The position numbers and the translations under genes are program-made. This document shows positions 1 to 64,000 of a DNA stretch of 64,000 nt, piece after piece (positions within the stretch are counted from its first letter, which is position 1; each line of letters opens with the position of its first letter). The stretch is from Alkalispirochaeta americana (GTDB taxonomy: Bacteria > Spirochaetota > Spirochaetia > DSM-27196 > Alkalispirochaetaceae): NCBI RefSeq assembly GCF_900156105.1, contig NZ_FTMS01000017.1, positions 1 through 64,000 of the forward strand. The letters are read 5' to 3'. The notes beneath the pieces were generated by a model. It searched no databases and had not been told where the DNA came from. It saw nothing but the letters and a program-made list of their open reading frames with translations.

Positions 1-81
1 ACCCCCGCCATGGCGGCCTTGCTGTGCTACGTGGCGCTTTTTATCATGCAGAACGTTTTCATGCAGCAGGTCTTTGTGTAA
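1..81 (+). CDS. C-terminal end of a membrane protein (partial)
   Basis: The frame is open from the window edge to a TAA at 79-81 and encodes 26 residues. They are mostly hydrophobic and read as a last transmembrane helix with a short polar tail (MQQVFV). The gene converges on the LysR gene. The family cannot be named from so short a piece. Assignment as coding is inferred from the hydrophobic composition and from the hairpin that overlaps the stop codon. Confidence 0.45.
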   Translation, partial: TPAMAALLCYVALFIMQNVFMQQVFV

Positions 82-119
82 GACCTGCGGGACCGTCTCG
101 CCGGGAGGGGCCCCCTCCC
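66..119 (+). terminator. two hairpins between convergent genes
   Basis: A perfect 9-bp stem (66-74 with 80-88, 5-nt loop) overlaps the stop codon of the upstream gene. A second, very GC-rich self-complementary segment follows (103-110 with 112-119). Neither is followed by a clear T-run, so termination, possibly in both directions, is inferred from position. Confidence 0.4.
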
Positions 120-127
120 CTCCTGCC

Positions 128-1024
128 TTACCCGTATTGCTCGGTAACAAAATTGCAGAAGTCGCACACCGCCGAGGGCAATTCCGACTCCTGCTGGTGG
201 ACCAGACAGATAGTCCGCCCGATGTCGAGCGGTTCGCAGGGAATTTTCCGAAGCCACCCGGCTTCCACCTCCTGGGCCACCACCAGATTTCCCAGAATGG
301 TAACACCATGACCCTGCATAACCATGCGCTTGATCGCTTCAGTATTGATCAACTCGTAGGCCACATCGAGGTGCAGGCCATGACGGCGAAACCACTTCTC
401 CACAAAGCGTCTCGTCAGGGTATTAGCCGGAGGCAGGACATACCGCTCCTGGCCGATTTCTTTCAGGGAGGGCGGCTTCTCAGCCTCTGCCCAGGGATGG
501 GAAGAACCAGCCACAACCACCAGGGGATCGTAGAGCAGATCGTGCTGAATAAACCGGACCTTACCCCGGGTTGCCCCGGTTCTGCCCAGAATTCCCACAT
601 CTACATCGCCGGTAATAATCATATGCTCGATCTGGGCCGCGCTCCCCGTAACCAATGAGACCGTTATGCCAGGGTGGCTTCGCTGAAACGAGGCGATCAG
701 TTCCGGGACCAGGTGCGTCACCGGCATGGTGCTTGCTCCCAGGGTAACGGTCTTTTGGGCCTGCTCTACCGTATCGGCCACAACCTGACGGCTCAGCTCG
801 AAGGTTTCCAGAAGCTGCGTTGCCTGCGGCAGAAGCGCCTCACCGGCAACGGTGAGATCAAGTTGCTGCCCCACCCGCCGAAAAAGGCGCGCCCCGTAGG
901 CATTCTCCAGCTCCCGGATCTGGGCGCTCACGGCCGGCTGGGTGTAGTAGAGCACCTCGGCAGCTTTGCTGATACTTCGCAAGGCCGCCACTGTACAAAA
1001 GGCCTTGAGTTTTATTACGTCCAT
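128..1024 (-). CDS. LysR-family transcriptional regulator
   Basis: 298 aa, the usual LTTR length. Residues 1-60 form the winged helix-turn-helix (LKAFCTVAALRSISKAAEVL, then the TQPAVSAQIRELE recognition helix). Residues about 90-295 form the effector-binding domain with the common GDVDVGILG and ERYVLPP segments. LysR proteins usually control an adjacent divergent gene, but here the upstream neighbour is a same-strand sensor kinase about 90 bp away, so no target is obvious. The inducer cannot be predicted. It is unlikely to be the hydrogenase redox sensor Rex, which is a different family. Confidence 0.9.
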   Translation of the reverse strand: MDVIKLKAFCTVAALRSISKAAEVLYYTQPAVSAQIRELENAYGARLFRRVGQQLDLTVAGEALLPQATQLLETFELSRQVVADTVEQAQKTVTLGASTMPVTHLVPELIASFQRSHPGITVSLVTGSAAQIEHMIITGDVDVGILGRTGATRGKVRFIQHDLLYDPLVVVAGSSHPWAEAEKPPSLKEIGQERYVLPPANTLTRRFVEKWFRRHGLHLDVAYELINTEAIKRMVMQGHGVTILGNLVVAQEVEAGWLRKIPCEPLDIGRTICLVHQQESELPSAVCDFCNFVTEQYG

Positions 1025-1117
1025 GGTATCGCGATCCTTGCATGGTCTCTGACCTGGATACCCCGAAGGTGCACATCCGCGCCAGGGGGATCTCCGTCCT
1101 CGGGATACCTCAGGGTA

Positions 1118-3046
1118 TCAGAAAAGAAGGACAAAGTGTGCCCCGGAAGAGGGTTCGATATAAAAATCTCCGTGAATTTGTTCTGCCAGCATCCGAACCA
1201 GGGTGATTCCCAGAGTATTTCCTTCGACAGATCCTTCAAAAAACCCTTCGGGAAGACCCACTCCGTTGTCGCGAACAACCAGCTCGTGCCGTCCTTCCGT
1301 TTTCCTGAGCGTTACCCAGACATCACCGGGTTCGTCTTGCGGAAACGCGTAGGTAATGGCGTTTCCCACCAGCTCGTTCACCACAAGACCGCAGACAATG
1401 GCAGCATCGACCCCGCACCGAACTCCCCCGGCGTGAACATGGAGGGTGATCCGACCCCGGGTTTCCTGAAACTGCGGTATCTGGGTAGCCACGTGGTTCA
1501 GGAAGGGGTTCATCTCGATTCTTGCCAGATCCTCCGACGCGCATAACTCTTCGTGGACCAGGGCCATGGTCATGATTCTGCTCCGGCTCACCTCAAACCC
1601 GGCAATAGCCTGTTGGGGTGTTGTGATTGTCGACGCCTGGAGATTCAGGAGCCCCGCCACAACACTCAGGTTATTGTTGACCCGATGATGAACCTCCCGG
1701 AGAAGAACCTCTTTTTCGTCGAGGCTGTGCTGAAGCGCTACCTGAACTTGCTTTCGCTCCCGCACCTCTTCTTTCAGACCTGACACCGTATCGGCCAGGC
1801 GGCGGGACATCTCGTTGAAGGAATGGGTCAGTTGATGAATCTCCAAGAGGGGAGAATCTTCGGGAATCTCCTCGGCCCGCTCCCCCGAGGCAATCTCGCC
1901 GGCGGCAACGGTGAGAGCCCAAATGGGACCGGTGATCCGTCGGGCCGTAAACACCCCCAGGGCAGCACAAAGGAAGAGAACCCCCAGAATGATAACCAGC
2001 AGGAGACGATTGTTCTGCTCGATTCTTCCCATGAAATCAGCCTCGGGAATCACCACCCCGATGAACCAGTCCGGGCCCGACCGATACCGCAGGGGCGCCG
2101 TGTGGATATAATGAGACCGGCCCGCCGAAAAAAACCGCTCGTCCCCGAGCTCCCGAGAGGGAGAAAAGCGAGTCTCCTCGTTCCGAAAAAGCGCGCTGGC
2201 AGCACGTATAACGGAACAGGAACTTTCCTCCAGGTGCCGCAGGCGATACCCTCCCTCGCCGTTTTCAAGGATCGGGGGGTCATCGGCCAGGGACGACGCG
2301 ACAAGGTGGCCCTGACTGTCCACCAGGAAGGCCTTTCCCCGGAACCCGATCTCAAGGTCCTGAAGGAAATCTCCAATCTGCCCGAGAAAGAGATCCACCG
2401 AAAAAACCCCGGCCATGTTACCCCGGGGATCGTAGGCGGGACGGCTTGCGGCAAGGGCCATGTCCTGGCCGGTAAAGAGAACGTACACGTCGGACCATAC
2501 CGCGCCATCCCGGGCCAGGGCATCCCGGTACCAATCCCTGGTGCGCGCGTCAAAATCGGGGACCACCGCCATGAGTTCCAGGGGCTTTCCCCGGGAGTCA
2601 ATACTCCACTTCTCAAAAGTTCCTGCCCTGAAATTTTCGGTAAAAATCACGTAGCGCTCGTCCAGAGAGGATTCACGGCCGCTGTTGGCGAGCCCGCCCC
2701 GGGGATTTCCGAAGTAGACGCTTGAAACGGAGGGAATCAGATCTATTTGCTGGCGAAACCGCCTCAGGAGTTCTTCCCGGTTTGTCGGATCAAGGTTGCC
2801 CGAGGATACAGCCCGGGCATTTACCTCGGTAATATGCAGTGCCGGCGCAAGGAAGGATTCCAGATTCTCCTGAATTCGAAGAGCTACCTCCCGACGAAGA
2901 TGGGCCGATACGCTGTTCACTGCCCAGCGGGCGTTGTGGAAGGATATGCCCCCCACCAGAATAACCGCTACTGCGGTGATGGTGATAAACGAAACTGCAA
3001 GATCGCTCCTGAGTGTTGCCTGCCGCCTCAGACCGTGACGCTCCAC
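1118..3046 (-). CDS. membrane sensor histidine kinase (Cache, HAMP, HisKA_2)
   Basis: About 642 aa from a GTG at 3044-3046, preceded by GGAGG (3053-3057) at 6-nt spacing; an upstream in-frame ATG at 3125-3127 has no ribosome binding site. Order: a TM helix near residue 25, a large extracytoplasmic double-Cache sensor domain, a second TM helix (LLLVIILGVLFL), HAMP, then a HisKA_2 dimerisation region whose phospho-acceptor is the His of EVHHRVNNNL, and an HATPase domain with DNGVGLPEGF. HisKA_2 kinases often signal to non-DNA-binding response regulators. No response regulator lies next to it. The ligand is unknown; Cache domains commonly bind small organic molecules. Confidence 0.88.
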   Translation of the reverse strand: MERHGLRRQATLRSDLAVSFITITAVAVILVGGISFHNARWAVNSVSAHLRREVALRIQENLESFLAPALHITEVNARAVSSGNLDPTNREELLRRFRQQIDLIPSVSSVYFGNPRGGLANSGRESSLDERYVIFTENFRAGTFEKWSIDSRGKPLELMAVVPDFDARTRDWYRDALARDGAVWSDVYVLFTGQDMALAASRPAYDPRGNMAGVFSVDLFLGQIGDFLQDLEIGFRGKAFLVDSQGHLVASSLADDPPILENGEGGYRLRHLEESSCSVIRAASALFRNEETRFSPSRELGDERFFSAGRSHYIHTAPLRYRSGPDWFIGVVIPEADFMGRIEQNNRLLLVIILGVLFLCAALGVFTARRITGPIWALTVAAGEIASGERAEEIPEDSPLLEIHQLTHSFNEMSRRLADTVSGLKEEVRERKQVQVALQHSLDEKEVLLREVHHRVNNNLSVVAGLLNLQASTITTPQQAIAGFEVSRSRIMTMALVHEELCASEDLARIEMNPFLNHVATQIPQFQETRGRITLHVHAGGVRCGVDAAIVCGLVVNELVGNAITYAFPQDEPGDVWVTLRKTEGRHELVVRDNGVGLPEGFFEGSVEGNTLGITLVRMLAEQIHGDFYIEPSSGAHFVLLF

Positions 3047-3161
3047 CTTCTTCCTCCACAGAAACCGGCTCCGCTTCCAGTTTCGTCCAGGCCGGGATAA
3101 TTTTCCAGGAATGCCGCCAACTATCATGGCAGAGCGCAGGGAGCGTCTTTTTGCGTGGGGA

Positions 3162-3785
3162 TTATCTGCGCCAGAAGCGGAACTGGACAGTCTCGCGGTT
3201 CATCTCTCCCCAGATCGGGATGGAATGGACCTCGCGAATCCGCTCTTTCCTGTAGCGCACCTGGTGATCACCAGAGACGGTTGCATAGGGATCGGAAAAC
3301 ATCATATCGGTGAAAAACGTTTCGTCGTACATCGAGACGGCCAGCTCCGTTCCGGCCGACGAGACGGGAATCCTCAGGGGGATATCGAAGGCATAGACCA
3401 GCGATTCTTCATCATCAAGAAAGGTGGAGAAGTTCTCCACCCGCTCCACGGTCCGGCGTTCTCCATCGACACGCAGAATGGTGAAAAATCCGTAATGACG
3501 CAGATTCTCGAACGCTCCCTGGCGGATAGCTTCCACCTGGACCGCCGTAAAGGCGCCGCCCTCCCCCTGGGGTCGTCCGTAGTCAAAGAGAATCATCTCC
3601 GAGAAGAAGGGATCAAAGGTCCAATAGGCACGGACCGCCTCAAGGGAAGCTTCCGCTACACGCACCTCTATTCTGCTGTCGACCCAGATATGGGGATGCG
3701 CCCCCAGGGAGGTCCCTGAGACGACGAGGAACAACACCGATATCAGGGAGAAAAGGGTTCCTCGGGAAGAATCTCGGACAGGCAT
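3162..3785 (-). CDS. DUF1007 family exported protein
   Basis: 207 aa with an N-terminal signal peptide (hydrophobic stretch about 12-28) followed by the DUF1007 hallmark AHPHIWVD. This family is periplasmic and is often found beside nickel/cobalt or zinc transport genes, so a metal-related role is possible but unproven. Here it lies upstream of the sensor kinase on the same strand and divergent from copA, with only about 95 bp between them. No transporter gene of the usual RcnA/NicO partner type is visible. Confidence 0.75.
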   Translation of the reverse strand: MPVRDSSRGTLFSLISVLFLVVSGTSLGAHPHIWVDSRIEVRVAEASLEAVRAYWTFDPFFSEMILFDYGRPQGEGGAFTAVQVEAIRQGAFENLRHYGFFTILRVDGERRTVERVENFSTFLDDEESLVYAFDIPLRIPVSSAGTELAVSMYDETFFTDMMFSDPYATVSGDHQVRYRKERIREVHSIPIWGEMNRETVQFRFWRR

Positions 3786-3830
3786 AACACGGCGACGCTA
3801 CACTGTCATGGCCCCCTTGTGCAACCTCTC

Positions 3831-3860
3831 TTTACATACCCTAGGGGGGTATACTATATT
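3831..3860 (+). promoter_or_regulatory. copA promoter with CsoR-type operator
   Basis: TTTACA (3831-3836) and TATATT (3855-3860) are 18 bp apart. Between them lies the inverted repeat ATACCC-N5-GGGTAT (3836-3852), which matches the C/G-rich dyads bound by CsoR repressors. A near-identical dyad precedes csoR in this window. CsoR would sit on the promoter spacer and leave when Cu(I) binds. Confidence 0.75.
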
Positions 3861-3880
3861 ACAGCATGACAGGAGGAATC

Positions 3881-6133
3881 ATGAAAGAGACAGAGAAGAC
3901 ACCTCCCCTGGTGGAAACCGTAACCCTGCCGGTAAGAGGGATGAGCTGCGCCTCCTGCGCAGCTGGCGTAGAGGCGACCCTCAAGGGAACGTCCGGAGTA
4001 AGCCAGGCAGCGGTAAACTTTGCTGCCGAAAAGGTATCGCTCTCCTTCGATCCCCGGGAAGTTACCCTGGACACCCTCGCCCGGGGGGTGGAACAGGCGG
4101 GGTACCACCTTGTTGTCGATGGCACCCGGGAATCACAGAACGAAGAGGCCCTCACCCTCAGCCAGGCTCGACGGCGAATGCAGATATCGTCGATCCTCGC
4201 CGGAGGAGTGATGATCTTGATGATTTTTCGAATGGCAGGCCTGCCGATACCAGGATACCAGTGGATTATTACCCTTCTGGGAGCTCCCGTGGTATTCGGC
4301 GTGGGACGTCACGTTCACCTGGGAGCCTTTCGGGCATTCCGTTCGGGCCGTCCCAACATGGATGTCCTGGTCTCATTGGGGTCCCTCCCGGCCTTCCTGG
4401 CAGGAATAGCGGCCTTTTTCTTTCCTCTTCAAGCATTTACCGAGATGGCCATAACCATCATGACCTTCCACCTCATAGGAAAGTACCTGGAAGCCCGCGC
4501 CAAGGGGCGGGCTTCCGAGGCTCTTCGCAAACTGATTCAGCTGGGAGCCAAAACAGCCCGTATCCTGGTAGATGGCCAGGAAAAGGACGTGGACGTGAGC
4601 GCCCTGCGCCCGGGAGATGTCATGGTTGTCCGGCCCGGGGAAAAAATCCCCACCGATGGAGAGATCCTGACCGGATCCAGTCATATCGACGAGAGCATGG
4701 CCACAGGAGAACCGCTTCCGGTGCGCAAGGAGCCGGGGCAACCGGTAATCGGGGCAACCCTCAACCAGGAAGGGGCTCTCACGGTGACCGTGACAAAGAC
4801 AGGAAAGGATACCTTCCTGTCCCAGGTGATCTCCCTGGTAGAGGAGTGTCAGGGGAGCAAAGTGCCCATCCAGGACTTTGCCGACCGTGTAACGGGGTAT
4901 TTTGTACCGGCCATTCTCATTCTGACGGCCGGGACTTTCGTCTCGTACCTGGTGTTTCCCGATTTCCATCGGATGATCATCACCTGGGGCGCCGGATTTC
5001 TCCCCTGGGTAAATCCTGACCTGCCTCCCCTGACACTGGCCTTCATCACTGCCACGGCGGTGCTGGTTATCGCCTGCCCCTGCGCCCTGGGGCTGGGAAC
5101 CCCCACGGCCCTTATGGTAGGCAGCGGGATCGGGGCAGAACAGGGAATTCTGATCCGGAACGGCGAGGCGGTCCAGACCCTGAAGGACGTCTCCCTGGTG
5201 GCCTTCGATAAAACCGGAACGATCACCGCCGGGAAGCCGCAACTTACCGACATCGTCCCCGCCCCGGGCTTCACGGATCAGGAGATTCTGGAGCGGGCGG
5301 CCTCGGCAGAACGGCTCAGCGAGCACCCCCTGGCCAGAGCCATAGGAGAGGCAGCACAAGATCGGGGGCTCTCGCCAAAAGAAAGCGAAAGCTTCTCCTC
5401 CACCACCGGAGCGGGTGTTACCGCCCGGACCGGGGGGATGGTAATCCGCGTGGGAAGCAGACAACTCATGCTCCAGGCAGGGATCGATCCGTCTCCCCTT
5501 GAGGAAGTCCTGAAAGATATGGAATCCCGGGCACGAACGGCCATTCTTGTTGCCGTGGATGACCGCCTCGCCGGTGTGCTGGCCGTGGCAGACCCCCTGA
5601 AGAAAAGTTCCGCCCGGGCTATCAAAGCCCTGGAGGAGCGCGGCATCGCCACGGCCATGATCACCGGAGACAACCAGGGCACCGCCCGGGCCATCGCCGA
5701 GGCAGCAGGAATCACCCAGGTGGTGGCCCAGGTTCTGCCCGACGGCAAGGTTGCAGAAATCCGGCGCCTTCAGGAGCAGTACGGACTGGTCGCCATGGTA
5801 GGAGACGGCATCAACGATGCACCGGCCCTCAAACAGGCCAACGTGGGAATCGCTATCGGCACCGGCACGGATATCGCAATCGAGGCAGCCGATATTACTC
5901 TGGTCCGAGGCGATCTGATGACTCTGGTCACGGCGGTGGACCTCTCCCGGGCAACCTTCCGCAAGATAAAGGAGAACTTTTTCTGGGCCTGGTTCTATAA
6001 TCTGCTGGCCGTACCCGTGGCGATGATGGGACTCCTCCATCCCATGGTGGGTGCTGCCGCCATGAGCCTGAGCTCTCTCAATGTGGTGTATAACTCGCTC
6101 AGACTGAAACGCCTGAAGATAGGCGCCTCCTGA
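3881..6133 (+). CDS. copA: Cu(I)-exporting P1B-type ATPase
   Basis: About 750 aa from ATG 3881, which has AGGAGG at 3871-3876; an ATG at 3866 lies in the promoter/SD zone. One N-terminal heavy-metal domain with GMSCASC (Cys23, Cys26), the actuator loop TGE, the transmembrane metal site CPC (Cys399, Cys401), the phosphorylation site DKTGT (Asp443), the HP motif in EHPLARA, and the GDGINDAP hinge are all intact. It pumps Cu(I) out of the cytoplasm using ATP. CPC, the single CxxC domain and the CsoR operators argue for Cu(I) over Zn/Cd. It is convergent with csoR. Confidence 0.95.
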
Positions 6134-6164
6134 AAACCGGGAAGCATGGCCGGAGTGTCTCCGC

Positions 6165-6183
6165 CCCGGGATTTCCTCCCGGG
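6165..6183. terminator. hairpin between copA and csoR
   Basis: A perfect 7-bp stem (CCCGGGA with TCCCGGG, 5-nt loop) lies in the 78-bp gap between the convergent copA and csoR genes. No T-run follows on either strand, so a shared terminator is plausible but not certain. Confidence 0.45.
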
Positions 6184-6211
6184 AGGGGATGCGCCGGCCT
6201 GGCTCATGGGT

Positions 6212-6508
6212 TCACCCGTATTTGCGGAACTGAGCAAGGATCTGCATCAGCTCCTCCACTTTTTCCCGCTGGTCCTCGGTGTCGTCGTTTTTTATCGCCT
6301 GGGTCACGCAGGTTTTCAGGTGGTTCTCCATAATCAGATCCTCCACCGCCCGAAGCGCAGCGATGACCGAGCGAGTCTGGGCCAGAATATCCATGCAATA
6401 CCGCCCGTCCTCGACCATTCGCTGAACCCCGCCCACCTGTCCGGCGATCCGGTTCAGACGCTCGCGAACATTTTTTTTCTGTTCTTCTGACATCATCAGG
6501 ATCATCAT
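6212..6508 (-). CDS. csoR: copper-sensing repressor CsoR
   Basis: 98 aa from ATG 6506-6508; GGAGG lies 14 nt upstream at 6523-6527. The frame is open to a TTG at 6530-6532, but that codon abuts the operator. The family's Cu(I) ligands are present in the C-H-C order: Cys38 (GRYCMD), His63 and Cys67 (ENHLKTC), matching Cys36/His61/Cys65 of M. tuberculosis CsoR. This separates it from the formaldehyde sensor FrmR and the nickel sensor RcnR. It should repress copA and itself through the two matching dyads and derepress on Cu(I) binding. Confidence 0.92.
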   Translation of the reverse strand: MMILMMSEEQKKNVRERLNRIAGQVGGVQRMVEDGRYCMDILAQTRSVIAALRAVEDLIMENHLKTCVTQAIKNDDTEDQREKVEELMQILAQFRKYG

Positions 6509-6532
6509 AGAAGCTGAGTCGTCCTCCGTCAA

Positions 6533-6549
6533 TTACCCCGGGGGGGTAT
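6533..6549 (-). promoter_or_regulatory. CsoR operator upstream of csoR
   Basis: TTACCC-N5-GGGTAT, the same 17-bp architecture as the copA operator at 3836-3852 with one arm mismatch. It lies 25 bp upstream of the chosen csoR start, consistent with autorepression. Confidence 0.75.
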
Positions 6550-6656
6550 GTCTGTCTCCAGAACTATCTCCTTCCATATTCTCTCGGGGATAGTCCTTCT
6601 GTCCTGACCAGAAGCAATACGTCCCGTTTTCACGGCTGACGCCGATTCATTCCTGT

Positions 6657-6685
6657 TTGACCGATTAAAAAGCTCCTCCTATAAT
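6657..6685 (+). promoter_or_regulatory. sigma-70 promoter of the first hydrogenase operon
   Basis: TTGACC (6657-6662), 17-bp spacer, TATAAT (6680-6685). The predicted start near 6692 gives a leader of about 63 nt that contains a 5-bp hairpin (CCCTC/GAGGG, 6708-6720) before the SD AAGGGG (6743-6748) of the NuoE-like gene. Confidence 0.75.
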
Positions 6686-6754
6686 GAATGTAATCATGAG
6701 CGGCCTTCCCTCGCGGAGGGCTCTGAGTCCGGTCCTGTCATAAAGGGGTTCTTT

Positions 6755-7306
6755 ATGCATCAAGAGACCGCCTCCATCTCGTTAGATCCTGTTCAACAAC
6801 AACGGCTTCAGACCATCGTGGAATCGCACCGAGAGGAGAAGGGGGCGCTTATTCCCGTTCTTCAAGACGCCCAGGGGGCGTTCGGTTTTCTCTCCCGAGA
6901 GGTTCTGCAGGAGGTATCCCGCCTGTTGCACATTCCTTTCAGCGTGGTCTCGGGAGTTGTAACTTTCTATTCCTATTTCAGCACGACCCCCAAGGGGAAG
7001 AACACCCTCCGGGTCTGTCTGGGCACGGCCTGTTATGTCCGGAACGGCAAGCAGGTGCTGGCAGATCTCCAGAAGGAGCTCTCCCTTGCCGTGGGAGAAA
7101 CCACGGAAGATCGCTGTTTCACCCTGGAAATCGGGCGCTGCTTTGGAGCCTGCGGCCTGGCCCCGGTGGTTATGGTGAACGACGACGTCCATCAGCGGGT
7201 AAAGGCTGCACGGATCCGGGAGATGCTTGCTCCCTATCGCGAAGAGTTTCAAAACGAGACAGAGCAGAAAGAAGCCGAGCATGAAAAGGAGGGGGCCCAT
7301 GAGTGA
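6755..7306 (+). CDS. hydC: NuoE/HydC-like [2Fe-2S] subunit of hydrogenase
   Basis: 183 aa. Residues 1-80 form the helical NuoE N-terminal part. The thioredoxin-like [2Fe-2S] domain follows with its four Cys in CLGTACYVRNG and GRCFGACG. In bifurcating hydrogenases HydC passes electrons between the flavoprotein and the hydrogenase subunit. The last ~20 residues are unusually Glu/Lys-rich. Its stop overlaps the start of the next gene (ATGAGTGA at 7299-7306), indicating coupled translation. The gene is the first of a three-subunit operon. Confidence 0.92.
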   Translation: MHQETASISLDPVQQQRLQTIVESHREEKGALIPVLQDAQGAFGFLSREVLQEVSRLLHIPFSVVSGVVTFYSYFSTTPKGKNTLRVCLGTACYVRNGKQVLADLQKELSLAVGETTEDRCFTLEIGRCFGACGLAPVVMVNDDVHQRVKAARIREMLAPYREEFQNETEQKEAEHEKEGAHE

Positions 7307-10300
7307 TAATCAACGCTCTGTTTCTGTCTGCGGCGGAGGTGGCTGCGTCGCTTCGGGATCCCTCAAGCTGATCGAACTGCTCCAGGAGGAAATAAGCCGG
7401 GAAGGGATAGACTGCCTGGTCACCCTTTCGGGATGCATGGGGCCCTGCGCCCGGGGACCAATTATCAAAATCCAGCCCGATGGAGTCCTCTACCAGGACG
7501 TATGCGCCGAGGACGTTCCCGAGATAGTCTCGTCACACCTGAAAGAAGGGAATATCCTGGAGCGGCTCTGTCACAGGCGCCCCGATACGGGAACGCCCGT
7601 ACCACGGGAAGCCGATATCGATTTTTTCCGCCACCAGAAGAAGATCGTTCTGGCCCAGTGCGGAACGGTCGATCCCCTGAGCCTTGAGTCCTACCAGAAA
7701 TCCGGGGGATACCAGGCCCTGCAGCAGGCCCTGGGAGAACTCAGCCCCGACAGGATCATCGGCATCCTTCAGGAAGCGGGCCTCCGCGGACGCGGGGGAG
7801 CGGGCTTTCCCACCTGGAAAAAATGGCGTTTCACCCGGGATGTTCCAGGTGAGCAGAGGTTTGTCGTTTGCAATGCCGACGAAGGGGACCCGGGAGCTTT
7901 CATGGACAGAAGTATCCTCGAAGGAAACCCCCACGGCCTGATCGAGGGAATGGCGATCGCCGCCTATGTGGTGGGAGCCTCCAAAGGGTACATCTATGTC
8001 CGCGCCGAATACCCCGTCGCCGTGGAACGGCTCTCCCGGGCAATCAATTCGGCCCGGGAAGCCGGCATCCTGGGAGACTCCATGATGGAGAGCGGTATCT
8101 CCTTCGATCTGGAGATCCGCATGGGATCGGGGGCCTTTGTTTGCGGCGAGGAGACCGCCCTTATGGCCTCCATCGAGGGCCAGCGGGGAGAGCCCCGGCC
8201 CCGGCCGCCTTTCCCGGCAGAGTCGGGTCTCTGGCAGGCCCCCACCCTGCTGAATAACGTTGAAACCTACGCCAACGTTCCGCCCATTATCACCAACGGA
8301 GCGGCCTGGTTCGCCAATACGGGAACTGAGAAGAGTCCCGGGACAAAGGTCTTTGCCCTGGCCGGAGCGGTGGTCAACACCGGCCTTGTGGAGGTTCCCA
8401 TGGGAACCACCCTGGGCGAAATCATCTACGATATCGGCGGGGGAATCACGGGAGGGAAATCCTTCAAGGCAGCCCAGATCGGGGGGCCCTCGGGAGGATG
8501 CATCCCCCGGGAGCACCTGAGCGTTCCTCTGGATTACGAATCGGTGAGCAAACTGGGAGCGATCATGGGATCCGGCGGGTTGATTGTTATGGACGACGAT
8601 GCCTGCATGGTGGACGTAGCCCGGTTTTTTCTGGAGTTTGTCCAGGAAGAATCCTGCGGAAAATGCGTGCCCTGCCGGGTAGGGACCAAGCGGATGCTGG
8701 AGATCCTGAACCGCATCTGTGAGGGCCACGGCATGGAGGGGGATATCGAACGCCTGGAGTTCCTGGGAAATCAGATCAAGGAAACATCCCTCTGCGGGCT
8801 GGGACAAAGCGCTCCCAATCCTGTACTGTCCACGATCCGCTACTTCCGGGAGGAATACGAACAGCATATCCACCAGCGCCATTGCGAGGCGGGAGTCTGC
8901 CCCTCTCTGGTGAGGGCTCCCTGCCAGAGCGCGTGCCCCGCTGGCGTGGACGTACCGGGCTTTGTCTCCCTGGTAGGAGAAGAGCGTTACGCCGAAGCCT
9001 TGCGGCTTCACCGGGAACGGAACCCCTTCGCGGCGGTCTGCGCCCGGGTCTGTTTCCACACCTGCGAGGAGAAGTGCCGCCGAGCCGCCCTGGACTCACC
9101 GGTGGCAATCCGAAGCATCAAACGCTTCATGGTGGATCAGGAGGTCACCCTTCAGCACCCCCGGGTGATCGAAAACAAGGAGAACGAGGAACGGAAGATT
9201 GCGATTATCGGAGGAGGTCCTGCGGGGCTCTCCTGCGGATATTTCCTGGCTCGCCTGGGATATCGACCGGTGGTCTTTGAAGCGGAGCAACGACCAGGGG
9301 GAATGCTGGTCCAGACAATTCCTGCCTACCGTCTCCCCCGGGAGACTCTGGCCCGGGAGATTCGCATGATAGAACAGCTGGGTGTAACCATAGAAACCCA
9401 GAAGGCTCTGGGCAGGGATTTCACCCTTGACGGTCTGCGCCAGGAGGGATACGAAGCCCTCTTCCTCGCCCTGGGAGCTCCCGAGGGGATGAGTCTGGGG
9501 ATTCCCGGGGAGGACGCCCCGGGTGTGGTGGAGGCCAACGCCTTCCTGAGGGAGTACAATATTCGCGGGTCGGTTCCGGTGGGCAAAAACGTCGTTGTTG
9601 TGGGCGGAGGAAACGCCGCGGTCGACGCAGCCCGAACAGCCCTTCGTCTGGGCGCAGAGACGGTCACCATCGTCTACCGGCGAAGCCAGGAGCAGATGCC
9701 AGCCTATGCCGAGGAGATCAGCGAGGCCCTTCACGAGGGGGTCCGGCTCCGTTGTCTGGCGCAACCCGTGAGCCTCTCTACCGGAAAGGACGGAACGCTT
9801 GAGGCCCTCCGATGCTCACCCATGGCCTTGGGAGCCTTTGATCGAAGCGGCCGGCGGCGTCCCACATCGTCGGGCAATGAACCGTTCACACTGAAGACAG
9901 ACCAGGTGATCGTTGCGATCGGCCAGAAGCTGAACGCCCGACCCCTTCTGGGCGACCTGGAGGTGGAGCTCACCGATCAGGGATTCCTGAAAGCCGATCC
10001 TTCCACGGGTCAGACCTCGGTTCCCTGGCTCTTCGCCGGGGGCGATGCAGCGAGCGGCCCTGCCTCGGTGGTCTGGGCTATCGCCGCGGGAGAGCGGGCA
10101 GCCCGGGGAATGGATATGCTCTTCACCGGCGAGGATCACGCCTTCTGGCGGGAAGAACACTCGCCCGATACCGCCTTCGATCCCGATGCGGACCCCGTGG
10201 AATTCCCCCGGGAAGCGGTAGCGACAATTCCTGTGGAACGGCGACGGGGAAGTTTTGACGAGGTAGAACTGCCCTGGAACGAACTGGTGGCGCTCCGCCA

Positions 10301-10367
10301 GTGCCAGCGATGCCTGCGGTGTGACTACGGGAAAGTAACGGTTCAGCAGGAGACTCACTATGCCTAA
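7299..10367 (+). CDS. NuoF/HydB flavoprotein fused to GltD/NfnB-like NAD(P)H module
   Basis: 1022 aa from ATG 7299 (SD AAAAGGAGG at 7284-7292). Residues 1-60: thioredoxin-like [2Fe-2S] domain (Cys11, 16, 46, 50). Residues about 110-525: NuoF core with FMN/NADH motifs (GRGGAGFPTW at 164-173) and [4Fe-4S] ligands Cys453, 456, 459 and 499. At residue 529 (HCEAGVC) the alignment with the second HydB of this window ends: the two-cluster ferredoxin tail is replaced by a GltD/NfnB-like module. That module has Cys542 and Cys546 onward, an FAD fold (GGGPAG at 638-643), an NAD(P)H fold (GGGNAAVD at 769-776, then VYRR) and a terminal CQRCLRC. Two nucleotide-binding flavin centres in one chain suggest coupling of NADH and NADPH to H2 chemistry. 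The combined function is inferred. Confidence 0.88.
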   Translation: MSDNQRSVSVCGGGGCVASGSLKLIELLQEEISREGIDCLVTLSGCMGPCARGPIIKIQPDGVLYQDVCAEDVPEIVSSHLKEGNILERLCHRRPDTGTPVPREADIDFFRHQKKIVLAQCGTVDPLSLESYQKSGGYQALQQALGELSPDRIIGILQEAGLRGRGGAGFPTWKKWRFTRDVPGEQRFVVCNADEGDPGAFMDRSILEGNPHGLIEGMAIAAYVVGASKGYIYVRAEYPVAVERLSRAINSAREAGILGDSMMESGISFDLEIRMGSGAFVCGEETALMASIEGQRGEPRPRPPFPAESGLWQAPTLLNNVETYANVPPIITNGAAWFANTGTEKSPGTKVFALAGAVVNTGLVEVPMGTTLGEIIYDIGGGITGGKSFKAAQIGGPSGGCIPREHLSVPLDYESVSKLGAIMGSGGLIVMDDDACMVDVARFFLEFVQEESCGKCVPCRVGTKRMLEILNRICEGHGMEGDIERLEFLGNQIKETSLCGLGQSAPNPVLSTIRYFREEYEQHIHQRHCEAGVCPSLVRAPCQSACPAGVDVPGFVSLVGEERYAEALRLHRERNPFAAVCARVCFHTCEEKCRRAALDSPVAIRSIKRFMVDQEVTLQHPRVIENKENEERKIAIIGGGPAGLSCGYFLARLGYRPVVFEAEQRPGGMLVQTIPAYRLPRETLAREIRMIEQLGVTIETQKALGRDFTLDGLRQEGYEALFLALGAPEGMSLGIPGEDAPGVVEANAFLREYNIRGSVPVGKNVVVVGGGNAAVDAARTALRLGAETVTIVYRRSQEQMPAYAEEISEALHEGVRLRCLAQPVSLSTGKDGTLEALRCSPMALGAFDRSGRRRPTSSGNEPFTLKTDQVIVAIGQKLNARPLLGDLEVELTDQGFLKADPSTGQTSVPWLFAGGDAASGPASVVWAIAAGERAARGMDMLFTGEDHAFWREEHSPDTAFDPDADPVEFPREAVATIPVERRRGSFDEVELPWNELVALRQCQRCLRCDYGKVTVQQETHYA

Positions 10368-12135
10368 GATCACAATCAACGCCAAGACTCTGGAGGTTCC
10401 TGCGGGAACAACGGTCCTGGAGGCATCCCTCGAAGCGGGCTACCAGATACCGACCCTGTGCCACGTGGCGGGTCGGCCAGCCCTGGGGGCGTGCCGGGTC
10501 TGCGTGGTGGAGATCGGGGGATACCCCCGGCTCCAGGCAGCCTGCTCCACTCCCATAGCAGAAGGAATGGAGATCAAAACCAACTCGCCCCAGGTCCGCG
10601 AGGCCCGGCGAACGGTGATGGAACTGCTCTTGAGCGAACACCAGGGTCTGTGTACCATTTGCGATCGTGATGAGGACTGCGAGTTGCGAAAAATCGCAGG
10701 GACCCTGGGAATTCAGGGCACACCCTATGAGGGAGCCCAGGCTCTGTTGAGCCTGGATGAATCGACGGCAGCCCTCTACCGGAACACCGGGAAGTGCATC
10801 AAGTGCCGCCGGTGTGTATCGGTATGCCACGAGGTACAAGGCGTGGGAGCACTCTTTCCCCAGGGCCGGGGCTTCGATACCCTGATCGGCCCGGCCTTTT
10901 CCAGCCCTCTGGCCGAAGTAGTTTGCGTGCAGTGCGGACAATGCGCGGCCGTCTGCCCTGTGGGAGCCATAGGGGAACGGCAACAGGTTGATGCGGTCTG
11001 GAGCGCTCTCTCGGATACCTCCAAACACGTGGTGGTCCAGACCGCCCCGGCTATCCGGGCGGCTCTGGGCGAGTGCTTTGGCTACCCTCCGGGAACGGTG
11101 GTCACAGGAAAGATGGTAGCCGCCTTGCGGCGGCTCGGCTTTGACGCGATCTTCGATACCAACTTCACCGCCGACCTTACCATCATGGAGGAAGGGTCAG
11201 AACTCCTCTCGCGGCTCAAAACGGTCCTGGTCGATCACGGAGAGGCGGCCCTCCCCCTCTTCACCAGTTGCTCCCCCGGCTGGATCAACTTTGCCGAGAC
11301 CTTCTTCCCTCAAATGCTGCCACACATCTCCTCCTGCAAATCGCCCCAGCAGATGTTCGGCGCTCTGGCAAAAACCTACTACGCCGAAAAGATCGGTGTG
11401 GACCCCAAAGACATGGTGGTGGTCTCGGTGATGCCCTGCACGGCAAAGAAGGCCGAGGCGGAACGGCCCGAGATGAGGGCTTCGGGGTACCAGGATGTCG
11501 ACCACGTTCTGACAACGCGAGAACTTGCCCTCATGATCAAAACAATCGGTCTTGATTTCAGGGGACTTCCCGATGAGTCCATGGACACCCCCTTTGGCAT
11601 ATCCACCGGCGCTGCCGATATCTTTGCCAACTCCGGGGGTGTCATGGAAGCAGCCCTGCGGGCAGCCTACGAACTCGTCACCGGGCGATCACTCCCGGGA
11701 GACAATCTCCATGTAACCCAGGTGGCGGGACTGACCGGGGTGAAAGAAGCTTCACTGGTTCTCTCGGACCTCCTCCCCGACTGGAGTTTCCTTGAAGGAG
11801 TTCAACTCAACGTGGCCGTCGCCCACGGACTGGGAAACGCCAGAAACCTGGTGGAAGGCATCATGAGGGGTGAACGGCGGTATCATTTTGTGGAGATCAT
11901 GACCTGCCCCGGTGGCTGTATCGGAGGCGGCGGACAGCCCCGAATGACCACCGACGATGTTCGCCTGGCCCGTATGGAGGCGATCTTTCGGGAAGACGAG
12001 GGGAAAGAACACCGAAAGTCCCACGAGAACCCCTACGTCCAGGCCCTCTACAAGGAGTTTCTGGGGGAACCCCTGGGGCACAAATCCCATCAGTTGCTCC
12101 ATACCAGTTATGGAGTTTCGACTCTGCGGGTTTGA
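10360..12135 (+). CDS. hydA: [FeFe]-hydrogenase catalytic subunit with TSCSPGW motif
   Basis: 591 aa, overlapping the previous gene by 8 nt. Cofactor sites in order: [2Fe-2S] (Cys34, 45, 48, 62), His-ligated [4Fe-4S] (His94, Cys98, 101, 107), two ferredoxin-type [4Fe-4S] clusters (Cys146-156 and Cys189-199), then the H-cluster domain. H-cluster motifs are TSCSPGW (302-308), MPCTAKKAE (358-366) and TCPGGCIGGGGQP (Cys516, Cys520). The H-cluster ligands are intact, but residue 305 is Ser (codon 11272-11274) where active enzymes carry the proton-relay Cys of TSCCP. The partner subunits are the NuoE- and NuoF-GltD-like proteins. Maturases HydEFG are not in the window. Activity or catalytic bias may be altered. 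Confidence 0.93.
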   Translation: MPKITINAKTLEVPAGTTVLEASLEAGYQIPTLCHVAGRPALGACRVCVVEIGGYPRLQAACSTPIAEGMEIKTNSPQVREARRTVMELLLSEHQGLCTICDRDEDCELRKIAGTLGIQGTPYEGAQALLSLDESTAALYRNTGKCIKCRRCVSVCHEVQGVGALFPQGRGFDTLIGPAFSSPLAEVVCVQCGQCAAVCPVGAIGERQQVDAVWSALSDTSKHVVVQTAPAIRAALGECFGYPPGTVVTGKMVAALRRLGFDAIFDTNFTADLTIMEEGSELLSRLKTVLVDHGEAALPLFTSCSPGWINFAETFFPQMLPHISSCKSPQQMFGALAKTYYAEKIGVDPKDMVVVSVMPCTAKKAEAERPEMRASGYQDVDHVLTTRELALMIKTIGLDFRGLPDESMDTPFGISTGAADIFANSGGVMEAALRAAYELVTGRSLPGDNLHVTQVAGLTGVKEASLVLSDLLPDWSFLEGVQLNVAVAHGLGNARNLVEGIMRGERRYHFVEIMTCPGGCIGGGGQPRMTTDDVRLARMEAIFREDEGKEHRKSHENPYVQALYKEFLGEPLGHKSHQLLHTSYGVSTLRV

Positions 12136-12165
12136 TGGAAGGCCTTCTCCGGGATAGGATGGGGC

Positions 12166-13113
12166 ATGAAAAATTTCATTACATATCTACTGGCGGCGGC
12201 CCTCGTGGCCGCCGCACCGCTTCTTCTCTCGGCTGACTCTGCCCGAGGGACAGAACAGACTGTGCGAATAGGCTCCCTGAGAGGCCCCACCTCGGTGGGC
12301 ATGGCCCCGCTTCTCCACGATCCGCACCGACTGGCACCGTATCTTGATCCTGATTTCAGGCTCTTTGGCACCCCCGATCTGCTCATCTCCCAGATTCTGG
12401 CAGGAGAGATCGATATCGCTGCGCTGCCCACCAATCTGGCTGCCAATCTTCATAACCGGGGAGCAGGAATACGGCTTCTGGCCATAAGCGGTGGCGGCGT
12501 GCTCTACGTGGTGGCAGACCGGGATATGGCCTGGGAAGATCTGCGGGGAGAAACCATCTTCACTCTGGCCCGGGGAGCCACACCGGATATTCTGTTCCAG
12601 GCGATGCTGCGCCACCAGGGGCTGGAACCGGGGAGAGACGTGCACCTGCGCTACGCTCCTGACCAGACCGAGCTGGCCCAACGGCTCATAGGCGGAAACA
12701 TTTCCAGGGCGGTTCTGCCGGAGCCCTTTGTCACACGCGTGACCACAGCCCGGCCCGAACTGCGCGTAGCTCTGGAGCTTGGCTCACACCACCCCATGAC
12801 CGCCCTGGTGGTGACAGACCGCTTCGCCACGGACCATCCCCGGGCACTGGCCCATTTTGAGAGCGCCTACCAGGAAGGGCTCCGGTGGCTCGACCAGAAC
12901 AGAGCCGAGGGAGCTGCCGCTGCGGCTGATCAACTACAGATTCCCGCACCGGTGATCGTCTCTGCCTTTGACCGCCTGAACCTGGTCTATACTCCTGCAG
13001 AGGAGGCCCGCGAGGCGGTGCTGGATTTTCTGGGGATCTTTCTTGATCATGCACCGGCCTCGGTGGGAGGAGTTCTGCCGGGAGAAGAGTTCTTCCACCG
13101 GGCCAGGAATTAG
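12166..13113 (+). CDS. ABC transporter substrate-binding protein (SsuA/NMT1-like)
   Basis: 315 aa with a signal peptide (hydrophobic residues about 5-24). The mature part resembles the SsuA/TauA/ThiY type: an RIGSLRGPTSVGMAPLL start, AGEIDIAALPTNLAANL, and a VVADRDMAWEDLRG hinge region. It starts 30 nt after hydA and could be cotranscribed with it. No permease or ATPase is adjacent. The only candidate partner is the fused permease-ATPase at 18651-20378, which belongs to the same SsuBC class. The substrate cannot be read from sequence; sulfonate, nitrate-like and thiamine-precursor ligands are all known in the family. Confidence 0.8.
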   Translation: MKNFITYLLAAALVAAAPLLLSADSARGTEQTVRIGSLRGPTSVGMAPLLHDPHRLAPYLDPDFRLFGTPDLLISQILAGEIDIAALPTNLAANLHNRGAGIRLLAISGGGVLYVVADRDMAWEDLRGETIFTLARGATPDILFQAMLRHQGLEPGRDVHLRYAPDQTELAQRLIGGNISRAVLPEPFVTRVTTARPELRVALELGSHHPMTALVVTDRFATDHPRALAHFESAYQEGLRWLDQNRAEGAAAAADQLQIPAPVIVSAFDRLNLVYTPAEEAREAVLDFLGIFLDHAPASVGGVLPGEEFFHRARN

Positions 13114-13123
13114 GAGCAACGAA

Positions 13124-13141
13124 GGCCCCTCTCCCGGGGCC
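13124..13141 (+). terminator. possible terminator after the hydrogenase/SBP operon
   Basis: A GC-rich hairpin (GGCCCC with GGGGCC, 6-nt loop) begins 11 nt after the stop of the binding-protein gene. There is no downstream T-run, so confidence is limited. Confidence 0.35.
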
Positions 13142-13186
13142 ACTCGGGCTGTGGTATTTCTGGTTCTGATTTTCCGGTCTTGATTT

Positions 13187-13215
13187 TTGCTCTGGCTGAT
13201 TTCCTCGTATATAAT
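13187..13215 (+). promoter_or_regulatory. promoter of the MotA-FliG chimera gene
   Basis: TTGCTC (13187-13192), 17-bp spacer, TATAAT (13210-13215). The -10 is perfect and the -35 moderate. This looks like a sigma-70 rather than a sigma-28 promoter, so the gene may not follow late flagellar timing. Confidence 0.55.
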
Positions 13216-13287
13216 GGAAGACGTGGCATGCTGTTTTGGGGATGATCCGGTTCGGGTCTGTTTCATCGTCTCGGGAAGGGGTCTGGT

Positions 13288-13959
13288 ATGACAAAGCGGC
13301 TCGAGCAGCTGATTGATTTTTATGTTTCCTTGTCGGAGATAGCCCGCAAGGAGGGGCTTCTCGCTCTTGAGGATCAGGTTGCCTCGTGTCCAACCAACCT
13401 CAGCCGGGTGGGTATCCAGCTGATAGCCGATGGCGTACCGGGCAGCCAGCTGGAACTCATTCTGGACAACTGCATCGCCGACGACCTGAAGCACCGGAAT
13501 GTGCAGCTCTGGGACAATCCCGCTGTGACTGTGCCGGTAAAGATCGAAAAGACGGCGCTGATGGGCATTTACAGCGGGGAGAACCCGCGGTTCCTGCGGC
13601 GGATGTTGCTGAGCCATCTGGGTGCCTGCGCTGTGCTTCAGGATTTCGGGATCGACTGCGTGAACGTGGAGCGGGAACGGTTTCTTGAGTTGCTCCACCT
13701 GAAGGACCTGTCAATACAACGAGTACTTCGTGAGTTCGACACCCGGGTTCTGGCAGAGGCTTTGAGCCACGCCGGCGATGACCTTCGGGATGCGGTAATG
13801 CGGAATCTCAGTAAAAATGCAGCAACCATGTTGCAGGAGGAGCTTGAGGGTATCTCCTGCAGTGAAGAGTGCTGTGCCCAGGCCCAGATCCGGATAGGGG
13901 AAATCATTGGGGACTTTCTGGAAAGCGGGGAACTTATCTCCGACCTTGATATGACATGA
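13288..13959 (+). CDS. soluble MotA-FliG chimera
   Basis: 223 aa, ATG with AAGGGG 7 nt upstream. Residues 15-70 match the cytoplasmic loop of the stator protein MotA between TM2 and TM3 (ARKEGLLALE, IQLIADG). Residues 85-111 match the MotA segment after TM4 (LMGIYSGENPRFLRRML). The TM3-TM4 pair is replaced by about 14 polar residues, and no TM helix remains. Residues about 132-220 match the FliG C-terminal torque domain (SIQRVLREFDTRVLAEAL, MRNLSKNAATMLQEELE). By eye, MotA Arg90/Glu98 equivalents are kept (Arg20, Glu28). FliG Lys264, Arg281 and Arg297 become Ser160, Asn177 and Glu193, while the acidic pair 288/289 is kept as Glu184/Glu185. A flagellar-motor accessory role is inferred. It is not a full FliG: the N and middle domains are absent. 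Confidence 0.78.
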   Translation: MTKRLEQLIDFYVSLSEIARKEGLLALEDQVASCPTNLSRVGIQLIADGVPGSQLELILDNCIADDLKHRNVQLWDNPAVTVPVKIEKTALMGIYSGENPRFLRRMLLSHLGACAVLQDFGIDCVNVERERFLELLHLKDLSIQRVLREFDTRVLAEALSHAGDDLRDAVMRNLSKNAATMLQEELEGISCSEECCAQAQIRIGEIIGDFLESGELISDLDMT

Positions 13960-14020
13960 GCCGGGAAACCGCTGACGCCGGTTCTTTCTGACAGGTTTTC
14001 TTGACAAGTTCCTTCTTGAC

Positions 14021-14048
14021 AAAAAAAGCCGGCCCCCTCGGGCCGGCT
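14021..14048 (-). terminator. intrinsic terminator of the second hydrogenase operon
   Basis: On the minus strand a perfect 9-bp GC-rich stem (AGCCGGCCC/GGGCCGGCT, 4-nt loop) is followed directly by seven T. It lies 24 bp beyond the hydA stop. It could also slow readthrough from the convergent MotA-FliG gene. Confidence 0.9.
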
Positions 14049-14071
14049 CACCATTGCAACTGAGATTTCTT

Positions 14072-15826
14072 CTACTTTTTGTAGAGAGGCCTCGGTGTAT
14101 AGTGCGTGTGGAGCAGCTCGTGGGCTTTCTTGCCGTTGGGCGCTCCCAGGAAGTCGTCGTAGACTTTCTTGATAAAGGGGTTATGGTGAGAGCAGCGGAA
14201 CTCGCTCTTCTCGTCATCCTTATAGATTCCGGCGATACGCTGTTCCCGGGTCTCGTCGCTGCTGGTCGCGTAGGGCTGACCACCACCGGAGATACATCCC
14301 CCGCGGCAGGCCATCACCTCGATGAAGTGGAAGGGCGGCTCCTGTCCCGCTGCCTTGGCTTCCCGCAACTGGTTCATCAGATCCCGAACGTTGGCGATTC
14401 CGTGGGCAATCGCCACCCGCAGAGTGGTGTCTCCCACCTGAACCTCAGCCGAACGAACTCCATCCATTCCCCGGACGTCCTCGAAGGTGATTCCCGCATG
14501 CTCGTTCCCGGTCACCAGATAGTGAGCGGTCCGCAGGGCTGCCTCCATGACGCCTCCCGTGGCACCAAAGATCGTACCCGCACCAGTGTAGGCACCGATC
14601 GGAGCATCGGCATCTTCGTCGGAAAGACTGTGGAAATCGATCCCGCTGGACTTGATCATCCGCGCCAGCTCCCGCGTGGTAAGAGAGACATCCACATCCT
14701 GCTCGCCCGAGGCAAACATGTTCACGTCGCGGCTGCACTCAAACTTCTTGGCGGTACAGGGCATGATCGCCGCAGAGAAGATCTCTTTCGAGGAAAGGCC
14801 CTTGCTCTCGGCATAGTAGGTCTTGGTCAGAACACCCTGCATCATCATGGGAGACTTGGCAGTGGAGAAGTGGGGGATCATGTCATCGTAGTACTTCTCC
14901 ATGTAATCAACCCAGCTGGGGCAGCAGGAGGTGATCAGGGGGATCTCGCCGTTTCCTTTGGTCAGGCGCTCCACCAGCTCGGTCCCCTCCTCCATGATGG
15001 TGAGGTCGGCGGCGAAGTTGGTGTCGAAGACGGCATCCACGCCCAGGCGCCGAAGCGCTGCGTAGATCTTGCCCGTGGTGATCTCCCCGGCAGGAAGATC
15101 GAAGGCCTCGCCCAGAGCAACACGCACAGCCGGAGCGATCTGGACCGCTACATGCTTGTCAGGATCGCGAATCGCCTCGAGGAGGCGCTTTGTCTCGTCC
15201 TTCTCGTAGATCGCTCCCACCGGACAGTGGGCGGAACACTGACCGCACTTGATGCAGGGACTCTCGTTGAGCAGGGCTCCACCAGAAGGCATCATGCGGG
15301 TCTCGTCACCGCGGTTCAGGAACTCCAGGGCCCAGACATCCTGCATCTGCTGACAGACCAGGACGCAGCGGCCACAACTGATACACTTGCGGGGATCCAG
15401 AACCAGCGACGGCGTGGATTCGTCCCGGGCGATCTCGGGGATCCGTGAATCGAAGGGGATCTCCCGGATGCCAAAGTTTGCCGCCATCGTCTGGAGCTCA
15501 CAGGTGCCGCTTCTGCCGCAGGTGAGACACTCGTTGGGATGGTTGGCAAGCATCATCTCCACGGTGGTGCGCCGCACCTCGTTGAGTTCCGGATCGTGGG
15601 TTATGTACTTTGCCCCATCCACAACCTCGGTGGCACAGGCCCGGGGAAGCTTGGGCGAACCCTCGACCTTTACAATACACAGACCACAGGCAGCCCAGGG
15701 CTCCAAATCGGGGTGGACACAGAGCGCGGGAATCTTCACTCCCACTTTTTTTGCCGCGTCAAGGATACGCGTACCCTTCGGGACCTCGACTGCAGTGCCG
15801 TTTATTTCTACTTTCACTGTACTCAC
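14072..15826 (-). CDS. hydA: [FeFe]-hydrogenase catalytic subunit HydA (canonical)
   Basis: 584 aa. N-terminal [2Fe-2S] (Cys36, 47, 50, 64), His-ligated [4Fe-4S] (His96, Cys100, 103, 109), two ferredoxin-type clusters (Cys148-158, Cys191-201), then the H-cluster domain with canonical TSCCPSW (Cys301; proton-relay Cys302), MPCTAKK (Cys357) and MACRGGCISGGGQP. It reduces protons or oxidises H2 using electrons from the HydBC partners encoded upstream. Subunit set and gene order match the trimeric NAD-linked, ferredoxin-dependent bifurcating type. It lacks the extra C-terminal [2Fe-2S] domain of the longer Thermotoga HydA. The intrinsic terminator follows. Confidence 0.95.
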   Translation of the reverse strand: MSTVKVEINGTAVEVPKGTRILDAAKKVGVKIPALCVHPDLEPWAACGLCIVKVEGSPKLPRACATEVVDGAKYITHDPELNEVRRTTVEMMLANHPNECLTCGRSGTCELQTMAANFGIREIPFDSRIPEIARDESTPSLVLDPRKCISCGRCVLVCQQMQDVWALEFLNRGDETRMMPSGGALLNESPCIKCGQCSAHCPVGAIYEKDETKRLLEAIRDPDKHVAVQIAPAVRVALGEAFDLPAGEITTGKIYAALRRLGVDAVFDTNFAADLTIMEEGTELVERLTKGNGEIPLITSCCPSWVDYMEKYYDDMIPHFSTAKSPMMMQGVLTKTYYAESKGLSSKEIFSAAIMPCTAKKFECSRDVNMFASGEQDVDVSLTTRELARMIKSSGIDFHSLSDEDADAPIGAYTGAGTIFGATGGVMEAALRTAHYLVTGNEHAGITFEDVRGMDGVRSAEVQVGDTTLRVAIAHGIANVRDLMNQLREAKAAGQEPPFHFIEVMACRGGCISGGGQPYATSSDETREQRIAGIYKDDEKSEFRCSHHNPFIKKVYDDFLGAPNGKKAHELLHTHYTPRPLYKK

Positions 15827-15847
15827 AACTGTCTCCTCTTCACCCAG

Positions 15848-17644
15848 TTATGCGATTATCACGGCGCCGAACTTGCACACTTCGTAGCACTGACCGCACT
15901 TGACACAATTCTCCTGATCGATAACGTGAACCGCTTTCCGTTCACCAGCGATACAGTTGACGGGACACTTCCGCGCACAGACCGTACAGCCAATGCACTT
16001 CTCGGCGTCGATATCGTACCGCACCAGGTCCTTACAGACCCCGGAAGGACAGCGCTTGTCGTTAATATGCGCAAGATACTCGTCGCGGAAGTACTTCAGT
16101 GTTGACACCACCGGGTTGGCCGCTGTCTGGCCAAGTCCGCAGAGGGATGCCTTCTGCATGGATACAGCGATCGCCTGGAGGCGGTCGATATCTTCCATCT
16201 CTCCCTTGCCGCTGGTAATCTTCTCCAGAATATCGAACATCTTTCGACCACCAATCCGGCAGGGTGCGCACTTTCCGCAGGACTCCTCCACGGAGAACTC
16301 CAGGTAGAACTTGGTCACATCGATGATACAGTCGTCTTCGTCCATGACGATCATACCGCCGGATCCCATCATGGAACCCAGAGCGGTGAGGTTATCGAAG
16401 TCGATCTCCGTGTCCAGATGCTCGGCTGTGATCACACCGCCCGAGGGGCCACCCGTCTGAACCGCCTTGAAGGCCTTTCCGCCGGGGATTCCGCCACCGA
16501 TGTCGTAGATTATCTCCCGCAGGGTTGTTCCCATGGGAACCTCGATGAGGCCGGAGTTGTTGATTTTCCCGGTCAGGGCAAACACTTTCGTTCCCGGCGA
16601 TGACTTCGTGCCGATCCGTGAGAACCACTCCCCGCCGCGAAGGATAATCATGGGGATGTTCGCCCAGGTCTCCACGTTGTTGATAACCGTGGGTTTTCCC
16701 CAGAGACCTTTCACCGCCGGAAAGGGCGGACGAGGCCGGGGCGTTCCCCGCTCTCCCTCGATGGAGGCAAGAAGCGCTGTCTCCTCACCACAGACAAAGG
16801 CGCCGGCACCAAGACGGATCTCGATGTCGAAATCGAAGTCGCTACCCAGGATGTTTTTTCCCAGAAGGCCGTATTCGCGGGCCTGGGCCATGGCGTGCTG
16901 GAGCCTCTTGATCGCCAGAGGATACTCGGCACGAATATAGACATACCCCACATTTGCGCCACAGGTGTATCCGGCGATCATCATCGCCTCCATGACCGAG
17001 TGCGGGTCTCCCTCGATGGTGGAGCGATCCATGTAGGCGCCGGGGTCTCCCTCGTCGGCGTTACAGACCACAAAGACCTCATCGGCCTCGTGCTTGATCG
17101 ATTTGGTGAAGTTCCACTTCATCCAGGTGGGAAACCCTGCGCCACCACGACCGCGAAGACCGGACTTCTTGAGTTCGGCGATCACGTCGTCATCGCTCAT
17201 CTCGAAGAGAACCTTCTCCAGGGCAGCGTAACCCTCACGGGCGATGTACTCGGTAATATCCTCGGGGTTGATAACACCACAGTTGCGCAACACGATCCGC
17301 ATCTGCTTCTGGTAAAAGGTGATATCGTCTTCGGTCTCCAGGTGCCGCTTCCGCTCGGAATCTTTCAGCATGAGCCGGGAAACACTTCGTCCCTTGATGA
17401 TGTGCTCATCGATAATATCGGCAGCATCTTCAGCCTTTACGTCGACGGAGAAAGACTCATCGGGAAGAATCTTGACGATAGGGCCCTTTTCGCAAAATCC
17501 GAAACAGCCGGTTTTGATGATTTGCACGTCATCCTGAACACCCCGCTCCTCGGCGATACGCTGCAGGCTGTGGAATATCTGATCGGACTTACTCGACTCA
17601 CAAGCGGTTCCACCGCAGACAAGACAATAGCTGGAATAGGCCAT
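15848..17644 (-). CDS. hydB: NuoF/HydB flavoprotein subunit of bifurcating hydrogenase
   Basis: 598 aa. N-terminal [2Fe-2S] thioredoxin-like domain (CLVCGGTACESS, KTGCFGFC), the NuoF core with the FMN motif GLRGRGGAGFPTW and [4Fe-4S] ligands ESCGKCAPC plus SLCGLG, and a C-terminal ferredoxin domain with two [4Fe-4S] motifs (CIGCTVCARKCP, CVKCGQCYEVC). This is the standard HydB layout: it binds FMN and NAD(H) and is where electron bifurcation is thought to occur. It is the direct comparator for the fused protein at 7299-10367, which shares everything up to the CP/E-GVC junction. Confidence 0.95.
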   Translation of the reverse strand: MAYSSYCLVCGGTACESSKSDQIFHSLQRIAEERGVQDDVQIIKTGCFGFCEKGPIVKILPDESFSVDVKAEDAADIIDEHIIKGRSVSRLMLKDSERKRHLETEDDITFYQKQMRIVLRNCGVINPEDITEYIAREGYAALEKVLFEMSDDDVIAELKKSGLRGRGGAGFPTWMKWNFTKSIKHEADEVFVVCNADEGDPGAYMDRSTIEGDPHSVMEAMMIAGYTCGANVGYVYIRAEYPLAIKRLQHAMAQAREYGLLGKNILGSDFDFDIEIRLGAGAFVCGEETALLASIEGERGTPRPRPPFPAVKGLWGKPTVINNVETWANIPMIILRGGEWFSRIGTKSSPGTKVFALTGKINNSGLIEVPMGTTLREIIYDIGGGIPGGKAFKAVQTGGPSGGVITAEHLDTEIDFDNLTALGSMMGSGGMIVMDEDDCIIDVTKFYLEFSVEESCGKCAPCRIGGRKMFDILEKITSGKGEMEDIDRLQAIAVSMQKASLCGLGQTAANPVVSTLKYFRDEYLAHINDKRCPSGVCKDLVRYDIDAEKCIGCTVCARKCPVNCIAGERKAVHVIDQENCVKCGQCYEVCKFGAVIIA

Positions 17645-17649
17645 CGATA

Positions 17650-18042
17650 TTACTCCTTTATCATATCCGGGGCCGGTCTGTCGAAGACGTGCTTGTTAAC
17701 CAGCTCCTTCTTCACAATATGCTTCTCAACGATCTCCTCCGCCACCTCGGCGGTCACGGAACCGTAGATGGTATCGGGCATACCCTGCATGTGCACTTCC
17801 ACAGTGGGTTCAGCGTGATCAAGGCCCAGGGAACCGGTCTGGCGAATGACAACATTCTTCAGGTCATGGTGCTCCAGGGCGTTCACAAAGGCCTGAAGGG
17901 TGTGCTTGGCACCGGCGGCAATTCCGCTTGTCCCCATTCCAACAATAACCTCAACGGTTTTTTCATCCACCTTGCGGCGATTGATCTCTTTTCTCTTGGA
18001 GTCTCGAAGATTCCGGAGCTCCTCAAGTGTCATCTTTGCCAT
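17650..18042 (-). CDS. cysteine-free HydD-like thioredoxin-fold protein
   Basis: 130 aa from ATG 18040-18042 (SD AGGGAGA), 4 nt after the NuoE-like gene. The sequence follows the small (2Fe-2S) ferredoxin-like protein commonly encoded in NAD-linked hydrogenase operons (VGMGTSGIAAGAKHTLQAF, RQTGSLGLDHAEPTVEV). At the usual cluster ligands GTCG and TGCxGLC it has GTSG and TGSLGLD. The whole protein contains no cysteine, so it cannot bind the usual cluster. A structural or assembly role within the complex is inferred. The fold, length and operon position are otherwise intact. Confidence 0.8.
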   Translation of the reverse strand: MAKMTLEELRNLRDSKRKEINRRKVDEKTVEVIVGMGTSGIAAGAKHTLQAFVNALEHHDLKNVVIRQTGSLGLDHAEPTVEVHMQGMPDTIYGSVTAEVAEEIVEKHIVKKELVNKHVFDRPAPDMIKE

Positions 18043-18046
18043 TCTC

Positions 18047-18556
18047 TCACTCTCCCTTTTCGTCACCGTCGCGGTATTCGGCGACCACTGCGGGAAGCCC
18101 GTCGGTTCCGAGCTTTCCGTACACCTCATCGCCTACCATCACAACCGGAGCCAACCCGCAGCAACCTACGCAGCGAACCGATTCCAGCGTGAAAAGCCCG
18201 TCGTCGCTGGTTTCATTTACCTTGATATCCAGAAGGTTACCGAACTCCTCGATCAGGTCTCCCGCTCCCTTGAGATAGCAGGCAGTTCCCATACATACGG
18301 CAACTTTGTTTTTCCCCGGCTTCTCCAGCTTGAAATAGTGGTAGAAAGTTGCCACGCCATAGATCTTGGCGAGGGGGGTGTCGATCATTTCACTCAGCTG
18401 TCGCATTGCCTCCCAGGGCAGAAAAGTGAGCTCCTGCTGAATGCGATGCAGGATCATGATCAGGTTTCCCCGTTTGTCCTTCCACTGCTCGATAAATGCA
18501 ACGAGCTCGTCCGAAAACGATACCTTCTGAACTTCAACTGTCTCTTGTGTGCCCAC
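18047..18556 (-). CDS. hydC: NuoE/HydC-like [2Fe-2S] subunit
   Basis: About 169 aa from GTG 18554-18556, preceded by a GGGGGGAG tract. The open frame runs up to an ATG at 18632-18634, but that codon lies upstream of the predicted transcription start, so the GTG is preferred. Contains the NuoE helical region and the [2Fe-2S] ligands CMGTACYLKG and VRCVGCCG. It is the first gene of the hydC-hydD-like-hydB-hydA operon and works with HydB and HydA in NAD- and ferredoxin-linked hydrogen metabolism. Confidence 0.9.
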   Translation of the reverse strand: MGTQETVEVQKVSFSDELVAFIEQWKDKRGNLIMILHRIQQELTFLPWEAMRQLSEMIDTPLAKIYGVATFYHYFKLEKPGKNKVAVCMGTACYLKGAGDLIEEFGNLLDIKVNETSDDGLFTLESVRCVGCCGLAPVVMVGDEVYGKLGTDGLPAVVAEYRDGDEKGE

Positions 18557-18601
18557 GGCTCCCCCCAATTGGTGAGATTGATTTCTGTTATGTGTCAAGG
18601 A

Positions 18602-18630
18602 ATAATACCATTCATTTATTGTTACATCAA
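18602..18630 (-). promoter_or_regulatory. sigma-70 promoter of the second hydrogenase operon
   Basis: On the minus strand TTGATG (18625-18630), 17-bp spacer, TATTAT (18602-18607), in the most AT-rich stretch of this area. Predicted transcript start is near 18594. It is placed between the ABC gene stop (18651) and hydC, so the hydrogenase operon need not depend on readthrough. Confidence 0.7.
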
Positions 18631-18650
18631 GCACAATAACTTGTTTTATT

Positions 18651-20378
18651 TCACGTATCTTCGAGAAGAGAGTCTATCTGTTGTACCACTTTTTCTCTTT
18701 CATCGGAAGAGATATCCTTTATAAGGAAGTCGCCGATTATTTTTGTCGGATGCTGATCGGCTAAAATAATGACCCTGTCGGCCAGGGCGAGAGCCTCCTG
18801 ACGACTGTGGGTAACCATGACCAGGGCAGGCCCGATGGTGGTTCGCAGTTCCCGGATCAGGGAGCGCAACTCCCCTCTGGTGGCGGCATCCTGGTTAGCC
18901 AGCGGCTCGTCCAGGCAGATAACGGAAGCGCTCCGAAGAAAGGCCCGGATAAGATTTACCCGCTGCTTCATCCCCCCGCTGAGCGCTCCCGGATAATCCC
19001 CGGGCCGGGGAAGACGAAGGGTTTCCAGGAACGCCGCGAGTTGCCGCCGCAGTTCTCTGCCTTCGCTCCGGGTGCCACGGCGCGGAAGCACCAGCAACAG
19101 GTTATCCAGGACAGACCGCCAGGGAAGAAGCCGGGGCTCCTGAAAGACAAACCCCACCCGGGGGAACTCTTCCTGACCAACCCGCGGGAAAATGAAGCGT
19201 CTTATCCACCTGCCCCGAGAGGAGCTTCCCGAGGCATCTTTGATGTCACCACGGTGATTGCTCCTGCAGCTGCGGGTGATACTGCCCCCGGAAGCCAAAA
19301 GATCGCCGGCAAGGAGCCTCAGGAGCGTTGTTTTCCCGGCCCCTGACCGCCCGAGAATCGCTGTGGCACTTCCCGGCTCGATCTCAAGGTTGAAGTTCTC
19401 GAAGAGAGGAACCCCCGGGAAAGAGAAGGAAACCGACCGAAGAACTATTCCGGCCGAGGGCCTCCCCCCCCGGGGTCCGGAAGACGGAAAAAGAAGCGGA
19501 AATTCTTCTTCCAGCCCGCTTCCGGGGCTGCGGCCTGTCTGAACAGGACTTGCCGGAAGCGGCTCCCCTCCCGGCTGGTCCAGGCCAACCCTCCGGGCCA
19601 GCCTCTTGTCAGGCTCGTGTCCCTGACGATGCTCCGGGACCTCGCACCAGGCCAGGAGATGCCGATCGAGCACACCCAGCGCTCCATCCACCAGGGTTGC
19701 CATGAGGACAGCAATAAATGTCCAGGCGATCACCGAGGGCGTCTCCAGGTAGAGTTTTGCCACGTGCATGGACGTTCCCACAGCAAGCCGTGGTTGACTC
19801 AGAACTTCGGCGGCAATCACCGCTTTCCAGCTCATCCCTGCGGCGCTGGTTGCCGCCGAGAGGACCACCGGAGCAGCGCCGGGAATATGGATATGCCAGA
19901 TTCTTCCCGGGAGGGAGACCCGGAAAAGCCGCCCCATATCCAGAAGATCCCGATCAACAGAGCGGAGTCCATCCAGCACCCCCTGATAGAGCAACGGCAA
20001 GGAAACCAGAAGGGAAACAAAAACAGGAACTCCATCCAGAGGAAGCCAGATCAGAGCCAGGAGAATCACCGAAACAACCGGCACCGACCTGACCGTTACC
20101 AGGGCGGGCCGCAGAAAACGCGCCAGATTCGGCCGCCCCACGGCCAGGGACGCCAGAACGACAGCCCCCACCAGAGAGAGGAACCACCCCAGAACCCAGC
20201 GAGCCAGCGAAGCCGCCAGGGTGGGGCCGAACGAGGGATCAGCAAGAATCTTCCGGAGAGCATGAAACACAACGGGCGGCGAGGGAAGCAAAATCTCCCG
20301 AGCCACCAGAGCCGACCCGGCCCACCAAAGGGCGATCAGCGCGCCTGCCCCGGCGTAGCCTGCCCGGGATCGAATCAC
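18651..20378 (-). CDS. fused ABC permease-ATPase (SsuC-SsuB type)
   Basis: 575 aa. Residues 1-250 form an inner-membrane permease of the SsuC/TauC class with about six TM helices and the EAA-like loop around AAGMSWKAVIAAEVLSQP. Residues about 310-575 form an ATPase: Walker A GRSGAGKTT, Q-loop FQEPRLLPW, signature LSGGMKQR, Walker B VICLDEP, H-loop THSRQEA. About 30 extra basic/Ser-rich residues sit between Walker A and the Q-loop, and a 60-residue linker joins the halves. These domains are normally separate polypeptides. The gene overlaps the BCCT gene by 4 nt. The likely binding protein is at 12166-13113. Substrate unknown. Confidence 0.88.
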   Translation of the reverse strand: MIRSRAGYAGAGALIALWWAGSALVAREILLPSPPVVFHALRKILADPSFGPTLAASLARWVLGWFLSLVGAVVLASLAVGRPNLARFLRPALVTVRSVPVVSVILLALIWLPLDGVPVFVSLLVSLPLLYQGVLDGLRSVDRDLLDMGRLFRVSLPGRIWHIHIPGAAPVVLSAATSAAGMSWKAVIAAEVLSQPRLAVGTSMHVAKLYLETPSVIAWTFIAVLMATLVDGALGVLDRHLLAWCEVPEHRQGHEPDKRLARRVGLDQPGGEPLPASPVQTGRSPGSGLEEEFPLLFPSSGPRGGRPSAGIVLRSVSFSFPGVPLFENFNLEIEPGSATAILGRSGAGKTTLLRLLAGDLLASGGSITRSCRSNHRGDIKDASGSSSRGRWIRRFIFPRVGQEEFPRVGFVFQEPRLLPWRSVLDNLLLVLPRRGTRSEGRELRRQLAAFLETLRLPRPGDYPGALSGGMKQRVNLIRAFLRSASVICLDEPLANQDAATRGELRSLIRELRTTIGPALVMVTHSRQEALALADRVIILADQHPTKIIGDFLIKDISSDEREKVVQQIDSLLEDT

Positions 20379-21868
20379 CCCCCCCGTCTCCTTTCCCGGT
20401 GCACCTCGTAGTGCATGCCCCGGTAGAGACTCACCACCATAAGGAGCATCACCCCCGTGAAGGGGAGCGCCGCCACGATAGCCATTCGCTGGAGCGCTTC
20501 AAGCCCCCCCGAGAGCAAGAGCACCGCTGCAGCCGTGGACTGGACAGCTCCCCAGAGGAGCTTCTTTCCAGCCGGAGGGTCGAGGCTTCCCCGGGAAGTC
20601 ATCATGGCCAGCACGAAAGTGGCAGAATCGGCGGAGGTGACAAAGAAAACGGTGAGAAGCACCACCGCCAGAATCGTCAGGACCGGCGAGAACGGAAGGT
20701 ATTCAAAAAGGATAAACAGGGCCGACGAGACCTCTTCCACCGCCCGGGTGGCAAACCCGGGATCCTCATAGCGAGCCACGGCAAAGGCTGTTCCGCCGAA
20801 AACGGAGAACCAGAGGAACGTCAGAAGCGCAGGAACCAGAGTCGCCCCCAGGACGAACTCCCTGATCGTACGCCCCCGGGAGATACTCGCCACAAAAAGC
20901 CCTACAAAGGGAGACCAGGAGATCCACCAGGCCCAGTAAAAAAGCGTCCAGGACCGCGTCCAGCCGTATCCCTCGAAGGGGTTGGTGCTGAGGCTCATCT
21001 CTACCAACCCCGAGAAATACTCTCCCAGAGTGGTGGTAAAAATATTCAGAATGTACGACGAAGGCCCCACCACCAGAACAAAGAGCAAGAGCGCCACCGC
21101 CACAAAGACGTTGGTCCGGCTCAAAAGCTGAATACCCTTGTCCAGGCCGGTCATGCTGGAGATCATATAAAGGACCGTGACCACAGCAATAATCACCAGG
21201 GTTGTCCCCACTCCCGAGGGGAGCGGCAAAATGGTCCCCACGCCATCGGCAATTTGCATCGCCCCCAGACCAAGGCTGGTGACAATGCCAAAAACTGTGG
21301 CAATAACGGCCATCGTATCGATCGCCTGCCCCCAGAACCCGTGAATGCGATCTCCCAGAAGGGGGTAGAAACAGCTGGAAATCAGCGGGGGCATGCCGCG
21401 CCGGAAGGAGAAGTAGGCGATTGAGAGGCTCATGACGATATAGATTGCCCAAGGATGCATTCCCCAGTGAAAAAAACTGTACCGCATGGCAAAGGCAGCC
21501 GCCTCGGGCGATGATCCTGCGATATGTTCAGGGGGATTCAGATAGTGGCTCATGGGCTCCGCCACCCCCCAGAAGATCAGACCGATTCCCATTCCCGCTG
21601 CAAAAAGCATGCTGAACCAGCCAAAGTAACTGTACTGGGGTTTTTCCGTATCTGCCCCCAGGCGGATTGATCCGAAGGGACTCACCGCCAGGACCATCGA
21701 AAAGACCAGAAAGACGAAAGCCGAGAGAAGATAGGCCCACCCTACATGCTCGATGATCCAGCCGTGGACCGCCGCCGAGAAGAGATCCATTTCAGCAGGA
21801 AGGAAAATACCGACTGCTACAAAGAGAAGAACCAGCACCAGGCTGGTAACAAAAACACCGTTACGCAT
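20375..21868 (-). CDS. BCCT-family betaine/choline/carnitine transporter
   Basis: 497 aa with about twelve TM helices. The family core is clear: GMGIGLIFWGVAEPMSHY in TM3-TM4 and WTLFYWAWWISWSPFVGLFVA in TM8, the aromatic box region that binds trimethylammonium groups. BCCT carriers take up glycine betaine or related solutes, usually driven by Na+ or H+, for osmoprotection. TM3 reads GMGIG, typical of Na+-coupled betaine carriers such as BetP, so Na+ coupling is likely. It overlaps the stress-protein gene by 8 nt and the ABC gene by 4 nt, forming one operon. Confidence 0.93.
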   Translation of the reverse strand: MRNGVFVTSLVLVLLFVAVGIFLPAEMDLFSAAVHGWIIEHVGWAYLLSAFVFLVFSMVLAVSPFGSIRLGADTEKPQYSYFGWFSMLFAAGMGIGLIFWGVAEPMSHYLNPPEHIAGSSPEAAAFAMRYSFFHWGMHPWAIYIVMSLSIAYFSFRRGMPPLISSCFYPLLGDRIHGFWGQAIDTMAVIATVFGIVTSLGLGAMQIADGVGTILPLPSGVGTTLVIIAVVTVLYMISSMTGLDKGIQLLSRTNVFVAVALLLFVLVVGPSSYILNIFTTTLGEYFSGLVEMSLSTNPFEGYGWTRSWTLFYWAWWISWSPFVGLFVASISRGRTIREFVLGATLVPALLTFLWFSVFGGTAFAVARYEDPGFATRAVEEVSSALFILFEYLPFSPVLTILAVVLLTVFFVTSADSATFVLAMMTSRGSLDPPAGKKLLWGAVQSTAAAVLLLSGGLEALQRMAIVAALPFTGVMLLMVVSLYRGMHYEVHRERRRGG

Positions 21869-22799
21869 GGCCTTCCTCCCTCTTCGGGGTTAGCCGATTT
21901 TCAGGTTCACCTGGCTGACCCGGATCACCCGAGTCAACCTGATGAGCCGAAGCCGCCGACGTCCCCAGATCCCCCGCGATAAACTGTCCTGCAATAAGAA
22001 CGGACTGACCTGCGTTGTAGGCGACCGCCTCTGCCACAGAGCCCACCATCTCGGCCAGACTTCCCTGCTTCTCCGATTTACCCACCACAAGCAGGCGGGC
22101 CCCCTCGTGACGGGCAATACGCAGGATCTCGCGCCGGGCATTGCCGGTAACGCTGCGGGTATCCACAAGACACCCCGGAATATCACAACTGCGCGCCAAG
22201 GCACCGAGCCGTCGGGAGACGTCCTGATCCCGGTGGTGCTCTGCCACCGGGTCCGGCGCTCTGGGTCCTGCGTGAACCAGAACCAGACGGTCCACCTTCA
22301 GGCGGGGCCAGGAGAGCAAGGGAAGAACATACTCATCCTGCCGCTGCAGGGCTGTGGCGTAGAGAACGACAAAGGCCTCCCGGGAGGACTCGCTCCTGCG
22401 GCTATAAATCCCTTCCTTGTAGAGGAACACGGGAAGATCGCTGAGGCGGATCACATCCTTGGAGAAACTTCCCACCAGAGTGCGCTGCAGCCAGTTCTTT
22501 CGTTTCCAGGGTAGTGCGATAAAGTCGACTGGCTCTTCCCGGGCCACCCGGCACACCTCCGACGGGGCTGATCCACCGGAAACCTGGACATCACAGGCCA
22601 GGCCTGAAGACTCCAGGGCATCCTGAAGCTGATCCCTCAGCTGCTCAAGGCTCGTCTGCCAACGGTCCCGCTGGTGTCCTGATGCAACGTGGAGGAGGAT
22701 CACCCGGCTCGTACCGAAGTTCTCCAGGAATGAAATCAACCCCCTCAATCGGGGGAGAGACTCGCGGAAGTTGACTGGAATAAGGGCTGTACTAAACAT
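21861..22799 (-). CDS. tandem universal-stress-protein domains
   Basis: 312 aa from ATG 22797-22799 with GAGGAAG just upstream. Residues about 1-140 and 165-290 each resemble a UspA fold: FSTALIPV at the start of repeat 1; VVLYATALQRQDEYVLPLL at the start of repeat 2; and GKSEKQGSLAEMVGSVAEAV, which keeps a G...GS nucleotide-loop-like end. The role is probably regulatory or protective. USP domains are often coupled to solute carriers, and this gene leads the BCCT/ABC operon. ATP binding is only weakly supported in repeat 1. Confidence 0.75.
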   Translation of the reverse strand: MFSTALIPVNFRESLPRLRGLISFLENFGTSRVILLHVASGHQRDRWQTSLEQLRDQLQDALESSGLACDVQVSGGSAPSEVCRVAREEPVDFIALPWKRKNWLQRTLVGSFSKDVIRLSDLPVFLYKEGIYSRRSESSREAFVVLYATALQRQDEYVLPLLSWPRLKVDRLVLVHAGPRAPDPVAEHHRDQDVSRRLGALARSCDIPGCLVDTRSVTGNARREILRIARHEGARLLVVGKSEKQGSLAEMVGSVAEAVAYNAGQSVLIAGQFIAGDLGTSAASAHQVDSGDPGQPGEPENRLTPKREEGHA

Positions 22800-22824
22800 A
22801 ACTTCCTCGACCCTACCAGAATTG

Positions 22825-22878
22825 TTCCCGCCTGGCCAGTTATTCCCGACTGGCCAGCTATTCCCGCCTGGCCAGCCG
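22825..22878 (+). repeat. three tandem 18-bp repeats in a divergent promoter region
   Basis: Units begin at 22825, 22843 and 22861 and read TTCCCGNCTGGCCAGNNN with one to four differences. Each centres on the palindrome TGGCCA. The block lies between the divergent stress-protein and HAD genes, and its last unit covers the -35 position of the HAD gene. Regular regulator binding sites are more likely than a random duplication. Confidence 0.7.
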
Positions 22879-22890
22879 AAAGAGCTGTGG

Positions 22891-22896
22891 TACAAT
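22891..22896 (+). promoter_or_regulatory. -10 element of a probably leaderless transcript
   Basis: TACAAT is 6 nt before the ATG at 22903, so transcription should start at or next to the start codon. No SD is present, and no -35 box is visible; the third 18-bp repeat lies there instead. Confidence 0.45.
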
Positions 22897-22902
22897 CGCC
22901 TT

Positions 22903-23799
22903 ATGACGAACCGCGATCATCTGATAGCCTTCGATTCCGATGGCTGTGTTTTTGACAACATGGAATTCAAGCACAAAGCGTGCTTTGTCCCCTCTTTCAT
23001 CGAATTCTTTGGATTTCAGGATACACCCCTCCAGGCCCGGGAGGTCTGGGAGTTTGTAAATCTCTACAGCACGACCCGGGGAATCAACCGTTTCAAGGGA
23101 CTGAAACTCTCTCTGGATCTTGCCCGCACCAGATGTGCCGAATCAGGAGGGGATCCATCCCGGGAACTATCCCCCCCTCCCTCTATCCCCCCCTCACCGG
23201 ATCTGGACTCCTGGATCGCCGGAGCACGCCAGTTGAGCAATGCCTCCCTGGAAGCAGAGATCAGAACCTCCGGCAGCAGGGAGCTGGAAAACGTCCTGGC
23301 CTGGTCTCTCGATGTGAACCGGCGGCTCCAGGAGGGATCACCCCGCCCCTTTCCCGCAGCAGCCGAAGCAGTCGCCCGGGCAGAACAGAGAGCCCGGGTA
23401 TGCGTCGTCTCCCAGGCTCCCGGAACCACCCTTCGTCGAGATTGGGATTCCCACGGCCTATCCCCTCTGGTGGAGCATATTTTCTCCCAGGAAGACGGCA
23501 CCAAGGAAGAGCATCTCCGACGGGTTCTGAAGGAACACCCCCTGCCGGGAGAGCGGGTTCTCCTGGCAGGCGATGCTCCGGGAGACTACGCTGCCGCCGC
23601 AGCTGCAGGGGTCCTCTTTTTTCCCGTCATACCAGGCGCGGAAGAACCATCGTGGGAGGAGTTTCTCCGGGAGGGCCTTCCCCGATTCTTTCAGGGGACC
23701 TTCGCCGGAGACTACGCCCGGGATCTTCACCGCCGCTTTGAGTCGGCCCTGCCCGAGACCCCTCCCTGGGAAAGACCCGCCCAACCTGAGGGAACCTGA
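22903..23799 (+). CDS. HAD-superfamily hydrolase-like protein
   Basis: 298 aa from ATG 22903. Motif I is FDSDGCVFD with the nucleophile/acid Asp pair. Motif II is probably the VVSQA segment and motif IV the LLAGDAPGDY segment. A long helical cap lies between. A Pro/Ser-rich stretch (residues about 85-100, PSRELSPPPSIPPSPD) is unusual for the family. HAD proteins are mostly phosphatases; the substrate is unknown. It is followed 18 nt later by trkH on the same strand. Confidence 0.75.
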   Translation: MTNRDHLIAFDSDGCVFDNMEFKHKACFVPSFIEFFGFQDTPLQAREVWEFVNLYSTTRGINRFKGLKLSLDLARTRCAESGGDPSRELSPPPSIPPSPDLDSWIAGARQLSNASLEAEIRTSGSRELENVLAWSLDVNRRLQEGSPRPFPAAAEAVARAEQRARVCVVSQAPGTTLRRDWDSHGLSPLVEHIFSQEDGTKEEHLRRVLKEHPLPGERVLLAGDAPGDYAAAAAAGVLFFPVIPGAEEPSWEEFLREGLPRFFQGTFAGDYARDLHRRFESALPETPPWERPAQPEGT

Positions 23800-23817
23800 G
23801 AGAGCCTGAAGAAGCCT

Positions 23818-25644
23818 TTGACAGACCGCGCCTGGAGCGCCTACTATCAACGGGTGCGCTATCTGTCTGGTATCGTCTGGCCCGCAGCTCTCACCGGAAC
23901 AGCCCTGGGCGTTGCAGCGGTCTCCTTGTTGCTGGTCCAGGGGACAGTCCGGCCTGCGGGAATAACTCCTGCAGGGATCGTCCCCTCGGGGGTTGTCCCA
24001 TTTCTGGTCGCTCTCGATGTGGCCATGGTCATTCTGGTAGCTGCGGAGTTTTTCCTGGGTCTTTACCGTGCTCCGGTAAAACGAAACTTTTTCCGCCATC
24101 ATCCGGTCTCCCACACCCTGTTGCTCCTCTTCCTGCTCTTCCTGGCCCTTGAGCAGCGGCTCTTCCTGACAGGGCTTCCCTGGAGAGGAGCCACCGTCAC
24201 GGGGAGCTACCAGATTATCCTGATCATCCGAAATCTCTTTCTTCTTTCCCGGTTCCTGGATCGGCTCCGAAAGCTCTCGACGGTGGTCAGTGCTGTGGTA
24301 TTGCATCCGGCCCGCACCGTGGCAGCAAGCTTTTTTTTCGTTATCCTCGTAGGGGCCTTGCTCCTGATGATGCCCGTTGCAACCCTTGACGGGAGGGGCC
24401 TGCCCCTGATCGACGCGGTTTTCACCGCCACAAGCGCAGTCTGCGTCACCGGACTGATCGTGGTCGATACCGCCACGGTCTATACCGTCTGGGGACAGAT
24501 CGTCATCATGCTCCTGATCCAGGTGGGAGGACTGGGGATCATGATCCTCTCTCTCTTCACGGTGGTCATCATGCGGCACTCAATATCGGCCGAAAAGCAG
24601 GTCCTCCTCTCGTATATGCTAAGCGAAACCCCCATGTCCAATCTGGCATCATCTCTCAAACGGATCGTCCTGATTACCTTTGGGGTGGAGCTTGCCGGAG
24701 CAACGGCGCTCTTTTTTCTTTTTGCCCCCGTAGCAGAGAATCTCCCTCACCAGATTCTGCTGGCTCTTTTTCACGCCGTCTCGGCCTTCTGCAACGCCGG
24801 ATTTGCCCTCTTCTCGACCTCCCTGGAGCAGTTCCAGGGAAACCCCGGGATCAACGGCGTTATCGCTGCCCTTATTATCGCAGGAGGGATCAGCTTCGCC
24901 GTGCTGACCAATTTGGCCCAGGTGATCAGAAGCAGGATAGCCATCTCTCTCTTCCATCGCCAGGAACGGCTTATTTCTCTCACGGTCAATTCCCGGGCCG
25001 TGCTTCTGGTAACCGCTCTGGTTCTCACGGGTTCGTTCCTGGGGTTTTATCTCCTGGAACACGGTCGCGCCATGGCCTCCGGGGGCATAGGGATTCAGTA
25101 CCTGACGTCCTTTTTTCAGGCTGTCACCCTCAGGACAGCGGGATTCAACACGATTTCTCTCGAAAGTCTTGCCACAGCCACCTATCTGCTCATGATCACC
25201 GCCATGTTTATCGGCGGGGCCGCCGGCAGCACTGCCGGAGGACTCAAGGTAAACAACGTGGCGGTGATCGCAGCGTTTCTGGAGAGCAAACGCCGAAACC
25301 GGCAACAGACGGTCCTTTTCGGCCACGCCCTGACGCCCTGGCAGATCTCCACGGCCTTCTCGGTTCTGGTCTTCGGGCTTGTCTCGGTGACGGCAGGGGC
25401 CTTTTTTCTGGCTCTCACCGAGACGGGGACCCTCACGGACTACCTCTTTGAATCGGTCAGCGCCTTTGCCACGGTGGGACTCACCACGGGGTTGACCTCC
25501 CGGCTGCCCGCCTTCGGGAAGGCCGTCGTCACGGTGTTGATGTTCGTCGGCCGGGTGGGCCCCCTGACGCTCCTGGCCGCCTCATCCGGGGAAAAGACAA
25601 AAACAACCATATCCTACCCCACAGCGGGAATTTCTGTGGGCTGA
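23818..25644 (+). CDS. trkH: TrkH/KtrB-family potassium transporter membrane subunit
   Basis: 608 aa from a TTG start. The C-terminal ~450 residues are the Trk/Ktr channel-like unit with four M1-P-M2 repeats and selectivity-filter-like segments (SAVCVTGL, SAFCNAGF, LRTAGFN, FATVGLTTGL). About 130 extra N-terminal residues add roughly three or four TM helices. It takes up K+ with the RCK subunit TrkA encoded 83 bp downstream. The start is uncertain because no ATG with an SD precedes the first TM helix. Confidence 0.92.
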   Translation: MTDRAWSAYYQRVRYLSGIVWPAALTGTALGVAAVSLLLVQGTVRPAGITPAGIVPSGVVPFLVALDVAMVILVAAEFFLGLYRAPVKRNFFRHHPVSHTLLLLFLLFLALEQRLFLTGLPWRGATVTGSYQIILIIRNLFLLSRFLDRLRKLSTVVSAVVLHPARTVAASFFFVILVGALLLMMPVATLDGRGLPLIDAVFTATSAVCVTGLIVVDTATVYTVWGQIVIMLLIQVGGLGIMILSLFTVVIMRHSISAEKQVLLSYMLSETPMSNLASSLKRIVLITFGVELAGATALFFLFAPVAENLPHQILLALFHAVSAFCNAGFALFSTSLEQFQGNPGINGVIAALIIAGGISFAVLTNLAQVIRSRIAISLFHRQERLISLTVNSRAVLLVTALVLTGSFLGFYLLEHGRAMASGGIGIQYLTSFFQAVTLRTAGFNTISLESLATATYLLMITAMFIGGAAGSTAGGLKVNNVAVIAAFLESKRRNRQQTVLFGHALTPWQISTAFSVLVFGLVSVTAGAFFLALTETGTLTDYLFESVSAFATVGLTTGLTSRLPAFGKAVVTVLMFVGRVGPLTLLAASSGEKTKTTISYPTAGISVG

Positions 25645-25727
25645 CCTCTCTGAAGGTCCGGGATATAGTCCGGGAATAATATGGTCAGGGAATACATGAT
25701 ACTCCAGGAGAAACGGGAGAAACGGGA

Positions 25728-26435
25728 ATGGCAAAAAAAAACAAACCGAACCAGCGAGTCTTTGCGGTCTTTGGCCTGGGCATATTTGGGAGGAAGATCT
25801 GTGAGACCCTGACCTCCCGGGGTGCCCAGGTGATCGCCGTGGACAATCAGCCCGAACTGGTGGAGCGGGTGAAGGAAACGGTGATGCAGGCCTTCCTCCT
25901 GAACTCTACTGACGAAGAATCCCTGGCACAGCTTCCTCTGGAGGATGTGGATGAAGCGGTGGTGGCCATGGGAGACAGCGTGGAGGCGAGCATTCTTACC
26001 ACGGCACTGCTGAAAAAGTTTGCCCTTCCCCGGGTGATTGCCCGTGCCGTGAGCACTGTCCACGAGCAGGTGCTTCGTCAGGTTGGCGCCGATGAAGTGC
26101 TGAACCTGGAAGAGGATGCCGGGGTACGCCTGGCCAGCCGGCTGGTGGCGCCCCAGGTCCTGGAGCGAATCTCCATCTCCCGGGATATCAGCGTGGCCGA
26201 GCTCTACACTCCTCAGTCTATCACGGGAGTGGCCCTGGCAGAGCTGAGCCTCCGCCGGAATTACGAGATCAATATCATCGCCATAAAGCGGATCACCCAG
26301 GAGGTGGACGAGACGGGAAACCCGCTCCGGCAGGAGCAGGTCCTCTTCCCGACCCCCACAGAAACGCTTCAGGAGACCGATGTGATTCATATCGTAGGAC
26401 GGAACGATGCGATCGACCGGTTCCGACAGCTCTGA
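25728..26435 (+). CDS. trkA: TrkA/KtrA potassium-uptake regulatory subunit
   Basis: 235 aa. N-terminal RCK_N Rossmann domain (FAVFGLGIFGRKICETL, with Asp after VIAV as the acidic NAD-ribose ligand), then an RCK_C domain from about residue 150 ending in the DVIHIVGRNDAI motif. It forms a cytoplasmic ring that gates TrkH in response to nucleotides. The single RCK copy makes it KtrA-like rather than the double-copy E. coli TrkA. Confidence 0.92.
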   Translation: MAKKNKPNQRVFAVFGLGIFGRKICETLTSRGAQVIAVDNQPELVERVKETVMQAFLLNSTDEESLAQLPLEDVDEAVVAMGDSVEASILTTALLKKFALPRVIARAVSTVHEQVLRQVGADEVLNLEEDAGVRLASRLVAPQVLERISISRDISVAELYTPQSITGVALAELSLRRNYEINIIAIKRITQEVDETGNPLRQEQVLFPTPTETLQETDVIHIVGRNDAIDRFRQL

Positions 26436-26483
26436 CGGGAAACCCCGGCGGAACTCCGGGTCGGGAAAGAAAGGAAGGCACTT

Positions 26484-27347
26484 GTGACATTCCTTATGCG
26501 ACGCCGCATGGTGGCGGCCCTTATTGTGGTTCCTCTGGCAACAATACTTCTGCTGGGGATTACCGCCTGGTGGGCGGTGACCCTCGCCGGGGAGACAGAT
26601 CCTGCGGGGATAAAGGTCATGGCGGAGCGACTCCTGCTCGCCGGTTTTCTTGCGGCAGCTCTGGTGGGGCTCACGGCAGCCTTCGTTCTGCGGGACGCCG
26701 TGAACGTTCATGCCGCTCTTGTGCGTTTAACCGAACTCAATCGCCGGGGCCCCTCATCGACAAAACGGGCGTTGCACCGCTTGGGAGAGGTGGGAACGCT
26801 CATCCTGGGGCTTCTTCATGAAACAGAACGGCTCAGCGCACAAAAAACAACCCGGATCTCGGCCATGAGCGCTCTTCTGGGCGTCCTCGTTGTCCGAAGC
26901 CCCCGAAAATTTCTTGTGGTAAACCCCGCAGGACGGGTATATCGAGCCTCCCCTCCCGCTCTGGAGTCACTGGAAAAGGCCCTGTCCGAGGTCATCGACA
27001 AACCTGTGGATGCAATCCTTCCCGGAGAACCCTTCGCACACACCCTGGCAGCCCTTGAGCGGAGTCCGGAAATACACACCCTCAAGGCAGGGGCTTCGGA
27101 GATCACCGTTCTGCCCGTGCCAAACGATCAGGGCCAGACCGCTTACTACTTCTACGATCTTGAAGGCCGGAAGGAAACGGCCCTTCAGGAGTTTCTGGAG
27201 AGCCTGAGACAACCCGAGAGGCCAGCCCCCGGAACCCCGGGGCACACCGGCGATTCCACCGCTCCTGCCCTGGCGGGGGGGCTGCAACGGTTCTTCTCGC
27301 GAAAGAATGTCCGGCCACCGACCCGGCCCGGAGCAGATCAGAAATAG
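26484..27347 (+). CDS. hypothetical membrane protein with PAS-like segment
   Basis: 287 aa from GTG 26484 (SD AAGGAAGG). Two N-terminal TM helices (about 10-30 and 48-68), a coiled region (residues 75-125), then a soluble domain whose FLVVNPAGRVYRASPPALE stretch looks like the start of a PAS fold. The tail is Pro-rich. It follows trkA by 48 bp and may be cotranscribed, but no enzymatic domain is visible. It overlaps the convergent srkA gene by 10 nt. Confidence 0.6.
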   Translation: MTFLMRRRMVAALIVVPLATILLLGITAWWAVTLAGETDPAGIKVMAERLLLAGFLAAALVGLTAAFVLRDAVNVHAALVRLTELNRRGPSSTKRALHRLGEVGTLILGLLHETERLSAQKTTRISAMSALLGVLVVRSPRKFLVVNPAGRVYRASPPALESLEKALSEVIDKPVDAILPGEPFAHTLAALERSPEIHTLKAGASEITVLPVPNDQGQTAYYFYDLEGRKETALQEFLESLRQPERPAPGTPGHTGDSTAPALAGGLQRFFSRKNVRPPTRPGADQK

Positions 27348-28414
27348 CGGCTTTGCTCGCGAAGGTCCTCGATCTCCTTTATCCAGAAGGCCTCGTTCCC
27401 CCATTGAGGAAAATGCTCCCGGAACCAGTAGTCCTGGCGCTGTCGGGCTCGCCAGGCAAGAAAGTGAATCATTCGCATGAACCGCAGGGGCTCGATCAGC
27501 TCGATCTGCTCCCGCGGGAAGGGACGAAACTGTTCGTAGCCCTCCAGAAGCAACTCCAGCTCCCGTCGGGCCTCCTGAACGTGATCGGGCAGGAGCAACC
27601 AGAGGTCCTGCACGGCAGGCCCCATCATCATGTCGTCAAAATCGATCAGCAGGAGCCCTTCACCGGGCCGATCCAGGATGTTGCCCCGATGACAGTCTCC
27701 GTGGAGACGGTGCTCGGGCATCCCTGCAAAGAGGGGGAGGATTTGCTCCACCGCTGATCGGGCCACCTCCTCGAACTCGGCGGCGCATCCCCCGTGAACC
27801 ACACCGCTCTGGAGCAGCTCTTCCACGTAGGCGCCGGTCCAGCTTCGGGGATCCACCCGAACACGCTGAAGCGCCTCCTCGCGGAGCGCTGCGGCATGCA
27901 TCCTTCCCACGATAGCACCCAGACGAAGCCAGTCCTGATCGCTTTCGGCGTCGAAGCTCCGCCCCCCCCGTTTGGGAAAGAGCGCAAAGAGAAAAGCCTT
28001 TCCGCCGGAGGATGGACCCGCTCCCCGGTCGGAGTCAGCACGCTCGCCGTCGGAATCGCCTTCGGGGCCGGCCGGATCAAGCTCCACCTCAAAGAGAGTG
28101 TCCCCCTCCTCATCGGCAAGAGGAGCCACCACGGGCACCTCCCGGCCGACCAGATCCTCAAGAAAGCGGTGTTCCTCCAGGATCGCCTCCCGGCTCCACC
28201 GTCCGGGCCGGTAGAACTTCGCAACCAGGGGCTCCCCATCGTCAGAACGGAGTCCGTAGACCCGGTTTACGTAACTGGCGTAGGGTTCAACCGTTCCATC
28301 CAGAGAAAAGGGGAAAAACGCCTCCACCGCCATGGTCACCACGTGGGGGGTAAGATCGTCAAAACTGCCCGGAGAGGGTTCTGTGGTATGGGCAGGTTCT
28401 GCTGGGTCGCTCAT
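27338..28414 (-). CDS. srkA: SrkA/YihE-like stress-response protein kinase
   Basis: 358 aa. Aminoglycoside-phosphotransferase-like kinase fold: the catalytic loop HGDCHRGNIL and the metal-binding LLIDFDDMMMGP are intact, with VAKFYRPGRWS supplying the ATP-site Lys. E. coli SrkA phosphorylates Ser/Thr and limits death under stress. A low-complexity Asp/Gly/Ser insertion (about residues 118-140) is unlike the E. coli protein. It overlaps the tex gene by 4 nt, so the two are cotranscribed. Confidence 0.88.
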   Translation of the reverse strand: MSDPAEPAHTTEPSPGSFDDLTPHVVTMAVEAFFPFSLDGTVEPYASYVNRVYGLRSDDGEPLVAKFYRPGRWSREAILEEHRFLEDLVGREVPVVAPLADEEGDTLFEVELDPAGPEGDSDGERADSDRGAGPSSGGKAFLFALFPKRGGRSFDAESDQDWLRLGAIVGRMHAAALREEALQRVRVDPRSWTGAYVEELLQSGVVHGGCAAEFEEVARSAVEQILPLFAGMPEHRLHGDCHRGNILDRPGEGLLLIDFDDMMMGPAVQDLWLLLPDHVQEARRELELLLEGYEQFRPFPREQIELIEPLRFMRMIHFLAWRARQRQDYWFREHFPQWGNEAFWIKEIEDLREQSRYF

Positions 28415-30609
28415 TGCCGTTCCTTCCGGTCCTGGCCAGGGGACCTTCGCTTCAGTTCTATCCGTTGCCGCTCCGTATCCACGGCGAGCACCTCCACTTC
28501 CAGAACCTGCCCCACCCGGACCACATCACGGGGATCCCGCACATAATGGTCAGCCAGATGGCTCAGGTGAACAAGGCCGTCCCGATGGACACCGATGTCC
28601 ACAAAAGCCCCAAAGCGCGTCACGTTGGTCACCACCCCGGAAAGAGCCATTCCCGGCGAAAGGTCACCAATTTCCCGGACATCCTCCCGAAACGAGACCG
28701 CCTCGAAGGTTTCGCGCGGATCCCGGCCCGGCATAGCCAGTTCCGCCAGGATATCGGCCATCGTGAAGGCCCCCGCCTCCCGGGCGTAACCCTCGGGGTC
28801 CAGCCCCTCACGCAGGGAGGGGTTCTCGCAAAAATCCCGAAGGGAACACCCTCTCTCCCGGGCCATCCGCTCAACCAGGGGGTAGCTCTCAGGGTGAATT
28901 CCTGTCCTGTCCAGAGGGTGAGCCGAGGTGCGGCAGCGCAGAAACCCCGCAGCCTGCTCCCACGTCCGGGGGCCAATCCCGGGGACATTCTGGATTTTTG
29001 CCCGTTCAGGGAAGGGCCCTGTCTCCGTCCTGTAGCTGACGATGGCCCGTGCCAGGGTTGGCCCAAGACCGGAAACCCGCGCCAGCAAGGCCGGGCCGGC
29101 GGTGTTGATCTCCACCCCCACGGCGTTCACGCAGGACTCGAGGGTTCGCCCCAGGGCCTCTTGCAGCCGACCGGGGTCGATATCGTGCTGGTATTGCCCC
29201 ACGCCCACCGCAGCGGGATCGATCTTGACCAGTTCCGAGAGGGGATCCTGGAGCCTTCGGCCGATCGAGACGGCACCCCGGATCGTTACGTCCAGATCGG
29301 GCATCTCCTGCCTGGCCTGGGGCGAGGCAGAGTACACTGATGCCCCGGCCTCGTTGACCCGGACCAGCGGCAGGAGCTCTCCCGCAGGGTCTCGCAACTC
29401 CAGAGAACGAAGAAAGTGCTCCATCTCCCGTCCACCCGTACCGTTTCCGATCGCCACTGCCTGAGCTCCATGGCGTTTTGCAAGGCCTCGCAGGGTTGCC
29501 GCAGCATCGCTGGCCCGCTCCTGGGGTGGCAGGGGATAAACCGTGGCGTATTCCAGAACCGCTCCCGTTCCATCGAGGGAGACCACCTTGCTCCCCGTGC
29601 GAAACCCCGGGTCCACCGCCAGAACGGGTCGCTGTCCCAGGGGAGGAGCCAGAAGCATATCCTGAAGGTTTGCTGCAAAGACCGAGGTTGATTCCTCCTC
29701 GGCCCGTTCCCGCAGGGCTTTCCTGACCTCCTTTTCCAGGGACGGTCCCAGGAGCCTTCGGTAGGCGTCCCGGGAGACCCGCTGGAAAAGCTCTCGTCGT
29801 TCCCGCGAAGAGACGCTGGCCTCGGCGCTTAAGGCCCGCTCCACTTCCCGCAGAGCAGCATCTTCAGGAGGGCGCACCGTGACCCGCAAGGCCCCTTCGG
29901 TTTCGCCCCGAAAGAGCGCCAGAATCCGGTGGGCCGGACAGGCCCGAGCCGGTTCACGCCAGGAGTAATAATCACGGTACTGTTCATCCTGTCCGCCCGA
30001 GGTCTTCGACGAAGATTTCGTTTTGGCCTGGCAACTCTCCACAGCGGCCTGACGGGCAAAGAGAACCCGCAGCCGTCCTCTCAAGACAGGATTTGCGGCA
30101 CATCCCTCGGCAAGGAGATCTTCCGCCCCGGCCAGGCGATCCTGGGGATTGTCCAGGGTGCTTCCCTGGAAGGAAGAGGCCAGATCCCGGGCCGTGGCAG
30201 ATCGGTCGTGCAGCAGAGCCCGGGCCAGGGGCTCAAGCCCTGCCTGACGCGCCTGATCCGCCCGGGTTGTCCGGCGGGGACGGTACGGCAGATAGAGATC
30301 CTCCAGGACAGCCAGCTCACCGGCTGTCCTGATCGCCTTCTCCAGATCGGGGGTGAGTTTCTTCTGGTCCCGGATCGTCCCAAGGATGGTCTCGCGGCGC
30401 TTCTCCAGGGCCTCTCGCCGCTGGGCGCAATCGGCCAGCGCCCGAAGCTGAACCTCGTCGAGCCCCCGGGTCCGTTCCTTGCGGTAGCGAGCGATAAAGG
30501 GAATCGTAGCTCCTTCGGCCAGCAACGCCAGAGCTCCCGCCACCGCAGCAGAATCAAGGCCCAGTTCCTGTGCAACCGCCCCCGCGATGGGGGTTCCGTT
30601 CTCTTCCAT
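28411..30609 (-). CDS. tex: Tex-family RNA-binding protein
   Basis: 732 aa, the normal Tex length. N-terminal helical Tex domains (about 1-310), YqgF-like RNase H fold (VLAVDPGFRTGSKVV), helix-hairpin-helix repeats (GLGPTLARAIVSYR, NVPGIGPRTWEQAAGFL), and a C-terminal S1 domain (GMALSGVVTNVTRFGAFVDIGV). Tex is a cytoplasmic nucleic-acid-binding protein linked to transcription and stress survival; its exact role is unsettled. A Ser/Lys-rich insertion (about 195-210) is unusual. Confidence 0.93.
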   Translation of the reverse strand: MEENGTPIAGAVAQELGLDSAAVAGALALLAEGATIPFIARYRKERTRGLDEVQLRALADCAQRREALEKRRETILGTIRDQKKLTPDLEKAIRTAGELAVLEDLYLPYRPRRTTRADQARQAGLEPLARALLHDRSATARDLASSFQGSTLDNPQDRLAGAEDLLAEGCAANPVLRGRLRVLFARQAAVESCQAKTKSSSKTSGGQDEQYRDYYSWREPARACPAHRILALFRGETEGALRVTVRPPEDAALREVERALSAEASVSSRERRELFQRVSRDAYRRLLGPSLEKEVRKALRERAEEESTSVFAANLQDMLLAPPLGQRPVLAVDPGFRTGSKVVSLDGTGAVLEYATVYPLPPQERASDAAATLRGLAKRHGAQAVAIGNGTGGREMEHFLRSLELRDPAGELLPLVRVNEAGASVYSASPQARQEMPDLDVTIRGAVSIGRRLQDPLSELVKIDPAAVGVGQYQHDIDPGRLQEALGRTLESCVNAVGVEINTAGPALLARVSGLGPTLARAIVSYRTETGPFPERAKIQNVPGIGPRTWEQAAGFLRCRTSAHPLDRTGIHPESYPLVERMARERGCSLRDFCENPSLREGLDPEGYAREAGAFTMADILAELAMPGRDPRETFEAVSFREDVREIGDLSPGMALSGVVTNVTRFGAFVDIGVHRDGLVHLSHLADHYVRDPRDVVRVGQVLEVEVLAVDTERQRIELKRRSPGQDRKERQ

Positions 30610-30755
30610 GTCCCTAGTTGTACCGCGCCTTGCTCCTCAAGACAAGGGAGCCCACCGGGAAGGCCCGGTTTTGCCGCTTTCCCGTGACGGGGAGGTTTGC
30701 ACAAAAAAGAATTAGAGAAGACAGGGGAGATTTTTTTTGGTATGATTCCCGGATA

Positions 30756-32669
30756 ATGCAGGAGATGCTCAAACGCTGGTCGATTGCCGATGCAGCAAAC
30801 ACCTACGGGATCAAGGAATGGGGAGCAGACTATTTTGATCTCTCCCCCAGCGGCGAGGTAGTGGTCCGAACCACCTCTGAAACGGGCCAGACAGAGACAA
30901 GCCTTCTCGATATCATCCGCGGCGCAGAAGCCCGGGGGCTGGGAATGCCCCTGCTTTTGAGGATAGAAAACCTGCTGGATCAGCAGATAACCCGCCTCAA
31001 CGAGAGCTTCTCCCAGGCCATGAAAGATTCGGGCTACACCGGTTCCTACCAGGGGGTCTTTCCCATCAAGGTAAACCAGCAGGCCCAAATTATTGAGGAA
31101 ATCACCCGCTTCGGCAGCCGCTTCAACCACGGCCTGGAAGCGGGAAGCAAGGGCGAGCTCATGATCGCCCTCTCCATGATCCAGTCCACGAAGAGCCTCA
31201 TTGTCTGCAACGGCTACAAGGATCCGGAGTTCATCGACCTGGGGCTCCAGACAACCCGCATGGGCTACAAGGTCTTCTTTGTGATCGAGACCCCCACGGA
31301 ACTGCCGATTATTCTGGAGCGGAGCAACGCCCTGGGAATAGAACCCCTCATCGGGGTGCGTATCAAGCTTTCCAGCCGTGGAAGCGGCCACTGGCAGGAT
31401 TCCGGCGGCGACAATTCTATCTTCGGCCTCACCACCAGCCAGGTTGTGGATGTGATGGACCTGCTGAAGAAGCACGATATGCTGCATTGCCTACAGTTGC
31501 TCCACTATCACCTGGGAAGCCAGATTCCCAATATCCGGGATATCCGGACCGCTGTCCGGGAGACCGCCCGCTATTACGCCGATATGGTCCGGGAAGGGGC
31601 TCCCATGGGGTACCTCGACCTGGGAGGCGGTCTGGCTGTCGATTACGATGGCAGCAAAACCAACTTCGTCCACAGCAAGAATTACAGCCTCGACGAGTAC
31701 ACCGCCGACGTGGTGGAGGTCCTGATGAGCGTCCTGGACGAACGGAGCGTTGCCCACCCCACGGTTATCACCGAAAGCGGCCGGGCCACCGTTTCATACT
31801 GTTCAATTCTCCTCTTCAACATTCTGGACGTCACCCAATACACCCCGGGGCGCTTTCCGGAAACCGAACCCGACGACGCTCCCGAAAGCATCCGCAATAT
31901 GTACGAGGTGCGGCGCACCCTCTCGGTGCGAAACCTTCAGGAGTGCTATAACGACGCGATCTACTACCGCGAGGAAATCCGGGAAGAGTTCGAGTACGGC
32001 AAGATTACCCTCCGCCAGCGAGCCCTGGCGGACAACCTCTTCATGGATATCATCCACCAGATCGCCGATCTTCTGAAGAAGGTCAAGCGTCCGCCCCGTG
32101 CTCTGGAAGAACTCCAGGAGGGGCTCTACGATATCTACTACGGCAACTTCTCGGTCTTCCAGAGTCTCCCCGATGTGTGGGCGATCGATCAGATTTTTCC
32201 GGTTATGCCGATCCATCGACTCAACGAGCAGCCCCGCCGAAAGGCAATTCTGGCCGATATCACCTGCGATTCCGACGGCAAGATCGACACCTTTGGGGCC
32301 GTCCACGATATCCAGAAATCGATCCTCCTCCACGAGCCCCGGGACGACGAGGAGTACTACCTGGGAGTCTTCCTGGTTGGGGCCTACCAGGAAACCCTGG
32401 GGGACCTGCATAACCTCCTGGGAGATCCCCACGTGGTGAGCGTCCGGATCAACTCCGACGGAGGCTTCGAGTTTGTCCGGGAAATTGAGGGAGACTCCAT
32501 CGCCGATGTACTGAGCTATGTGGAATACCAACCTAAAGATCTGGTAGAAAACTTCCGCAGGAAACTGGAGCAGGCTGTCCGGGACGGCCGCCTTTCGGTA
32601 GCGCAGCGGCGAACCCTCCTTCAGGCCTATGAGACGGGAATGCGGGGATACACGTACTACGAGCGGTAG
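30756..32669 (+). CDS. speA: biosynthetic arginine decarboxylase
   Basis: About 637 aa from ATG 30756, the typical SpeA length. PLP is held by the Lys of GVFPIKVNQQ. The glycine loop YLDLGGGLAVDYDG and the late Cys-bearing ADITCDSDGKID (the dimer-partner site) are present. It converts arginine to agmatine, the first step of the polyamine operon. A TATGAT box (30741-30746) sits 9 nt before the ATG and no SD is visible, so the transcript may be leaderless. Confidence 0.95.
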   Translation: MQEMLKRWSIADAANTYGIKEWGADYFDLSPSGEVVVRTTSETGQTETSLLDIIRGAEARGLGMPLLLRIENLLDQQITRLNESFSQAMKDSGYTGSYQGVFPIKVNQQAQIIEEITRFGSRFNHGLEAGSKGELMIALSMIQSTKSLIVCNGYKDPEFIDLGLQTTRMGYKVFFVIETPTELPIILERSNALGIEPLIGVRIKLSSRGSGHWQDSGGDNSIFGLTTSQVVDVMDLLKKHDMLHCLQLLHYHLGSQIPNIRDIRTAVRETARYYADMVREGAPMGYLDLGGGLAVDYDGSKTNFVHSKNYSLDEYTADVVEVLMSVLDERSVAHPTVITESGRATVSYCSILLFNILDVTQYTPGRFPETEPDDAPESIRNMYEVRRTLSVRNLQECYNDAIYYREEIREEFEYGKITLRQRALADNLFMDIIHQIADLLKKVKRPPRALEELQEGLYDIYYGNFSVFQSLPDVWAIDQIFPVMPIHRLNEQPRRKAILADITCDSDGKIDTFGAVHDIQKSILLHEPRDDEEYYLGVFLVGAYQETLGDLHNLLGDPHVVSVRINSDGGFEFVREIEGDSIADVLSYVEYQPKDLVENFRRKLEQAVRDGRLSVAQRRTLLQAYETGMRGYTYYER

Positions 32670-32707
32670 GATCGGGAACCACCAGAAACGGGGAAAGGAA
32701 GGAAGAG

Positions 32708-33943
32708 ATGGCAAAAGTAGTAATTATCGGTGCAGGCGGTGTAGGCCAGGTGGTAGCCCACAAGTGCGCCCAGGTCCCGGAGGTCTTCCAGGAAATCACC
32801 CTGGCAAGCCGGACCGTTTCAAAATGCGAAGCGATCGCCGAAGACGTTCGCAGACGCCAGGGGAGATCCCTGAAAACTGCGACGGTCGACGCCGATCAGG
32901 TGCCCCAGCTGGTCAGCCTGCTGGAGAAGGAGAAACCGGACCTGGTAATTAACGTGGCCTTGCCCTATCAGGACCTGACCATCATGGAGGCCTGCCTGAA
33001 AACGGGCGTCCACTACCTGGACACAGCGAACTACGAGCCCCGCGACACAGCCCGTTTTGAATATTCCTGGCAATGGGAATACCGCCAGCGCTTTCAGGAG
33101 GCAGGTCTCATGGCGCTCCTGGGAAGCGGCTTCGATCCGGGGGTAACCAACGTCTTCACCGCCTGGATCGCCCGCCACGCCCTGGACGAGCTTCAGACGC
33201 TGGATATCGTGGATGTAAACGGCGGCGACCACGGCAAAGCCTTTGCCACAAACTTCAACCCCGAGATCAATATCCGGGAGGTTACGGCACCCTGCAGGCA
33301 CTGGGAAGAAGGTGCTTTCCGTGAGACTCCGGCCATGAGCAGCTCCACCCGGTTTGCCTGCCCCGAAGGGGTGGGAATGTATCAAATCTACCGAATGTAC
33401 CACGAGGAGCTGGAAAGTCTTGCCCTGAACTTCCCGACTCTCAAAAAAGCCCAGTTCTGGATGAGTTTCTCCGAGAACTACCTTACCCATCTGCGGGTCC
33501 TGCAGAACGTGGGGATGACCCGGATCGACCCTGTGAAATATCAGGGACAGGAGATCGTGCCGCTGCAATTTCTCAAGGCTGTCCTGCCCGAACCTTCCTC
33601 GCTGGGCGAGGATACCCGAGGCAAAACCTGCATCGGCGTGATCGCTCAGGGAATACGCCAGGGGAATCCCCACAGCGTATACCTCTATAACATCTGCGAT
33701 CATCAAGAGGCATTCCTCGAGGTGGGCAGCCAGGCCATCAGCTACACCACGGGAGTTCCCGCCATGATCGGCGCCAAAATGATGCTCCAGGGGCACTGGA
33801 TGAAACCCGGCGTGTGGAATATGGAAGATTTCAACCCCGACCCATTCATGGACGATCTGAACCGCTATGGTCTGCCCTGGACCCTCCAGGACCCTGCCCA
33901 GGTGACGATCCCCCAGGCCGACCCGGCCCCAGAATCCCGGTGA
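32708..33943 (+). CDS. carboxynorspermidine/carboxyspermidine dehydrogenase
   Basis: 411 aa, saccharopine-dehydrogenase-like. N-terminal nucleotide fold VVIIGAGGVGQVVAHKCA, then ASRTVSKC, whose Arg/Ser suggests NADPH use. It reductively joins aspartate semialdehyde to putrescine (or diaminopropane) to give carboxyspermidine (or carboxynorspermidine). Between speA and the matching decarboxylase it is best read as the spermidine-forming enzyme. SD AAGGAAGAG precedes the ATG. Confidence 0.92.
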   Translation: MAKVVIIGAGGVGQVVAHKCAQVPEVFQEITLASRTVSKCEAIAEDVRRRQGRSLKTATVDADQVPQLVSLLEKEKPDLVINVALPYQDLTIMEACLKTGVHYLDTANYEPRDTARFEYSWQWEYRQRFQEAGLMALLGSGFDPGVTNVFTAWIARHALDELQTLDIVDVNGGDHGKAFATNFNPEINIREVTAPCRHWEEGAFRETPAMSSSTRFACPEGVGMYQIYRMYHEELESLALNFPTLKKAQFWMSFSENYLTHLRVLQNVGMTRIDPVKYQGQEIVPLQFLKAVLPEPSSLGEDTRGKTCIGVIAQGIRQGNPHSVYLYNICDHQEAFLEVGSQAISYTTGVPAMIGAKMMLQGHWMKPGVWNMEDFNPDPFMDDLNRYGLPWTLQDPAQVTIPQADPAPESR

Positions 33944-35232
33944 GTCCTGTGGAGAGAACCTCCCCTCTGGCAGACCCGCGCCCCTACACCCTGGAGGGGC
34001 GCCCCTACTTTCAGGGGTTCGATCCCGGAGCGGTTCCATCGCCCTGCTACGTGGTGGACCGGGCCGCCCTGCGGTGGAATCTGGAGGTCCTGCGGGATAT
34101 CGGCGACCAGAGCGGCGCCTCGGTCCTCCTGGCTCTGAAAGCCTTCGCCCTGCCCCAGGTTTTCCCGCTCTTCCGGGAGTACCTGGACGGAGCCTGCGCC
34201 AGCGGAATCTACGAAGCACGTCTGGCCCGGCACGAGTTTGCATCACCACCAGCAGGGAAACTTCCCGATGGGCGCTCTCTGAGGCCCTGCACGGTTCACA
34301 CCTTCAACCCGGCCTACCGCGACGAGGACCTGAAGGAGCTTCTGGAAACCTCGGACCACCTGATCTTCAACTCCCTGGACCAGTGGGTTGCCCGGCGAGA
34401 CCTGTGTCTCGGAGCTGCAGAAACGCGGCCTCTCACCTTCGGACTTCGGGTAAATCCCGAATGTTCCCTGGGAAGAGTGGCGATCTACGACCCCTGCGCC
34501 CCGGGCTCGCGCCTGGGAATAACAGCCCGGGAGCTGGAACGGCAGCGGCAAAGCCACTCCCGGCAGGGGATCAACCCCCTGGAAGGAATCTCGGAACTTC
34601 ATTTTCACACCCTCTGCGAAGACTCGGCCGAAGCCCTGGAAGAAACCCTGGAAGCCCTGGAGGAACGCTTCGGCGAACTCCTGCGAAACCCGGCCATAAC
34701 CTCCCTGAACATGGGAGGTGGCCACCACATCACAAAACCCGACTACAACAGAGCGCTCCTGAAGGAGCTCATCACCAGGATCCGTCGCCGCTACGAAGTC
34801 GAAGTCCTGCTGGAACCCGGTGAAGCTGCGGTAATCCACACGGGAATCCTGGTGTCCACTGTCCTGGATCTGCCTCAAAACGACACAGCCCTGGCTATCA
34901 TGGATACCTCTGCCACGGCCCATATGCCGGACACACTGGAGATGCCCTACCGGGCCGAGGTTTGGGGGAGCACCCAGGGAGGGGAATACCGCTACCGTCT
35001 GGGCGGACAAACCTGCCTGGCGGGAGATGTGATCGGCGACTACAGCTTTTCCAGCCCTCTCCAGAGAGGAGACCGCCTCGTCTTTGACGATATGTCCCAT
35101 TACACCATGGTAAAAACCACCAGCTTTAACGGGATGCCCCTGCCGGCAATTGCTCTCTGGGATTCGGCGGACCAGACCCTGGAGGTCGTGCGCCTCCCCC
35201 GTTATGAAGATTTTCGCGCCCGCCTGGGCTAA
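33940..35232 (+). CDS. nspC: carboxynorspermidine/carboxyspermidine decarboxylase
   Basis: 430 aa from GTG 33940, which overlaps the preceding TGA (GTGA), giving translational coupling. Alanine-racemase-fold PLP decarboxylase: Lys of LLALKAFALPQ, the LHFHTLCEDS motif, the NMGGGHHITKP glycine loop and the EPGEAAV motif. It removes the carboxyl group to yield spermidine or norspermidine. It is longer at the N-terminus than the usual ~380 aa. Confidence 0.92.
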   Translation: MSPVERTSPLADPRPYTLEGRPYFQGFDPGAVPSPCYVVDRAALRWNLEVLRDIGDQSGASVLLALKAFALPQVFPLFREYLDGACASGIYEARLARHEFASPPAGKLPDGRSLRPCTVHTFNPAYRDEDLKELLETSDHLIFNSLDQWVARRDLCLGAAETRPLTFGLRVNPECSLGRVAIYDPCAPGSRLGITARELERQRQSHSRQGINPLEGISELHFHTLCEDSAEALEETLEALEERFGELLRNPAITSLNMGGGHHITKPDYNRALLKELITRIRRRYEVEVLLEPGEAAVIHTGILVSTVLDLPQNDTALAIMDTSATAHMPDTLEMPYRAEVWGSTQGGEYRYRLGGQTCLAGDVIGDYSFSSPLQRGDRLVFDDMSHYTMVKTTSFNGMPLPAIALWDSADQTLEVVRLPRYEDFRARLG

Positions 35233-35261
35233 CCCCGGCCGGGCCACCCAAGGAGTCAACC

Positions 35262-36191
35262 ATGCCAACTGATCACCCCCCGATTATCAAGCCCTTTTTG
35301 GGAAGCGAGTATCCCCAAACACCACCGGAACAAGCCCTCTTTCACATCATCCCCGCCCCCTTCGAGGCGACCGTCTCCTACGGTGGCGGAACCGCTGTAG
35401 GTCCCGAAGCAATTATCGCCGCAAGCGACCAGCTGGAACGCTACGACGGCCACAGTTGCCCCGGAGACGAGGGAATCCACACCTGGCCCGAGGTGGATTG
35501 CCGGGGCACTCCCCGGGAGGTGCTTCCCCGCATCGGGCAGGCCCTGGAAAAGGCCTCCCGCGCCCACGGGAATCGACCCGTTTCGGTGCTCCTGGGAGGA
35601 GAACACTCCATCACCGCCCCGGCCGTAGCGGCCATGGCAGAAAAGTTGCGAGAAGAAACAGGAGAATCCACACCACTGGGAGTTATTCAAATAGACGCCC
35701 ACGCCGATCTTCGGCAGGAATACGAGGGGTCATCCCTGAGCCACGCCTCGGTGATGCGCCGGATTCATGAGGATCTGAACCTCCCCGTAATCCAGCTGGG
35801 AGTTCGAGCCCTCTGTACCGAAGAGGCTGACTACCGGCGGCGGACAGCGGGCCCCTCCCTGACCTGGTGCGACGGCCCCGACCTGGTCCCGTCGGGAGCC
35901 ATGGAGTTCGCCTTCCCGGAAAACTTTCCGCACCGGATCTACCTGACGCTGGATGTGGATGGTCTTGACCCCTCGCTCTGCCCCGCCACAGGCACCCCCG
36001 TCCCCGGCGGCCTGGGGTGGTATCAGACCCTGGGCCTTCTGGAATGGATCACCTCCCGGAGGGATCTGGTGGCCTTCGATATGGTGGAACTGGCGCCCAT
36101 TCCCGGGGTTCACGCCGCCGACTACGCCGTGGCAGAACTGACCTACCGGATTATGGGAATGATCAGCAGAAGCCGCACAGCCCCGGCCTGA
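35262..36191 (+). CDS. speB: agmatinase
   Basis: 309 aa ureohydrolase. Mn2+ ligands are in GGEHSI, DAHADLR and LDVDGLDPSLCP. The EGSSLSHASVMRR segment suits agmatine rather than arginine. It cleaves agmatine to putrescine and urea, supplying the amine that the carboxyspermidine enzymes extend. It is the last gene of the speA-dehydrogenase-nspC-speB operon, 29 bp after nspC. Confidence 0.94.
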   Translation: MPTDHPPIIKPFLGSEYPQTPPEQALFHIIPAPFEATVSYGGGTAVGPEAIIAASDQLERYDGHSCPGDEGIHTWPEVDCRGTPREVLPRIGQALEKASRAHGNRPVSVLLGGEHSITAPAVAAMAEKLREETGESTPLGVIQIDAHADLRQEYEGSSLSHASVMRRIHEDLNLPVIQLGVRALCTEEADYRRRTAGPSLTWCDGPDLVPSGAMEFAFPENFPHRIYLTLDVDGLDPSLCPATGTPVPGGLGWYQTLGLLEWITSRRDLVAFDMVELAPIPGVHAADYAVAELTYRIMGMISRSRTAPA

Positions 36192-36200
36192 CCCAAGGGG

Positions 36201-36256
36201 CTGAACCGGCCCGTCTGAACCGGCCCGTCTGAACCGGGCGGTCTGAACCGGCCCCT
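36201..36256 (+). repeat. four tandem 14-bp repeats after speB
   Basis: Units CTGAACCGGCCCGT at 36201, 36215, 36229 and 36243; units 1 and 2 are identical and units 3 and 4 carry two and one changes. They fill the gap between the convergent speB and CDF genes. Each can form a small CCGG-based fold, but no T-run follows. Function unknown; length polymorphism between strains is likely. Confidence 0.75.
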
Positions 36257-36268
36257 ACCGCCCCCTCA

Positions 36269-37156
36269 TCACCCCGAGGGGAGCGGTTTCCAGGGCTCCA
36301 CGTGGGTGATCACCCGGGTATCCTCGCCAAAACGATCCTTGATCCGGGCTTCCACGGCCGTAGCGATCAAATGGCCAGCATCGACAGTGATCGATCCGTC
36401 CACACGGAAATGAACCTCCACAGCCACGGTGGTCCCCAGCTTTCGGGTCTTGAGATTATGAGGGTCGCTCACCCCGGGAACAGCCGCCACATCTTCAAGA
36501 ATACGCTGACATTCCTCCCCGGGAAGGGCCACGTCAGTCATCTCCCGGATTGCCAGCACCGAGGTCTTGATCCCCACCCCGATAATCAGCACCGCCACCA
36601 GGGCTGCCGCCAGGGAATCCATAATTCTCCAGGACGGACCCAGCAGAGCTGCCGCAACGATCCCCGCGAAGGCTGCCAGCGACGAAAGCGCATCGGACCG
36701 GTGGTGCCAGGCGTTGGCTGCTACCGCAGGACTTCCTGAGGCAATCCCTGCCCGGCGTGTTACCTGGTACAACCCTTCCTTCACCAGGATGGAGACAAAA
36801 GCAGCTCCCGCAGCGTAGAGTCGGGGAGGTGGCGGAGCATCTCCTGCCAGACTCCCCAGGGCAGACTGCACAGCGTCCCAGCCGATGCCTACCCCCGCTC
36901 CCGCCAGAAGCACACCCACAAAGAGAGCGCTTACCGTCTCGTACCGGCCATGGCCAAAAGCATGGTTGTCATCGGGAGGACGGCTTGCCGCATGCAACCC
37001 CAGGAGAACAGCGCCGTCGGTAATAAGGTCCGACAAAGAATGAAATCCGTCGGCCACGAGAGCCCGGCTTCCTGCAAGGATGCCCAGGGCGATCTTTACT
37101 CCGCCCAGAAGACAGTTGAGGACCGCCCCGGTAAGAGTGATATGCATAACGTTCAT
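36269..37156 (-). CDS. cation diffusion facilitator metal transporter
   Basis: 295 aa from ATG 37154-37156 (SD GGGAGAAG). Six TM helices; the transport site has the HSLSD motif in TM2 and the HRSDALSS motif in TM5 (H-x3-D pairs of the Zn/Fe/Mn CDF families), followed by a cytoplasmic ferredoxin-like domain (VEVHFRVDGSITVDAGH). It exports divalent metal in exchange for protons. HxxxD in both helices fits Zn2+ or Fe2+ more than Mn2+, but specificity is not secure. Confidence 0.88.
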   Translation of the reverse strand: MNVMHITLTGAVLNCLLGGVKIALGILAGSRALVADGFHSLSDLITDGAVLLGLHAASRPPDDNHAFGHGRYETVSALFVGVLLAGAGVGIGWDAVQSALGSLAGDAPPPPRLYAAGAAFVSILVKEGLYQVTRRAGIASGSPAVAANAWHHRSDALSSLAAFAGIVAAALLGPSWRIMDSLAAALVAVLIIGVGIKTSVLAIREMTDVALPGEECQRILEDVAAVPGVSDPHNLKTRKLGTTVAVEVHFRVDGSITVDAGHLIATAVEARIKDRFGEDTRVITHVEPWKPLPSG

Positions 37157-37324
37157 AGATCTTCTCCCAGAATTATCAAAAACCCTCCCGCTGTCAATCG
37201 AAGGGGAAAAGAGATCGAAAGTCCCCTCGACGGCAAGCCCTTGGGGCAGTACTTTATACATCGGAAAGGCCGCCGGGAACACCCCGACGGTCAACCTCAA
37301 GCCCCCCACCAGAGGGGCGCACGA

Positions 37325-37348
37325 ACATAGAGACATAGAGACATAGAG
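37325..37348 (+). repeat. three tandem 8-bp repeats upstream of msrA
   Basis: ACATAGAG repeated three times in the 220-bp gap between the divergent CDF gene and msrA, 28 bp before the msrA start codon. A perfect short tandem array in a leader can change copy number by slippage. No function is shown. Confidence 0.7.
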
Positions 37349-37376
37349 AAAACAGCGACCCCTGGAGGCAGAAACC

Positions 37377-37958
37377 ATGACCAGATCACCCCTGAGCGAG
37401 ACCGGCACCGATACAGCGACCCTGGGAGGCGGTTGTTTCTGGTGTCTTGAAGCGATTTTCCAGCGCCTCCCCGGAGTGCTTCAGGTGGAGCCGGGCTACG
37501 CCGGAGGAACCCGGCCTGACCCCACCTACGAGGAAGTCTGCCGGGGCGATACAGGACACGCCGAGGTGGTAAGAATTACCTTTGATCCCCGGATCATCAG
37601 CTATGAAGAACTACTGGGCACCTTCTGGCGAGCCCATGATCCAACCACACTCAACCGTCAGGGAGCGGACCAGGGAACCCAGTACCGCTCGATTCTTCTC
37701 TATACCAGCGAGGAACAACGCCTCCAGGCAGAGAAATCCCGGGATCAGTGGAACGCGAAAAACCCCTCCCGGCCGCCCGCGGTGACCCAGGTGGTGCCCC
37801 TGGAACGATTTTTCCCGGCCGAGGAGTACCACCACGATTATTACCGGAACAATCCCCGAGCCGGATATTGCCGACTGGTCATTCAGCCCAAGGTGGAAGC
37901 GCTCTTTCCCCGGGATCAGGAGCAGGATCGGCACCGTTCCACAGAGCAGCCAGGGTAA
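37377..37958 (+). CDS. msrA: peptide methionine sulfoxide reductase A
   Basis: 193 aa. Catalytic GGGCFWCLEAIF with the reactive Cys, the GYAGG loop and the YHHDYYRNNP substrate-site segment. It repairs methionine-S-sulfoxide in proteins, using a thiol reductant. The 3' end overlaps the convergent laccase-domain gene by 80 nt. Confidence 0.95.
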   Translation: MTRSPLSETGTDTATLGGGCFWCLEAIFQRLPGVLQVEPGYAGGTRPDPTYEEVCRGDTGHAEVVRITFDPRIISYEELLGTFWRAHDPTTLNRQGADQGTQYRSILLYTSEEQRLQAEKSRDQWNAKNPSRPPAVTQVVPLERFFPAEEYHHDYYRNNPRAGYCRLVIQPKVEALFPRDQEQDRHRSTEQPG

Positions 37959-38700
37959 CCATTCGCCCCGTCTCGGAGCCCTCCCGGCGAACCGAAAAAA
38001 ACCGGGGATCACAGGAGTTGCAGATACCGGCATCCAGAATTTCCCCGGGAAAACCGGCCCTCCGCAGGTTTTCCCGAGAAGCCCTCTGCAGATCGATCCC
38101 GTAGTATCCCCCGCCCCGGGGAATCACCGCCCGGGGGCATTCCAGATCATCCTGAAAAACCCTCTTCAGAAGTGCATCGCTCTGAACGTAGCAATCGGGG
38201 CAAATACCTGGACCATAGATCACCCGCATATTCTCAGGACGGCAACCCAGAGCGACCATCCGCCGAAACAGTTGCGCCTCCAGACGGAGCGCGATTCCCC
38301 TCCATCCGCAGTGCACGATCCCCAAAAGACCCTTGCGACGATCCTGTATGACAACCGGAAAGCAATCGGCCGTGGTTATCCCGAGGTAGAGCCCCCGTTC
38401 CCCGGTGATCAGTCCGTCGAAGCCCTTCAGATTCTGGCGATCCGGCAAGACACCCTCACCACCTGAGGAACCATCTGCCTCAAGGATCTTGTCACCGTGC
38501 TCCAGGAGCACACGGACCATCCGCTCCAGGGCAATCCCCGAGGCCTCGCCCAGACGTCGATAGTTTCCGGCAACGGCGGTTGTATCGAGACAGCTGCCGG
38601 TCGCACCATAGAGCATGTTACCGTTCTTCCGGGTGGTGGTGACAAGATCCAGCTCCTCATGACGAAATCGCACATACCAGGGGCTCTCTTCCTGAAGCAT
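37879..38700 (-). CDS. laccase-domain (YfiH/PgeF) protein
   Basis: 273 aa from ATG 38698-38700 with SD GGGAGGT. Family metal-site residues are in the HCGWRGIA block, the first His-bearing region at ADCFPVVI, and GPGICPDCYV. Members act as purine nucleoside phosphorylases or multicopper-type oxidoreductases and affect peptidoglycan editing in E. coli. Its last ~27 residues are encoded opposite the end of msrA; the extension past the usual NGADP-like end is unusual. Confidence 0.88.
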   Translation of the reverse strand: MLQEESPWYVRFRHEELDLVTTTRKNGNMLYGATGSCLDTTAVAGNYRRLGEASGIALERMVRVLLEHGDKILEADGSSGGEGVLPDRQNLKGFDGLITGERGLYLGITTADCFPVVIQDRRKGLLGIVHCGWRGIALRLEAQLFRRMVALGCRPENMRVIYGPGICPDCYVQSDALLKRVFQDDLECPRAVIPRGGGYYGIDLQRASRENLRRAGFPGEILDAGICNSCDPRFFSVRREGSETGRMVTLAALWNGADPAPDPGERALPPWAE

Positions 38701-38830
38701 CTTTACCTCCCGGACGGATTGAATTATTACCGTCCCACAGGATACCCTGAGGCACCCAAAGAGAAAACCTCCAGAATCATCCAGCAGGAGGGGCCCTCGG
38801 CGGAGAACCCCGAAGGAAAGAGAGAAACCG

Positions 38831-39214
38831 ATGAAACACCAGGCCATCACAACGACAGATGCTCCCGCCGCAATCGGACCCTACTCGCAAGCCCTGCGGG
38901 CGGGTGATTTTTTATACACCTCAGGGCAGCTTCCATTGGACCCCGCAACGATGACAATCTCCTCCCCCGACATTCAGGACCAGACCCGGCAGGCTCTGGA
39001 AAACCTGAAAGCTCTCCTGAAAGCAGGAGGCTCAAGCCTGGAAAAAACGGTCAAGGTTACGGTGTTCTTAAAAGATCTGGAGCAATTCAGCGCCATGAAC
39101 GAGATCTATCAGAAATACTTTGGCCCTACCCCCCCTGCCCGTTCCTGCGTGGAAGTAGCCCGGCTTCCGAAGGACGCAGCAATCGAGATTGAGGCAATAG
39201 CGCTAGTGGACTAA
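38831..39214 (+). CDS. ridA: RidA family enamine/imine deaminase
   Basis: 127 aa, full length. IGPYSQALRAGDFLYTSGQLPLDP and the C-terminal RSCVEVARLPKDAAIEIEAIA carry the RidA signature, including the Arg that binds the carboxylate of 2-aminoacrylate. It hydrolyses reactive enamines made by PLP enzymes. It is divergent from the laccase-domain gene and overlaps the PilZ gene end by 4 nt. Confidence 0.94.
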   Translation: MKHQAITTTDAPAAIGPYSQALRAGDFLYTSGQLPLDPATMTISSPDIQDQTRQALENLKALLKAGGSSLEKTVKVTVFLKDLEQFSAMNEIYQKYFGPTPPARSCVEVARLPKDAAIEIEAIALVD

Positions 39215-39543
39215 TCAGCAGCACCGAGGAAGGCAGCTATCTTCTCCACATCAAAATCGAGCACCTCGGTAAACTCGATTCCCACATCGTAGCCCCCGCC
39301 TTCGCGGGGGCTGCATCGAAGCACAACGCCCTCCCCCTGAATCGGCGGAGTTGAGTCGTCTTCGCCAAGCTGAATCATCAGATAGACCCTGCTGTAAAGA
39401 TCTACAGGTTCATCCACCTGGCAACCAATTCCCGCAGTGCTGATATCCGTTCCCCGGGAGGGAATAAAGGTCTCTTTGCCAAAACCAAGGTGTATCAATT
39501 GCCGGAGCCGATAACGGGGGCTCTGTCGTCGATCTTGTTCCAT
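39211..39543 (-). CDS. single-domain PilZ protein
   Basis: 110 aa from ATG 39541-39543. c-di-GMP motifs are RRQSPRYR near the N-terminus (RxxxR) and the DISTAGIG block (DxSxxG). As a stand-alone PilZ domain it probably relays c-di-GMP level to a partner. A TATAAT box (39550-39555) is 6 nt upstream of the ATG, suggesting a leaderless message. It diverges from a chemoreceptor gene, which may be functionally linked. Confidence 0.85.
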
Positions 39544-39729
39544 TCCCCCATTATACGCCCTTCCAGAAAAAAAACAGGATTTCATCACAGGGTTTCCGTT
39601 TTTTGGGAAACGCTGAAAAATTCGGCGCCCTGTGTTACTCTGAAAGTACCGTGGCATCCGGCAGAAGATGCCCTGAGAGGCAGGCCTGTCCTGCATCACC
39701 CCAGGCAACTCCTCACAAGGAGGAACACC

Positions 39730-41835
39730 TTGAAGCGCCGCAAAACCATGACAGTTCGAATCGTCTCTCTGGCCGGTATTATATTCCTCGCCATGACCGC
39801 CCTGCTTTTGGGTGTAATCTTTCCGGGCCACTACCGGGAAACCCTCAGAACGATCCGCTCCAGTCTTTTCCACGAGATTCAAAAGGAATCCTACAGCGTC
39901 TATGGAACCATCTTCGCACCTGTGGAAATCCTCACCGAGCAGTACGCCGCGATAATTAACGAACTGGGCTTTGAAGACCTGGAAACACTGGAAAGAATCA
40001 GCCGGACCCAAATCGCCGCACGGGACCTCATCGTCGGTGGTGGCTACTGGCTCGAGTACTACACGATTCCCGACGAGAAGTTCTTTGGCCCTTTCTGGTA
40101 TAAGGAGGGTGATGATATTCTCCTCACCTGGGAATACAGCAACGAAGAAAACGACCACACCCAATTTGACTGGTATCGGAACGATGGGATAGCGACCAAC
40201 CAGACCGTTGTCTGGAGCGATCTCTACGAGGACGCCGTCACCGGTGTTCCCATGATTACCGCCACTTCTGCCCTGATGCAGGGGAGAGACAAGACCGGTG
40301 TAGTCACCATCGATATCGGCCTGGAAGAGCTAACCGATTACTTTTCCCGGATAGAGATAGACCTGATCTCTGATTATACCCTTACGCTACTCTCCCGGGA
40401 GGGCGAAGCCATAATCAGCAGCGACACCAGCCGCACCGGAACACGCCCCTTTGCCCGCGGCCCTGAAGAAGGGCAGGAAGCGCTCTTCGAGGAAGGAAAC
40501 GCTCTGGTTGTCTACGCTCCCATCGCATCTACAGGGCTGGTTATCGCACTGGACACACCCCTGTGGCATCTCACCGTTCCGGTTACCCGGAGTCTGGCCC
40601 GGGGCATCCTTCTGGCCCTGGGAGTCCTTGCCGGATCGATACTCCTTCTGGGATTTGTCATGAACCGCCGCATATCTTCGCCCATCAAAAAGACAGTACA
40701 ACTGTTGCAGGAGATATCCCTGGGAGCAGGAGACCTCACCCAACGAATAGAGAGCACCAGTAACGATGAACTGTCAGAGATGGCCACCCACTTCAACGAG
40801 ACACTGAAGAAGGTACAGAGCCTGGTGGTCGGAGTAAAAACTCAGTCCCGGGTTCTGCAAAGCACCGGTGATGATCTTGCAGCCAACATGGAGGAGTCAT
40901 CGGCGGCGGTCCAGCAGGCCAGCAGCACCCTCCAGGAGATCAAGGCAAAAACCTGCGACCAGGCATCCAACGTCGAGGAGACCACCTCCACGATGAAGGA
41001 AATAACCAGAACGATCTCTGCCCTGAAAGACCGAATCGATGAACAGGCCGCGAGTGTTACGCAATCATCCTCAGCGGTGGAAGAGATGCTGGCCAATATA
41101 TCCTCGGTCACGGCCAATCTGGGGAAAAACGCCGAGAACGTTAATATGCTCACCCAGGCATCGGAAAAAGGCCGAAACGACCTCTCCTCTGTGGCGGAAC
41201 AGATCCGAAAGGTCTCGAAAGACTCCGAGGGGCTGATCAAGATAAGCTCCGTCATCGGGGATATTGCCCGGCAAACCAACCTACTCTCCATGAACGCTGC
41301 CATCGAGGCGGCTCACGCCGGTGAATCCGGAGCAGGTTTTGCTGTAGTAGCCCAGGAGATCAGAAACTTGGCCGAATCATCGGCAAAGCAAGCAAAAATG
41401 ATCTCCAGCGAACTCAAAAAGATCAAGGAATCGGTAGCCCTCAGCGTCGGGGCCACCGAGGAGGTTCTTCTTCAGTTTTCTGATATCGACCAGCGAATAC
41501 AGACGGTCTCGGAACGGGAGGCAAGCATACGCAACGCCATGGACGAGCAGAGCGCAGGAAGCCAGGAAATACTCCGGGCCATTGGTCTTCTCAACGAGAT
41601 CACCTCCCAGGTGCAATCAGGAGCTGTGGAAATAATGTCGGGAAGCACCGAGGTCATCCAGGAAAGCCAGCGCCTGGGAGACGTGACCCTCGAGGTCACC
41701 CAGGGAATCGAGAGCGTTGCCCTGGGAGCCCAGGAAATAACCCGGGCCGTCCAGACGGCCCGGGAGTTGAGCAATACCACCAAAGAGACCATCCTGGCGC
41801 TCAATCAGGAGCTGGAAAAGTTCAAGGTTGAGTAG
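39730..41835 (+). CDS. methyl-accepting chemotaxis protein
   Basis: 701 aa from TTG 39730, preceded by AAGGAGGA (39717-39724). TM1 at about 9-30, an extracytoplasmic Cache sensor (about 35-280), TM2 (about 285-310), HAMP, and a cytoplasmic signalling domain with the conserved hairpin tip ([20 protein letters not shown]). It senses small molecules outside the inner membrane and controls CheA. Ligand unknown. Gln/Glu pairs suitable for methylation flank the tip. Confidence 0.93.
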
Positions 41836-41913
41836 GCCCCGGAGATAACCCGAGACAGGCCCGGCACAGCAGGCGCGCCGGGCCCGGGTGATACCGCCCC
41901 GAACACGGCCCAT

Positions 41914-44370
41914 TTAAAAGACCCGGGCGGCCCGAACCCGTCGGATCTGGCTTTTACCGAGCTCCCCCCTATCCCCGTCATCGAAGCTCTGGCGCCAGGC
42001 ATCGAGGCTACTGATCTCGGAGGAACTCCAGTAGTTTACGTCGCCAAATCCTCCCAGACCCTGGGCATGCAGATTCTCGTACATCAAATTCAATTCATCC
42101 CGGGAAGGAAGGAACCAATCGTCGAAGATCGTTCCGTTACGCTCCACAATCAGATCATGGGCAAGCCTCGCAGCGTAATCACTCCTGTTATTACGGGGCT
42201 CCACATCCCCGAAGGTGTGTACTATTTCTGCCGTGTTGCTTGCTCCCGTGCCAACTGCCGTGCCCCGGGCCTGGAGACCCACTTCCGTTGCATAGCCGCC
42301 CCAGGGCTTCCCGGACCACTCCGTCCCGGCTGGAGCCGCTTCAAGATAGGTCCAGGGAAAATCATCTGCTTCGTCTACGTAGGCTATCCGTCCGCCCGCA
42401 GGGCCAAAGTCACCGATACCGTAGGACAGATCGACCGTTCGGGCAGGCCGAACACCGAAGCCACGGGCATTCCAGGGATAATCTTCGTGGCGAAAACCAA
42501 CCGTCACAGGAACCGTATCATCCCATCCGACGCCACGGAGAACACGCGCCCCCCCAAAGGACGGCCCCCGATAGTCAACCTGTGATTCCCCAGGATACTC
42601 TGCCCTCCAGTCCCAGACCCACTCCCAAACATTCCCGCTCATATCATGAATCCCCAGCTGGTTGGCTTCTTTTGTTCCCACCGGCTGGGTTTTTTTCCCC
42701 TCACCGGTATCACTGTTGCCTGCATGCCACGCGACCGCTCCGGTGGCAGCCGGGTCAGCATGATCAGCCCGTGCACCCGATGCATAATTGTGGGGGGTCC
42801 AGTTGGTTCCGTCCTGATAGCTCGCCCCATACTGCCACTCTCCCTCGGTGGGCAATCGATAGCCTCCTGCGGACCGGTCCAGGTATGGATTATCGATCGC
42901 CCCTTCACCACCCTGGATACCATTGCCTGCCCTCGAGTCCCGTATGGGTCTGGTCCGTTCCGGATCCTCGTAATACACCGGACTCAAGCCTGACATCTCA
43001 CTGTAGGCATTCATCCAGACAATCGCGTCACGCCAACTAATCATGGTAACAGGCTCGTGCCGCCCCTGCGCGGTGGGCTGCCCTCCTGTCCTGCCACGGC
43101 TTCCTTCACGCCCCGGCCGGGCGAAACCATATCCATTATCCTCAGCCCACCGCCTGACGGTGTACCATAACTCGTAGGTTACCTGATAGCGGGCTATTTC
43201 AAAGCTCGATATGCTATGGTCAAAGCTGTTCTGTTCCCCTTCCGATCTCTGTCGGAAGACACCACCAGGAACAGAGACCATCTCCCGGAAATCAATATCG
43301 GAAAGATCTCGATACGGGCCAACAGGGTTGACCTCGAATCGAACCCGCCGGGAACTGATCATGGTACCCCTGGAGACCACCAGGGAGAGCCAGTAGGTTC
43401 CGGGAGTCGAGGCAACCCCCGATGGCCCGATCCTGAGGGATCGCCCCGTCTCACCCGGTATGACCATGCCGTTCAGGTACCATCTGATTTCATCGGGTTC
43501 CGAGGCAGGATCCAGAGTCATCTCTATGGTCACGACCTCTCCGTGATCAATGTTCTCAACAAGACCGTCGAGCGCAATATTATAGGGGTTGTTCAGGTCG
43601 CCCCCAAGGTTCACCAGAATCGCCCCAGGAGGCGGAGGAGCCTCACCGTATATCAGAAGATCATCCTCGGTCAGGGGAAACACCCCCGACGATTCCTCTC
43701 CCTCAATAATCCGCACAGCAACGTGTAACGGCCAGGCCACGTGGTCCCCGTCTTTTAGCAAAAGGTTCAGCGTATAATATCCGGTGTCCCATAGACCGGT
43801 ATAACTGGCCTCGGCATCGGTGGGGCTGATTACGAAGGAACCGGAGATGTCATGCTCTGATCCTCCCGCCGGTACAAGAGACGCTTCTATCACCGGGCTA
43901 TCCAGGGATTCCTGTGGCCAGCTGATGAAAATATTCAAGGTTCCCGATCCCTCCAGGGGATAAAGGGCTACATCGGCTTTCGCGGTCGCGCCCGATTCAA
44001 CCTCAACCGTCGCAGATCCATAGGCGACAACCACCCCGTCGGAGTTTTCCGCCTTGACGGTAACTGTCCAATCACCCTGCGCAAGATCCGAGAAGGTAAC
44101 CGTTGTACGGGATGAATTAATCCGGTTGCTCTGGACAGGCCCGGGTCCATTCACGCGAACACGATAGGCCTCGATCTCCATTTCTATCTCGGGAAGGATC
44201 GTAGCACCGGAGACGAGGGAGGTCTCAAGAGAGACCGTTAGCGATCCTCCCGAGGGTGAGGGAGAACTCCTGGAACCATCGGCCTTGAAGGGGTTTTGAC
44301 AACCAGCAAGCACTAGCGTCACTCCAATCAGCACCGCAGGGACAATACCATGACGATAAGACCGATACAT
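41914..44370 (-). CDS. SUMF1-domain lipoprotein with C-terminal Lcl-like domain
   Basis: 818 aa from ATG 44368-44370 (SD AGGAGGAAG). Lipobox LVLAGC gives a lipid-anchored protein. Residues about 30-350 are Ig-like/beta-rich repeats. Residues about 360-640 are a formylglycine-generating-enzyme (SUMF1) domain: FRQRSEGE, RYQVTYELW, GGYRLPTEGEWQYGA, GIHDMSGNVWEWVWD, and RVLRGVGWDD. Residues about 645-818 match the DUF1566/Lcl C-terminal domain (DWFLPSRDELNLMY, YWSSSE). SUMF1 domains in such surface proteins usually act as a C-type-lectin-like scaffold; the catalytic Cys pair of true FGE is not apparent. Spirochaete genomes often carry families of these. Confidence 0.8.
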   Translation of the reverse strand: MYRSYRHGIVPAVLIGVTLVLAGCQNPFKADGSRSSPSPSGGSLTVSLETSLVSGATILPEIEMEIEAYRVRVNGPGPVQSNRINSSRTTVTFSDLAQGDWTVTVKAENSDGVVVAYGSATVEVESGATAKADVALYPLEGSGTLNIFISWPQESLDSPVIEASLVPAGGSEHDISGSFVISPTDAEASYTGLWDTGYYTLNLLLKDGDHVAWPLHVAVRIIEGEESSGVFPLTEDDLLIYGEAPPPPGAILVNLGGDLNNPYNIALDGLVENIDHGEVVTIEMTLDPASEPDEIRWYLNGMVIPGETGRSLRIGPSGVASTPGTYWLSLVVSRGTMISSRRVRFEVNPVGPYRDLSDIDFREMVSVPGGVFRQRSEGEQNSFDHSISSFEIARYQVTYELWYTVRRWAEDNGYGFARPGREGSRGRTGGQPTAQGRHEPVTMISWRDAIVWMNAYSEMSGLSPVYYEDPERTRPIRDSRAGNGIQGGEGAIDNPYLDRSAGGYRLPTEGEWQYGASYQDGTNWTPHNYASGARADHADPAATGAVAWHAGNSDTGEGKKTQPVGTKEANQLGIHDMSGNVWEWVWDWRAEYPGESQVDYRGPSFGGARVLRGVGWDDTVPVTVGFRHEDYPWNARGFGVRPARTVDLSYGIGDFGPAGGRIAYVDEADDFPWTYLEAAPAGTEWSGKPWGGYATEVGLQARGTAVGTGASNTAEIVHTFGDVEPRNNRSDYAARLAHDLIVERNGTIFDDWFLPSRDELNLMYENLHAQGLGGFGDVNYWSSSEISSLDAWRQSFDDGDRGELGKSQIRRVRAARVF

Positions 44371-44542
44371 TCTTCCTCCTCTTTCCTCAATGAGAGACCA
44401 TGATTTTCGTGAAGACCAAAGAAAAGCACCGGGGCATCCCGGTTTTTTTGAAAAATCTTTTCTGTCCACATACACCATGTACATTGAGGGGGGAGTTTTC
44501 GCTTCGGCCATTTGAATATTGCCCTTTCCCCGGCATGGCCCG

Positions 44543-44572
44543 GACCCGGCGGGCACACTGAACCGCCGGGTC
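44543..44572. other. 10-bp perfect inverted repeat between divergent genes
   Basis: GACCCGGCGG and CCGCCGGGTC are separated by 10 nt in the 245-bp gap between the SUMF1 lipoprotein gene and tatD. No T-run is present. It could be a protein-binding dyad or an RNA hairpin. Apart from this, the gap shows a T-rich tract near 44441-44460 and nothing else recognisable. Confidence 0.5.
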
Positions 44573-44615
44573 AGTGGTTGCTGAAAGCGGGAGGATACTG
44601 AATACTGGGTTTCGT

Positions 44616-45449
44616 ATGAAAAAGACTCCCCTGGATATATCCCGGGTCTCCCGGGAAACTCCCTGGATACCCGGCATGAGCGACAGCCATTTTCACAGCC
44701 AGGCCCTGGCAGACCAGGGGCTTGATCCCCGGAAGCTCTTGCGTGAACTTCGCAACCTCGGGATGGGCCCCCTCATGGACGTGGCGATCACCCCCGAGGA
44801 CACCGACAAGACCGGAGACCTGCCCCGGATTTATCCAGCGCTTTACCGGTCCTGCGGCCTTCATCCGGTGGCATCCTGCCGCGAAGACTGGCGTGAGGCC
44901 CTGGCCCTGATCGACCACAAACTTTCACAGGAACCATTTTCAGCTCTGGGCGAGACAGGTCTGGATTGGTACCGAACCTATGCGCCCCGGGAACGGCAGC
45001 AGGAGATTTTCGATGCTCAACTTGCCTTGGCATCCAGCCATGGCCTGCCGGTAATCGTTCACAACCGCGAAGCTGATCAGGACTGCCTGGAGGCCCTGAA
45101 AAAGGCAGCTCTCTCCCGAGGCGGAATCATGCATTGCTTCAGCTCATCCCCAACTTGGGTGAAATCCTTTGTTGATGCAGGCATGTATATCAGCTTTGCC
45201 GGAAACATCACCTTCCCCTCGGCCCGGGAGCTCCGGGAAGCCCTGGTTTGCGTCCCCAAAGAGCGGTTGCTCCTCGAAACAGATGCTCCCTTTCTCGCTC
45301 CTCATCCCCATCGGGGGAAACTGAATCATCCTGCCATGGTGGCTTTCACCTACGCAACGGCGGCGGAGCTGCGCGGAGAAAATCTGGAGGATCTTGTCCA
45401 CCAGGTCTCGGAAAATCTGGAAACCCTCCTGGGCGACCTGCCTCAGTAG
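44616..45449 (+). CDS. tatD: TatD-family metal-dependent hydrolase
   Basis: About 277 aa from ATG 44616; the frame is open upstream to a GTG at 44574 and the start is uncertain. Metal ligands: HFH in SDSHFHSQ, Glu in GETGLDWY, His in VIVHNRE, His in MHCFS, and Asp in ETDAPFLAP. TatD proteins are Mg2+-dependent 3'-5' nucleases involved in DNA repair and turnover. It overlaps the convergent sensor-kinase gene by 7 nt. Confidence 0.9.
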   Translation: MKKTPLDISRVSRETPWIPGMSDSHFHSQALADQGLDPRKLLRELRNLGMGPLMDVAITPEDTDKTGDLPRIYPALYRSCGLHPVASCREDWREALALIDHKLSQEPFSALGETGLDWYRTYAPRERQQEIFDAQLALASSHGLPVIVHNREADQDCLEALKKAALSRGGIMHCFSSSPTWVKSFVDAGMYISFAGNITFPSARELREALVCVPKERLLLETDAPFLAPHPHRGKLNHPAMVAFTYATAAELRGENLEDLVHQVSENLETLLGDLPQ

Positions 45450-46630
45450 GTCCCCGGAAGGATTATCGTGACGCACGTGCCTTGCTGCTCCTGCGACCGA
45501 ATCTGCAAGGCCCCCCCATGGGCCTCGACAACATTTTTTACCACCACCATCCCCAGGCCGGTTCCTCCGGCAGAACGGGTAAAAAAGGGCTCAAAGACCC
45601 GGTCCAGAACGTCGGGGGCCATTCCCACTCCGTTATCCTGAATTTCAAAGGTGACTGACCGCTCCTGACGAAGAACCCTGATCTGAATCGTTCCTTCCGA
45701 CGCACAGGCCTTTCGCGCATTGTCGAGGAGGTTCAGAAGAGCCCTCACCATTCTGTGGAAATCAACGACGATGGGAACATCCTCCTCAATAACGGTTTCC
45801 ACCGTTACCCCTGAGGTCCGGAAATACTCTTGCCCGCAGGCGATCGCTTCGGAGATCACCAGTGAGGGAGCTACCACCGACATATCGAGCCGCACCTCAC
45901 CGCGGGTATAATCCAGCAGCTCGCCTGCCATGTGGGAAAGCCGCTCCGCTTCCCTGGAGACACGGCGGGCAAAGTCACGAACACGATCGGGATTGTCAGC
46001 CACGTGTTCCAGCATGGAGGCATAGCCCTTCAGAACAGCTACGGGGTTTCGGATGTCGTGAAGAATCATATCGGACATTTTCCCCAGGTTGGAAAGGCGC
46101 TCATGGTGAAGGATTTCCTGCTGTGCTTTTTCAAGCTGATCGTAGGCGCGGGACAATTCCTGATTGCGGTGATTCAGATCAGCCACAAAACTGTCGTTGC
46201 TCTCGCGGACGATCGCCGAGAGAGATCGCATGACGGCCAAAGCCAGCCTGGGGAAGCGCTCTACCAGGCCCTGAAAGATATCTCGCGAAAGGGAGAGTAA
46301 TTCTACCGAAGCCCTGGCGACCGCCGTGGCACTGCGAGGGAGACTGTCCACCAGGGCCATCTCTCCGAAGAACCGGCCAGGCCCGTACTCTGCCAGAAGA
46401 TTTTCCCCGGAAGAACCGTGGTTCTTCCAGACCTCTACGGACCCGGTCATGACGATGAAGAGACAATCTCCCTGCTCTCCTTCACGAAAGATGACAGAAC
46501 CACCAGAGAAAGATTGCTTCTCGCAGGCCCCCAGGATCTCTTCCAGAAGCTGATCCGACAGATTTTGAAAAAAATAGGCCTTCCGCAAAAACTGAAAGGC
46601 GTTGCCAAGAAATTCGCCTCTTTCCTGCAA
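45443..46630 (-). CDS. soluble sensor histidine kinase with cyclic-nucleotide-binding domain
   Basis: 395 aa, no TM helix. Residues about 15-135 form a Crp-like cNMP fold (VIFREGEQGDCLFIVMTGSV, GRFFGEMALVDSLPRSATAV). The FGEMALVDSLPRSATA phosphate cassette is well kept, so it may truly bind cAMP or cGMP. HisKA follows with His in MILHDIRNPVAVLKGY, then HATPase with NLLDNARKA, DNGVGM and GGTGLGMVVVK. No response regulator lies beside it; the target is unknown. The kinase and ATPase motifs look active. Confidence 0.9.
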   Translation of the reverse strand: MQERGEFLGNAFQFLRKAYFFQNLSDQLLEEILGACEKQSFSGGSVIFREGEQGDCLFIVMTGSVEVWKNHGSSGENLLAEYGPGRFFGEMALVDSLPRSATAVARASVELLSLSRDIFQGLVERFPRLALAVMRSLSAIVRESNDSFVADLNHRNQELSRAYDQLEKAQQEILHHERLSNLGKMSDMILHDIRNPVAVLKGYASMLEHVADNPDRVRDFARRVSREAERLSHMAGELLDYTRGEVRLDMSVVAPSLVISEAIACGQEYFRTSGVTVETVIEEDVPIVVDFHRMVRALLNLLDNARKACASEGTIQIRVLRQERSVTFEIQDNGVGMAPDVLDRVFEPFFTRSAGGTGLGMVVVKNVVEAHGGALQIRSQEQQGTCVTIILPGTY

Positions 46631-46651
46631 ACCAGCCCCCTTAAAAAAGAA

Positions 46652-46682
46652 ATAAAAAAAGAGCCCCCGAGGAGGCTCTTTT
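46652..46682 (-). terminator. intrinsic terminator of the flaA operon
   Basis: On the minus strand, a 9-bp stem (AAAAGAGCC with GGCTCTTTT, 8-nt loop) flows into a T-run from the A-tract at 46652-46660. It sits 23 bp after the stop of the second flaA gene and separates it from the kinase gene. Confidence 0.88.
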
Positions 46683-46704
46683 GCTTGCCATGGCTTACTG
46701 GTGC

Positions 46705-47409
46705 TTACCAGTTATCGATCATATCGTCGGGATCCCGACTCTCTTCGGCAAAAAGATCCGTCACCGCTCGGAGATCGTCAAAATAAACGTAGTAACTACC
46801 GTAGGTCTCGGGAATAAAGGTGTTAACCACCAAACCTCGTATTCTGATTCCTGTCTCGGTGTTGTAATGAGGATTCCGTTGAACCACCGAGGGAGGAACA
46901 GCCACGGTCAGTTGTTTCCAGCCGCTGAAGTTCAGCCTCCCCATGGGCAGGACGTTCACGTTTCCGAAGTAATCCTCGATAACAATGCTCAGTTCGTGGT
47001 TGAAATTACGGCCCACCACCCACACCGAGAGGGTCTTCACGATCCCGGGCACCGCCAGGGGACGCACAGGACGCAGAGAGACTGTAGCGGCTCCCCGGCG
47101 ATAGAAATCGGTCCGAACACCGATCACGTAGTCGTCGACAACCTCGATCCCCGCCTCTACCTCGCCGGGAATGGGCTCCTTGTCTGCCGGGCCTCCCGCA
47201 ACACGGCGATGCATGACAACTCCCACATCGGCGGCTACCGAAGGAATCCAGAACCCCGGATCCTCGAACCGGTCGATCGAAATCTCCTGGAGGTTCTGCT
47301 GCGCAGCATCGACGCCAATCCCCGCCGGGTCAGGAAGGGTCTCCTGGGCAGTCACGGCCCAAACCAATCCGCACAGCATCACACCAACAAGCAGTTTTGT
47401 TTTCTTCAT
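46705..47409 (-). CDS. flaA2: periplasmic flagellar sheath protein FlaA (second copy)
   Basis: 234 aa with a signal peptide (hydrophobic residues about 6-20; AVTAQ cleavage region). FlaA family features: EISIDRFEDPGFW, LSVWVVGRNFNHELSIVIEDYFG, and a YYVYFDDLRAVTDLF end, aligning with FlaA1 beside it. FlaA is secreted to the periplasm and coats the FlaB core of the spirochaete endoflagellum. It starts 3 nt after flaA1. The two proteins share architecture but are well diverged. Confidence 0.9.
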   Translation of the reverse strand: MKKTKLLVGVMLCGLVWAVTAQETLPDPAGIGVDAAQQNLQEISIDRFEDPGFWIPSVAADVGVVMHRRVAGGPADKEPIPGEVEAGIEVVDDYVIGVRTDFYRRGAATVSLRPVRPLAVPGIVKTLSVWVVGRNFNHELSIVIEDYFGNVNVLPMGRLNFSGWKQLTVAVPPSVVQRNPHYNTETGIRIRGLVVNTFIPETYGSYYVYFDDLRAVTDLFAEESRDPDDMIDNW

Positions 47410-47412
47410 CGC

Positions 47413-48174
47413 TTACATTCCCTCGCCTTCAGCCCACATCTCCCGAACAAAATCAGGATCCCGGAGATCCTCTCCGTCAAAGGGATCGCGGTACAGGTCA
47501 GTTTCCACCTTAATCTCGTCCAGATACACAAAGAAGCCGTTCACCCGCTCCCGGGGACGGGTCCAGAGCACGATCTTGACCAGCTCCAGCCCCCGAAGGT
47601 CCGACGCAAACTCTCCGCCACGGATCTCCGCCATGTACCGTGATTCCTGGGGTATCCAGGTGGGAATCTCTACGCGAAGGTTTCTCCAGCCCCGGTAGTT
47701 GATGTCACCCAGCTTGAGGACATGGACCATGCCTCGATAATCACGAAGGTGGATATCCATGTAGTAATCAAAGTTGGAACCCCAGACCCACATATCAAGA
47801 AAGCGGACCCGGCCGGGAATGGGGATTCCCCGTGGTTCCTGCTCACCATCCTCACCAGGCTCAACGGGAATGAACTCCAGAAAGTTGTACCCCTGGCGAT
47901 CAAATGCGGCCTGGACACCCAGAGCACGAAGTTCCCGCCCCTCGGGCTCCCGCCGGTAGAGCGCTTCGGGAAAGGTTCTGACAAAGGATACCCGAGGGTA
48001 CCCCTCGGCGATGAACTTTCCAGCCCGTACGATCCAGGGGCTCTCCCCGGGGGTGTCGAAGTCTTCTATCACAATTGTCTGAAAGTTGGTCGTTGCCTGC
48101 TGTTGCGCAAACGATAGTGTGGGCACCAACAGCGCAACGACAAGACTAAAACCGAGCAGGCGACCTGTACTCAT
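47413..48174 (-). CDS. flaA1: periplasmic flagellar sheath protein FlaA (first copy)
   Basis: 253 aa with a signal peptide ending near LSFAQ. Family segments IVIEDFDTPGESPW, VRFLDMWVWGSNFDYYMDIHLRDYRGMVHVLKLGD and FFVYLDEIKVETDLYRDPFDGE are present. It forms the flagellar sheath with FlaA2. It is first in the two-gene operon under a consensus promoter, with SD AAGGAG ahead of the ATG. Confidence 0.93.
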   Translation of the reverse strand: MSTGRLLGFSLVVALLVPTLSFAQQQATTNFQTIVIEDFDTPGESPWIVRAGKFIAEGYPRVSFVRTFPEALYRREPEGRELRALGVQAAFDRQGYNFLEFIPVEPGEDGEQEPRGIPIPGRVRFLDMWVWGSNFDYYMDIHLRDYRGMVHVLKLGDINYRGWRNLRVEIPTWIPQESRYMAEIRGGEFASDLRGLELVKIVLWTRPRERVNGFFVYLDEIKVETDLYRDPFDGEDLRDPDFVREMWAEGEGM

Positions 48175-48235
48175 GTATCTACTCCTTACCGCATTATCTT
48201 GTATCTCACCAGAGGGAAGAGATTTTCACCGTCCT

Positions 48236-48270
48236 AGGGCATTATAGGAATGCCCTCCCTGCTTTGTCAA
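48236..48270 (-). promoter_or_regulatory. flaA promoter with dyad over the -10 box
   Basis: On the minus strand TTGACA (48265-48270), 18-bp spacer, TATAAT (48241-48246): both hexamers match the sigma-70 consensus exactly. A perfect inverted repeat with 8-bp arms (AGGGCATT and AATGCCCT, 5-bp spacer, 48236-48256) is centred on the -10 element. This is a typical repressor position. The transcript should start near 48234. Confidence 0.82.
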
Positions 48271-48301
48271 ACAGTCTTGGTATATCAACCAGCCCTTTCG
48301 G

Positions 48302-49198
48302 TCAGTATCGGTAAAACACTGCAGGCACGTAAATAATTTCACCGCTTTTTCCCGGAAGTTCCCTGGAAACCTGCTCCTTCAAGGCCCGCGCCAGGTCCAG
48401 CACAATCGCTCCGGCCAGAGGAAGCCCCGCCGTCCTTAACCGCGATGCTGTGGCGCGAAAGAGACTTTCCGTTACCACCTCGGGGACAGCCAGCCCCTCC
48501 CGCAGAAAGGCCTCGGGCAAATGCCGGAGAACCCCTGCGGAATTCGCTCCCCCGAGCACGAGGAGGCCCGTGACCCCACCTTCATCGGCGTTGTCCGAGT
48601 TATCGGAGTTCCCGATTGCCCTGCGGACTATCTCCCCGACTATCCGGGATGCGTCCGTATCCTCTTCGAGGATCAGCAGGGATTCTCCGGCCAGGAGAGC
48701 AAGCGAATCCAGCTCCTGCGGGGACAACGACGACTCCCCCAGGACCACCACCAGCGAGGGACCATCACGCCCCTCCTGCAACCAGACCAGAGCATCCCGG
48801 AGCGCCTCCTGCCGATCGGGATCGGGAAGGAGCGCAATCCCTTCAGGGGGAACTCCTCCCCGGGCGCGGAGACCTTCTGTAGCCGATGAGGATTCCAGTG
48901 CAGGATTTGAACGGGGGAGGAAAAAAAGAGGGCGCCGCCGGAAGGCGTGAGCCCGGAGTTCTCCCTTTTCGCCGGGCTCATCTCCCCAGCCAAAATGAAC
49001 CCGCAGGGTTGTCCCGCTGCGGCGAACCTCCTGATCCAGGTCATCCTGAAGAGGGGTATTCTCGAACACGGGAGGGACATGGAGGTCGGTCGGAGCACAC
49101 CCCATGAGGAAGATCGCCTGAGACAGGACCCACAGAATGACCCCTGCCGAAGCAAATTGCCTAGCCCTTCCTGGGGGCACCGGAGAAGAGTACACCAT
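48302..49198 (-). CDS. hypothetical lipoprotein
   Basis: 298 aa. Signal peptide with a lipobox FLMGC (Cys34). The mature part has alternating strand/helix segments such as SLVVVLGESSLSPQELDSLALLAG and VTGLLVLGGANSAGVLRHLPEAFLREG, suggestive of a periplasmic-binding or Rossmann-like two-lobed fold, but no family is recognised. It overlaps the upstream membrane-protein gene by 38 nt, which supports cotranscription. It lies upstream of flaA on the same strand, separated by the flaA promoter. Confidence 0.65.
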   Translation of the reverse strand: MVYSSPVPPGRARQFASAGVILWVLSQAIFLMGCAPTDLHVPPVFENTPLQDDLDQEVRRSGTTLRVHFGWGDEPGEKGELRAHAFRRRPLFFLPRSNPALESSSATEGLRARGGVPPEGIALLPDPDRQEALRDALVWLQEGRDGPSLVVVLGESSLSPQELDSLALLAGESLLILEEDTDASRIVGEIVRRAIGNSDNSDNADEGGVTGLLVLGGANSAGVLRHLPEAFLREGLAVPEVVTESLFRATASRLRTAGLPLAGAIVLDLARALKEQVSRELPGKSGEIIYVPAVFYRY

Positions 49199-49832
49199 AA
49201 AAGACCCCTCCCGTGAGGATCAGTACCAGCAGAAGCAAGGCGAAGGCCTGAAGGGGTCTCAACCACTCGAACAAAGCCGCCACCATCGCCGCCGCCGGAA
49301 GATAGACGGGAGGAACCGCCCAGAGCCGAAGATCGCCCTCCCGGCCCAGACCAAGAACCAGCACGAGAGGCATCACCAAAACGACACCCAGCCGAAGCAG
49401 GGGCAGCACCACCAGAGGATAAACAGTCCAGAACCCGTCATGAAGGATCACATCGGTTACCGCGACCAGGAAGAAAACGGTGGCAAAAAACCCCAGGTAC
49501 AACAGGTAGCGCTCGCGCTGGGTTTTTTCAGGCACACGATGAACGACGATCCAGGCCGCGGCCGCCGCCAGACAGGCCCACACCGCATATTCCACAATCA
49601 AATGATAGAGGAATAGCCCCCCCAGGCTATACTGATAGGGGATACTCCACTGGACGGCCATCCGCACCAGAAACATCGCGACAAAGATGAAAATCCCCGG
49701 CAACACAGCATAGCGAACCAGGAGATAGCGTAAATCAGCCGACGGGGCATCACCAGGAGAAACCCGATCGGCCAGAAGCAGCCCCGCTACAACGGCTGCC
49801 AGAGGCGCCGAAAAAAGAAGAAAGGTCACCAT
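49161..49832 (-). CDS. hypothetical integral membrane protein
   Basis: About 223 aa from ATG 49830-49832, with six or seven predicted TM helices and almost no soluble part (for example VTFLLFSAPLAAVVAGLLLAD at the start and LLLVLILTGGVFYGVLFSG at the end). The frame is open further upstream into the metX leader, but those residues are charged and unlikely to be translated. No transporter motif is recognised. It is coupled to the downstream lipoprotein gene, so the two may act together at the envelope. Confidence 0.6.
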   Translation of the reverse strand: MVTFLLFSAPLAAVVAGLLLADRVSPGDAPSADLRYLLVRYAVLPGIFIFVAMFLVRMAVQWSIPYQYSLGGLFLYHLIVEYAVWACLAAAAAWIVVHRVPEKTQRERYLLYLGFFATVFFLVAVTDVILHDGFWTVYPLVVLPLLRLGVVLVMPLVLVLGLGREGDLRLWAVPPVYLPAAAMVAALFEWLRPLQAFALLLLVLILTGGVFYGVLFSGAPRKG

Positions 49833-49911
49833 AACAACAGCTACGGTATCATTCCTCTTGCATAGAAGACAAGCAAGGAAGTAGGTTCTTACCCGATACG
49901 AAGGAGGCACT

Positions 49912-51051
49912 GTGGAACAATCACCCAACGGTCTGGTTGTCCCCCGAACCATTCAACTTGAGATTCCCCCCGGAGGATTCCCCCTGGAAAGCGGGAAAAC
50001 CCTGCCGGAAGTGGTGGTCCAGTACGAGACCTACGGGAAACTGAACGAGAACAGGGACAACACAATTCTTCTTCTTCACGCCTTCAGCGGTGACGCCCAT
50101 GCGGCCGGCCTCCACACCCCCCGGGACCGTCACCCCGGCTGGTGGGACGATATGGTCCGCCCCGGAGGGGCCTTCGACACGAACAAGTTCTTCGTGATTT
50201 GTTCGAACGTCCTGGGAGGGTGCCGTGGCACCACCGGCCCCGGCTCAAAGAACCCCACCACAGGCATCCCCTGGGCGATGTCCTTTCCCACGGTCACCAT
50301 CGGGGACATGGTGGAGGTCCAGCGCCAGCTCCTGCGGCAACTGGGTATAGACCGTCTCCACGCCACAGCAGGAGGATCCATGGGTGGGATGCAGGCCCTG
50401 GAATGGGCCATACGCTATCCCGGGATCGCACAGCAAACAATTCTTCTGGCATCCACCCACCGCCTTGGCGCCCAGGGTATTGCTTTCAACGCCGTGGGGC
50501 GCAACGCCATCACCTCGGATCCCAACTGGAACAAGGGGAACTACTACGACGGCCCTCAACCCTCCCGAGGCCTCGCTATCGCCCGCATGGTGGGCCACAT
50601 TACCTATCTCTCGTCAGAATCGATGCGCCGGAAGTTTGGCCGCCGGCTTCAGGAAACCCACCAGGGCGAGGAGAAACACCTCGATCTTCAGGATCAATTT
50701 GCCGTGGAGAGCTACCTGGAATACCAGGGAGAAAAGTTCGTGGACCGTTTCGATGCAAACAGCTACATCTACCTCTCGAAAGCCCTGGACTATTACGATG
50801 CCGGGGCCTCCCGGGACGGCCTGGAAGCGGCCCTGGCCCGAACCGACAGCCGGTTCCTCGTCCTTTCCTACTCTTCGGACTGGCTCTTTCCCACGGATCA
50901 ATCCAAGGAAATCGTCTATGCCCTGGCCCGGGCGGGAAAGGATGTCTCTTTCAACGAGATTAACAGCCCCTACGGCCACGATTCCTTTCTGCTGGAATCA
51001 CACCTGCAGCGCGATCTCATTAGCGCTTTTCTGGAAGGAGGAACCTCGTGA
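49912..51051 (+). CDS. metX: homoserine O-acetyltransferase
   Basis: 379 aa from GTG 49912 with AAGGAGG (49901-49907). Alpha/beta hydrolase: nucleophile Ser in GGSMGGMQALEW, Asp in SSDWLFP, His in GHDSFLLE. It activates homoserine for methionine synthesis using acetyl-CoA (succinyl-CoA in some members). The tandem metW overlap (GTGA at 51048) is the common metXW arrangement. No SAM riboswitch is visible in the short leader. Confidence 0.94.
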   Translation: MEQSPNGLVVPRTIQLEIPPGGFPLESGKTLPEVVVQYETYGKLNENRDNTILLLHAFSGDAHAAGLHTPRDRHPGWWDDMVRPGGAFDTNKFFVICSNVLGGCRGTTGPGSKNPTTGIPWAMSFPTVTIGDMVEVQRQLLRQLGIDRLHATAGGSMGGMQALEWAIRYPGIAQQTILLASTHRLGAQGIAFNAVGRNAITSDPNWNKGNYYDGPQPSRGLAIARMVGHITYLSSESMRRKFGRRLQETHQGEEKHLDLQDQFAVESYLEYQGEKFVDRFDANSYIYLSKALDYYDAGASRDGLEAALARTDSRFLVLSYSSDWLFPTDQSKEIVYALARAGKDVSFNEINSPYGHDSFLLESHLQRDLISAFLEGGTS

Positions 51052-51626
51052 GTGTTTTTGACCATATAATTGCCATGGTGGAGCCGGGATCGACCGTCCT
51101 GGACCTGGGTTGCGACGACGGCACCCTCCTGAAACGTCTGGCCCAGGAGAAGCAGGTGATCGGCCGCGGCGTCGACATCGACGACCGATCGATCCAGGAG
51201 TGCATCCGAAAGGGAATCAGCGTGTTTCACGGTGACCTCGACGAAGGGCTGAAGGACCACCCTTCGGGAAGTTACGACTACGTCATCCTCAGCCGGACAT
51301 TGCAGCAAGTCCGTAACCCGGCTCACCTTCTGGAAGAAATCATTCGGGTGGGTCGCCGGGGAATCGTGAACTACCCCAACTTTGCCTATCTGCTCAACCG
51401 CTTTCAGCTGGGCCTTGGCGGGAGAATGCCCGTGAACCGCAACATTCCTTATAGCTGGCACAACACCCCGAACATCCATTTTTTCACCCACAAGGACTTC
51501 CGGGAGCTCTGTCGCGAGAAACACATCCGCATCACCAAGGAACTCTTTCTCCACCGGAAAAACCCGATACCCCCGCTGTGGCCAAACCTCCTGGCCACTG
51601 ACGTGTGCTGCCTGATCCAGCGCTGA
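51048..51626 (+). CDS. metW: MetW, methionine biosynthesis partner of MetX
   Basis: 192 aa from GTG 51048, overlapping metX by 4 nt. Methyltransferase-like fold with the SAM-loop-like VLDLGCDDGTLL and the family-specific GRRGIVNYPNFAYLLNRFQL and PYSWHNTPNIHFFT. MetW is required with MetX for acyl-homoserine formation in several bacteria, probably as a subunit or activator rather than an enzyme. Confidence 0.93.
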   Translation: MSVFDHIIAMVEPGSTVLDLGCDDGTLLKRLAQEKQVIGRGVDIDDRSIQECIRKGISVFHGDLDEGLKDHPSGSYDYVILSRTLQQVRNPAHLLEEIIRVGRRGIVNYPNFAYLLNRFQLGLGGRMPVNRNIPYSWHNTPNIHFFTHKDFRELCREKHIRITKELFLHRKNPIPPLWPNLLATDVCCLIQR

Positions 51627-51790
51627 CCAGAAACAAACCCGGACAGCAGGGCAACTGTTTAACGCCATCTTCGACGCTTCTTTCACAACCTGGCCAGCTT
51701 CTAAAATGCCCCCGGGGACAAGAGAAGCGGAAAAAGTTGAAAGAAGACCGCGAAAGCAGAGAAATATTCCCCGGACCCCGCTCTAAGGAT

Positions 51791-51819
51791 TTGACTCTTT
51801 TCCCGGGCAATGCTATGGT
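51791..51819 (+). promoter_or_regulatory. promoter of the infC-rpmI-rplT operon
   Basis: TTGACT (51791-51796), 17-bp spacer, extended -10 TGCTATGGT (TATGGT at 51814-51819). It places the transcript start near 51826, about 35 nt before infC. The preceding 51627-51790 holds no gene or recognised leader structure. Confidence 0.72.
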
Positions 51820-51859
51820 TTCTGACCAGTAATCAAGCATTCACATTGCGGGAGGTATA

Positions 51860-52381
51860 TTGGCCAAACAAGATTTACGCACCAATGAAGCTATAAAGGT
51901 GCGAGAGGTTCGACTGGTAGGAAGCGACGGACAACAGCTAGGCATTGTCCCTACCATTGAGGCGCTGAAGATGGCGCGAGATCAGGACATCGACCTGGTC
52001 GAGGTTGCGCCCCAGGCAAAACCTCCGGTTTGTAAAATACTTGATTATGGAAAGTTCAAGTTTGAACAGGAGAAAAACGCCCGGGATTCCCGAAAGAAAC
52101 AGAAGCTCCTGAAACTGAAAGAGGTCAGGATGCAGCCCAAGATCGAAATCCACGATCTTGAGTTCAAAACCCGACAGATCAAAGAGTTTCTGGAGCAAGG
52201 CTCCAAGGTTAAGGTAACAATCCGCTTCCGGGGAAGAGAGCTCGCCCACACCGACCGGGGAAAACTCGTCCTCGACCGGATTCTCGGCCTGCTCGATACA
52301 CCCCACGTGGTTGACCGAAGACCGATGATGGAGGGGCGTTTCATGTCGATGATTCTTTCACCGGGATCCAAGGGTAAATAA
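51860..52381 (+). CDS. infC: translation initiation factor IF-3
   Basis: 173 aa, full length, with N- and C-terminal domains ([48 protein letters not shown] spans the C-domain start). The start codon is TTG (51860) with GGGAGG directly upstream. infC genes typically use poor start codons so IF-3 can autoregulate; TTG fits. Standard infC-rpmI-rplT order follows. Confidence 0.97.
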
Positions 52382-52397
52382 AGATCAGGAGCATCGC

Positions 52398-52595
52398 ATG
52401 CCAAAAATGAAAACCCGCCGCGCTGCGGCGAAGCGCTTCTCTCTGACGGGGAGCGGCAAGGTAAAGTACAAGAAGCAGGGACTGCGCCACATTCTTACCA
52501 AGAAGTCAACGAAGCGCAAACGCAATTTGCGCAAAACAGGTATCCTGAGTCCTGCCGAAGAAAAGCGGGCCCGGGCCCTGCTTGGCAAGGGCTAA
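52398..52595 (+). CDS. rpmI: 50S ribosomal protein L35
   Basis: 65 aa, normal length, basic throughout: [20 protein letters not shown] at the N-terminus and a [11 protein letters not shown]-terminal region. It lies 16 bp after infC and is cotranscribed with it. Confidence 0.97.
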
Positions 52596-52641
52596 TCCCG
52601 GTTACACCCGAGAGATTTGAGAGAGAAGAGGAAGAAACACC

Positions 52642-53001
52642 ATGCCACGAGCAGTAGACGGAACGCGGCGCAAGGATCGTCGCAAGAAGATCACTTCGCA
52701 AACAAAAGGTTATTGGGGCCGAAGGAAAAACGCCTTCCGCACCGCCAAGGACGCCCTGTCCAAATCGCTGGAATACGCCTATCGGGACCGAAAAGCCCGC
52801 AAGAGGGACTTCCGTCGCCTCTGGATCACCCGAATCAGTGCAGCCTGCCGGGCCGAGGGCGTAACCTACTCCCGCTTCATGGAAGGGCTCCGCAAAGCCG
52901 ACATCCAGATGGACAGAAAAGCCCTCTCAAACCTGGCTGTTGAAGACCGCGACGCTTTTAACCAGCTCGTATCCGCCTCTCGCGCTCAGCTCGACGGCTG
53001 A
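52642..53001 (+). CDS. rplT: 50S ribosomal protein L20
   Basis: 119 aa, full length. PRAVDGTRRKDRRKKI, then the KGYWGRRKNAFRTAKDAL block typical of L20; VTYSRFMEGLRKADIQMDRK in the C-terminal half. L20 represses its own operon in other bacteria. It is followed at 35 bp by cell-division genes. Confidence 0.97.
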   Translation: MPRAVDGTRRKDRRKKITSQTKGYWGRRKNAFRTAKDALSKSLEYAYRDRKARKRDFRRLWITRISAACRAEGVTYSRFMEGLRKADIQMDRKALSNLAVEDRDAFNQLVSASRAQLDG

Positions 53002-53035
53002 GCGCGGTCCTTACAGGATAACCGGAAAGGATCCC

Positions 53036-53650
53036 ATGATTAAAATCGAACAGGTTCGCCTCCTGGAACAACGCGTACAAAAGGTAATCACCCGGGTAGG
53101 CGAGTTGCAGGCGGAAAACACGACCCTCCGTGAAGAGCTCCAGACGTATCAAGACCGGATATCCGACCTTGAGGCACGCCTTGAAGGGTACGCCTCAAGT
53201 CAGGAAGAGATCGAAGCAGGAATCCTCAGCGCCCTTCAACGGCTCGATGAGGTTGAAGACACCCTGGGAGAAGAAGGAACGGAAGGTCGCCAGATCGAGG
53301 TAGATATACCGTCCGAACCGGAGTCAGTTTCTCAGTCCGGGGAACCCTTGCAAGAGGATGAGGATCAGGACGAACATCAGGAACTGATGAATGACGGGGC
53401 TGACCAGGGCGACACCAATCCGGAAGTTGCCGGGAGTGAAACCGCCGACTCCGAAGCACCCGGGACCGACCCCCACGAAGCATCCGCATTCCATGGTGAT
53501 GATCACCACGGTGACTACAACGAAGAGACAAATCGCCACGGCGATGCTCACTCCGAAGAAGATCACCGCCAGGAAGGGGATTCCTTCGGTGCCGGACCTG
53601 ATGAAAGCAGCGATTCTCACCAGACCGGGCCCGAACTGGATATCTTCTGA
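53036..53650 (+). CDS. coiled-coil protein with acidic His-rich tail, ZapB-like position
   Basis: 204 aa from ATG 53036 (SD GGAAAGG). Residues 1-85 form a coiled coil (LLEQRVQKVITRVGELQAEN), similar in kind to ZapB. Residues 95-204 are low complexity, very Asp/Glu/His-rich (GDDHHGDYNEETNRHGDAH) and probably disordered. It is 4 bp ahead of zapA, so a divisome-associated role is inferred from context. The tail could bind metal ions non-specifically; that is speculative. Confidence 0.65.
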   Translation: MIKIEQVRLLEQRVQKVITRVGELQAENTTLREELQTYQDRISDLEARLEGYASSQEEIEAGILSALQRLDEVEDTLGEEGTEGRQIEVDIPSEPESVSQSGEPLQEDEDQDEHQELMNDGADQGDTNPEVAGSETADSEAPGTDPHEASAFHGDDHHGDYNEETNRHGDAHSEEDHRQEGDSFGAGPDESSDSHQTGPELDIF

Positions 53651-53654
53651 TCAG

Positions 53655-53954
53655 ATGTCCACGATGATGAGGATCGACTTGCTGGGAACATCCTTCCAGA
53701 TACAGTCCGACGAAGAACCGGAGTACCTTGAGGAGATCCTCAGTTACTACCGCGATCGGCTTCAGGAGATTGAGGAAACGGTTGCTACCCGAGACCCCCT
53801 GAAAAAGTCGATCCTCGCGGCCCTGGTCGTGACGGATGAACTATTCCGGAGCCGCTCCGAAGGGGCGAGCTCCGAAGATGTCGGGGAGATCGAAGAGATC
53901 GCCCACCGCCTGCTTCAGTCAATCGACGAGATCCTTCCAGAACCTTCCCCCTGA
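53655..53954 (+). CDS. zapA: cell division protein ZapA
   Basis: About 99 aa from ATG 53655; ATGs at 53664 and 53667 are alternatives. The N-terminal beta part RIDLLGTSFQIQSDEEPEYL and the helix DPLKKSILAALVVTDELFR fit ZapA. It bundles FtsZ filaments at the division ring. It directly follows the coiled-coil gene. Confidence 0.85.
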   Translation: MSTMMRIDLLGTSFQIQSDEEPEYLEEILSYYRDRLQEIEETVATRDPLKKSILAALVVTDELFRSRSEGASSEDVGEIEEIAHRLLQSIDEILPEPSP

Positions 53955-53993
53955 TCCTGACTGTTCTACTACCTATCCACCCAACCATTTCAG

Positions 53994-54022
53994 TTGACAT
54001 CCCCCCATGAATAGCGTACCGT
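53994..54022 (+). promoter_or_regulatory. promoter of the PlzA-like gene
   Basis: TTGACA (53994-53999), 17-bp spacer, TACCGT (54017-54022). The expected start near 54029 is only about 5 nt before the ATG at 54034 and lies downstream of the ATG at 54007, which argues for a leaderless message starting at 54034. Confidence 0.55.
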
Positions 54023-54033
54023 GGTACCCACCC

Positions 54034-54903
54034 ATGGCGCTCACTACCAGTCAACAGATCACACGATACTATCAAGAGTTCGAGCACACAGAAGTAACGT
54101 TCACCCAGGAAATCATCAAGGCCCTCTTTCTCAATACAAAACAGATTTTCATCAAGTGCCTGGGATATCAGTGGCCATGTATCGTTTATTCCAGCTCCAT
54201 GACCGGCGCCCGGGTTATCACCACCCTTCAACCCTCCCTGAAAGCAGCCCTGAGCAAATCAAAGAACATGGTGTCCCTCAGGTTCAGCTTTATCCAGCGG
54301 GAAAAAACAGACCCCCTGGCCTTCTTCGTCACAGCCCGAATCACAGGATTCTCACCCTACGGAGATCCCTCAAAGGGTCTGAGCTTCATCACCCTCCACT
54401 ACACCCAGCGCCCTCCCGACGATCTGATCGAGCGCCTGGGAAACCTCCTCTCGGCAACAATTTCCTCCCAGCGCCGACGGGAGGAGCGGATCATCATCTC
54501 CCCCGATGTGCAGAAGAAACTTGGCCTCAGCAGCAAGGGCGCCTATATCGAGGTGGACAAGGTTCCCCGAAAAGGGCTGATCCGGGATATATCCTTCGGC
54601 GGTGCAAAGGTAATCATGCAGGGAGTTCCTCAATTCCTGGTGAACCGGCCGGCACTGATACGCCTGGATTTCGAAGAACCCGAGGAGCAGGTGGTCATCC
54701 CCGCAAAAATCGTCCGCTTTGAGCCCGTGGAAGGCCGTTCTGACCTGGCCGCCTACGCCATACAATATGAAGAAACAAAAATCCCCATGACCTACAAACT
54801 TCGGCTCAACGATTATCTGCGCTTTGTCAAAAGCCCCTCACCCAAAGCATCCCCTGCTCCGGCAGCCGGGACACCCCACGATTCAGGCGCATCAACCCAA
54901 TAA
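54034..54903 (+). CDS. PilZ c-di-GMP receptor, PlzA-like
   Basis: About 289 aa from ATG 54034. An N-terminal domain of about 140 residues resembles the PilZ-like module (PilZN3) found in spirochaete PlzA. The C-terminal PilZ domain carries both binding motifs: RxxxR (Arg148-Arg152 in SSQRRREER) and DxSxxG (Asp185-Ser187-Gly190 in RDISFGGAKV). Borrelia PlzA controls motility and host adaptation. A Pro/Ser-rich tail ends the protein. A TPR gene follows 21 bp later. Confidence 0.82.
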   Translation: MALTTSQQITRYYQEFEHTEVTFTQEIIKALFLNTKQIFIKCLGYQWPCIVYSSSMTGARVITTLQPSLKAALSKSKNMVSLRFSFIQREKTDPLAFFVTARITGFSPYGDPSKGLSFITLHYTQRPPDDLIERLGNLLSATISSQRRREERIIISPDVQKKLGLSSKGAYIEVDKVPRKGLIRDISFGGAKVIMQGVPQFLVNRPALIRLDFEEPEEQVVIPAKIVRFEPVEGRSDLAAYAIQYEETKIPMTYKLRLNDYLRFVKSPSPKASPAPAAGTPHDSGASTQ

Positions 54904-54924
54904 CACCTTTCTGGAGCAGACCTT

Positions 54925-56082
54925 ATGGAAACTCACGATACCGATCCCTTGAAAAACGTCGTCTTTATCTCCCTTCCCGATGAAATCTCCCTTCCCGATG
55001 AAGTTGCCCGGTCCCTGACAGAAACCACCGGAACAGCCGGAGCGGCACTACTGGACCCGGCGGTACTGCTGCCGGTAGAAACCTCGGGAACCCCTGACTC
55101 CTGGAATCTCGACGAGCTGACCTGGGAGATGATCCTGGCGGGCATGCTCAAGGTTCTGGCCTACAAACCGGATCACGAAGACGCCCCCCTGTACCGGAAC
55201 TTTCTCGGAGAAGTCCGCCCCCGTCTGGTGGAGGAGCTGGCCGAAACGGGAATCATCAACGCCCGCAACGAGAACTTCGATTTGGCCGAGGAAATCTTCC
55301 GAGCCCTCTCGGGGCTGGTTCCTGAGGGAATCGAGGGGCCGGTGAATCTGGCCCTCACCCTGGAACAGCGCGCCGATGCGCTCCAGAAGATCGGAAAAGA
55401 TAACGCCGCCGAAAGTTGCCGCACCCGGGCCTGCGCCATCTATCAGGACCTCATCGCCCGGGATGCAGAGCTCCCTCCCTCGGTTCACCTCAACGCAGGG
55501 CTCTTCTTTTTGCGCCTCTACCGCGTGGAAGAGGCAAAACGCCGTCTGGAGTTCTTCCTGGAATACAACCAGGACAAGGACGACGAGGCTGTCACCAGGG
55601 TGCAAAAGATTCTTGCCGAGATCGATTCCCAGAGCACCACGGACCGCCTCTTCAGGGAAGCCTTCGAGTGCATCAAGGCAGGCCGCGAACAAGAAGGAAT
55701 CCGCCACATCACGGAGTTCCTCCAGACTCACCCCCAGGCATGGAACGGCTGGTTTCTCCTGGGCTGGGGCCACCGAAGACTAAGCCACTTTGACCAGGCC
55801 GCCGAAGCCTTCGAAAAAGCCCGCTCCCTGGGGGGCAACACCGCCGACACCCTGAACGAACTCGCCATCTGCCGGATGGAGCTGGGCGATTTCAGCACAA
55901 GCCGGCGCCTTCTGATCGAAGCCCTGAACCAGGAGCCGGACAACACCAAGATCATGTCGAACCTGGGCGTCCTTGCCATGAAAGAAGAAAACATTCCCGA
56001 GGCACGGCGCTACTTCAACACCGTTCTGGAACTGGAGCCGGAAGACCCCGTGGCGCTTCAATATCAGGCACTTCTGGGATAA
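54925..56082 (+). CDS. TPR-repeat protein
   Basis: 385 aa, no signal peptide. Helical TPR units are clear in the second half (AWNGWFLLGWGHRRLSHFDQ, FSTSRRLLIEALNQEPDN, NIPEARRYFNTVLELEPEDP). An 18-bp direct duplication near the start encodes ISLPDE twice. TPR proteins are scaffolds. Its position between the PlzA-like gene and flaB1 suggests, without proof, a motility or c-di-GMP link. Confidence 0.78.
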   Translation: METHDTDPLKNVVFISLPDEISLPDEVARSLTETTGTAGAALLDPAVLLPVETSGTPDSWNLDELTWEMILAGMLKVLAYKPDHEDAPLYRNFLGEVRPRLVEELAETGIINARNENFDLAEEIFRALSGLVPEGIEGPVNLALTLEQRADALQKIGKDNAAESCRTRACAIYQDLIARDAELPPSVHLNAGLFFLRLYRVEEAKRRLEFFLEYNQDKDDEAVTRVQKILAEIDSQSTTDRLFREAFECIKAGREQEGIRHITEFLQTHPQAWNGWFLLGWGHRRLSHFDQAAEAFEKARSLGGNTADTLNELAICRMELGDFSTSRRLLIEALNQEPDNTKIMSNLGVLAMKEENIPEARRYFNTVLELEPEDPVALQYQALLG

Positions 56083-56118
56083 CGCAACGACAGCCGGGAG
56101 AAAATTTCTCTCGACCCC

Positions 56119-56147
56119 TTAAGTTTATTCCCCTCCCCACCGATAGA
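56119..56147 (+). promoter_or_regulatory. sigma-28 (FliA) promoter of flaB1
   Basis: TTAAGTTT (56119-56126) and ACCGATAG (56139-56146) are 12 bp apart, close to the sigma-28 consensus TAAAGTTT-N11-GCCGATAA. It gives a flaB1 leader of about 185 nt. This matches the late-class control usual for flagellin genes. Confidence 0.7.
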
Positions 56148-56211
56148 CCAACATAGGGGAGTCCCTGTTTTTTTCGCTGGCCCCGAAGAGCCAGGCCTCC
56201 CCTAATCTAGA

Positions 56212-56238
56212 TTATCGGCGCCGAGAGAGCGGCCTTTA
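56212..56238 (-). promoter_or_regulatory. near-consensus sigma-28 promoter pointing away from flaB1
   Basis: On the minus strand TAAAGGCC (56231-56238), exactly 11 bp, then GCCGATAA (56212-56219), a perfect -10. A transcript would begin near 56205 and run antisense to the 3' end of the TPR gene. No ORF of note follows, so a non-coding or antisense RNA is possible. Confidence 0.55.
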
Positions 56239-56292
56239 GCCCGATTGATCAAAAAATCGGTACCGTCGGGAAAAATGCTTTCTTTCAGCGCC

Positions 56293-56334
56293 CGGGCACG
56301 GAAGCCCGAAGAAAACAACGTTCAGGGAGGACGT
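56293..56334 (+). promoter_or_regulatory. flaB1 leader: two GGA-loop hairpins (CsrA sites)
   Basis: Hairpin 1: 5-bp GC stem 56293-56297/56304-56308 with loop ACGGAA (GGA 56300-56302). Hairpin 2: 56318-56323/56329-56334, a 6-bp stem with one G-U pair and loop AGGGA, containing the SD GGGAGG. Two GGA sites 26 nt apart, one over the SD, is the layout by which CsrA blocks flagellin translation elsewhere. Confidence 0.65.
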
Positions 56335-56338
56335 AAAA

Positions 56339-57193
56339 ATGATTATTAATCACAACATGAGCGCCATGTTCGCCCAGCGCCGCCAGGGTATTACCACCCA
56401 GGATGTGCAGGGAAACATCGAAAAACTGAGCTCGGGGCTCCGGATTAACCGAGCCGGCGACGATGCCAGTGGTCTTGCCGTGAGCGAGAAGATGCGCAGC
56501 CAGATCCGCGGCCTCAACCAGGCCTCGCGGAACGCCGCCGACGGAATCTCGCTGATCCAGACCACAGAAGGGCACCTTCAGTCGTCTCAGGACGTGCTCC
56601 AGCGTCTCCGGGAACTGGCCGTTCAGTCCGCCAACGGCATCTACACTGCCGAGGACCGAATGCAGATCCAGGTAGAGGTCTCCCAACTGATCGACGAGAT
56701 CGACCGGGTTGCCTCCCACGCCCAGTTTAACGGCATGAATCTCCTCACGGGCCGCTTTGCCCGGGATACGGGAAACAACGTGGTCACAGCCTCGATGTAT
56801 TTCCAGATCGGAGCCAACATGGATCAGCGCGAGCGCGTCTACATCGGCACCATGACCGCAGCAGCCCTGGGCCTGCGCCAGGACCAGGAGATGATGTCCC
56901 TCTCCAGCCCCGACTCGGCCAACGCCTCAATAGGCCTTCTGGACACGGCCCTGCGGTCTGTCAGCAAGCAACGGGCCGACCTGGGAGCGTATCAGAACCG
57001 TCTGGAGATGGCGGTCCAGGGAATCGATATCGCTGCGGAGAACCTCCAGGCGGCGGAATCGCGGATCCGGGACGTGGATATGGCTTCGGAAGTTGTAGAC
57101 TTCACCAAGAACCAGATCCTGGCCCAATCCAGCACAGCCATGCTTGCCCAGGCCAATACCCAGGGACAATCTGTGTTGCAATTGTTGGGGTAG
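56339..57193 (+). CDS. flaB1: periplasmic flagellar core flagellin FlaB (copy 1)
   Basis: 284 aa. Start [13 protein letters not shown] and the conserved D0/D1 N-terminal segment ([20 protein letters not shown]), a short middle region, and the C-terminal D1/D0 with [18 protein letters not shown]. It polymerises into the endoflagellar core and is exported by the flagellar type III system; no signal peptide. Nearly the same as copy 2 in the first ~130 residues. FliW binding to the C-terminus is expected from other flagellins. Confidence 0.96.
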
Positions 57194-57206
57194 CGTAGTA
57201 CTTTTT

Positions 57207-57234
57207 AAAGAGGACCTTTCGGTCCGTGATCTTT
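57207..57234 (+). terminator. hairpin downstream of flaB1
   Basis: GGACC/GGTCC with a TTTC loop, flanked by AAAG and CTTT that can extend the stem, 14 nt after the flaB1 stop. No long T-run follows; partial termination or 3'-end protection of the abundant flagellin message is inferred. Confidence 0.45.
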
Positions 57235-57265
57235 GAAAAACTGATCCTGCTTGATCGGTGAGCGG

Positions 57266-57308
57266 GAAGGGGCAGATTGGCTCAAGGATGAGTCAACCTG
57301 GCCCCTTC
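57266..57308 (+). promoter_or_regulatory. long flaB2 leader stem-loop with GGA apex (CsrA site)
   Basis: A nearly perfect stem of about 20 bp (GAAGGGGC at 57266-57273 with GCCCCTTC at 57301-57308, continuing inward with one bulge and two imperfect pairs) closes a loop AGGA with GGA at 57286-57288. The apex CAAGGATG matches the core of the CsrA RNA consensus. A second GGA pair lies in the SD at 57410-57415. Confidence 0.65.
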
Positions 57309-57419
57309 CACGTGTGAGGCGAACGGTTCGGAGAAAGCGCGCATCTCGACTTCTCCGACCTCCTTCACCGGGAAGGTTCCGGCAACGAATGCCGGCAAAC
57401 CTGTATCAAGGAGGATCAC

Positions 57420-58274
57420 ATGATTATTAACCACAACGCGAGCGCAGCGTTTGCAAGCAGGACCTTGGGTTCCCGCGGAACCGAGATGAACCGCTCCATA
57501 GAGCAACTGAGCTCAGGACAGCGGATCAACCGGGCCGGGGACGATGCCAGCGGGCTGGCGGTGAGCGAAAAGCTCCGCAGTCAGATTCGCGGGCTCAACC
57601 AGGCAGAGCGGAATATCCAGAATGCGGTGTCGTTCATTCAGACTACCGAAGGCTATCTTCAGTCATCGCAGGATATTCTTCAGCGCCTCAGGGAACTTTC
57701 GGTACAGTCCGCCAACGGGATCTACACCGCCGAGGATCGAATGCAGATTCAGGTGGAGGTTTCCCAGCTGGTAGACGAGATCAACCGGATTGCATCGCAT
57801 GCCCAGTTCAACGGGATGAATATCCTTACGGGATCCTTCGCCCGGGACAGCGCCACCGGTGGTGTCATGCAGTTCCACATCGGAGCTAACATGGACCAGA
57901 GTGAGCGGGTTTTTGTTGGAACCATGACCGCTCAGGCCCTGGGGCTGGAGAACGTTCAGGGGGAAGACGGAATCATCAGCATTTCCACCCCCGACGCAGC
58001 GAACCAGGCAATCGGTATGATCGACGCGGCGCTTCGCCAGGTTTCCAGTCAGCGAGCAGACTTGGGAGCCTACCAGAACCGGTTTGAGACGGCCCAGCAG
58101 GGTGTTGCCATTGCGGCAGAAAACCTGGCGGCCTCGGAATCACAGATCCGTGACCAGGATATGGCCAGCGGGGTTGTTGATTTCGTGCGCAACCAGATCC
58201 TGACCCAGTCCAACACTGCCATGCTGGCTCAGGCCAACACGCAGTCCCAGTCGGTGCTGCAGCTGCTCGGGTAA
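57420..58274 (+). CDS. flaB2: periplasmic flagellar core flagellin FlaB (copy 2)
   Basis: 284 aa, SD AAGGAGG. Same domain layout as copy 1: [33 protein letters not shown], and the C-terminal [18 protein letters not shown]. Differences are concentrated in the middle (residues about 145-200) and in the last helix pairs. Tandem flaB genes are common in spirochaetes and give mixed core filaments. flaG and fliD follow. Confidence 0.96.
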
Positions 58275-58366
58275 TCCGTTCATTTTTGGTGAGAGGGATC
58301 TGGACGTCACCTTTCACCCGGCCACAGGGGGGGGTCGCGCGCTCCCCCCTCCTGACGGGCTGTTTT

Positions 58367-58380
58367 GTACATGGAGGTAC
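58367..58380 (+). promoter_or_regulatory. flaG SD in a GGA-loop hairpin (CsrA site)
   Basis: GTAC-ATGGAG-GTAC: a 4-bp stem exposes GGA (58373-58375) in a 6-nt loop that is also the SD of flaG. By eye it matches the CsrA SELEX consensus RUACARGGAUGU at 10 of 12 positions. Confidence 0.6.
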
Positions 58381-58382
58381 CC

Positions 58383-58736
58383 ATGGCTTTAGAAATCACT
58401 CCGGTGCTCCACCAGCACCAGGGAACGCAAAACTCCCAGCCCCGCATCAGCCTTGATGAGGCCCGGGAGAAAGCAAAAAAAGTTGCCGCCGAACTCCGGG
58501 AACAGCATCCCTCGCCTGAGGAGATCCGGAAAAGCATAGCAGAGTTACGGCGTGTCACGCGCAACTTCAATAAACAGCTGAACTTTTCTTACAACGAAGA
58601 TCTGGGGCAGATGATCGTCAAGGTGATTGATCGAAACACCGATACAGTAATCAGGGAGTTGCCGCCGGCAGAACTTCAGCGCGTACACATCCGGATTCGG
58701 GAAGCGATCGGGTTGCTCTTTGACGAGACGATCTAG
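58383..58736 (+). CDS. flaG: flagellar protein FlaG
   Basis: 117 aa from ATG 58383 with GGAGG 5 nt upstream. The C-terminal two-thirds match the FlaG domain (NKQLNFSYNEDLGQMIVKVIDRNTDTVIRELP spans the core). FlaG affects filament length in other bacteria. It sits between the flagellin and cap genes as usual. The N-terminal ~50 residues are a charged helix. Confidence 0.9.
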   Translation: MALEITPVLHQHQGTQNSQPRISLDEAREKAKKVAAELREQHPSPEEIRKSIAELRRVTRNFNKQLNFSYNEDLGQMIVKVIDRNTDTVIRELPPAELQRVHIRIREAIGLLFDETI

Positions 58737-58809
58737 CCTTTAGACAGGACGGTTTTGCCTTTGACAAGACGGTCCAGGCCCAGGCGGCACAGTTCGGTGC
58801 TCGGCAGAG

Positions 58810-58825
58810 CACGGGAGGGGACGTG
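58810..58825 (+). promoter_or_regulatory. fliD SD and start codon in a GGA-loop hairpin
   Basis: CACG (58810-58813) pairs with CGTG (58822-58825) around the loop GGAGGGGA. The loop is the SD and the GTG start codon is in the stem. Two GGA sites make it a candidate CsrA target. Confidence 0.5.
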
Positions 58826-60793
58826 TCAAACATAACCATTCCAGGCATCTCAAATCGGCAAGGCATGGATACCTCCAAGATGATTGAGGATCTCATGAAG
58901 CTGGAGCGTCGGCCCGTGGAGCGGCTGGAACGCGAAGTTGAAACCTTCGAGCTCCAGCAGCAAACCTGGCGGGAGTTGGGACGAAACCTTTCGGACCTGC
59001 GCGATGCAGCCCGCCGACTGTACGGCTTTGAAAACCCCTTTCGCAACCGCCTGGGCGAAGCCAGCGACCCCTCGGTTCTCTCGGTTTCGGCCTCCCGCCA
59101 GGCCCGGGAGGGCCGGGAAGAGATCACAGTCCTCCAGACGGCAGGTCGGGATCGCTTTGCCTCAGCCTCGATTGACCGAAATTACCGTGTCGCTCCCGGG
59201 ACCTATCAGTTCTCTCTGGGCGATACCACCCGATCCTTCCGCTTCGGCGGGGGATCCCTGAATGATTTTGCCGATCAGGTAAACCGGCGTGTTTCCGATG
59301 TCGTACGAGTCAGCATTGTTCCCGAAACCCGGTCAACTCGCATCCTCGTCTTTGAAGGACAGGGAGAGGGAGCCGAGGCTCGCCTTTCCTTTGGCGAGGC
59401 AGCGGAAGAACTGGTCCACGATATCGGACTCTTTGCCCCACCCCGGTCCGAAGAATCGGTATTTCTCCTGGAAGGACACCCCTTGCGTCTGGAGCCGGGC
59501 CATGAGGAAAGGATATCCCTGGGAAAACGCTTCACCCTGGAACCCGGAATGGTTCTTCAGTACGAGGCCCGCACGGAAGAACTGCCCCGGGAAGAATGGA
59601 CCCCTCCCCCAACCCCGCCGGGCGCCGAGTTTCCCCCTCCCGGGGGCGTAACCCTGGGGGGAATTACCCTTCGCAACGAGTCTGACCGCATTCCCCTGCC
59701 CCGGCCGGAACCTCCCGAGCCGCCCCGGGAGGTGAAGAACAACCAGGCCCTGACAATTATCGGCGACGGCGACGAGCGGGATCTGCCGCCCCTCCCGGAG
59801 GGCCAGCAGTACCAAACTGTCACGATTCCCGCCGAGCGCCTTCCTGCCGCGGCACAGGAGTTCCGCTTTGCAAACCAGAACACCCATCGAGCCCTGGAGA
59901 TCAAAAACATCCGGATCTACGATCCAAACCTCCGCGACGGAGCAGTTGCGGCAAACGCGATCGAGACAGCCCGGGATGCCCGTATCCTCTATAGCGGTGT
60001 AGAGATCACCCGGCCCTCCAACGAGATCGACGATCTTATCCCGGGGGTCACCCTCTCGCTTCGCCGCCCCTCGCCGCAACCGGTGGAGATCACCGTCAGC
60101 CCCGACAGGGAGTCTGCAAAGGATTCGATCATCAACTTTGTCGGATACTACAATCAAGTCATCCGCGATATTAACATCTATACCCGCAGCGATCCCTCGA
60201 TCATCGACCAGATCGACTACTTTACCCCCGACGAACAGGAACAGATGCAGAAGCGACTGGGCCTCTTCCAGGGAGACAGCGCTCTCAACCAGCTGAGAAC
60301 ACGTCTCCAGACGATCATGATGGACGCCTACGGCGGAGCCGACGATGCCCTGCGCCTTCTGGCGGAGATCGGCATCTCCTCGAACGCCTCGGGCCGGGGA
60401 GGAATAGACACATCCCGCATGCGGGGCTATCTGGAAATAAACGAAGCAACTCTGGATCAGGCTCTGGAGCGCAACTACACCGCCGTGGGACGGCTCTTCG
60501 GCCGGGATACCTCGGGTGATCTTTCGGCCGACACGGGCGTGGCGGTCTCGCTGGAACAGTTTGTAACCCCCTATGTACGCATAGGAGGAGTGGTTGCCGG
60601 ACGCTCGAGCAGCCTTGATACACGAATTTCCCAGGCCGAATCGCGGATAGACCGCTACAACAGCCGCCTGGAAGATACGGAGCAGCGCCTGCGCCGGGAG
60701 TTCGGCCGCATGGAAGGAGCCCTGGAACAGCTTGAAGAACAGTCGCGATCTCTGGATAATCTACCCGGTATTGGCAGAGGCCAGGGTAACTGA
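58823..60793 (+). CDS. fliD: flagellar filament cap protein FliD
   Basis: 656 aa from GTG 58823. The N-terminal FliD_N domain (SNITIPGISNRQGMDTSKMI, MKLERRPVERLE) and the C-terminal FliD_C domain (INFVGYYNQVIRDINIYT through the final coiled coil) are intact. A Pro-rich insertion (residues about 255-305, with PPPTPPGAEFPPPGG and PLPRPEPPEPP) lies in the middle variable region. FliD caps the filament and helps flagellin fold on; in spirochaetes it acts in the periplasm. Confidence 0.93.
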   Translation: MSNITIPGISNRQGMDTSKMIEDLMKLERRPVERLEREVETFELQQQTWRELGRNLSDLRDAARRLYGFENPFRNRLGEASDPSVLSVSASRQAREGREEITVLQTAGRDRFASASIDRNYRVAPGTYQFSLGDTTRSFRFGGGSLNDFADQVNRRVSDVVRVSIVPETRSTRILVFEGQGEGAEARLSFGEAAEELVHDIGLFAPPRSEESVFLLEGHPLRLEPGHEERISLGKRFTLEPGMVLQYEARTEELPREEWTPPPTPPGAEFPPPGGVTLGGITLRNESDRIPLPRPEPPEPPREVKNNQALTIIGDGDERDLPPLPEGQQYQTVTIPAERLPAAAQEFRFANQNTHRALEIKNIRIYDPNLRDGAVAANAIETARDARILYSGVEITRPSNEIDDLIPGVTLSLRRPSPQPVEITVSPDRESAKDSIINFVGYYNQVIRDINIYTRSDPSIIDQIDYFTPDEQEQMQKRLGLFQGDSALNQLRTRLQTIMMDAYGGADDALRLLAEIGISSNASGRGGIDTSRMRGYLEINEATLDQALERNYTAVGRLFGRDTSGDLSADTGVAVSLEQFVTPYVRIGGVVAGRSSSLDTRISQAESRIDRYNSRLEDTEQRLRREFGRMEGALEQLEEQSRSLDNLPGIGRGQGN

Positions 60794-60891
60794 TAAGGCA
60801 CCGGGACTACAGTCCAATTCACCCGCAGCCGGAGCAATCGTGGAGCCGCAACAATAGCAAAGGCGCCAACACCATAAGGAGAGCCGATACC

Positions 60892-61773
60892 GTGAAGATC
60901 TTCATAAACGAGATGCCCCTGGAGTTCCATCTGGAAGAGGAGGAAACCCTCGGGTCCGTGGTGGACCAGCTAACGCAATGGCTCGCAGCCAACAACCACA
61001 CCATGGAGAGCCTCCTGGTTGACGGCGCCTCCTGGGATGATTCCAACGCCGCCTGGCGGGAAAAACCGGCAACCTCCGTGGAGAAGGTGGAAATCACCGC
61101 CTCCAACCGCTACGAAGAACAAATCGGCAAGCTGGAAACCCTCACCTCCTACACCACCCTCCTGCGGCGCGTCCTGGTGGAAGGCTCCGATGATCAGCTC
61201 CAGGCCGTCCTGGAGGAGCTGCCCTTCGTCGTGGAGGGGATAGCCCGCATCACCCCCGATCTGGCGGGACTCCTGGAGGAACCTCTGGGCGGCATTCCCC
61301 GGGAACTTCCCGACAAGGAAACCCGCCAGCGCGCGGCCTCGCGGGCCGACGAGATGGCGAGCCTCTTCGAGAATCGTCAGCGGGAACTTATCGATCCGGA
61401 ACACGAGATGGGCCGCACCCTGGTGGTGCTCGACGCCTTGTTACCCCTCTTTGAGGATATTCCCGGACAGCTCCAGACGGGAGAAGAAAAACAGGCTCTG
61501 GAGACGATCGTCCGCTTCACCGAGATTGCCAGCCGCCTGTTGCGGCTGATTCCCCGCATCGTGGAATCACACCCTTCCCTGCAGGAGGAACAGATCGAGG
61601 GGGAACCCCTGGAAGAGTTCCTGGGAACGATCCAAAATTTTCTGGTAGAGCTGGAAAAGGCCTTCCAGAACGCCGATTATATACTGGTGGGAGATCTCCT
61701 GGAGTACGAGATGTTGCCTCGTTTCTCGGCCATCTCCTCGGCGGTAGCACACCACATAGATAGCACCCGATAA
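60892..61773 (+). CDS. hypothetical helical protein in the flagellar cluster
   Basis: 293 aa. The first ~65 residues (MKIFINEMPLEFHLEEEETL) look like a beta-grasp (ThiS/ubiquitin-like) unit. The rest is predominantly long acidic helices with regular Leu spacing. No enzymatic motif is recognised. It sits 98 bp after fliD, suggesting export-chaperone or assembly duties, but this is only context. Confidence 0.7.
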   Translation: MKIFINEMPLEFHLEEEETLGSVVDQLTQWLAANNHTMESLLVDGASWDDSNAAWREKPATSVEKVEITASNRYEEQIGKLETLTSYTTLLRRVLVEGSDDQLQAVLEELPFVVEGIARITPDLAGLLEEPLGGIPRELPDKETRQRAASRADEMASLFENRQRELIDPEHEMGRTLVVLDALLPLFEDIPGQLQTGEEKQALETIVRFTEIASRLLRLIPRIVESHPSLQEEQIEGEPLEEFLGTIQNFLVELEKAFQNADYILVGDLLEYEMLPRFSAISSAVAHHIDSTR

Positions 61774-61786
61774 CGTTAGGAAGGGC

Positions 61787-62050
61787 ATGAAAGTAAAAGA
61801 GATAGACAACATCGAACGGATTCCCCTGGCTATTGACTACCGGCGGATGTACCGCGCCCGTGTGACCATCGCAATCGGGGAGGCCGAATCATCACCCTGT
61901 CCGGTAGAGTTTGCCCTGGAGCTCTCCCCCTTTGGGTCACAACAGGTATCGGTAACCTTTCTGGGAAATACCGACTACCCCCTGATCCCTGCGGTGCGCC
62001 TTCTGAAGCAGCACCTGGTTGACCTGGATCGCGCCGGAGGGCTCCCCTGA
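61787..62050 (+). CDS. small conserved-type hypothetical protein
   Basis: 87 aa, 13 bp after the preceding gene. Predicted beta-rich core (RARVTIAIGEAESSPCPVEF, QQVSVTFLG) with a C-terminal helix (AVRLLKQHLVDLDRAG). No family recognised. Its stop codon overlaps the presumed CTG start of tsaE, and its end contains the tsaE SD, so it is translationally linked to tsaE. Confidence 0.7.
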   Translation: MKVKEIDNIERIPLAIDYRRMYRARVTIAIGEAESSPCPVEFALELSPFGSQQVSVTFLGNTDYPLIPAVRLLKQHLVDLDRAGGLP

Positions 62051-62481
62051 GGATAGCCGAAACACACACCAGCCGTTCCGAGGAAGAGACAGCCCTCACC
62101 GCCCGGAACCTGGCGGAACGCATCCGGCCCGGGATGATCATCACCCTTCAGGGAGACCTGGGGGCAGGCAAAAGCGTTTTTGCCCGGGCTCTGGGAAGAG
62201 CCCTGGGGGTGGAGGAGCCCATGCCAAGCCCGACCTTCTCCCTGGTCCACGAATATCAGGGACGTCTTCCTCTCCTGCACATCGATCTCTACCGCCTCTC
62301 GGGGGAGGATGAGTTCGACTTGCTCGGGCTGGAGGAGGCCATGGAGGGGGCGGCAACTCTGGTGGAGTGGCCTGAACGGGCACCCCGGCTACTGGAGGAA
62401 GCGGCTGTGCGTGTCACCATCACCATTGCTTCACAGGCCCCGCACCCCCATGACCAAATCAGAACAATCACGATAGAATAG
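62047..62481 (+). CDS. tsaE: tRNA threonylcarbamoyladenosine biosynthesis ATPase TsaE
   Basis: About 144 aa. Walker A is GDLGAGKS, followed by PSPTFSLVHEY, HIDLYRL and VEWPER, all typical of TsaE. The first ATG (62134) lies only 5 residues before the first conserved strand and would remove the normal N-terminal helix, whose frame (SEEETALTARNLAERI) is clearly coding. Upstream there is no ATG, GTG or TTG before the stop at 62020. CTG 62047, 6 nt after GGAGG (62036-62040) and overlapping the previous TGA, is the best start. It works with TsaB and TsaD on t6A37 of tRNA. Confidence 0.88.
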   Translation: MRIAETHTSRSEEETALTARNLAERIRPGMIITLQGDLGAGKSVFARALGRALGVEEPMPSPTFSLVHEYQGRLPLLHIDLYRLSGEDEFDLLGLEEAMEGAATLVEWPERAPRLLEEAAVRVTITIASQAPHPHDQIRTITIE

Positions 62482-62484
62482 GCC

Positions 62485-63216
62485 ATGCGAACGATCGCTC
62501 TTGATACGGGAAGCTCCATTTTGGCCATCGCTGCCGCCCGGGGGCACGAGATTGTGCAGATCCGGGAGCTTCCGCCGGAGTTCCGCCACATCGAGAACCT
62601 GACCCCTGCCCTGGAGGAGCTCCTCCGTGAGGTAGGTTGGTCTCCATCCTCTCTGGAAGCACTGGTGGTGGCGGCAGGGCCGGGAAGCTTCACCGGATTG
62701 CGGGTTGGCATGGCCGCCGCCAAGGGGCTGGCCCTGGCCTGCGGAGCGCCGGTCGTCTCGGTTGATTCCCTGGAAGCCCTGGCAGCAACCGAAACAGCAG
62801 CAGATCCGGCCTTCCAGGGACTCCTGGTGCCGGTGATAGACGCCCGCAAGGCCCGGCTCTACGGAGCGCTCTTTCAGCAGGATGCGGCAGATCAGGAACT
62901 GCCCGGACGATTCCTGGAAAACAGCGATCTCCCGCCCCGGGAGCTGGCCCGGGCCATAACCGCTCGGAATCCTCGGCGATGGAAGCTCACGGGAGCCCTA
63001 GACCCGGAGGTTCTCTCGCCCCACATGCCCCGGGAGATCCTTGAGCGACAACTGCCTGCTCGTCATCCCCGGGCATCCTCGGCCCTGCCCGGCCTGGTGA
63101 GGTGCGGTGCAGCACGGCTCCGGCAGAATCAGGTCGACGATCCCTACGCCGGCCCGGCCTATCTCCGTGCAGGTGATGTGGGAGAGGCCAAGAACTATCC
63201 CCGCTTTTCGGGGTGA
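62485..63216 (+). CDS. tsaB: TsaB, t6A modification scaffold protein
   Basis: 243 aa. ASKHA fold: ALDTGSSILAIA, VVAAGPGSFTGLRVGMAAAKGLA, and VPVIDARKARLYGALF. TsaB is an inactive paralogue that dimerises with the enzyme TsaD; TsaE is encoded 3 nt upstream. TsaD is not in the window. Confidence 0.94.
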   Translation: MRTIALDTGSSILAIAAARGHEIVQIRELPPEFRHIENLTPALEELLREVGWSPSSLEALVVAAGPGSFTGLRVGMAAAKGLALACGAPVVSVDSLEALAATETAADPAFQGLLVPVIDARKARLYGALFQQDAADQELPGRFLENSDLPPRELARAITARNPRRWKLTGALDPEVLSPHMPREILERQLPARHPRASSALPGLVRCGAARLRQNQVDDPYAGPAYLRAGDVGEAKNYPRFSG

Positions 63217-63248
63217 GTCCCGGCTGATCCCCGGAAGAGGCCAACGGA

Positions 63249-63476
63249 CTAGGGGGAGATCAAATCGGAGAGCCCCGAGAGATCGTCCGGGGCCGAGCGG
63301 GCAGCCGCCTCGTTTTCAGCCTGGATCGCTTCGAAAACTTCCCGGCGATAGACCTTTACCGACTCGGGGGCGACAATCCCCAGCTTGACCTGATCACCGC
63401 GAATCTCCACCACCGATATCTCGATATCGGAGCCGATCATGATTCGCTCTTTGGTCTTTCGCGCAAGAATAAGCAC
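63249..63476 (-). CDS. csrA: carbon storage regulator CsrA
   Basis: 75 aa from GTG 63474-63476, with AAAGGGG upstream. LILARKTKERIMIG and VKLGIVAPESVKVYRREVFEAI are the RNA-binding strands; Arg near position 44-50 and Val/Ala positions used for GGA binding are kept. It dimerises and represses translation of GGA-hairpin messages. It is 3 bp after fliW, in the order known from Borrelia and Treponema. The likely local targets are the flaB, flaG and fliD leaders. Confidence 0.95.
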   Translation of the reverse strand: MLILARKTKERIMIGSDIEISVVEIRGDQVKLGIVAPESVKVYRREVFEAIQAENEAAARSAPDDLSGLSDLISP

Positions 63477-63479
63477 GGC

Positions 63480-63920
63480 CTACCCCTTTCCCAGGAGAGA
63501 GTGCTGAAGCCCCCAGCGCGAGTCCAGGGAGATCGCCTGCCGACCCAGCCTGTCGCGGCGATTCACGATGAGCGGCCCCTGGAGATTGCAGGTCGCCCGC
63601 CGGTCGTCTCCCTCTCGTGCAATGGTGACGATCGCAAAAACCAGGAGGTCGTCAAAATCGGGCTTTCCGATTTCGGCAAGATCCTCGGGGTCTATATCAA
63701 GTTCGTACCGGGACTCCACCAGGTAGGGGTTCACCAGAATAAAAGCCAGCTCCCGATCCTCCAGGCTTTGGAGCCAGAGGAAGGGCTTGTGCACGGCATC
63801 CAGCAGGGCATACCGCCGAAACCGCTCGAAACCAAAGAGACCGGCCGGAAAATGAATCAGCTGTTTCTCCTGAACCGTGACCGTCCCGTAGGGTTTGCTC
63901 TCGATCGTTACATCCGTCAT
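63480..63920 (-). CDS. fliW: flagellar assembly factor FliW
   Basis: 146 aa, full length. FPAGLFGFERFRRYALLD and FLWLQSLEDRELAFILVNPY are the family core. FliW binds newly made flagellin and, when flagellin is low, binds CsrA and prevents repression. It lies between flgL and csrA, giving a three-gene unit. Confidence 0.95.
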   Translation of the reverse strand: MTDVTIESKPYGTVTVQEKQLIHFPAGLFGFERFRRYALLDAVHKPFLWLQSLEDRELAFILVNPYLVESRYELDIDPEDLAEIGKPDFDDLLVFAIVTIAREGDDRRATCNLQGPLIVNRRDRLGRQAISLDSRWGLQHSLLGKG

Positions 63921-63952
63921 CGTTATCGAACCTCGCTCACCAGCAGAATCGT

Positions 63953-64000
63953 CTACCGGAGAAAATCAAGCAGCGTGGGCTGGATGACCCGGGCAGAAAC
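63953..64000 (-). CDS. flgL: C-terminal end of hook-filament junction protein FlgL (partial)
   Basis: The minus-strand frame entering from the window edge encodes VSARVIQPTLLDFLR and stops at TAG (63953-63955). The IQPTLLDFL ending is typical of spirochaete FlgL, and flgL-fliW-csrA is the expected order. Only 15 residues are visible. Confidence 0.72.
   Translation of the reverse strand, partial: VSARVIQPTLLDFLR

Follow-up and report, generated by a model that had tools for sequence, protein, structure and literature searches.

The contact between stator and rotor is the torque-making step of the flagellar motor, and the known contact between the cytoplasmic head of MotA and the C-terminal domain of FliG (FliG_C) is the torque interface, where K264, R281 and R297 of FliG are the reported partners of MotA E98. 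MotI is a soluble PilZ-domain brake that binds MotA and/or FliG and alters motor output. The YcgR brake (PMC10140304) is likewise soluble, binds MotA and/or FliG and alters motor output, and the EpsE clutch of Bacillus subtilis (PMC3000366) is a rotor-FliG disengager. The stator-rotor structure 8UCS was solved with a construct made for that purpose, in which MotA(1-262) of Clostridium sporogenes was joined through a linker to FliG(239-333) (PMC11302681). In that structure FliG_C is docked between two neighbouring MotA heads, and the pincer grip that these exert on it is required (PMC11302681). In Leptospira, LIC10244 is a hypothetical cytoplasmic protein that was 6.6-fold higher in the wild type than in a perRA/perRB double mutant, both in host-mimicking chambers (PMC8638967); we found no description of its function or domains in the open-access literature.

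We analyzed a window of 64,000 nucleotides, the whole stretch of DNA considered here, from Alkalispirochaeta americana. Sequence profiles and a structure model showed that one gene in it encodes what is predicted to be a soluble two-domain protein, in which a MotA cytoplasmic head is followed by a short linker and FliG_C. The 8UCS construct has the same order of MotA head, post-TM4 segment, linker and FliG_C, and both domains match structurally, but the construct is man-made, retains all transmembrane helices and assembled as MotA5B2. EpsE would resemble the window protein if the latter is indeed a clutch, but is glycosyltransferase-like and without MotA or FliG sequence. YcgR and MotI differ in using a c-di-GMP-binding PilZ domain; a Pfam scan found no PilZ domain in the window protein. 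Ordinary MotA and FliG are the source families of the two halves, but the fusion has no membrane helices, FliG_N or FliG_M and hence no FliG-type ring building.

A gene between two hydrogenase gene sets

The open reading frame (Table 1) is a genuine gene: its codon usage is like that of neighbouring genes, at 0.247 nats per codon in frame, while the five other frames range from -0.43 to 0.14. A candidate promoter upstream was graded weak because its promoter-scan score fell below the threshold.

Two [FeFe]-hydrogenase gene sets flank the gene and face each other (6755-12135, forward strand; 14072-18634, reverse strand), each with a HydA-type large subunit. A 1046-aa protein at 7227-10367 (forward) joins a NuoF/HydB-like part (Complex1_51K, SLBB, NADH_4Fe-4S) to an NAD(P) oxidoreductase part resembling the glutamate synthase small subunit (Fer4_20, Pyr_redox_2). 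At 18651-20378 (reverse) a 575-aa open reading frame is an apparent fusion of ABC permease and ABC ATPase (BPD_transp_1 and ABC_tran), for which the substrate-binding protein at 12166-13113 is a possible partner. An ordinary flagellar operon, containing fliG and motA, is present in the genome as well. The contig from which the window was taken carries, outside the window, a second, divergent FliG gene (G000:C17:97342-98307).

Table 1. Positions of the gene, its upstream signals, domains and interface residues (window coordinates).
Feature	Position	Strand	Basis
Possible sigma-70 promoter, TTGCTC-17 nt-TATAAT	13187..13215	+	By inspection; under promoter-scan threshold
Probable ribosome-binding site, AAGGGG	13276..13281	+	6 nt before ATG, by inspection
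Whole gene, soluble MotA-head/FliG_C fusion, 223 aa	13288..13959	+	ATG start
MotA TM2-TM3 cytoplasmic loop, residues 4-71	13297..13500	+	NCBIfam MotP E 1e-9; loop HMM 55.7 bits
Arg20, equivalent of E. coli MotA Arg90	13345..13347	+	Alignment
Glu28, equivalent of E. coli MotA Glu98	13369..13371	+	Alignment
Short linker replacing TM3-TM4, residues 72-85	13501..13542	+	Alignments; without hydrophobic stretch
MotA post-TM4 segment, contains IYSGENPRFLRRMLL, residues 86-111	13543..13620	+	HMM 12.1 bits; part of modelled MotA-like head
Low-confidence interdomain linker, residues 112-129	13621..13674	+	pLDDT about 60 at residues 111-130
FliG C-terminal (torque helix) domain, residues 130-217	13675..13938	+	Pfam FliG_C E 4.2e-15; fold Z 16.7
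Glu184-Glu185, equivalents of FliG Asp288-Asp289	13837..13842	+	Alignment

Domain architecture

NCBIfam MotA/MotP models matched residues 3-65 (E 1e-9), and residues 5-71 of the loop are 44% identical to MotA of the same genome. A Pfam scan gave no MotA match for the N-terminal part; the Pfam model MotA_ExbB has its centre in the membrane part of MotA, which is missing here. Because circularity had to be avoided, we built two HMMs, for the TM2-TM3 loop and the post-TM4 segment, from 27 ordinary MotAs only. The loop HMM scored 55.7 bits at residues 4-64. The post-TM4 HMM scored 12.1 bits at residues 92-111, and none of 5000 shuffled sequences scored as high. This second match is weak in the window protein alone but strong in relatives, one of which (G262) scored 45.8 bits at residues 93-119; because relatives score so much higher, the segment is secure as a feature of the family. 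Pfam FliG_C matched residues 131-216 (E 4.2e-15), and the match to this part among PDB sequences was FliG (E 1e-12).

The protein has the loop and post-TM4 helix of MotA and the torque-helix domain of FliG, and is neither a MotA stator protein nor a FliG: TM3-TM4 are missing from the MotA alignment, and with them the four-TM ion channel, while the FliG model TIGR00207 gave 45.6 bits (cut-off 226.7) over only positions 241-327 of 338, without FliG_N and FliG_M. We found no membrane span, the maximum 19-residue Kyte-Doolittle mean being 1.27 versus 2.16 in MotA of the same genome, which bears out the original prediction of a membrane-free protein. The same prediction had read the 223 residues as MotA TM2-TM3 loop, linker, post-TM4 segment and FliG_C; sequence profiles, the structure model and relatives all agree, and in the HMM search that it had proposed residues 1-115 scored to MotA only. 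A transmembrane-free MotA loop and post-TM4 helix joined to FliG_C on one chain is what places the protein in the family described below.

Structure model and interface residues

An AlphaFold2 model of the window protein, for which 53 sequences from the window and related loci served as input, had a pLDDT of 88. Residues 3-120 matched MotA (8ucs_C) with Z 16.3 over 118 residues at 2.6 A, as expected for the MotA cytoplasmic helices; the match covers chain residues 75-257 and so skips TM3-TM4. Residues 130-220 matched FliG (4fhr_B) with Z 16.7 over 91 residues at 1.1 A, whereas the best unrelated chain reached Z about 7.4. Foldseek also matched the FliG_C fold of the model to FliG in 8UCS (chain H). 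The model contains no confident docking of the MotA head on FliG_C, because its pTM is 0.57 and the linker (111-130) is of low confidence. A second model, of a relative with all canonical charges (G214), had a pLDDT of 88.5 and a pTM of 0.55, also without confident docking.

The alignment confirmed the claim that the stator charges (Arg20, Glu28) and the FliG acidic pair (Glu184, Glu185) are kept. Loss of the three basic FliG residues had been claimed as well: K264 is Ser and R281 is Asn, as predicted, but the change of R297 to Glu is ambiguous because of a one-residue alignment gap, the position aligning to Ser192 here and to Glu193 in the earlier reading. Across 14 fusions of this kind, MotA R90 and E98 (E. 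coli numbering) are kept in 13, as is the D288/D289 pair, and the basic residues vary (K264 in 5, R281 in 11, R297 in 4). Because of this variation, the loss in the window protein is a shared trend and not a peculiarity.

A sparse family in Spirochaetota

A survey of spirochaete genomes, one of the checks proposed at the outset, found 14 MotA-head/FliG_C proteins, which are spread over 13 genomes and eight families (f1, f29, f42, f50, f60, f63, f77 and f80); one weaker member (G414) lies outside this count. A search across the phylum yielded full-length relatives in three genomes of Leptospiraceae, 35-37% identical over residues 3-218, and the further hosts are G125, G262, G214, G236, G116 (two loci), G206, G530, G499 and G460. 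No relatives came from single-sequence scans of GTDB and viral contigs or from a second viral scan, and a plasmid search returned only an ordinary fliG. A profile scan of GTDB contigs returned the three Leptospiraceae fusions plus ordinary MotA-type matches. The Clostridiales matches of that scan looked TM-less, but the two loci that were read encode ordinary MotAs of 270-276 aa. Judged by sequence, these data show the window protein to be a member of a sparse, previously unrecognised Spirochaetota family of apparently soluble MotA-head/FliG_C proteins, the restriction to Spirochaetota resting mainly on GTDB contig pattern scans.

Within the family of the host, the window genome alone among eight has an intact copy, and within the genus one of seven; the six congeners have ordinary FliG and MotA and no intact copy. 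A sister genome (G006, a draft assembly, for which this reading holds) carries at the same place a remnant that has lost its start codon and promoter region, lacks about 300 bp inside and the 3' part, and retains little of the reading frame. Because only this decayed remnant is present, the gene appears to be dispensable in the lineage of the nearest sister species. Such a distribution is what would be expected of a relic, a fusion product that has no regulated role and that drifts in a few genomes until it is lost. We regard this as quite improbable: the Leptospiraceae trio shows strong constraint (dN 0.09-0.13, dS near saturation), the architecture recurs in eight or more families, and the window copy has an intact reading frame and host-like codon usage.

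The distribution also bears on the idea that the fusion is an assembly or delivery adaptor, bridging incoming stator units and the C-ring and aiding docking or release without blocking torque. One domain per partner on a flexible linker would suit such a bridge as well as a plug. However, the family is sparse, the six congeners manage with ordinary FliG and MotA, and to our knowledge the stators of known motors dock without a dedicated MotA-head/FliG_C factor; we thus consider an adaptor unlikely.

Relation to LIC10244

The LIC10244 family (NCBIfam NF047717) resembles the fusions in length and solubility, and for several of them the profile match runs through the MotA head into FliG_C, being colinear with relatives in G206 (9-241 of 252 positions), G116 (8-205) and G262 (8-201). 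The window protein itself, in contrast, gave no match to the NF047717 model. The matching relatives scored 59 bits or less against a curated cut-off of 475 bits, and their FliG_C halves alone gave no NF047717 match, so that the same architecture in LIC10244 is probable and not proven. Sequence comparison suggests that this uncharacterised Leptospira family probably belongs to the soluble MotA-head/FliG_C family. A paper on L. interrogans describes a 'fliG paralog' whose annotation is FliG C-terminal domain-containing (PMC13066512); whether related to the family or not, it shares the name of this domain.

The original prediction had known of no described protein of this kind. The natural architecture is indeed unpublished as far as the open-access literature goes, where we found no account of any natural, soluble MotA-FliG fusion (subscription papers were mostly outside the scope of the search), but the LIC10244 family and the engineered 8UCS fusion qualify the claim. 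As a kind of protein, the natural soluble MotA-head/FliG_C fusion appears to be new, although an uncharacterised NCBIfam family probably overlaps with it; its likely function, motor control, is an already known kind of activity. A Zorya-type, MotA-like defence reading was rejected, as PADLOC gave no matches at E 0.01 for five family members.

Other domain arrangements and origin

The two domains were also found combined in other ways. In G058 the order is reversed, FliG_C preceding the MotA head in 217 aa. An 805-aa chain in G255 (L173:3272-5689) carries FliG_C, leucine-rich repeats and two MotA heads. In G350, G288 and G460 a solo MotA-head gene overlaps the start of the fusion gene, and the head of that fusion gene is degenerate in the first two. 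Three genes overlap in G125, one of them head-FliG_C(degenerate)-head, the FliG_C part being assigned by inspection, and in G316 a solo MotA-head gene lies near two FliG_C paralogue genes. Because they are repeatedly fused or adjacent in differing orders, the MotA head and FliG_C probably act together, and this is the strongest argument that the sequences offer.

In the MotA-head tree the soluble heads separated from membrane MotAs (2 changes versus 14.8 when shuffled), and in the FliG_C tree the window domain grouped with the Leptospiraceae fusions (99/77, long branches); both trees are poorly resolved. Origin by a simple deletion in the flagellar operon was rejected, since in that operon motA follows fliG, whereas the fusion has its MotA part first.

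Several other open reading frames were noted. The one adjoining the 805-aa gene (L173:1-2629) also seems, by eye, to start with a MotA-head-like segment. Proteins of about 243-254 aa ending in FliG_C occur in several spirochaete genomes (L175:1234-1998, L177:1105-1836, L179:1820-2557 and L055:1465-2220); they are too short for full FliG and are perhaps FliG paralogues without FliG_N. Two more, of 206 and 234 aa (L033:1426-2046 and L034:3369-4073), have a C-terminal FliG_C and an N-terminal half assigned to no domain, with similar neighbours in the two genomes.

A possible role at the stator-rotor contact

We tentatively favour, while stopping short of calling it probable, the reading that the fusion is a soluble mimic that binds the rotor and/or the stator and, in the manner of a clutch or governor, adjusts how they engage. 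All the roles listed in the original prediction, clutch, brake, decoy and assembly adaptor, would fit the findings. The fusion would work at the flagellar stator-rotor contact, where its MotA head could meet FliG_C of the C-ring in place of stator MotA, and its own FliG_C could enter the groove between neighbouring stator MotA heads. By competing with, bridging or capping the normal contact it would tune or disengage torque, and the clutch or governor would be switched by expression of the fusion itself. The active form would probably pair two MotA heads; this is expected because one FliG_C is gripped by two adjacent heads and a single head cannot form the pincer. Such pairing would explain the second MotA-head domains or overlapping solo MotA-head genes of several relatives.

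Several findings argue for this reading. Both folds match the partners of the solved 8UCS complex, the domains are combined in several ways with the R90/E98 and acidic pairs each kept in 13 of 14 fusions, and the Leptospiraceae trio is conserved (by the dN given above). The hosts have FliG: each of the 19 genomes tested has a full FliG (10 of them carry full fusions, 8 carry weaker members or other arrangements, and one is the sister G006), and in the three remaining fusion hosts there are open reading frames of FliG length with FliG_C. In addition, in the engineered MotA-linker-FliG_C protein of the same order, FliG_C docks between adjacent MotAs (PMC11302681). In G116 (both loci), G206 and G236 the fusion has methyl-accepting chemotaxis genes no more than about two genes away, which is suggestive only, because chemotaxis receptor genes are usually numerous in such genomes. 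The case for a motor contact is weakened because K264, R281 and R297 are lost in the window protein and variable in relatives, because AlphaFold docking was not confident in either model, because the loci that we read do not form flagellar operons, with the window gene between hydrogenase genes, and because the sister genome tolerates loss of the gene.

Some of these points would equally suit a scaffold or signalling module independent of the motor, in which the head/FliG_C pair has been put to a new use as a sensory or self-assembling unit, a soluble counterpart of the stator-rotor clamp by which something else is reported or switched. The leucine-rich-repeat shuffling in G255, the tandem duplicates in G125, the non-flagellar neighbourhoods, the lost torque charges and the regulation of LIC10244 by PerRA/PerRB in Leptospira (PMC8638967) are all consistent with it. 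We give it only a small chance, however, since FliG is retained in all hosts tested and the residues that are kept are those of the torque interface.

A broader form of the motor-control reading, which we find rather doubtful, holds that the stator-rotor clamp, in which two MotA heads grip one FliG_C, also exists in spirochaetes as a modular and soluble copy that makes up a regulatory system of its own. Its parts would be distributed in varying combinations over fusions, solo genes and leucine-rich-repeat proteins, and it would tune the motor by reproducing the torque interface away from the membrane.

If control at the motor contact is the true role, a natural soluble protein with both sides of the contact would represent a new means of controlling flagellar rotation. 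This role predicts pairing of two MotA heads around a single FliG_C, and the fusion, which has the same domain order as the one engineered by structural biologists, would be a ready-made reagent for studying the grip on FliG_C. The finding also offers a testable identity for an uncharacterised, host-adaptation-regulated family of Leptospira proteins.
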